Shown one piece after another: positions 1 through 25,071 of a stretch of 25,071 nucleotides of DNA. The stretch is from a virus: positions 1 through 25,071 of IMG/VR virus record IMGVR_UViG_3300020183_000430. One strand, given 5' to 3'. Under the pieces are notes generated by a model. It did not search any database, had not been told where the DNA came from, and was given only the letters and a program-made list of their open reading frames with translations. The number at the start of each line of letters is the position of its first letter. The first letter of the stretch is position 1. Position numbers and translations under genes: made by a program.

Positions 1-2961
1 AGCAGTTGACCTTATTGCAAAATTAGTAACCCCACCATTGGTAACACCTTCCGCATTACCAATCATTCCAATGTTAGTACCTGAATTTTGTATTAAAATT
101 ACAGGCCCATCTGTGTTTGTACTATTAATAGTAAAAGAATTTTGCGCTGTACTACTAAAGGTCGCTGCGCCTGTAGCTCTAGTGAGAGTTAAAGCATTGT
201 TAGAAGTTCCATAACTATAAAATACTAAATTACCAGTAGAGCCACCATTGGCTATTTGCCAATCAAGTGTATTATCTTTTGTTAGTAATATACCACCATC
301 TTGTGTAGAATTTTTATTAAGCCATAAATAATATGCTGTTGAAGAATTTGCCCAGTTAAATCTAAAGTTACCACCTTCAACTTGTAATCTTGAACCTGCA
401 TCTGAGGTTGTTCCAATCAAGACGTTGCCACCTGATGTGATGCGCATTCGTTCGGTTGCATTGGTTCTAAATGCTAAATCAACATTATTTGCTGGCCCAA
501 TTAAAGCAATTCCAGTTCCACTTGGCTCCAAGTTTATTTGAGCATTTGTATTTCCAGATAATGCTTGGATGTTTAACTGAGATAGAGTATTAGAAACAAT
601 ATGTAAAGGATTTGTCGGACTATTCGTCCCAATTCCAACGTTGCCGCCTGAGGTTATGCGCATTCGTTCTGAACCGCTTGTTTCAAATACTAATGGTAAC
701 GCTCTTTGCTCACTTATTCTTGATTCTGAAGCAATTGAATAAAAATAAGCAGATATTGTTCCATTTACTTTAGTTGTATATCCTCCGCCATTTGCTCCAT
801 CAGTTGTAAGAAAAGAATATCCTGTTGCGGTTGTCGGGGAATTAGTGTTAATACCAATAGCATTAGTTCCCTCATACATAATAGAATTCCCAATCGTAGA
901 TGCTCCCGTAAACTTAGGCAAGTAGTTAGTAGTGCCTGTTCCTGTAATTTGATTAACAGGTGTTGTTCCAGAAGAACCTGATGTTCCACTAGTTCCATTG
1001 TTTCCATTAGCACCAGATGTTCCGCTTGTACCACTAGAGCCTGTTGTGCCAGAGGTTCCAGACGTAGCAGACGTACCGCTAGTACCAGAGGTTCCACCTG
1101 TACCATTAGTGGCAGATGTTCCGCTGGTTCCGCTTGAGCCAGAAGTGCCTGTAGTGCCTGACGTACCAGATGAGCCACTGGTGCCAGTGGTACCGCTAGT
1201 TCCACTAGTACCTCCTGTCCCATCTGTAGCAGATGTTCCTGATGTCCCTGAAGAGCCTGATGTCCCTGTAGTTCCAGAAGTGCCTGAACTACCGCTAGTT
1301 CCTGTAGTGCCACTGGTTCCACTAGAACCACTCGTTCCAGTGGTACCTGATGTTCCTGACGAACCATCACCACCTGTAGCACCATCAAGATTCACTTGCC
1401 ATGCACTGTATGTACCAGAGCCAGTGAGTCTAAACACTACAAAGCTTAGAACACCAGTTAATGGATCGTATGATGTTACTTCTGCCTCGTTGTGGTTATT
1501 TGCATCGTAAGCAATAATGATAGACTGACCCACTGTATAGTTCAGTCCTAATCCCACTGTAATAGTTCCAGTGTTTCCCGCTGCTTGAAGTGTATATGTT
1601 GAACTGGATGACGTAGCAAATCTATCACCAGACAAGCCAGAAGATCCAGAAGTACCAGTGGTTCCACTAGTGCCTGAAGATCCGCTTGTCCCAGTGGTAC
1701 CGCTAGTGCCTGAGGAACCGCTAGTTCCTGTTGTACCACTACTTCCGCTAGTACCACTGGTGCCATCTAAACCTGTAGTTCCACTGGTTCCACTACTACC
1801 ACTAGTTCCTGTCGTTCCGCTTGTACCAGAACTACCACTTGTTCCTGTGGTTCCAGAAGTACCTGAAGTACCAGTGGTACCGCTTGATCCAGATGTTCCA
1901 GTGCTTCCACTAGTGCCACTACTGCCGCTTGTACCTGTTGTTCCGCTAGTACCAGACGTACCAGCAGTTCCGCTAGTTCCTGTTGTACCAGAACTTCCTG
2001 AACTTCCACTTGTACCTGTAGTACCAGAACTACCACTAGTTCCAGATGTTCCAGTGGTTCCACTTGTTCCGTTTGATCCATTAGCACCACTTGTCCCACT
2101 TGTTCCGCTGGTTCCTCGTGTACCTGAAGTACCAGAAGTTCCTGCTGAACCTGTGCTACCAGACGTACCACTTGTTCCAGCTGTACCACTTGTACCTGCT
2201 GGACCTGGGACATAGCCTAGAATGGCATATATATCAAGATCTGTAATAGGGCTAGCTGCTGTAACTAGTCCTTTTGAATTTACAGAAAACTTCAGAGGAG
2301 TGATTGCTGGATATGGATTAGCATTTGCATTTTGTAATGTCAGTGTTATTGTGCTTTGTGTAAAGCCTGTACCAACAACATCTCCTGTAAATGAGATGGC
2401 TTGTGGAGACACTACTAATGGTGTTGTTGTAAGACTTGTTACAAGTCCTTTAGCGTTCACCGTCACCACTGGAATCAGTTGTCCAGCACCAAATGTTCCT
2501 GGGTTTATATTGACAGTGTTTAATGTAAATGCTACAGCACCAGGTCCTGTTGCTACACCATCTCCAGAGAGGGCTGTAATATAGTTTCCTGGAGGTTGGA
2601 AAGATGATGAATCTAGTGTTCCATCACCCTTGACAAACTGCGAAGATGTTCCTCCTGTGGTGATGTGTTTTGCAGCCTTGAGGTTGCCTGTAAACTCAAG
2701 TGTGAAATTACCACCAATAGTTGTGTTTTGAATTAAGCTACCACCTAATTGGACAGGTTGGTTGAGAGCTGTTTGTACTATACCATTGTTAAAAATATAA
2801 CCTATGCCAGAGTTTACAAAAGCCTGATTGATCTTCTGTATAACAAGCTGTAAATTGTCATTAGTCTGTACACCAATGTATAATAAATCTTCCCCCTCAT
2901 AAAATACACAGGAAGATGATAACAGAAGAGGACATGGGCTGGCTCCGCATATAGAACTCAT
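1..2961 (-). CDS. Collagen-like tail fibre protein, C-terminus outside the window
   Basis: The frame is open from an ATG at 2961 to the window edge, giving 987 codons with no stop, so the C-terminus is missing. Residues 1-252 are a Cys-containing N-terminus followed by beta-rich segments. Residues 253-447 are an uninterrupted Gly-X-Y block, residues 448-526 a globular insert, residues 527-667 a second Gly-X-Y block, and residues 668-987 a beta-rich region. That last region contains two copies of a motif reading ERMRITSGGNV followed by IGT. In phage and bacterial fibres such motifs often precede a C-terminal self-cleaving chaperone, which would lie beyond position 1. Collagen-like repeats are expected to trimerise into a rod, so this is most likely a host-binding fibre of the virion. 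Its first 45 residues resemble those of the two fibre genes upstream. Several open frames on the opposite strand here are artefacts of the repeat. Confidence 0.88.
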   Translation of the reverse strand, partial: MSSICGASPCPLLLSSSCVFYEGEDLLYIGVQTNDNLQLVIQKINQAFVNSGIGYIFNNGIVQTALNQPVQLGGSLIQNTTIGGNFTLEFTGNLKAAKHITTGGTSSQFVKGDGTLDSSSFQPPGNYITALSGDGVATGPGAVAFTLNTVNINPGTFGAGQLIPVVTVNAKGLVTSLTTTPLVVSPQAISFTGDVVGTGFTQSTITLTLQNANANPYPAITPLKFSVNSKGLVTAASPITDLDIYAILGYVPGPAGTSGTAGTSGTSGSTGSAGTSGTSGTRGTSGTSGTSGANGSNGTSGTTGTSGTSGSSGTTGTSGSSGSSGTTGTSGTAGTSGTSGTTGTSGSSGTSGSTGTSGSSGTTGTSGTSGTTGTSGSSGTSGTTGTSGSSGTSGTTGLDGTSGTSGSSGTTGTSGSSGTSGTTGTSGSSGTSGTTGTSGSSGLSGDRFATSSSSTYTLQAAGNTGTITVGLGLNYTVGQSIIIAYDANNHNEAEVTSYDPLTGVLSFVVFRLTGSGTYSAWQVNLDGATGGDGSSGTSGTTGTSGSSGTSGTTGTSGSSGTSGTTGTSGSSGTSGTSATDGTGGTSGTSGTTGTSGSSGTSGTTGTSGSSGTSGTSATNGTGGTSGTSGTSATSGTSGTTGSSGTSGTSGANGNNGTSGTSGSSGTTPVNQITGTGTTNYLPKFTGASTIGNSIMYEGTNAIGINTNSPTTATGYSFLTTDGANGGGYTTKVNGTISAYFYSIASESRISEQRALPLVFETSGSERMRITSGGNVGIGTNSPTNPLHIVSNTLSQLNIQALSGNTNAQINLEPSGTGIALIGPANNVDLAFRTNATERMRITSGGNVLIGTTSDAGSRLQVEGGNFRFNWANSSTAYYLWLNKNSTQDGGILLTKDNTLDWQIANGGSTGNLVFYSYGTSNNALTLTRATGAATFSSTAQNSFTINSTNTDGPVILIQNSGTNIGMIGNAEGVTNGGVTNFAIRSTA
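961..1383 (-). repeat. Collagen-like Gly-X-Y block 2 (47 triplets, three Ala-for-Gly breaks)
   Basis: This second block has 47 triplets in one register. Three of them (ATD, ATN and ATS) have alanine in the glycine position, encoded by GCT where glycine would be GGT, a single-base difference. The register continues across each break. It is separated from block 1 by a 79-residue insert (1384-1620) rich in Tyr, Val and Gly. Confidence 0.9.
1621..2205 (-). repeat. Collagen-like Gly-X-Y block 1 (65 triplets)
   Basis: Sixty-five consecutive codon triplets each begin with a glycine codon, without interruption. The common triplets are GTS, GTT and GSS, with occasional GPA, GAN, GSN and GLD. Proline is almost absent, so helix stability would have to come from Thr and Ser rather than hydroxyproline, as in other phage collagen-like proteins. 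The DNA is a degenerate 9-base repeat with varied synonymous codons. Confidence 0.93.
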
Positions 2962-2985
2962 AAGCTTGGTTATTTAATTGTATTA

Positions 2986-3510
2986 TTAGCAAGAAGTTGC
3001 TGCACTCAATACACCACCACTTGATACTGTCCACTTAGTACTCAAATTGGTTATGTAAATATAACCACTATAAGTAGTTGTTAGACCAGTGTTAGTATAT
3101 AAAACTACACCATTTGCTAGTGTAGGAACAGAGGTGTACAATGGAGACAACAATACAGCTGATGTACAAGGGCTAGAAATATTCACCAGTCCTCCTAAAT
3201 ACCAAGTGTAATATCCAGGTCCTGTAGTGGTCGTACTTGTAGTGCTGGTTGTACTAGTTGTTGGACCAGCTGATGTACTGGTTGTAGTGGTTGTAGGTGG
3301 CGTTGGAGAAATTTGTTGCTCTATTAAAGAAATAGCATAGTCAATTTTTTCTAACACAGTGGTGAGGTCATCGCAACTTTGGATGCCTGTTCCTGCTAGG
3401 TTTGGACCTATATATTTTATGTTTTCAGAAGAAACAAATTTACATTGTTCACCACTGCAACCACAAGGACCTAAAGATCCACATCCTGGGCAATTAGCAT
3501 TAAATGGCAT
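2986..3510 (-). CDS. Small fibre-like protein with Cys-rich head and Thr/Ser linker
   Basis: This 174-residue protein starts at the ATG at 3510, five bases beyond the stop of the upstream gene. A longer frame starting at 3546 would overlap that gene. Residues 1-23 hold five cysteines. Residues 24-66 contain the segment IKYIGPNL and a short amphipathic helix, which match the N-termini of the two neighbouring fibre genes. Residues 68-97 are almost only Thr and Ser with a few Pro, a flexible linker. Residues 98-174 look like one beta domain, perhaps the exposed tip. I recognise no named family. It is probably a virion accessory fibre or decoration protein, inferred from the shared N-terminus and position. 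Confidence 0.75.
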   Translation of the reverse strand: MPFNANCPGCGSLGPCGCSGEQCKFVSSENIKYIGPNLAGTGIQSCDDLTTVLEKIDYAISLIEQQISPTPPTTTTTSTSAGPTTSTTSTTSTTTTGPGYYTWYLGGLVNISSPCTSAVLLSPLYTSVPTLANGVVLYTNTGLTTTYSGYIYITNLSTKWTVSSGGVLSAATSC

Positions 3511-3514
3511 AGTT

Positions 3515-4642
3515 TTATGGGATATACATGATATAATAAGCACCAATTGTAGGCTGGATATTGCTATGGCTCAATCCTCCACCTGTTGCATCAATAACTA
3601 CACTAGTTGTGACACTCACTGTAGCATTGCTAGTTGGTCCAAGATCGGCACTTCCAGATGTACTCTTAAGTCTGTATGAGAAGTTGTTACTTCCATCAAA
3701 CTCAGTATCTAGAGGGCTAGTGCTAGTGAGGTCACCAATATTAATACCATCTTTAGCAATAAAGTGTGAGTGTGGAGCAGCTGTTGATGTAGCTGTTGCT
3801 GTGTGAGTGTGAGCAGGAATTTGATTAGCTGTCAGAGTGACGTTATTCAATCCCTGCACACTATTCAATGAATAGCTTGGGTTACCTGGTGTTGAAGGAT
3901 TGACAACAGAACTCATTGGTATTGTACCAACCATGCTTCCATCTGTAGTTCCTACAGCAACACGTCCTCTCTTGTCTGGTGTACCATTGCTTCCATTACA
4001 CAAATACACATTTGCAAACAAACCAGATCCTGCTCCTGTAACATCAAAACCTGCAATAGAGCCATAGTATTCATACGCAACGTATGGTACCATTTTATTC
4101 TTGTAAAGGTTGGATGGAGCAATGCTATTCAAATAAGCTTGAATAAGCGTATTCAAATCAGCAAGCTGAACATAATTGGTTGTTACATCAAGTTCTAGTG
4201 CTGCCAAGTCAGCTGCTGTAGAGCAAAGCTTATTGATAGCTGCTTGAAGGATGTCATGTGTATCAGACGATGCTGTTACACCTGTAAGACATCCAATTGT
4301 GTAATTAGCGTTAAGGGTGGTGAGGGTTGATTCAATTGCTGTAACACTGGTTTTTAAAGAGCAAATTGATTTGATCAGTGCTGAGATTACATTATTTAGT
4401 GTTATGTCGCCAGACACTGGAAGAAAACCACTCACCAATGCGCACAGGTCAGCTGGTTTAATGACAGGAATAATGCCATTACCAGTAGACAAATCTATGA
4501 TGAATGTTGTAATTTTTAATTCAACATCAGCAAGACTGTCACCATTGGAAATATCAAGAGCAGGAATATTATATCCTGTATATTTTACACACTGATCAGA
4601 TATAATTTCAGTGCATCCATTGAAGCAATTAGAGCAGGCCAT
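3515..4642 (-). CDS. Tail-collar-domain fibre / receptor-binding protein
   Basis: This 375-residue protein has three parts. Residues 1-50 are Cys-rich with CVKYTG and GDSLADVELKI segments shared with the two downstream fibre genes. Residues 55-175 are mostly helical and probably a trimeric stalk. Residues 205-375 match the pattern of a phage tail collar domain: LCNGSNGTPDKRGRV at 214-228, then ANQIPAHTHT at 272-281, HSH at 291-293, and the C-terminal HSNIQPTIGAYYIMYIP. In collar proteins the HxH motifs commonly bind metal ions inside a trimer. The likely role is host recognition or a tail-tip decoration. It starts immediately after the 88-residue gene ends going upstream, with no gap between the two coding regions. 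Confidence 0.87.
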   Translation of the reverse strand: MACSNCFNGCTEIISDQCVKYTGYNIPALDISNGDSLADVELKITTFIIDLSTGNGIIPVIKPADLCALVSGFLPVSGDITLNNVISALIKSICSLKTSVTAIESTLTTLNANYTIGCLTGVTASSDTHDILQAAINKLCSTAADLAALELDVTTNYVQLADLNTLIQAYLNSIAPSNLYKNKMVPYVAYEYYGSIAGFDVTGAGSGLFANVYLCNGSNGTPDKRGRVAVGTTDGSMVGTIPMSSVVNPSTPGNPSYSLNSVQGLNNVTLTANQIPAHTHTATATSTAAPHSHFIAKDGINIGDLTSTSPLDTEFDGSNNFSYRLKSTSGSADLGPTSNATVSVTTSVVIDATGGGLSHSNIQPTIGAYYIMYIP

Positions 4643-4909
4643 TTATTTATATTTTAGAAGTTTTACTTTACTAGCTATTTGACAAACGCTATACATTTTA
4701 GCGTAATCTGGGTTACAATACTTATATGTCAAGATTCTTCTGTAGTTAAGAAGATCTATCATCGTTGTGTATGGAACTGGCATATTAAGCGCAAACACAG
4801 TGTTATTGTACAGATTCTTTGCCACTTCTGCAATCTTGCACTCTATATCAGCCAGCAAATCAGGAATTTCACCACATTCAGAACACGAAGTTAATCTAGG
4901 TTGTAACAT
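4643..4909 (-). CDS. Unknown 88-residue helical protein of the fibre cassette
   Basis: I start this gene at the ATG at 4909, which lies two bases beyond the stop of the 43-residue gene. A longer reading starting with GTG at 4981 would run through that gene. The protein has a CSECG pair near its N-terminus (residues 9-13), then LLADIECKIAEVAKNL, which loosely resembles the helix in the shared N-terminal module of the fibre next to it. The rest is helical with a basic C-terminus. The function is unknown. Its location suggests a fibre accessory or assembly factor. Confidence 0.7.
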   Translation of the reverse strand: MLQPRLTSCSECGEIPDLLADIECKIAEVAKNLYNNTVFALNMPVPYTTMIDLLNYRRILTYKYCNPDYAKMYSVCQIASKVKLLKYK

Positions 4910-4911
4910 AT

Positions 4912-5043
4912 TTATTGATTTTGAGGAGTGGGTGGTTGAACTGTGATTGATTCTTTTTTCTTCTGTGCACAGAAAGCACACAATCCATTTTTAAGATTGC
5001 ATCCACATCCTACACTTGCTCCACAGCTTGAACACTTTGCCAT
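4912..5043 (-). CDS. 43-residue zinc-knuckle-like microprotein
   Basis: This short gene reads from an ATG at 5043 to TAA at 4914-4912. Six cysteines fall in the first 25 residues, arranged CSSCG, then CGC, then CAFC, a pattern consistent with one or two zinc ions. A basic KKK follows, then a Pro/Gln-rich tail. It begins one base after the stop of the gene upstream and ends two bases before the next ATG, so it fills the gap exactly. That tight packing is the main evidence that it is translated. It may help fold or attach the Cys-rich fibre proteins beside it, but that is a guess. Confidence 0.72.
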   Translation of the reverse strand: MAKCSSCGASVGCGCNLKNGLCAFCAQKKKESITVQPPTPQNQ

Positions 5044-5044
5044 A

Positions 5045-5611
5045 TTAGTAATACGTTGTTACTGTTGCGTAATTGTTTCCTGAACATCCACAGTTGTTTC
5101 TTATGAAGTTGTTCAGCATTTTATCAGCTTGAAGATACAATTTATTTGCTTCAACTGCTGCACAATTATTTGCAGCTGCTATAGCTCCATTGATGAAGAA
5201 TGATATAGTTGTAAGCTCCACCTTAGATTGTGTCTTAATTGCTCTGTCACACTCCATCATGTCAAGCTTCATAAATGCCTCATCAAACTTCTCTTGAAGT
5301 CTTTCAGTACGCATGATAGTTTTCTCAACAAAGTTTACGTTTGCTGGTGCCACTGAATACTTTAGATAATAGATTCCATCAGGAAGAGGATCATTACCAA
5401 GTGGATTGATTCCCAAGTTTGAAGTGGTAAAGACATTCAAATCATTCACTACAAATGGAAGGTTCACTATTCCAAAGTTTGGAACATTTATCTCAATAGA
5501 TGGAGATGTAACATTTGGTGGGGTAGTTGGATAGATAGACGCATCAGCAACAGCCAATGTTAGCGTGTTGTATGTTGGAACTACGAGAATATCTAGTTTC
5601 AGAGTTGGCAT
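5045..5611 (-). CDS. Unknown structural-region protein, beta head and helical Cys tail
   Basis: This 188-residue protein has a beta-rich N-terminal half (residues 1-90, including YNTLTLAVAD and GIYYLKYSV). A long helical half follows (95-175), containing FINGAIAAANNCAA and ending in NNCGCSGNNY. From memory, proteins with this layout and the GAIAAANNC segment are common in late modules of Bacteroidota phages, with no assigned function. I did not search for it. It is the first gene after a terminator-like hairpin and so may be transcribed less than the gene upstream. It is probably a virion or virion-assembly protein. Confidence 0.72.
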   Translation of the reverse strand: MPTLKLDILVVPTYNTLTLAVADASIYPTTPPNVTSPSIEINVPNFGIVNLPFVVNDLNVFTTSNLGINPLGNDPLPDGIYYLKYSVAPANVNFVEKTIMRTERLQEKFDEAFMKLDMMECDRAIKTQSKVELTTISFFINGAIAAANNCAAVEANKLYLQADKMLNNFIRNNCGCSGNNYATVTTYY

Positions 5612-5627
5612 GGGAGTTATAAAGAAA

Positions 5628-5670
5628 ATGCCAGAGGATTTTGAGAACTAATCCTCTCACCCTCTGGCAT
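5628..5670 (-). terminator. Hairpin terminator after the Ser/Thr-tailed structural gene
   Basis: A perfect 10-bp inverted repeat, ATGCCAGAGG at 5628-5637 and CCTCTGGCAT at 5661-5670, encloses 23 bases. Read on the minus strand it is followed by TTTCTTTAT. A second 8-bp stem, AGAGGATT with AATCCTCT, can form inside using some of the same bases. It sits in the 95-base gap downstream of the 395-residue gene, a position suited to a partial terminator or an mRNA-stabilising hairpin. Confidence 0.65.
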
Positions 5671-5706
5671 AGGTTATAGAAATTTTAACTTACCTCTATC
5701 CCCTGA

Positions 5707-6894
5707 TTATGGAATCAGAGTGGTTGTGCTAGTAGTTGTACTAGTTGAGCTAGAGCTAGTAGTGGTGGTAGTAGTGATACAAGCATTGTTATCAAGTACA
5801 GTACCAAGAGCAGCCTCAAGAACAGCCTCAACAGCAGCAGCAATACCAGCGTTACCTGGAGTGGCAGCGTTAGGAACAGCAATAATAACCAAGCTATCCT
5901 CATAAATGTAGTCACCCCACTGATAAGCAGAACGATCAAACTGATTGAACTTAATGTAGTAGGAGTCATAAATAACACCAGTGCTTACATAACTTTCAAA
6001 GTTCTCGTTGTAACCATTCATTCTGTACAAGTGCTTCAAGTAACCTGCTTGATAGCTGTAGAAGTTTTTCTCAAGTTGAGCAATTTCTTCAGCAGTACCA
6101 GTTGGATAAGAAGCTCTCTGTACAACAACAGGGTTAGCAACGATATCGCAGTTATCCGCTACAATGAAGTCAGCAGTAGTAGCTGGACCTTGGTATACGA
6201 ATGTTCTGAAGTACATTCTGTCATACTCCCAAGGGAATGCAGCAATATCGCAAGGCTGGCCATATTTGGTAAGAGGCTTACCAGAGATACGAAGAACAGC
6301 ACTAGAGTTGTTACCAATTCTCTGGAATGTATAGAAATCAGAGAAAGTGATATTGTCAGGGTTGTTACCAGGAGCTGCAAGGTTTAGTTGGAAGATGAAC
6401 TGATCGATCAACGCAGGAACGTTAACATCAGCGCAAGGATCAGCACCACAATCGCAGCAAGGAGCTTGTACAGTTACTGAACGAGTGAAACCGTTAAAGT
6501 ACAAGGTGTCAAGGTAGCTAGAATGAGCTCTTAGAGTAAGAGTCACAACTTCTCCACACTGTACATTCCAGTTACCTACATCAGTAATTTGGACAGCAGG
6601 AGTACCGCAACCTGATACTTTGTACCATTCAGTTACGTTAGAAGAGCAACCAGAACCAGATGGGCAACCCTTGATTTTATCAGAACGCTTAGAGCCTTGT
6701 AGGTAGGTGTTTTGTCTACCTTGAGCTACATAGAAGTATGGAGCAGCAGCAATGTTACCAGCTGTAGCCACACTGTAGTCGTTTCTGAAGAAACCAACTT
6801 GACCAGCAGTTAGATTTTGAGTAGAACCAGAGCTAGGGAGCGATGTTTGCCCTACTGGAACTACAAAAAGGGTGGTTAATGAGAAATCAGCCAT
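5707..6894 (-). CDS. Major structural protein candidate with Cys-rich core and Ser/Thr C-terminal tail
   Basis: This protein has 395 residues. The N-terminal region (1-80) is Ser/Thr/Gly rich. Residues 80-160 hold many cysteines, including CPSGSGC, CGTPA and PCCDCGADPC. Residues 165-350 are aromatic-rich with a mixed fold. Residues 374-392 are a pure Thr/Ser tract before the final LIP. Its own terminator-like hairpin and an A-rich leader suggest strong expression, fitting an abundant virion component such as a tail tube, head-fibre or decoration protein. I cannot choose between these from sequence alone. The Thr/Ser tail resembles the linker in the small fibre gene at 2986-3510. Confidence 0.75.
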   Translation of the reverse strand: MADFSLTTLFVVPVGQTSLPSSGSTQNLTAGQVGFFRNDYSVATAGNIAAAPYFYVAQGRQNTYLQGSKRSDKIKGCPSGSGCSSNVTEWYKVSGCGTPAVQITDVGNWNVQCGEVVTLTLRAHSSYLDTLYFNGFTRSVTVQAPCCDCGADPCADVNVPALIDQFIFQLNLAAPGNNPDNITFSDFYTFQRIGNNSSAVLRISGKPLTKYGQPCDIAAFPWEYDRMYFRTFVYQGPATTADFIVADNCDIVANPVVVQRASYPTGTAEEIAQLEKNFYSYQAGYLKHLYRMNGYNENFESYVSTGVIYDSYYIKFNQFDRSAYQWGDYIYEDSLVIIAVPNAATPGNAGIAAAVEAVLEAALGTVLDNNACITTTTTTSSSSTSTTTSTTTLIP

Positions 6895-6917
6895 TTTTTT
6901 GTGTTTTTTAAGTTTGT

Positions 6918-7649
6918 TTATTCATTTGTTTGTATTCTGAACTGCGCACTTTGTACAGCAGATGCATTCTCTGTATACATTGCAAGGTTTTGGACAGTTA
7001 AATCAACTAACTCATCTTCTAGGTATTCTTCAAGTTCGCAATTAACATCTGTAGATGGTTGACCATCGAACCTGACATAACCTGCCTTATCAATGTAGAT
7101 TGGATATCTCATATAAGAGATGTATATGTCACTAGGAGTGAACGTCCCATCTGTGAATATACTAATTTCATCTGAGGAGAGGAAATTAAATGTCTCTTGA
7201 TATTCGAAAGATGGCTTATAGTGAACGTTGTTCAATAAGAACTGCAAATCACCATGTTTTGCCAAATCTTTGTTTATCCATATTTGTCGATCCTTGCACA
7301 CTCCCTTGTCAGCTAAAACATAACTGTCAATGTAGAACATGTACTTTGGATTTAGTTTATCAATATCTGCTGCCCACTGATTTAGTGTTTGATTTTTCAA
7401 GTAGAGGTTTAACTTACCATTATTATAACTAATGACAAGTCTTTGTAGGTCTTCATAACGCTTCTTAAAAGAGTCAAGACCCATTCCACTAATAACACTA
7501 AATCCATCAACCTTTTGTTTGATGAGCTTTATTTGAGCTTCGTTAAGCGCAAGTATTTTATCTTCGAGTTGAATCTGCTGATGCTCATTGGTCGATAGTT
7601 TATTTAGTTTTTGATCAATCTTATATAATAAACTATCTACAGGTATCAT
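6918..7649 (-). CDS. Connector-region structural protein (adaptor-like, function inferred)
   Basis: This 243-residue protein has a coiled-coil-prone N-terminus (about residues 8-48), a central mixed domain, and a C-terminal segment containing DIYISYMRYPIYIDKAGYV. An acidic helix, LEEYLEDELVDLTVQNL, follows, and the protein ends in RIQTNE. This ending resembles, from memory, a family encoded a few genes after the capsid in crAss-like and other Bacteroidota phages that takes part in the head-tail joint. The start overlaps the upstream stop by four bases (ATGA), so the two genes are probably translationally coupled. The adaptor role is inferred from position and layout. Confidence 0.7.
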   Translation of the reverse strand: MIPVDSLLYKIDQKLNKLSTNEHQQIQLEDKILALNEAQIKLIKQKVDGFSVISGMGLDSFKKRYEDLQRLVISYNNGKLNLYLKNQTLNQWAADIDKLNPKYMFYIDSYVLADKGVCKDRQIWINKDLAKHGDLQFLLNNVHYKPSFEYQETFNFLSSDEISIFTDGTFTPSDIYISYMRYPIYIDKAGYVRFDGQPSTDVNCELEEYLEDELVDLTVQNLAMYTENASAVQSAQFRIQTNE

Positions 7650-8617
7650 ACAGAAGCGAGTTTCTTAGATTTCAACTTTTGTTCTAGGGTGATTAGTTCA
7701 TCTTGATTATCATCGTTAGCCAAGAACTTCACCAATTCATCTTCATCTTTTGCCACTTCATATTCACCTTCAAAGACACGTCCACTGGACTTAACTCTGT
7801 ACACTGAATGTGCGATGGCTTGTTTAACCAAATCTTTAATATGGAGTAGGTTTTCTTTCATGTCTGCAAATCTGTTAAACACTTCGATTGTTGACAATCC
7901 TTGGTATTTACCAGACTTGAATTCAGTCTGTTTAAGAATGTTATCCACTTGGTTGTATACAAATTCTTCTTTAGAATCTTCTGTAACTGGAAGTCCTAGA
8001 AGTCTTGCCACTTTTCTCTTCTTTTCAGGAGTCATTGAATCAAACTTAGCAATCGCCTTGTTGATCAACTGTTTCTTCTTAAACACTACAGCATTTTCGA
8101 TATCATCATCTACAACGTAGAATTGTGTATCTGCTGGATAGTCACCTCTTTCCCATGCTTGATAAGAACTAGCAATAGTTGGATGAACTCTCAACCAAGA
8201 GAAAGCAAGTTCTTGAAATGGAATAGATAGGTCAAAATAATTATCACCATCTAGAAGCTTAACTGGTTGAACATGTCCTGTGTCATCTGTAGACTTAGAC
8301 ATACTATAATTCCAGAAAGAAGCTCTTGGTCCAAGATCCATTCCTCCTAGAGCATTTTCAAGTTTCTCTCTCAATGTCTTCACACGTTCAATCTCAATTT
8401 CACGTTCTGTGGAATCTGAAATTCTTTTGATGTAAGCAGCGTCAGCATCTAAGCCTGTTCTATATCTTCCATCAAGCTCCTTGTAAGGATATTTAAAAAC
8501 TCCAGTTCCTGGAATTCTTGTTAATCCTTTCTGTGACAATCCTCCTTGCATGGTTTGCATACCAGCACTGTTGTACTCCTTTTTAATCGTGGAGATTTTT
8601 CCAAGTTTATTACCCAT
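7646..8617 (-). CDS. Unknown structural-region protein after the capsid gene
   Basis: This is a charged 323-residue protein without signal peptide or membrane segment. Residues 70-92 are coiled-coil prone, residues 175-240 are a basic helical stretch (KKKQLINKAIAKF, PEKKRKVARLLG), and the C-terminal part contains YRVKSSGRVFEGEY and an acidic end. It opens a new transcript segment after the capsid terminator. Its leader contains the sequence AAACCAAT seen before two other minus-strand genes. It is coupled by a four-base overlap to the adaptor-like gene. Its place between capsid and tail genes suggests a head-completion or internal virion role. Confidence 0.68.
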   Translation of the reverse strand: MGNKLGKISTIKKEYNSAGMQTMQGGLSQKGLTRIPGTGVFKYPYKELDGRYRTGLDADAAYIKRISDSTEREIEIERVKTLREKLENALGGMDLGPRASFWNYSMSKSTDDTGHVQPVKLLDGDNYFDLSIPFQELAFSWLRVHPTIASSYQAWERGDYPADTQFYVVDDDIENAVVFKKKQLINKAIAKFDSMTPEKKRKVARLLGLPVTEDSKEEFVYNQVDNILKQTEFKSGKYQGLSTIEVFNRFADMKENLLHIKDLVKQAIAHSVYRVKSSGRVFEGEYEVAKDEDELVKFLANDDNQDELITLEQKLKSKKLASV

Positions 8618-8647
8618 ATGTAGTTGATTTGTATTGGTTTGTTTTTG

Positions 8648-8692
8648 CAGAGTGTGCCAATCAAATGGCTAGGCTCACTGACCCACACTCTG
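8648..8692 (-). promoter_or_regulatory. Hairpin in the leader of the post-capsid gene
   Basis: A perfect 9-bp inverted repeat, CAGAGTGTG at 8648-8656 and CACACTCTG at 8684-8692, encloses 27 bases. It lies between the capsid terminator and the ATG at 8617. There is no U-run after it on the minus strand, so it is more likely a leader structure or processing site than a terminator. It occupies much of the 164-base gap between the two genes, in which I see no gene. Confidence 0.5.
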
Positions 8693-8748
8693 TTTTGAAA
8701 CGTTTTCACGTCAATCCTAGAGGACTACCCAAGGAAGGGTGTATAAAG

Positions 8749-8773
8749 CTCCCCCCATGAAACATGAGGGGAG
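8749..8773 (-). terminator. Terminator-like hairpin after the major capsid gene
   Basis: An 11-bp stem, 8749-8759 paired with 8763-8773, has a three-base loop. All pairs form in minus-strand RNA if one G-U wobble is allowed. It begins nine bases past the capsid stop codon and is followed by CTTTATAC, a short U-poor tail. That makes it a moderate terminator or a 3' stabiliser for the capsid message. Confidence 0.65.
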
Positions 8774-8781
8774 ATTTTATA

Positions 8782-10335
8782 TTAGAACTGTGGAATTTCT
8801 TCGATTAGAACAGTTCTTGACAAGTCTTCGATGAATACATCGCATCTGTCTTGCATCCAGATCTCATAGCCTGGGAATTTGTTGGCAGAAGACATACCCT
8901 GAGACTTAGCAAAGCCTAAGTGGTGTCTACGTCCATCGATATATCCCCAAGTCATAGAAGGAGCACCTTTCATTCTCACCTCACGAATGTTGTTGACCAT
9001 AGAGCCATCAGACATTGGAGACACATCAAATACCATGAACACTGGCGTACTCTTCTTGTTCTGTCCAAATTCCAAGTTGGATTGAGGAAGATCAAGTTCT
9101 TTCAAGTGGATAAGTTCCACACGACCAGTTTCACGAGTAACCATTGCATCGAATGCAAAGTTGTAAGTGATGTGCTGTCCTTCTCCTTGCAGATATCTGT
9201 TTCCAGAATCTGCCACGAAGCTAAGGCCAGAGTTCAATGCATCAGCTTTCAAAGCCTGCTGGAACACGTCAAAGCCAGCTTCGTTAGTGTACATTTTCAC
9301 TCTTCTGTCCTTAACATCCACACGTCTGTAGAACAAGTCTCCAAACACAGAACGAATAAGGTTTGCAGAGAATTCTCCACGATTGTATTGTACCAAGTTA
9401 CCATTGTTACGCATTCTGTGGTAAACACCAGCAGATACACGCTTCAATTCTTGCTTAGATCCATTAGTTTTTACAGTGCCAGGCTTAGACCAAATCATAC
9501 GCTTCACCTTAAGTTCAAGCATTGACTTTCTAAGTAGGAATTCTACAAATGGCTCCCACTTAACATCGTTACGAGTTAGAGGAAGTTGGTTTCTGCGCTG
9601 AGGAGCGTACACCAAGATGTCAAGAGCTTTGCCAGAAGCATCTCTCAGAGTCTTGTCATCAGCCCATGCAGTGATTTGGTGTTCGAAACCATATCCAGAA
9701 CCAAGAGATTCGAACATAGTGATTTTCTCACCAAGTCTTGGCAAACCAAGAAGGTCTTGATCAAATTCACCAATTGCAGCATCAATCAATTCAAGTTCGA
9801 TACCAATTTGCAAGAATGTAGGGCTTACGAAGTCCACGATTGGGTTATCAGAAACCAATGTGAAGCTGTAAAGGAATCCTGCATTCCAAGGAACTGGGTC
9901 CTTAATCACATACCATCTTGGACCATACTGACGAGAACCTACAGAAACGATAGCGTTCTTAGAGAATTCGTTAGTGTCCAATACCACCTGAAACTCCTGA
10001 CCATCGATACCTGGCTTACTCAACTCAGCAGTGGAGCTAGGGACGTCAATGATTTTAGGAAATTTGTAAGGAACCTGTACTTCCCACTTCCAAGAATCGC
10101 TGTTGTTGTCGATGTAGTAAGGAGTGGACTTGTTGATCATATCAAGGAAGTCGTTGCTGTACAATGAGCTCTGAGTGTACAAGGAGATGATCTTCTTGTC
10201 ATAGTCAGCTGGCTCAGTGGAGTGAAACGACTCCAAGTGATTTGAATCAGTTAGCTTTCCTACAGCACGTTTGTCCATTGACGCAACACGAGCATAGGTA
10301 AAGCCTGTTAAACCTGGGATTGTTTGAATTGCCAT
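8782..10335 (-). CDS. Major capsid protein (probable)
   Basis: This 517-residue protein has no membrane segment and mixed alpha/beta composition. It follows the scaffold-like gene and is followed by its own hairpin terminator. These features, its size and its order after terminase and portal fit the major capsid protein of a tailed phage. Crassvirales capsid proteins are of about this length and have the HK97 fold. Notable segments are KWEVQVPYKFPK near residue 85, YGPRWYVI near 135, and an aspartate/arginine-rich C-terminus with WMQDRCDVFIEDLSR. I do not see a signature that proves the fold, so the call rests on context and length. Confidence 0.8.
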   Translation of the reverse strand: MAIQTIPGLTGFTYARVASMDKRAVGKLTDSNHLESFHSTEPADYDKKIISLYTQSSLYSNDFLDMINKSTPYYIDNNSDSWKWEVQVPYKFPKIIDVPSSTAELSKPGIDGQEFQVVLDTNEFSKNAIVSVGSRQYGPRWYVIKDPVPWNAGFLYSFTLVSDNPIVDFVSPTFLQIGIELELIDAAIGEFDQDLLGLPRLGEKITMFESLGSGYGFEHQITAWADDKTLRDASGKALDILVYAPQRRNQLPLTRNDVKWEPFVEFLLRKSMLELKVKRMIWSKPGTVKTNGSKQELKRVSAGVYHRMRNNGNLVQYNRGEFSANLIRSVFGDLFYRRVDVKDRRVKMYTNEAGFDVFQQALKADALNSGLSFVADSGNRYLQGEGQHITYNFAFDAMVTRETGRVELIHLKELDLPQSNLEFGQNKKSTPVFMVFDVSPMSDGSMVNNIREVRMKGAPSMTWGYIDGRRHHLGFAKSQGMSSANKFPGYEIWMQDRCDVFIEDLSRTVLIEEIPQF

Positions 10336-10358
10336 TGTTTTAGACTTTGTTTATTAAT

Positions 10359-11597
10359 TTATAAGAACCATGAGTTCGCTTTTCCAGGATTGCCACCAGA
10401 AGCAGGTTTTTTACTTGTCTGCCTTGCAACTTCCTCAAATAACTGGGTTGACTTTTTAGTCACCCCTGTTCTTTGTATGGTAGATAATGTAGGATCTTTT
10501 TCTAAAATCTTAAGAAGAAGTCCCACCTTAACTTTCATAGCGTGGTTCTCAGGTCTCTTAAGTTCCAGGATAGTCTTGTCAAAATCTGTCAGGGTTTCAC
10601 CTGAAGGAGTTTTGTACTTGTCTACCAAAAGGAAGTCTTGTAGTTCTGATGCCAATTTGGGGTTTAATGGAATTCCATCAAACTCCTTTGTTTTCAATTT
10701 GTCTTGGAGGACAGACTGAACGTTTTGTATATATTGATTTCGAATCATTGCTTTTTGCTGAAGTTGTTGCTCAGCTTGTTGCTCCATTTGTTGCAACTTC
10801 ACTGCCTCCTTCTTGACAAGCACTTTGTGATGCTTGCTAGCAACTGTTTCTAAATCACCATAGTTTCTAAGCCTTTCAACTTCTGTTGTGATGTCTTCAT
10901 CGTCAAATCCTTGATCTGACAATGCTTGTTTTATCACTCTCACTTGGTTGTCTTCATTGGAAAGATCCAACTCAGCAAAGCTTATCACATTGTTGTATAC
11001 ACCAAAATAATCTTTAGGGTTTACACCCTTTACAAATATGGCATCAAACGCTTTTTGGTAATCTTCTCCAAACTGCCCAATGAAGTTGTCAACAATTTCT
11101 ATTGCACCTTTTTTCTTTTCTGCATTAAACTTCTCCAGAAATTGTTCTGGTGTTTCAATAACTGTATCCTCCTCATCATCGTCCTTTGTGAAAACACCAA
11201 GTTTGAAAAGGTCTTTGGAGAGAGAAACAAATGGGGACTCTCGTACATCTTCATCATCAGCTTCTTCAGCTTGCGCTTCTGGTTTAGCTGGTGCTACAAC
11301 GTCTTCATTTTCCTCATCTTCTTCATCGTCTCCAAGAAAGTTTTTCAAAACATCTTGAGGAGTGGTCTCTTCACCATCTAGTTTTTGTACAACTTCTTTA
11401 CCTTTTGAAACTTCTGGTTTTTTAGGGGCTTGGGGTTCTTCAGCTGTCTTTACAATTGCCTCTAGTTTGTCAGGATCTTCTGTAGAAGTTTCTGGAGAGA
11501 ACAAATCATTCAATAGCTCTGTACTACCAATTCCCATTCCCAACGTTTCTTCGATACCAAAGTTACCAAGTGATGGAGTGTCTAGGTTGTCTGCCAT
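10359..11597 (-). CDS. Scaffold-like acidic protein
   Basis: This protein has 412 residues. Residues 45-150 are extremely acidic and low in complexity, with runs such as GDDEEDEENEDV and EEADDEDV. Residues 240-290 are a Gln/Glu/Lys-rich coiled coil. The C-terminus (380-412) is basic and Gly/Pro-rich and may bind the capsid protein. Being acidic, coiled and placed between portal and capsid is typical of capsid scaffolding proteins. It has no visible protease motif. A promoter lies just upstream and its ATG is preceded by an AAACCAAT leader. An alternative is a minor internal head protein. Confidence 0.7.
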   Translation of the reverse strand: MADNLDTPSLGNFGIEETLGMGIGSTELLNDLFSPETSTEDPDKLEAIVKTAEEPQAPKKPEVSKGKEVVQKLDGEETTPQDVLKNFLGDDEEDEENEDVVAPAKPEAQAEEADDEDVRESPFVSLSKDLFKLGVFTKDDDEEDTVIETPEQFLEKFNAEKKKGAIEIVDNFIGQFGEDYQKAFDAIFVKGVNPKDYFGVYNNVISFAELDLSNEDNQVRVIKQALSDQGFDDEDITTEVERLRNYGDLETVASKHHKVLVKKEAVKLQQMEQQAEQQLQQKAMIRNQYIQNVQSVLQDKLKTKEFDGIPLNPKLASELQDFLLVDKYKTPSGETLTDFDKTILELKRPENHAMKVKVGLLLKILEKDPTLSTIQRTGVTKKSTQLFEEVARQTSKKPASGGNPGKANSWFL

Positions 11598-11632
11598 ATA
11601 TGTAGTTAATTATCTGATTGGTTTGTATGATA

Positions 11633-11663
11633 TAAATGTACTTTCGTTTATAAAATAATCAAA
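11633..11663 (-). promoter_or_regulatory. Bacteroidota-type promoter for scaffold and capsid genes
   Basis: On the minus strand TTTG (11663-11660) is followed, after 19 bases, by TACATTTA (11640-11633). The Bacteroidota primary sigma consensus is TTTG, about 19-21 bases, then TAnnTTTG, so only the last base of the -7 box differs. It lies in the 133-base gap between portal and scaffold genes, where I see no gene. A transcript would start just before the AAACCAAT leader. Confidence 0.6.
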
Positions 11664-11730
11664 TAAGAAATAATCAAAATTGTTGTTTTTTTGACACGTA
11701 TAGCATTAAGTATACTTTTTCTACTATTTT

Positions 11731-14325
11731 TTATTTCTTATTGTTTTTTGATGCTCTATTAGAAGCATTTATTTTAGCCACTTCTACATCATTCTTCATA
11801 TTCTCTCTAGCAACATTAAGCTTTTCTTTTTCAAGTTGCATCTTCTGCATCGCTTGTAGATTTTTAGATTGAATATCCTGCATCTTTAATTGATAGTCTT
11901 GCGCTGCTTTAGACTGTTGCATAGATAGATTTGATATCTCTAATATATCAGGAGTGCCTGATTCATCAACATCTTGTATTGCAGCTTCACCTCTTGCAGA
12001 AGCATTAATAAGAGCAATTTCTTTCTTATTAATTCTATCAAGTTCTTGTTGATAGTTTTGATTAGCAAGCTCTTCTTGTTTCTGTTGCTGTTGAGCCTGT
12101 ATTTGAGCAGCTGCAATTTGTTGTTGCTGCTGAAGCTGCTGTTGTTGAATCTCTAGTTGTTGATCTTGTAGTTGTTGTTGTCTATCTTTTAGAGTTTTGA
12201 ATGTCTTCTTCATTTCTCTCATAGACTTAGTAGAATACAACTCAATTACATCATATAGTGTGCCACCATTCTGAATGACAGCCTGAGACAACTGACGCAA
12301 CTCGTTGAACATTTGTGTATCTTCTGGTCTGTTTGTTACAAACACTTTCAAATCACGTAGTTTCAAATCATTACCATTCACTTGTATAAATGCAGATTCT
12401 CCTTCTGCTGTAATATATGACAATGTAGACATAGGCTTAGCACTTTCTACATATTGAGCAGCATCTACAATAGCTTGATATAGTTGACCAAGAACATACT
12501 CATGTGCAACAAATAGAGGCTCTGTCTGAGCGTATGACTGACTGACAGCTGTATTCACACCTGTAGCAGATTCACTGGCCTGTATGCTTCCTAAACGCTG
12601 TCTAGACATTCCTATTAGCTCCCAACATTCGTTCTTTAGCTGTAGAGCAAGATTATATCTAGATTGAATTTCACCAGTTCTTGTAAGATCTATATTTCTT
12701 GCAATTGTGGTGTTAGATACAGCAGCTTTTGTATTCTCTGGGCTGTCATCATCAAATATAATACCACGCTCTCTTGCTTCCATTTCCCAGATGTCTAATG
12801 CATCTTGATCATCACCATCTTTTAATCTAGGAACACGTCTAATATTTACAGAAGCTACGTTACCAATTTCTTTTTCTAGTAGTTTATACAGCTGATTCAT
12901 ACAAATGTTATACAACACTTGGAATGGCTTCATTAAATCCACTAGTGATTTGGCTTCTGTGTTCTTCACCTCAAATGTAGTGCCTATAATAGGACAATAG
13001 TTAAGGATTTTTAGAGGTTTAATATGATAGATGTCTGGACCAATCTTAGTTCCTTGATACCACTGGTTAATCCATCCCCATTCTAAAGAAATCTGTGTAG
13101 GAATAGTGTTTGATTTGTAATTTTCATCAACTAGAACAGTTTGCTCATTGCCCACTTCGTCAGTGTATATAAGTTTACCAATCTTTCTTTTAGAAATCCA
13201 ATATGCTCTAACAACAACGTATTTGTATCCAAATGAAGACACGTTAGATGTCAAGCCTAAGAAGTCTTTCAGTCCATCATTGTTTTCTTTCATCTCACTT
13301 TCAATCATCATTCTTGTTTGTAGGACAAGGGGATCGAATGTGTCGTATTGAATAGAGTCAATACCATCAGCAGCATTAGGATTTCCTAGGTTGGATTCAC
13401 GAACGTTGATTAGTCCATAATCTTGTAAGGAGCTTCTTAAGTGATTGATTTCTTCTTTGGTGAGATCAGGGATGCTTTCAATAATTTCTGAAAGTTCCAT
13501 AACTTGGACAGTACCAGCAGCATACGCTCCTTGGTTTCTTCCTGTAGGATCAGAAATCCACTTTCTATCTGGTGTTGTTAAGAACCATGTATTCTTTGGG
13601 TTGGCCACTTCTATATTGAAACCAAGCTTAGAGTTGTCTTCATAGATGTGATAGAACTCTCTGGCAGAAATAAGCATGTCTCTAAATGCATCTTCACTCT
13701 TCTCTTTAAGATTGAATTCTGCTTTCTGACATGTTAAAATGTGGTTGGCCCACTTCTCTGCCACAGATGTGTAGGAGTCTAGCTGATCCTTCACTTGCTC
13801 CATTGTAATTTGTTCTAGCTGCTCTTCGTCAATTTCTTGACCCTGCATAGCTAGCTTCTGAATAATGTTCTGTCTGGCTTGAGAAATAATAAATTCTTGC
13901 AGAATATCTGTCTTGAATTGTAACTCTTCAGACTGGCTATCATCATCAAATGCCTTTACACGAAATGTATCTGGACGCTTAGATATTTCGCCTACAAGCT
14001 CATTGATTGGTGTTGTTACAATAGAATAATGTTTTACATAAGCAGGAAGTCCTAAATCTCCCTGTAGCACTTCTGTAAATGATTTCACATCTGGCTCTTG
14101 ATAAAAGTCCTCCATTCGCAGGATGCCTTTTACAAGGTCATAGTTTTTGACAAATGTGTCACGATTCTTCATGTATTCTGCATACGACTTGTTTGCAAAA
14201 TAATCCATCGTGTTTTTCACCCAACTCTCGTCCTGCTTCTCTTTCTCTGTCTTAAATTGATCAGGGAAAATGTTAAGATAGGCATATCGTATGGTTGCGT
14301 CCTTTGTATATCTAATGATTGCCAT
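11731..14325 (-). CDS. Portal protein
   Basis: This 864-residue protein overlaps the terminase stop codon by one base (TAATG), which suggests coupled translation. The central region has the mixed helical/beta composition of long portals, with segments such as YVKHYSIVTTPINELV near residue 96. The C-terminal 150 residues are unusual. Residues 712-760 are very Gln-rich, followed by a long charged coiled coil to about 850. Within it, DVDESGTPD near 785-793 resembles a calcium-binding loop of DxDxSGxxD type. Long portals with Q-rich coiled tails are known in crAss-like phages. The portal ring forms the packaging channel at one capsid vertex. The position directly after terminase is the strongest support. 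Confidence 0.85.
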   Translation of the reverse strand: MAIIRYTKDATIRYAYLNIFPDQFKTEKEKQDESWVKNTMDYFANKSYAEYMKNRDTFVKNYDLVKGILRMEDFYQEPDVKSFTEVLQGDLGLPAYVKHYSIVTTPINELVGEISKRPDTFRVKAFDDDSQSEELQFKTDILQEFIISQARQNIIQKLAMQGQEIDEEQLEQITMEQVKDQLDSYTSVAEKWANHILTCQKAEFNLKEKSEDAFRDMLISAREFYHIYEDNSKLGFNIEVANPKNTWFLTTPDRKWISDPTGRNQGAYAAGTVQVMELSEIIESIPDLTKEEINHLRSSLQDYGLINVRESNLGNPNAADGIDSIQYDTFDPLVLQTRMMIESEMKENNDGLKDFLGLTSNVSSFGYKYVVVRAYWISKRKIGKLIYTDEVGNEQTVLVDENYKSNTIPTQISLEWGWINQWYQGTKIGPDIYHIKPLKILNYCPIIGTTFEVKNTEAKSLVDLMKPFQVLYNICMNQLYKLLEKEIGNVASVNIRRVPRLKDGDDQDALDIWEMEARERGIIFDDDSPENTKAAVSNTTIARNIDLTRTGEIQSRYNLALQLKNECWELIGMSRQRLGSIQASESATGVNTAVSQSYAQTEPLFVAHEYVLGQLYQAIVDAAQYVESAKPMSTLSYITAEGESAFIQVNGNDLKLRDLKVFVTNRPEDTQMFNELRQLSQAVIQNGGTLYDVIELYSTKSMREMKKTFKTLKDRQQQLQDQQLEIQQQQLQQQQQIAAAQIQAQQQQKQEELANQNYQQELDRINKKEIALINASARGEAAIQDVDESGTPDILEISNLSMQQSKAAQDYQLKMQDIQSKNLQAMQKMQLEKEKLNVARENMKNDVEVAKINASNRASKNNKK

Positions 14326-16349
14326 TATGAAAATAATTTATTTTTTCTCGTATTGAACATATTTCTAGAGCTGCTGAATAGCGTATTACTCTTTAATTTC
14401 TTACTGTACAGCGACTTCACTCTGTCATCATTTGTTCCTCCAATTCTTCCAAATATGGGGTCCATCTTAAGTGCCTGAGCTATAGCTAGTTCTGCTGCTA
14501 CAATCCTATCGAAGTTTCCTTCTTCATTGTATTGTATAATTTCTTCAAGAAGCATGGGATCAAATATCTTGCTCACTCCTGCTATCTCTTTAGTTACATT
14601 TCCTTCATCATCCTTTTCTGAATAAATAACATCCTCCATATATCTCTTTAGACATGTATGTAGATAGTCAATTATTTTTTGGGCTGATCTGTGAATTCCA
14701 TATTCTCGTTTTACAGTGGTGTTTGGAATCACTTCTAACAACCATTGTGGCTGCTTCTCAAGGTAATGTGCATCGCCCTTGCTTTTCATGTATTCGATGA
14801 ACGAAATGTCATCATTTTCACAAAGAGCCCTAGCGTTGTAATATTTAATTAGCAATCTAGCCTGTTCTTCCCAGGTTTCCTTCTTATCAGGTCTTGCACA
14901 ATACGAAGCTACGAACATATCCTGATATTTCTCACCAGTGAGATCATGCATTCTCTTGTAAATATACACAGAACCTAGTGAAGTTGAATACTTTGCCTGC
15001 CCTTGTCTATAGGGGTCAACTCCTGCAACGTATAATCCATAAGGAGGATTCTCTATAGGAAACTCATATATCACTATAGGAGCGTCTTTTGCATCTGTAC
15101 TCTTGAGAGGAAAGTTTGTAATTGGCATTCTGTCTGTAAACTCATGACCAATTTTTCCTTCATCATTAAATAATATAATAGGTGTGCCAGTTCTTTCGTT
15201 CTGTAGCAATCTCACCTTTTGTCTCTTAGCAGCTTCTATGTCAAAGATGTTAGTGTCTTCGTTCAAGAATATGTCGTCCACCTTCTGTGGATAATACATC
15301 TTTTCTTTGAGAAATGCAACTCTATCGCCAGCTTTCTTGAGTCGTTCAAGATTATCGTTGGTAATTTGGTTAGCTTTCTCCTCATTAGACACTAGCATTT
15401 GTACGTTATGCAGATCACTAGTGGATGAAACATTAAGATAGCTTCCTAATGTAGAAGCTTCTTTGGCTTCCATTCTGTATTTGTTGGAAATAAACAAGCC
15501 ATGCACACGTCTAGTGTCCTCATCATTGTTGTATGTCAAGAAGTTGTAATTGTCAACATCAAACATTAATGACTTAGCATCCATAAACCTCTTCATATCA
15601 CCCCCTGTACCTGTAAGAATAGGAGAACATCCCCATCCAAATGGTGTTGTAAAGCCAGGAACAGCAGCCTGTAAGCCTCTTAAGAAAGATCCTTTACCAA
15701 TCTCGTCAATAATTAGTTTACGTGGCTTTGTACCAGCAATAGCTTCTTCGTTATTGCCCTCATCAAGGTTACGTATTAGAATTTGTGAGAAGGGAATACG
15801 CTCTCCTCCCTTTGTTTTAATACCTAACGTCACTTGATTCTTCCAATTATCTTCTACACGCTGCCATATGAAATATTCTGGAAGGAAGTTTAAGCCTTTG
15901 TCAAGCTTGTCTGTAATAAGCTTAATATCTGGGGCATTCAAGCCAGCAATTACGTTCTGTGAGTTCTCATCAAACGTAGCTCCCCATGCAATATAGCTTG
16001 CTTCTAAAACAGACTTAGCAAAACGTCTAATTCCCAAAATAACCAACCCACGCTTTTCAGCATGGGCTCTATCTATTTCATTTGTCACTAACCATTCGTT
16101 GTCTCTGAGAGAGGGATTTGCATATTGTTGATAGATGCGTCCTCTATCATCCATCACATCCACTTCTGTATGCCATAGATTGAGGTGCCAATACAAGAAT
16201 GGATTAATAAACACACCATCCATCATAAATCCATCAAGGCACAGCTTCTTATGAAACTCAAAGAAAGCTTTGTATTCTTGTGAACTCTTATCAGGAAGGC
16301 GTGTTTGATTAATCAGCCATTCACTATATTTTACATTCTCTAGATTCAT
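14325..16349 (-). CDS. terL: Terminase large subunit
   Basis: This 674-residue protein is the packaging motor ATPase-nuclease. Residues 106-113 (GIRRFAKS) are a Walker A with Ala where Gly is usual. LIIDE at 212-216 is Walker B with the catalytic Asp-Glu pair, and ILTGTG at 245-250 fits the coupling motif. The RNase-H-like nuclease domain begins near 430. VAGVDPY gives the first metal-binding Asp (445), the acidic group CENDD at 510-514 a second, and FDRIVAAELA gives Asp 614 as the third. The ATG overlaps the stop of the 110-residue gene upstream by four bases. Length and motif order are normal for TerL. Confidence 0.93.
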   Translation of the reverse strand: MNLENVKYSEWLINQTRLPDKSSQEYKAFFEFHKKLCLDGFMMDGVFINPFLYWHLNLWHTEVDVMDDRGRIYQQYANPSLRDNEWLVTNEIDRAHAEKRGLVILGIRRFAKSVLEASYIAWGATFDENSQNVIAGLNAPDIKLITDKLDKGLNFLPEYFIWQRVEDNWKNQVTLGIKTKGGERIPFSQILIRNLDEGNNEEAIAGTKPRKLIIDEIGKGSFLRGLQAAVPGFTTPFGWGCSPILTGTGGDMKRFMDAKSLMFDVDNYNFLTYNNDEDTRRVHGLFISNKYRMEAKEASTLGSYLNVSSTSDLHNVQMLVSNEEKANQITNDNLERLKKAGDRVAFLKEKMYYPQKVDDIFLNEDTNIFDIEAAKRQKVRLLQNERTGTPIILFNDEGKIGHEFTDRMPITNFPLKSTDAKDAPIVIYEFPIENPPYGLYVAGVDPYRQGQAKYSTSLGSVYIYKRMHDLTGEKYQDMFVASYCARPDKKETWEEQARLLIKYYNARALCENDDISFIEYMKSKGDAHYLEKQPQWLLEVIPNTTVKREYGIHRSAQKIIDYLHTCLKRYMEDVIYSEKDDEGNVTKEIAGVSKIFDPMLLEEIIQYNEEGNFDRIVAAELAIAQALKMDPIFGRIGGTNDDRVKSLYSKKLKSNTLFSSSRNMFNTRKNKLFS

Positions 16350-16678
16350 CGTCTACCCTTAAGAAAATCTTCAGCCATAGAGCCAAGCTCACCACTACCA
16401 CGTATTTCAATCTTTGATTCTTCCTTCTCTCTGAGCTTATCCACCACCTCAAGCAACGCTAGATAGTTCTTCATTGTCTCTTGGATGAATTTTCCTTGAC
16501 TCTCAATACTGGCAATCACCATAGGCAGCATTCCGCCCTTAGCTGTAGGCTTCCATTCAATCCTATCCTTCAGCTCATGCATAGGATTAGCATCGACATA
16601 TTGCTTCCAACTGGAGAGCTGTTGTTCTGCCCAATCAAGCTCTGTATTAACGTATGTTGTCTTCTTTGGAGCAGCCAT
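16346..16678 (-). CDS. Candidate terminase small subunit
   Basis: This 110-residue mostly helical protein lies immediately upstream of the large terminase, with an ATGA overlap. A Lys-rich start, a central helix, and a coiled-coil-prone segment (ALLEVVDKLREKEESKIEI) are visible, but I cannot identify a DNA-binding helix-turn-helix with confidence. The small terminase usually sits here and is this small, so the role is inferred from position. It could instead be an unrelated packaging accessory. Confidence 0.6.
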   Translation of the reverse strand: MAAPKKTTYVNTELDWAEQQLSSWKQYVDANPMHELKDRIEWKPTAKGGMLPMVIASIESQGKFIQETMKNYLALLEVVDKLREKEESKIEIRGSGELGSMAEDFLKGRR

Positions 16679-16682
16679 GTAA

Positions 16683-16877
16683 TTATGTTAATGTTACAAT
16701 TCCTTGTGCAGCTGTCTTCAGCTCTAATACACTCACCTGAATGGGACCACTAAGCAGCTCTTGTATTTGCTTGTTAGCAATCTCTTTAGTTTTGTCATCA
16801 ATACCAGGTGTAGCACACAATGCTGCTAATCTCTCAATTACAGTCATTGATTCTTGTCCAATCATTGCTCTATTCAT
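16683..16877 (-). CDS. Unknown 64-residue helical protein
   Basis: This short helical protein has no recognised motif. Its start overlaps the end of the 89-residue gene by eight bases and it ends four bases before the next ATG. The tight packing supports translation. No function can be assigned. Confidence 0.6.
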   Translation of the reverse strand: MNRAMIGQESMTVIERLAALCATPGIDDKTKEIANKQIQELLSGPIQVSVLELKTAAQGIVTLT

Positions 16878-17139
16878 CTATCAAATTGTTTATATCTTCA
16901 TCAGAAAGTTTAGGGGGAACGCTGTCCTCACGAATCTCTTCTTCTAGAAGCTCATCTTCTTGATTAGCTAAATATTCTTCTTGGACAACAATATTAATTG
17001 TATCCTGAACATCGTCCTGCGTTCCTATAATATCTACATAATCAGCTCCTGCTTCATATATATGTGTGAGTGTGTTGATAAGAAATTCCAAATTAATCTT
17101 ACGAAACCTCACTTCTTTACTGTTCTGTCGCTTCGTCAT
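16870..17139 (-). CDS. Unknown 89-residue acidic protein
   Basis: The N-terminal third is basic (MTKRQNSKEVRFRKIN), the centre has an alternating IETHIYEAGADYVDII-like hydrophobic pattern, and the C-terminal half is strongly acidic (EDELLEEEIRED). No other in-frame ATG exists, so the 23-base overlap with the Cys-rich gene upstream appears genuine. The function is unknown. Confidence 0.6.
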   Translation of the reverse strand: MTKRQNSKEVRFRKINLEFLINTLTHIYEAGADYVDIIGTQDDVQDTINIVVQEEYLANQEDELLEEEIREDSVPPKLSDEDINNLIDE

Positions 17140-17404
17140 ATTCGTCTTCTTGTTCTCTTGTCATAACTGGCATCCACTTATTGAGAGGACACGCACATGA
17201 CAAGCATTTTGTTTTAGCTGAAAGTGTACATCCACAACTTGTACAATGTGCATCAGGACGTATTGTCTTGTAATTCTTAGAATGAAACTGACAACTGTCA
17301 CAAATTGCCATCCTATCTGCTGAAACTTGATCAATCTGTTCCTTTATTTTTTTTTCTGGAAACAGATTGTTTTTCCAACCTTCGTAAATCTGCGTTAAGC
17401 TCAT
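17117..17404 (-). CDS. Cys-rich zinc-ribbon-like protein
   Basis: This 95-residue protein has eight cysteines at 35, 38, 54, 57, 59, 67, 70 and 72, arranged CxxC, CxxCxC and CxxCxC, consistent with two zinc sites. A charged helix (residues 1-34, containing EGWKNNLF and DRMAIC) precedes them, and a Pro-Leu-Asn-Lys-Trp segment and acidic tail follow. From memory, proteins of this pattern recur near the packaging genes of Bacteroidota phages, without known function. Starting at the first ATG means a 74-base overlap with the HU-like gene. Starting at Met 32 (17311) would avoid the overlap but lose the conserved-looking helix. Confidence 0.7.
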   Translation of the reverse strand: MSLTQIYEGWKNNLFPEKKIKEQIDQVSADRMAICDSCQFHSKNYKTIRPDAHCTSCGCTLSAKTKCLSCACPLNKWMPVMTREQEDEYDEATEQ

Positions 17405-17744
17405 TTATTCTATTGATTAATATTTTACGCTTTAATAGCATCTCATCAATTACATCATTCCACTTCTGCACCTTCGCATCACTGTCTGTTGTAACTATTT
17501 TATTTCTGAGTGTACGTATTTGGCCATCCATAACATCAAGTTTCTTTTGAGCAGCTTTATCATTCCACTTCAGTGTGCCAAGTGCAGAAATCTCTACACT
17601 CTTATTCTTCTGTGTTGCATTAACAACGCTTTCAAACTGATGCTTCACCACCTCATCAACAATACTTATGTCTATGTTGAGCTGCTTTGCCAATCGCTTG
17701 ACAAACCAATCTCTATGAGACATCGAACTAAGCTTTCCCTCCAT
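17331..17744 (-). CDS. HU/IHF-like DNA-binding protein with a coiled-coil C-terminus
   Basis: Residues 8-60 fit the first half of an HU/IHF fold: an initial helix (RDWFVKRLAKQLNI), a second helix (VDEVVKHQFESVVNAT), and the short strand pair SVEISALGTLKW, equivalent to the VxIxGFGTF segment. HU would then have two beta arms that embrace DNA. Here the chain instead becomes a long charged coiled coil (75-130) with a basic end. HU/IHF-like genes beside the packaging module are a known trait of crAss-like phages. The start may be the ATG at 17744 (137 residues, overlapping the upstream gene by 17 bases) or the ATG at 17723 (130 residues). Confidence 0.72.
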   Translation of the reverse strand: MEGKLSSMSHRDWFVKRLAKQLNIDISIVDEVVKHQFESVVNATQKNKSVEISALGTLKWNDKAAQKKLDVMDGQIRTLRNKIVTTDSDAKVQKWNDVIDEMLLKRKILINRINELNADLRRLEKQSVSRKKNKGTD

Positions 17745-18075
17745 GTAAAATCTTTATCTCCAACGTAATGTCATTTGAAAAATCCAACGATATTAGGGGA
17801 TTAACAACAATCTTTCCATCCTTCTTAAGAAGCAAATTACGCTTCTTTAGCTTCGACACCATATTATTCACTGTAGCTCCTGTTGTATCATACACTTGAC
17901 AAAACTTCTCTCTATTACTAGGAACAGAAATACTTCCAGAAACAGCAATGAACGACATCAACTGCACTTCTCGCTCTGTAAGCTGTAAATCATTCAATGC
18001 AGAAAGAACAGAATAATACTTCCCAGACAAATCAATGTCATTCTGCAATTCCTTCTTTAATCGTTGTACAATCAT
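17728..18075 (-). CDS. Winged-helix DNA-binding protein, first gene of the late arm
   Basis: In this 115-residue protein, residues 30-92 fit a winged helix: LTEREVQLMSFIA as helix 1, then YDTTGATVNNMVSKLKKRNLL as turn, recognition helix and following helix, then LLKKDGKIVV as the wing hairpin. It is the promoter-proximal gene of the minus-strand operon and faces the plus-strand operon across a 258-base control region. An autoregulatory or arm-switching role is therefore plausible but inferred. A role in replication or DNA packaging cannot be excluded. Confidence 0.68.
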   Translation of the reverse strand: MIVQRLKKELQNDIDLSGKYYSVLSALNDLQLTEREVQLMSFIAVSGSISVPSNREKFCQVYDTTGATVNNMVSKLKKRNLLLKKDGKIVVNPLISLDFSNDITLEIKILHGGKA

Positions 18076-18098
18076 CTGACAATCATATTGGTTTCTAA

Positions 18099-18131
18099 CA
18101 AATATAAAACATCCTCCACCAAAATAACAAA
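18099..18131 (-). promoter_or_regulatory. Bacteroidota-type promoter of the minus-strand arm
   Basis: On the minus strand TTTG (18131-18128), then 21 bases, then TATATTTG (18106-18099), a full match to the TAnnTTTG box. The predicted start is close to the AAACCAAT leader (18094-18087), about 20 bases from the ATG at 18075. This is the best promoter I find in the window and the strongest hint at the host phylum. Confidence 0.72.
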
Positions 18132-18199
18132 TTTTATTATTCCTGTTTTTAATTAACCACCCCCACCCATGTGAATAATTGTAAAAAAGCCCCCCACCA

Positions 18200-18214
18200 A
18201 AATTTTCAAAATTT
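18200..18214. promoter_or_regulatory. Perfect 15-base AT palindrome, possible operator
   Basis: AAATTTT-C-AAAATTT is a perfect 7-1-7 palindrome in the middle of the divergent control region, between the minus-strand promoter and the first plus-strand gene. Runs of C (18157-18168 and 18190-18198) and G (18234-18244) flank it. It could bind a dimeric regulator such as the winged-helix protein. No experimental or sequence evidence identifies the partner. Confidence 0.4.
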
Positions 18215-18276
18215 AAAAAACTATTATGTCAATGGGAGGGGAGGTTACATCAGGTTGAAACCCCTTGAGGGTTATG

Positions 18277-18299
18277 GCAGGTTGGGGTGTTCCCCCTGC
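18277..18299 (+). promoter_or_regulatory. Leader hairpin before the first plus-strand gene
   Basis: GCAG and CTGC form the base and GGGG/CCCC the top of a 23-base hairpin ending about 35 bases before the ATG at 18334. A smaller stem, AACCC/GGGTT, lies just upstream near 18259-18273. It may be part of a promoter or mRNA leader. Confidence 0.35.
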
Positions 18300-18333
18300 T
18301 TTGACACTAACTAAAACCAAAACACAAACTAAG

Positions 18334-18732
18334 ATGGCAAACGCAATCGAAATCACAGGACCACAAATCTTTCGTCTCAGAGTTCTAGAATCTGCTAGAC
18401 CTTACGCAAAAGATTCTGCTCTAGCAGGACAAACTTATTCCAGAGTGACCTACAATGGAACAGTCTTTACTATCAATGATAAAGACCCATTCCTTGCAGA
18501 CCTCAAGGCTGGTAAAGTTCACACTGCATTCTTGCTTGAGACGCAAGACACCATTGAAGATGCTGAAGGTAACTCTACTAACGTTACACGATTGGCATTC
18601 GATGGTTACGCAAGCAATGCGCAAATGATTGGCTTGACCAAGACTGATGCTGTTCTACAGTCCATCATGAAAGGGTCATTCAAAGCAGAAGCAGAACTTA
18701 GCGAGGCAGACTTACAGGCATTGGAGCAATAA
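18334..18732 (+). CDS. Unknown 132-residue protein, first gene of the plus-strand arm
   Basis: I start it at the ATG at 18334, preceded by an A/C-rich leader. A frame opening with TTG at 18265 runs through the hairpin leader. The protein is beta-rich in its first two thirds (ITGPQIFRLRVLESARPY, YSRVTYNGTVFTI), then has helices in the C-terminus (DAVLQSIMKGSFKAEAELS). It is soluble, with no membrane segment. Regular codon use and isolation behind a strong-looking control region suggest high expression. A small nucleic-acid-binding protein is possible, but no motif proves it. Confidence 0.75.
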   Translation: MANAIEITGPQIFRLRVLESARPYAKDSALAGQTYSRVTYNGTVFTINDKDPFLADLKAGKVHTAFLLETQDTIEDAEGNSTNVTRLAFDGYASNAQMIGLTKTDAVLQSIMKGSFKAEAELSEADLQALEQ

Positions 18733-18745
18733 CGCTCCTTTGCCA

Positions 18746-18889
18746 AGTTGTAATAGAAACTTAGTTTTCAGATGCCAGTAGGTAATTAATATCCCTACAG
18801 CCATGCCTGATATAATTGCTATCTAAGTCTAAAAACTATTACAACTGTAGACATTCATAGCGTGGCGAGAAATCGCTGCGCTAAATGTC
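18746..18889 (+). ncRNA. Candidate structured RNA: long compound stem plus GAAA-capped helix
   Basis: Element 1 (18746-18846) nests 11-bp (AGTTGTAATAG with CTATTACAACT), 6-bp, 4-bp, 3-bp and 5-bp stems in colinear order. Element 2 (18850-18889) has a 6-bp base, a two-base bulge (CA), then an 11-bp helix closed by a GAAA tetraloop. Two of its pairs are G-U or U-G, which pair in RNA but not in DNA. It resembles no RNA family I know. The strand is assumed from the neighbouring genes. Confidence 0.45.
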
Positions 18890-19013
18890 GTATATAAAAA
18901 CACAATCTAATGCTTCATCAAGCAAACTGATGACATATATAGATACATGTTGCATTGTATCATATGTGGTGTGAGGATGTGTTCTTATTAAAATACAACG
19001 TTTTTATGTAAAT

Positions 19014-19063
19014 GTACAATTTAATAAAGTTTTCCTCGGGGAAATCAAAACTTTGTGTTGTAC
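19014..19063 (+). repeat. Compound inverted repeat with alternative pairing
   Basis: GTACAA (19014-19019) pairs with TTGTAC (19058-19063), AAAGT with ACTTT, and TTTCC with GGAAA around the loop TCGG. The right outer arm can instead pair with TACAAC at 18994-18999, so two folds exclude each other. The role is unknown. Confidence 0.45.
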
Positions 19064-19330
19064 TTTATCAAGAAATAGTTGTGAGAATAAGAGTAGGAGT
19101 GTCACTAATAACGTATATAAGGGTGTTATTCAATGTTGTTGATTTCATTCTTTAGACACATCGTATAGCATTAATTAACATAAACGCACAAGAACATGAT
19201 AACATTATGTGTAATGCCCAATTTTAAGGGCACAAGAAAAGAGACATTGCAAGCATTTATTGTATGTGTCCTAATTGACAGTCTTTATTGTTTTCCATTT
19301 ATTCATCATTATTTATAACCAAACACGCAC

Positions 19331-19636
19331 ATGAACATTTTAAAATTAGCTAGAGGAATAGCTTTTAGCACTGCTATCCTCGCAGGATTATTAACAGTGG
19401 GTATGATAGTATTTGCTGGGTATGCAATGGAGATTGGTCTTAATGATTATAATCTTCTTGGATGTTTGTTCATCTTCTTTATGTCAGCCCTTTACGCGCT
19501 TGCTGTTGATGCAAAAATTAGAGAAGAAGCTACAGACATAGAAGCTGTTAAGAAAGTTCATCAAACAACTCTCAATCAGTGTATCTGGATGATGGTTTTA
19601 TTACTAGTTGGAACAATTCTTTTCTTTGTTTTATGA
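19331..19636 (+). CDS. Small membrane protein, three predicted transmembrane segments
   Basis: This 101-residue protein has hydrophobic segments at about residues 8-31, 42-59 and 83-101, with a charged stretch (KIREEATDIEAVKK) between the second and third. The ATG follows an AAACACGCAC leader directly. The function is unknown. Small early membrane proteins of phages often alter the host envelope or exclude other phages, but nothing here proves that. Confidence 0.7.
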   Translation: MNILKLARGIAFSTAILAGLLTVGMIVFAGYAMEIGLNDYNLLGCLFIFFMSALYALAVDAKIREEATDIEAVKKVHQTTLNQCIWMMVLLLVGTILFFVL

Positions 19637-19842
19637 AATTTGCTAGACAATGTTCTGTAACAGGAGAAGGAATGAATGAGGGATGGGTTGGTGATGATGG
19701 ATGTGTCTATTTCAAATATGCACATGACGCTTTACAATGGTGCATAGATCGTGGATATAGAGATATTGACGATGCGTATGCTGATGATGTTATTTATTGG
19801 ACAGAATGGGAAGATGAAGACTATTTCGATGAACAGTTATGA
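19633..19842 (+). CDS. Unknown 69-residue acidic protein
   Basis: It starts at the ATG at 19633, overlapping the previous stop (ATGA). A longer frame from 19579 lies inside the membrane-protein gene. The sequence opens with a CSVTGEGMNEGW segment and ends in an acidic, aromatic tail (YWTEWEDEDYF). From memory, CxVTGxGMNEG proteins are frequent in Bacteroidota phages and plasmids with no assigned function. Confidence 0.7.
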   Translation: MKFARQCSVTGEGMNEGWVGDDGCVYFKYAHDALQWCIDRGYRDIDDAYADDVIYWTEWEDEDYFDEQL

Positions 19843-20057
19843 TAGTTGAAAGAAAGAGTATCATCACTGGTAAAATAAATCAAATGGAGATTGATATTAC
19901 ATCAGAACAACTGTTTGATTTTATAAGTGGTAGATCAGGACTTGCTCAAGAAGCATTTCCTGATTTATCTGCTGATGAGCGTGAGTTCATCATTTCTGGT
20001 ATTCATCCAACAGAATGGGAACAATTATTTGGTAAAGAAGATGAAGAGATTAACTAA
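19839..20057 (+). CDS. Unknown 72-residue protein with ADEREFIISGI segment
   Basis: It overlaps the preceding gene by four bases. The first part is a beta pattern (MIVERKSIITGKINQMEI), followed by helices and the segment SADEREFIISGIHPTEWEQLF. I recognise this layout from memory as a common small protein of Bacteroidota phages, but know no function. Partners on both sides suggest one polycistronic message. Confidence 0.7.
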   Translation: MIVERKSIITGKINQMEIDITSEQLFDFISGRSGLAQEAFPDLSADEREFIISGIHPTEWEQLFGKEDEEIN

Positions 20058-20169
20058 ACAAGAATTTGGTGAGAGAATAGTATTCTTTAGCCTATTAGGT
20101 ATGATGGTCATTGCATTAATTATGTGGTGGCTGGAGTTTGTTAAATACAATCCACAAATCATCTTTTGA
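20041..20169 (+). CDS. Tiny single-pass membrane protein (42 residues)
   Basis: The ATG at 20041 overlaps the previous gene by 17 bases. A longer frame starting at 19927 is unlikely because it would lie inside that gene. One hydrophobic segment (about residues 12-31, VFFSLLGMMVIALIMWWLEF) follows a basic N-terminus. The function is unknown. Confidence 0.55.
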   Translation: MKRLTKQEFGERIVFFSLLGMMVIALIMWWLEFVKYNPQIIF

Positions 20170-20187
20170 GTTGATTTGTGCGACTGC

Positions 20188-20211
20188 TGAGCATTCAGGA
20201 TAAACTGCTCA
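20188..20211 (+). repeat. Short hairpin between transcription segments
   Basis: TGAGCA (20188-20193) and TGCTCA (20206-20211) form a 6-bp stem around 12 bases in the 123-base gap before the gene at 20293. No T-run follows, so it is weak as a terminator. The rest of the gap is an A-rich leader. Confidence 0.35.
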
Positions 20212-20292
20212 TACATTATAGCATTAACATTAAAATCAAAGCAAATAATCGAATAAAAGCAAAAACTAACAATTAAAACAAAAAACACACTA

Positions 20293-20568
20293 ATGAAAGC
20301 ACACCAAACAATCGCAGATGTGTTGATGGATATCAATACACCTGAAGCAGCAAAGAAGTTCATAGTGATTACAGATCACGAGAACAATTTCTATCTATCC
20401 TATCCAGGAGAAGATGAATTTACACCTCTTAGAGGAGAAGCCTTTCTTACACGCACATTTATTCCTTTCTCAGTCAGCGTGCATCAAGAAGTTGGTTCTC
20501 ATTTTGTTTACAAATGGGATACAATGAATGAAGTTGTTAATCATTTTGACTTACTCTTTAACTCTTGA
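20293..20568 (+). CDS. Unknown 91-residue protein
   Basis: This soluble protein has an N-terminal helix (HQTIADVLMDINTPEAAKKF), a central beta section (IVITDHENNFYLSYPGEDEF), and a C-terminus rich in aromatic and acidic residues. The leader is A/C-rich, as with other genes on this strand. I recognise no family. Confidence 0.68.
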   Translation: MKAHQTIADVLMDINTPEAAKKFIVITDHENNFYLSYPGEDEFTPLRGEAFLTRTFIPFSVSVHQEVGSHFVYKWDTMNEVVNHFDLLFNS

Positions 20569-20573
20569 TAGCC

Positions 20574-21296
20574 ATGAAAAAGCCAATAGCATTATTTTTC
20601 TCATCAAGAGAAGATTTTGATAAGAAAGTAAATAGCATGCCATTCAATAGAGATGGTGCAGTTATGCCATATTTAGTTCGAAGCATGAACAAGTCAGGAT
20701 TTGTAGTTCCCATTCTAATGATTAAAACTAATCTAATTGATGGATATGATAAAATCTATATCGTAGATGGTCATAACAGGGCAACAACAGCTCTTTATTT
20801 GAATATTCCATTCTTTGGTTTTCTACTTCCTAATAAATTTTCAAATATTGAAGAATTAGTAACATTTGTTTCTGATCTTAATAGTAGTCAGAAAGCTTGG
20901 ACTAATATGGATTACATTAGAGCATTTGCACATGTTGGTAAGAAGGAGTACCTAGATTTGATTCAGGTCAAATCTAAAACACCATACTCTTTTACTACTG
21001 TTGCAACAATACTTTCCACTCCTAATGGTAGAAATGCTCAATCTTCAAATCTTAAGAAAGGTGATTTTAAGATAAATAGATTGAAGGAAGCACAGGAAGT
21101 GTTCAAGTATGCTGGTGAGCTTTCTAAATACAAGCCATTATCTAATAGAATGGTGCTATCATTAAATGCAGTGATGGCTTTAGAAATCTTTGATAAGAAG
21201 AAGTTTGAAGAGGCTTATGCCAAGCATTGTCATAAGATTAGCAAACTAAGTTTAGATTCATTTGAAAGCACATTTATTAGCTGGTTACAATCATGA
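20574..21296 (+). CDS. ParB-like protein
   Basis: I choose the ATG at 20574. A TTG nine bases earlier would give three more residues. In this 240-residue protein the segment KIYIVDGHNRATTALYLNIPF (59-79) matches the ParB/sulfiredoxin-like core, with DGHNR at 65-69 as the nucleotide-binding motif and a preceding strand (VVPILMIK). The rest is helical, with FTTVATILSTP possibly a helix-turn-helix. Classical ParB proteins bind CTP and DNA in partition. Phage members are diverse and include nucleases and transcription regulators. No ParA partner is visible, so the role is open. Confidence 0.72.
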   Translation: MKKPIALFFSSREDFDKKVNSMPFNRDGAVMPYLVRSMNKSGFVVPILMIKTNLIDGYDKIYIVDGHNRATTALYLNIPFFGFLLPNKFSNIEELVTFVSDLNSSQKAWTNMDYIRAFAHVGKKEYLDLIQVKSKTPYSFTTVATILSTPNGRNAQSSNLKKGDFKINRLKEAQEVFKYAGELSKYKPLSNRMVLSLNAVMALEIFDKKKFEEAYAKHCHKISKLSLDSFESTFISWLQS

Positions 21297-21556
21297 AAGT
21301 GAAAAACAAAGAACAACTCGACAAATTAATCATCACGATGGTTAAGCTCTATCCTACCAACCTTACATATGCATTTGGTCGTGTAAGTGACATTACAGGA
21401 TATGGTTCACGTGTATTGGCGAATAGATGGTATAGTAACATCAGACATAGAAGTGAAGTGGTGTACAAGGTGGTGAGTAATAAAGTGGAAATCAGGAACA
21501 CTAGAATTACCAGATCTGATATGATTGAGAAGCTTATGAAAATCTTTAGGATATGA
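21293..21556 (+). CDS. Unknown 87-residue basic protein
   Basis: It is coupled to the ParB-like gene by an ATGA overlap. It is strongly basic with segments YGSRVLANRWYSNIRHR and TRITRSDMIEKLM, which suggest nucleic-acid binding. It could act together with the ParB-like protein. No known motif is certain. Confidence 0.65.
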   Translation: MKVKNKEQLDKLIITMVKLYPTNLTYAFGRVSDITGYGSRVLANRWYSNIRHRSEVVYKVVSNKVEIRNTRITRSDMIEKLMKIFRI

Positions 21557-21792
21557 AACCACAACTAAAAAATCATATGAAAAATATGTCAAGTTTTATT
21601 GCATTAATGCTAGCGTTTTACATATTTGTGTATTACATGATCACAATGGTGATGATTATTACGCAAAGAACACTAGAACTGCATCCTGCTTTTGGTTTTC
21701 TTGCTCACATAATGGCATCGTTCGTGATCCTATTAACGATTTACATATATGAGCCACGTAAAGACCAAAACAATAAAGCTGACAGAAGATGA
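21553..21792 (+). CDS. Two-pass membrane protein
   Basis: Hydrophobic segments lie at about residues 13-36 and 45-66 of 79, with a basic, lysine-rich tail. It overlaps the gene before by four bases and the next gene by 44 bases. The function is unknown. Confidence 0.65.
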   Translation: MKPQLKNHMKNMSSFIALMLAFYIFVYYMITMVMIITQRTLELHPAFGFLAHIMASFVILLTIYIYEPRKDQNNKADRR

Positions 21793-21916
21793 ACTTGACA
21801 ACTTTAGGGCTATAGCAGAGAAATACAATGTAGCTTTTGAAGTAAAACAAGTGAAAAACTTATACCATGTAACAGCTCCAGCAGATAAAATATATCAATG
21901 GGGCTATGATGATTAA
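21749..21916 (+). CDS. Unknown 55-residue protein overlapping the membrane-protein gene
   Basis: An ATG at 21749 opens a 55-codon frame with a charged, amphipathic sequence (KLTEDELDNFRAIAEKYN) and ends at TAA 21914-21916. The first 44 bases lie in the previous gene. No other frame fills the gap 21793-21916, which supports it. Confidence 0.55.
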   Translation: MSHVKTKTIKLTEDELDNFRAIAEKYNVAFEVKQVKNLYHVTAPADKIYQWGYDD

Positions 21917-21924
21917 AGCTGATT

Positions 21925-22065
21925 ATGAAATTTACAGAACAGGAAATAGAAACACTAATAGATCTCTGGAGAGACAGACTAACTATTAAGGAGATGGCTT
22001 GGACAATGAAAAAGAAGCCAACACAAATTTACTATCAGCTTAGAAAGCGTTTATTAGTAGGATAA
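21925..22065 (+). CDS. Tiny helix-turn-helix protein (46 residues)
   Basis: It starts eight bases after the previous stop. The sequence begins FTEQEIETLIDLWRDRLTI, then KEMAWTMKKKPTQIYYQLRKR, which fits a three-helix Myb/homeodomain-like fold in which the last helix would contact DNA. It is the last gene before the terminator at 22124. It may be a small transcription regulator of the early genes. Confidence 0.6.
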   Translation: MKFTEQEIETLIDLWRDRLTIKEMAWTMKKKPTQIYYQLRKRLLVG

Positions 22066-22123
22066 TAATAGGGTTTGATGTTAATTGAAGTCGCCAGTGC
22101 TTTCCAGTGGCAACATTTAAAAG

Positions 22124-22149
22124 AGCTCTTCGCAATGAAGAGCTTTTTT
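22124..22149 (+). terminator. Intrinsic terminator
   Basis: AGCTCTTC (22124-22131), loop GCAAT, GAAGAGCT (22137-22144), then a run of six T. This perfect 8-bp stem with a U-tract is a classic Rho-independent terminator. The rest of the 116-base gap around it contains no gene. Confidence 0.88.
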
Positions 22150-22181
22150 ATTTAACTTAAACGCACAAAACAAATAAAACT

Positions 22182-22373
22182 ATGCCAGACATAACAATGT
22201 GCCCAGGGACAAATTGTCCCCAGAAAGAAAAATGCTACAGATTTACAGCAAAACCCAATGAATACAGACAGGCATACTTTGTAGAAGCACCCATTAAAGA
22301 TGGTAAATGCGAAATGTATTGGGGAGAACAAGCAGAATCAATTTGGAATCAACTAAAAGAAATTGTGAAATGA
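22182..22373 (+). CDS. Small Cys-rich protein
   Basis: This 63-residue protein has cysteines at residues 7, 12, 18 and near 43, in the pattern MCPGTNCPQKEKCYRF and KCEMYW, consistent with one zinc site. From memory, a similar protein is common in Bacteroidota phages, with no known function. The leader (TAAACGCACAA) matches one at 19181. Confidence 0.72.
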   Translation: MPDITMCPGTNCPQKEKCYRFTAKPNEYRQAYFVEAPIKDGKCEMYWGEQAESIWNQLKEIVK

Positions 22374-22558
22374 AACAGACAGCAGTAGATTGGTTATTTC
22401 AAGAACTATGGGATAGACCAAAGGATAAAATGGTTTGGTATTACATTTTAGAAAAAGCCAAACAAATGGAAAAGGAGCAGATTGAAGTTGCATTTTGGGA
22501 AAAACCATTTGATAATCATAATACATTTAAAGAATACTACAAAGAAACCTACGAATGA
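22370..22558 (+). CDS. Unknown 62-residue helical protein
   Basis: The ATG at 22370 overlaps the previous stop (ATGA). The N-terminus MKQTAVDWLFQEL and the segment KAKQMEKEQIEVAF fit, from memory, a very widespread small protein family of Bacteroidota phages and mobile elements. The function is unknown. A longer frame from 22307 sits inside the previous gene. Confidence 0.72.
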   Translation: MKQTAVDWLFQELWDRPKDKMVWYYILEKAKQMEKEQIEVAFWEKPFDNHNTFKEYYKETYE

Positions 22559-22758
22559 ACATCTATCTAGGACAACAAGCAAAGAGCCTGTTTTACATGA
22601 GGGAGATTCCTCTTGAATCAATAGGCGTGTTCCAATCACACATAGGTGAGTGGTTGTATTGGTTCAATGATGGGTTCACCTACGACACAGGGTTTGCTGA
22701 TAGCGAAGCAGAAGCATTACAGATTGCAAAGAAGAACTTTAAACCTTACAAAAAATGA
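22555..22758 (+). CDS. Unknown 67-residue protein
   Basis: It is coupled by a four-base overlap to its neighbours. An N-terminal charged and hydrophobic section, then an aromatic region (GEWLYWFNDGFTYDTGF) and a helix (DSEAEALQIAKKNF) are visible. No family is recognised. Confidence 0.65.
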   Translation: MNIYLGQQAKSLFYMREIPLESIGVFQSHIGEWLYWFNDGFTYDTGFADSEAEALQIAKKNFKPYKK

Positions 22759-22898
22759 AAAAAGAAATCAAAAGAACAGGAGATTTAGCACCAAAAGGTG
22801 TAAAAAGCACAATTAAAGGAAACTATAGTTTCAATAAAGTATTTGAACACATTTACAACGAAGCAAGAAAACCAGATGAATCATGGAAACACAAATAA
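22755..22898 (+). CDS. Tiny basic protein (47 residues)
   Basis: An ATG overlaps the previous stop (22755) and the frame ends at TAA 22898, overlapping the next gene by 16 bases. It is rich in Lys, fitting nucleic-acid binding or a linker, but its function is unknown. Packing is the main evidence. Confidence 0.55.
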   Translation: MKKEIKRTGDLAPKGVKSTIKGNYSFNKVFEHIYNEARKPDESWKHK

Positions 22899-23119
22899 AC
22901 ACCTTCGAACATTGGGCTAAAACCCATCTATCTGAAGAAGACGCACAAAGGTATTTTGAAAACATTCAAAATGAGGCTAGTCCTATCAATCCCACACTTG
23001 AAGTGGGGGAAAGTGAATTTATATATTCTGCATTTGTATGGGAACATTCAAAGGAAGGACACAACTATTGGATGAATATTCAAAATAAGCTTGAGAAAGA
23101 AAATGGCTGGGAAGGTTGA
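22883..23119 (+). CDS. Unknown 78-residue protein
   Basis: This acidic and aromatic protein has a helix (FEHWAKTHLSEEDAQRYF) at the start. It overlaps the genes on both sides. The function is unknown. Confidence 0.62.
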   Translation: METQINTFEHWAKTHLSEEDAQRYFENIQNEASPINPTLEVGESEFIYSAFVWEHSKEGHNYWMNIQNKLEKENGWEG

Positions 23120-23615
23120 TGATAAAAATGCAATGTGGTTAGAGGCTAACTTTAAAGTTAGCTTCTACCAACCTGAAGACTTGCTAGCAGGCATGTGGTT
23201 TTTAAATAGTCTATATCCAGGAACTAATAGAGAATTTGTTGAACTGTGGCTTCTTGAGGAGGATATTATTGAGGAGGAGTATGACAATTTTGTTAATAAG
23301 CATGGATTTCCTGTTGAGCCAATAGTCACATTAGAAATGAGTAATCCTGATGAACCTGATTTAATTGTGGCGTATTCGCCAGAAATAGGATGGGTGTATG
23401 AGGATGAAAATGATGAGCTAAGAACATTTGACATTGATGACGCAAACTGGATCATTCAAAACAACGATGCAAAAGTGTGCATATTGATTGATGGAGAAGC
23501 TTATGAACAAGATGAAACCATCTTCACCATTACAGAAGATCAAGAAGTGATATTGAAATATTTCTTTCTTGAAGACTTTAATGCAGAAAATGAAGACGAG
23601 TATTTGTCAGAGTAA
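23103..23615 (+). CDS. Unknown 170-residue very acidic protein
   Basis: I choose the ATG at 23103. A TTG at 23091 would add four residues. The first half contains FYQPEDLLAGMWFLNSLYPG, the second half a beta-like pattern with many Asp and Glu. Strongly acidic early phage proteins sometimes mimic DNA to inhibit host enzymes, but that is only a possibility here. Confidence 0.65.
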   Translation: MAGKVDDKNAMWLEANFKVSFYQPEDLLAGMWFLNSLYPGTNREFVELWLLEEDIIEEEYDNFVNKHGFPVEPIVTLEMSNPDEPDLIVAYSPEIGWVYEDENDELRTFDIDDANWIIQNNDAKVCILIDGEAYEQDETIFTITEDQEVILKYFFLEDFNAENEDEYLSE

Positions 23616-23655
23616 TTAAAATTATGTATTTTACTAACGAAAAAAGTTAAAACAA

Positions 23656-24264
23656 ATGGCAGTAGAAATTTATTTAGAACCAGAACTATCGGAGATGGTC
23701 GGTTCACAAGAAGTGACAGAAGAGTGGAAACAGCTTGCTGAAGAACTTGGTATGGAAGGTCAATTGAAACTGATTACACCAAAACCAAGTGGAGAAACTG
23801 ATAAGAATCCTTCTCCATACATCCACATGAATAAGAAAGCAGAGAATGTCTTTGCTATTCTTTGTCCTGAAGTTGTTGATTACAAGAAGTATGACAAGTC
23901 CACCATCCCAAGAGAAGTGATGAGAGAAATTGCTATGGCTGAGAGGTTGCAATTCTTTGACAAAATCTGTATTTGGTATGATGATGCTTCTCCAGATCCT
24001 CTTGTTGTTGGTTACATCAAGGTGGGTAACTATGAGTTTGTCAAGCACATGATTGCAAGATTTGGTGATGAGATTCTTCCATTCGAAGTACTAGAAAGAA
24101 AAGCAATTGATCGTTTGAAGAAAAGAATCACTGACAAATTGAACGCTACACTTACTAGCATAGACAGTAAGGTGGATGGTTTCTTCAATCCTGTTCGTTA
24201 CAATGATGATAATCTTAACATTGATTTCAAAACTGTAACCTGGGAACACAGAAATGGTGTATAA
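23656..24264 (+). CDS. Unknown 202-residue protein upstream of the polymerase
   Basis: This soluble protein lies 8 bases from the exonuclease-polymerase gene. It has a mixed fold with segments AENVFAILCPEVVDYKKYD, ICIWYDDASPDPLVVGYIKV, and a basic helix (LERKAIDRLKKRITDKL) before an acidic end. Its place suggests a replication or nucleotide-metabolism partner. No active-site motif is recognised. Confidence 0.65.
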   Translation: MAVEIYLEPELSEMVGSQEVTEEWKQLAEELGMEGQLKLITPKPSGETDKNPSPYIHMNKKAENVFAILCPEVVDYKKYDKSTIPREVMREIAMAERLQFFDKICIWYDDASPDPLVVGYIKVGNYEFVKHMIARFGDEILPFEVLERKAIDRLKKRITDKLNATLTSIDSKVDGFFNPVRYNDDNLNIDFKTVTWEHRNGV

Positions 24265-24272
24265 TCAAACTT

Positions 24273-25071
24273 ATGGATGTTTTAATTTACGACATTGAGA
24301 CACTCAAAGAAATGTTTCTCGTGGGGATTTATATTCCTCACGAGAATACATATCGAGAGTTTGAGGTGAGCAAGAGCAAGTATGAAATAGAATTGTTTGC
24401 AGAGTTTGCAGAAAGACATAAACATTTCTACTGGGTAGGCTACAATAATCTAAGATTTGACAGCCAAATAGTTGAATGGATCTTGAGAAAATGCCAGGAT
24501 TGGGGTGAAAAATCCAATCTTGAGGTGACAGCCATGATTGCTCAGAAAGCTCAGGATGTAATAGATGATGCAAACTATGATGTATTTGCTGAATATCGTG
24601 AAGAAGAGCTTACACTTAGTCAGATTGATCTATTCAAGGTGCATCACTTTGATAACAAAAACAGACGTGTTAGTCTAAAGAGACTAGAGTTTGAAATGGA
24701 TCTCGAGAACATTGAAGAGATGCCTATTCATCATACAAAGATTGGTATGACTCTAGAAGATAGAAAACTCACACGTCAGTATTGTCAAAATGATGTAATG
24801 GCCACCTATGAGTTTTACAAGGTGACTATTGGTGAAACAGAACATCCGTTGTACAAGGGTAATGATCAGATTCAATTACGATTGGATATAGAGAAAGAGT
24901 TTGGTATTCCATGCATAAACTATTCAGATAGTAAGATTGGTGATGAGATCATCAAGAAATACTATTGTGAAGAGAAGAGAATGGATGTCAAACTACTTCC
25001 TAGAAAGGGTCATTTCAGAAAGTACATCTTTATCAGTCAATGCATTGCTCCTTATGTGCAATTCAAAACTG
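24273..25071 (+). CDS. DNA polymerase N-terminus (3'-5' exonuclease domain), truncated by the window
   Basis: This reads from the ATG at 24273 to the window end (266 codons), open throughout. All three motifs of a DnaQ-like exonuclease are visible: DIET at 7-10 (Exo I), YNNLRFD at 57-63 (Exo II), and YCQND at 170-174 (Exo III, Yx3D). The arrangement fits the proofreading domain at the start of a family B DNA polymerase, as in some crAss-like phages. Family A, or a separate exonuclease, is possible, because the polymerase motifs would be outside the window. Confidence 0.85.
   Translation, partial: MDVLIYDIETLKEMFLVGIYIPHENTYREFEVSKSKYEIELFAEFAERHKHFYWVGYNNLRFDSQIVEWILRKCQDWGEKSNLEVTAMIAQKAQDVIDDANYDVFAEYREEELTLSQIDLFKVHHFDNKNRRVSLKRLEFEMDLENIEEMPIHHTKIGMTLEDRKLTRQYCQNDVMATYEFYKVTIGETEHPLYKGNDQIQLRLDIEKEFGIPCINYSDSKIGDEIIKKYYCEEKRMDVKLLPRKGHFRKYIFISQCIAPYVQFKT

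Follow-up and report, generated by a model that had tools for sequence, protein, structure and literature searches.

Genes and features at the locus

The window analysed in this study, that is, the whole stretch of 25,071 nucleotides from the IMG/VR virus record IMGVR_UViG_3300020183_000430, encodes a terminase, a portal protein and a major head protein, as identified by PHROG families. The terminase matches those of crAss-like phages and of Leptolyngbya phage Lbo-JY46 at 25-39% identity, and the Crassvirales phages Cellulophaga phi17:2 and csAssE-Sib are terminase relatives of the window. Judged by its terminase, portal and head genes, the phage is Crassvirales-like. The features discussed below are as follows.

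11699..11709, plus strand: second copy of the 11-mer TATAGCATTAA, immediately past the 3' end of the portal gene and in antisense orientation (pattern search)
18160..18194, minus (late) strand: G-rich tract upstream of the leftward operon (the sole G4Hunter peak in the window)
18334..18732, plus strand: g1, 132 aa, first rightward gene, with a predicted SSB-like OB fold (AlphaFold and structural matches)
18746..18846, no strand: insertion, about 101 bp long, that carries 11-bp inverted repeats at its ends (no aligned relative has it; z -2.6)
18850..18889, plus strand: hairpin with a GAAA loop (GCGA-GAAA-UCGC), found in the subclade only (18847-18895, z -6.1)
18896..18986, plus strand: three-way junction P1/P2/P3 (partner-swap tests)
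18995..19082, plus strand: long arm P4/P5 with the near-invariant TGTACAATTTAATAAA inside (18982-19082, z -3.8; pair counts)
19164..19174, plus strand: TATAGCATTAA, the invariant 11-mer that closes the element (three per genus genome; family-wide)
19196..19318, plus strand: probable 40-aa gene in which the seventh inverted repeat lies (L002 and L024 retain both the frame and the protein)
20217..20227, plus strand: third copy of TATAGCATTAA, where a different conserved, hairpin-bearing spacer ends (pattern search)

g1 lies directly before the element described here and always has that position. The AlphaFold model of g1 had a pLDDT of 85.6 (window-type family). The lists of structural matches were dominated by OB folds of SSBs with weak scores: the top Foldseek match to an SSB had an E value of 0.036, and VIA gave a Z of 5.3 with an rmsd of 4.1 over 84 residues. 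In Pfam and PHROG, g1 matched no SSB family. Several proteins encoded at the g1 position end in acidic residues followed by F, for example YEDLVAF; SSBs likewise end in an acidic stretch plus F. From the predicted fold, we think that g1 is probably a single-stranded-DNA-binding protein. The leader of g1 (18215-18333) is G-rich and foldable (GGGAGGGGAGG, then GGCAGG..GGGG..CCCC..CCTGC), and it is kept in relatives.

Folding of the spacer

The earlier note had described seven inverted repeats in about 490 gene-free bases behind g1, at a density above that expected of an AT-rich spacer. All seven repeats are present, and the density is indeed in excess of chance. The minimum free energy of 18733-19330 (598 nt) was -148.5 kcal/mol against -121.1 ± 6.5 kcal/mol for dinucleotide shuffles (z -4.2), and none of 100 shuffles was as good. 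When the 101-bp insertion was removed, the remaining core of 329 nt gave a z of -6.4 on the plus strand and -3.75 on the minus strand. The excess is unevenly distributed: the strongest value was that of the hairpin region 18847-18895 (-23.6 kcal/mol, z -6.1), followed by the long-arm region 18982-19082 (z -3.8), 19190-19240 (z -2.9) and the insertion region 18740-18852 (z -2.6), but 18900-18990 gave a z of -1.5, and 19090-19150 folded no better than its shuffles (z -0.6).

No known RNA family accounted for the structure. With cmscan at gathering scores, Rfam 15 gave no match in the window, the top weak match being a yeast snoRNA (E 4.3), and a tRNA/tmRNA search of the window found none. In the relatives, Rfam 15 matched tRNAs alone, at other places. 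Two tRNA-family matches of 104-109 nt, at L008 4783-4891 and L018 7963-8066, were not called by ARAGORN; they are possibly tRNAs with an insertion or intron.

The conserved core in the genus of the window

Four IMG/VR contigs have a g1 that is 87-98% identical, and a search with the long-arm pattern added further contigs, several of them with a different g1. The alignment of this genus set separated the lasting parts of the spacer from the variable ones. The first of the seven repeats (18746-18756 with 18836-18846) is a perfect 11-bp inverted repeat, but it bounds a segment that is missing from all aligned relatives, and 18746-18846 is therefore an insertion specific to the window; no further copies of it were found. 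The hairpin at 18850-18889, the second of the seven, is kept within the subclade of the window only (present in L002-L005 and L014; absent in L008, L009, L012, L016 and L024).

The arms of the insertion (AGTTGTAATAG/CTATTACAACT) resemble the central stem of a second element that we observed in the relatives. The ends of this second element, CCCAAGG...GCAGTTGTA and TACAAYTGAGTGCAGAGGGA, are constant and enclose a hypervariable interior of 60-110 nt, so that an unchanging scaffold bears an exchangeable insert; the element has no Rfam match. It lies at L004 3848-3972, L005 6129-6258, L008 1775-1913, L018 3722 and 4135, and L225 14274; some phages have two copies, and a terminator follows it in L004.

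All complete loci share the section that starts at about 18896 and runs to TATAGCATTAA (19164-19174). This conserved core consists of a three-way junction and a long arm and ends in TATAGCATTAA. In each of four contigs 108-111 kb long it occupies a single locus, the sole exception being a partial match of 30 nt at another place in one of them. In the junction, P1 pairs 18896-18907 with 18975-18986, P2 pairs 18915-18919 with 18929-18933, with GCAAA in its loop, and P3 pairs 18933-18947 with 18956-18969. GCAAA and the junction string GGTGTGA (18968-18974) are both conserved.

We examined the pairing by a partner-swap test, in which each arm (cut by hand) was scored against the partner arms from other sequences. 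P1 scored 206 against 141 ± 17 (0/2000 as good), P2 97.5 against 81.5 ± 5.9 (11/2000) and P3 190 against 166.7 ± 5.4 (0/2000). The long arm behaves differently in that the conservation of P5 is chiefly one of sequence, and one unambiguous double change was seen, at 19029/19051; wobble changes of both kinds (GT and AC) occur in P4/P5. Thus the covariation in homologues that the earlier note had proposed to look for is present in P1, P2 and P3, as well as in the clamp hairpin described below, and the pairing belongs to a structured RNA or single-stranded DNA element that is kept through two-sided changes.

The three-way junction joining 18896-18986 is conserved and was missed in the earlier list of hairpins. 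The third repeat listed there (18911-18924) gives way to P2 as the conserved pairing, and the sixth (19107-19130), which falls in the region with a z of -0.6, is not a conserved pairing. The seventh (19215-19232) lies inside the 40-aa frame that L002 and L024 share with the window, and the stretch is thus probably not free of genes throughout. Substitutions in this frame were 2 synonymous and 3 nonsynonymous in one comparison and 4 and 4 in the other; the synonymous ones are too few for certainty.

A family-wide element

A terminase-based scan gave 531 relatives, and the analysis went on with the best 80 of these. Across relatives, the leftward neighbour gene and an HU-like gene hold their positions. 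In these loci the arrangement does not change: g1 comes first, followed by a terminator hairpin, TATATA, the first GGGTGGG box, a loop of about 5-26 nt, the second GGGTGGG box, further hairpins and TATAGCATTAA, after which there is usually an ORF. The pattern of the element was matched in at least 120 viral stretches. Of 14 genomes about 110 kb long, 12 have the pair of G boxes, once per genome except for one with two in tandem. The pair is absent from the window and from L002-L005, L012 and L014; in the subclade of the window, the G boxes are lacking and the three-way junction and the long arm remain. The chain of stem-loops in the window is the form that a structured, probable control element takes here; this element is present once per genome in a large uncultured crAss-like group.

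No GGGTGGG pair was found in phi17:2, csAssE-Sib or Lbo-JY46, and among these three only phi17:2 has TATAGCATTAA, in one copy. The whole bacterial genome-contig collection gave four pattern matches, which we take as chance because they lie in other contexts and the 11-mer is missing. A literature search found no paper on this element.

The gene before the element belongs to one of three interchanging families (34, 26 and 21 of 81), and the element behind it stays. The genes after it are unrelated (58 ORFs in 48 clusters). The element is therefore not a switch for one downstream gene, and riboswitch-like control of a single gene was rejected for this reason.

A terminator-type hairpin lies between g1 and the element in 70 of 76 distinct elements, and the ratio of GT to AC in its stems is 50:4. 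This ratio indicates that the stretch between g1 and the element is transcribed on the plus strand, with a halt of transcription to be expected at the hairpin. A 3' RNA processed from the g1 transcript, as suggested in the earlier note, is thus unlikely family-wide, and a new transcription start at TATATA fits the sequences better. In the subclade of the window, a terminator with a T-run between g1 and the element is not evident, and read-through from g1 may occur there.

The clamped pair of G boxes

In most relatives the loop between the two GGGTGGG boxes contains a hairpin, which we call the clamp. Its sequence varies freely, and its pairing scored 383 against 262 ± 8 for shuffled loops (a dozen chance-looking pattern matches were left out of this statistic) and 319 against 229 ± 7 with swapped partners. 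The pairing depends on the length of the loop. Central loops of 12 nt or less showed no extra pairing (2.15 vs 2.00 bp in shuffles), whereas those of 16-18 nt had 4.55 vs 2.57 bp and those of 19 nt or more had 4.68 vs 2.72 bp. That is, long loops have a hairpin and short loops do not, as would follow if the G boxes had to meet in a quadruplex whose loop is a duplex. In three phages, the slot contains four G runs separated by short loops in place of the clamped pair. The four G runs are thus kept in relatives even when they are rearranged; the window is without them. In the hub, G4-like patterns were found in 31/48 loci on the early strand and in 16/48 on the late strand; among 366 control windows, the corresponding numbers were 0 and 1.

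These results suggest that the clamped GGGTGGG pair of most relatives is likely a G-quadruplex. We do not claim a quadruplex for the window, because the window, like the six relatives named above, is without the G-box pair; its G-rich tract at 18160-18194 fails the four-run G4 pattern. The clamp pairs comprise 283 Watson-Crick, 3 GT and 1 AC. Neither here nor in P4/P5 do the wobble changes point to RNA in particular, and the short stems limit the use of these numbers as a test of RNA against DNA.

The 11-mer and its copies

In the four genus contigs there are exactly three copies of TATAGCATTAA per genome, and a reversed-pattern control gave 0; in the wider family the number is 0-3. Nearly all of the family has the antisense copy behind the portal gene, and the flanks of this copy are conserved. 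One subgroup has an extra copy in the late leader, which in 6/9 is preceded by a GGGGGGGATTTAGGGGGGG tract at a distance of about 300 nt. TATAGCATTA was found within 700 nt after the element in 84 of 106 cases, at a median of 167.5 nt, and in the 700 nt before the element in 0/114. An ORF starting with ATG begins within 120 nt past TATAGCATTA in 64/89. A general hairpin immediately before TATAGCATTAA was rejected (341 vs 331 ± 8 for swapped partners).

Proposed function

The place of the element, the order of its parts, its covariation and the logic of its G runs are established computationally. As to its function, we tentatively favour, as plausible rather than probable, a cis-acting structured control element (leader or initiation) at the hub that forms the start of the rightward early unit, behind the SSB-like gene; the element possibly doubles as a replication origin. 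Under this proposal, transcription of the rightward unit would restart at TATATA, and the quadruplex-hairpin structure would form in the 5' portion of the transcript, in the displaced G-rich strand or in both. A phage protein, for which the SSB-like g1 would be the first candidate, or the phage RNA polymerase would recognize it, and this recognition would set the expression of the early unit and may help to start replication. The subclade of the window has lost the G boxes and retains the three-way junction and the long arm. Counting against a simple leader or promoter model, the TATAGCATTAA that lies antisense behind the portal gene is left unexplained by it.

That the structure is an AT-rich spacer folded by chance we regard as extremely improbable: the third, sixth and seventh of the listed hairpins are not conserved, but the z values of -4.2 to -6.4, the covariation tests and the family-wide conservation at one locus contradict it. 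The two readings offered by the earlier note, a structured phage RNA and an origin, are both still live, while nothing was found to support its third, a decoy for a host factor. An origin acting as DNA, in which the AT box and the G4/hairpin strand are exposed (perhaps in an R-loop), the SSB-like protein binds and replication starts between the arms, seems rather unlikely to us, yet this reading is close in weight to that of a leader. It would fit the single copy per genome at the point of divergence, the adjoining SSB-like gene, the almost purely Watson-Crick clamp and the G4-like tracts on both strands of the hub at frequencies hardly seen in controls. The cumulative GC-skew has its minimum at about 18-19.5 kb, as an origin would predict, but the coding strand switches there, so the minimum proves little. 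No known initiator repeats were recognised, and the G boxes are lost in the subclade of the window. The more specific and still less likely proposal is a family-wide, transcription-linked crAss-like origin, in which the clamped G4 and the 11-nt site would direct strand opening and primer formation.

Two further readings are more doubtful. A trans-acting non-coding RNA of about 120-350 nt, starting at GGGUGGG (in the window near 18896) and binding a host or phage protein or pairing with a late mRNA, is improbable in our estimation. It would account for the promoter-like TATATA of its own after the terminator, the conserved unpaired strings and the lack of a tie to any particular downstream gene, and the antisense 11-mer behind the portal gene, on the late mRNA, is complementary to its 3' end. 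Yet no terminator was recognised at that 3' end, where genes start a few nucleotides past it, and the remaining copies of the 11-mer have the same sense and are unable to pair. Marginally less credible is a tandem of two phage promoters, TATATA-GGG and ATATAGCATTAA, each preceded by hairpins in a way that loosely resembles the N4 virion-polymerase promoters, the structure aiding promoter opening. The invariant short boxes at fixed places ahead of genes and the copies of the 11-mer before other units agree with such promoters, but a hairpin ahead of TATAGCATTAA is not a general feature, one copy of the 11-mer is directed in antisense into the portal gene, and the rule of loop length between the G boxes is left unexplained.

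Comparison with known systems

The virion-RNA-polymerase promoters of N4 have few copies per genome, hairpins and the involvement of an SSB, and in these points they resemble the present element. Here, however, the sizes and loops of the hairpins vary freely. No small hairpin that is general before the start box, as an N4-type promoter would have, was found (the 341 vs 331 ± 8 given above). In the pilE G4 of Neisseria, which serves recombination, GGGTGGG boxes lie 2 nt apart with a promoter beside them. The boxes and the adjacent promoter are alike, whereas the boxes here are 5-26 nt apart with a covarying hairpin between them; the likeness is one of layout.

The mitochondrial CSB II forms a G4 (PMC8780183, PMC5343656) and is likewise a G4-capable, G-rich tract near a start of replication and transcription. 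Its layout of G runs differs; the present element has a hairpin-clamped loop, further hairpins and the 11-mer, and primer formation is hypothetical here. The SSB of phage T4, gp32, represses its own mRNA via a structured target (PMC535899), which is similar in that a structured nucleic-acid element is linked to a phage SSB-type gene. The gp32 target lies on its own mRNA, whereas the present element follows g1, past a terminator in most relatives, and binding by g1 is hypothetical.

To our knowledge, little is known about the start of early transcription and replication in crAss-like phages. The present analysis gives a precise, single-copy, family-wide element of testable build, situated beside a candidate binding protein. 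Its clamped G-box pair would be a viral G4 backed by comparative evidence, namely the covarying clamp and the swapped layouts of the G runs, beyond a sequence pattern alone.
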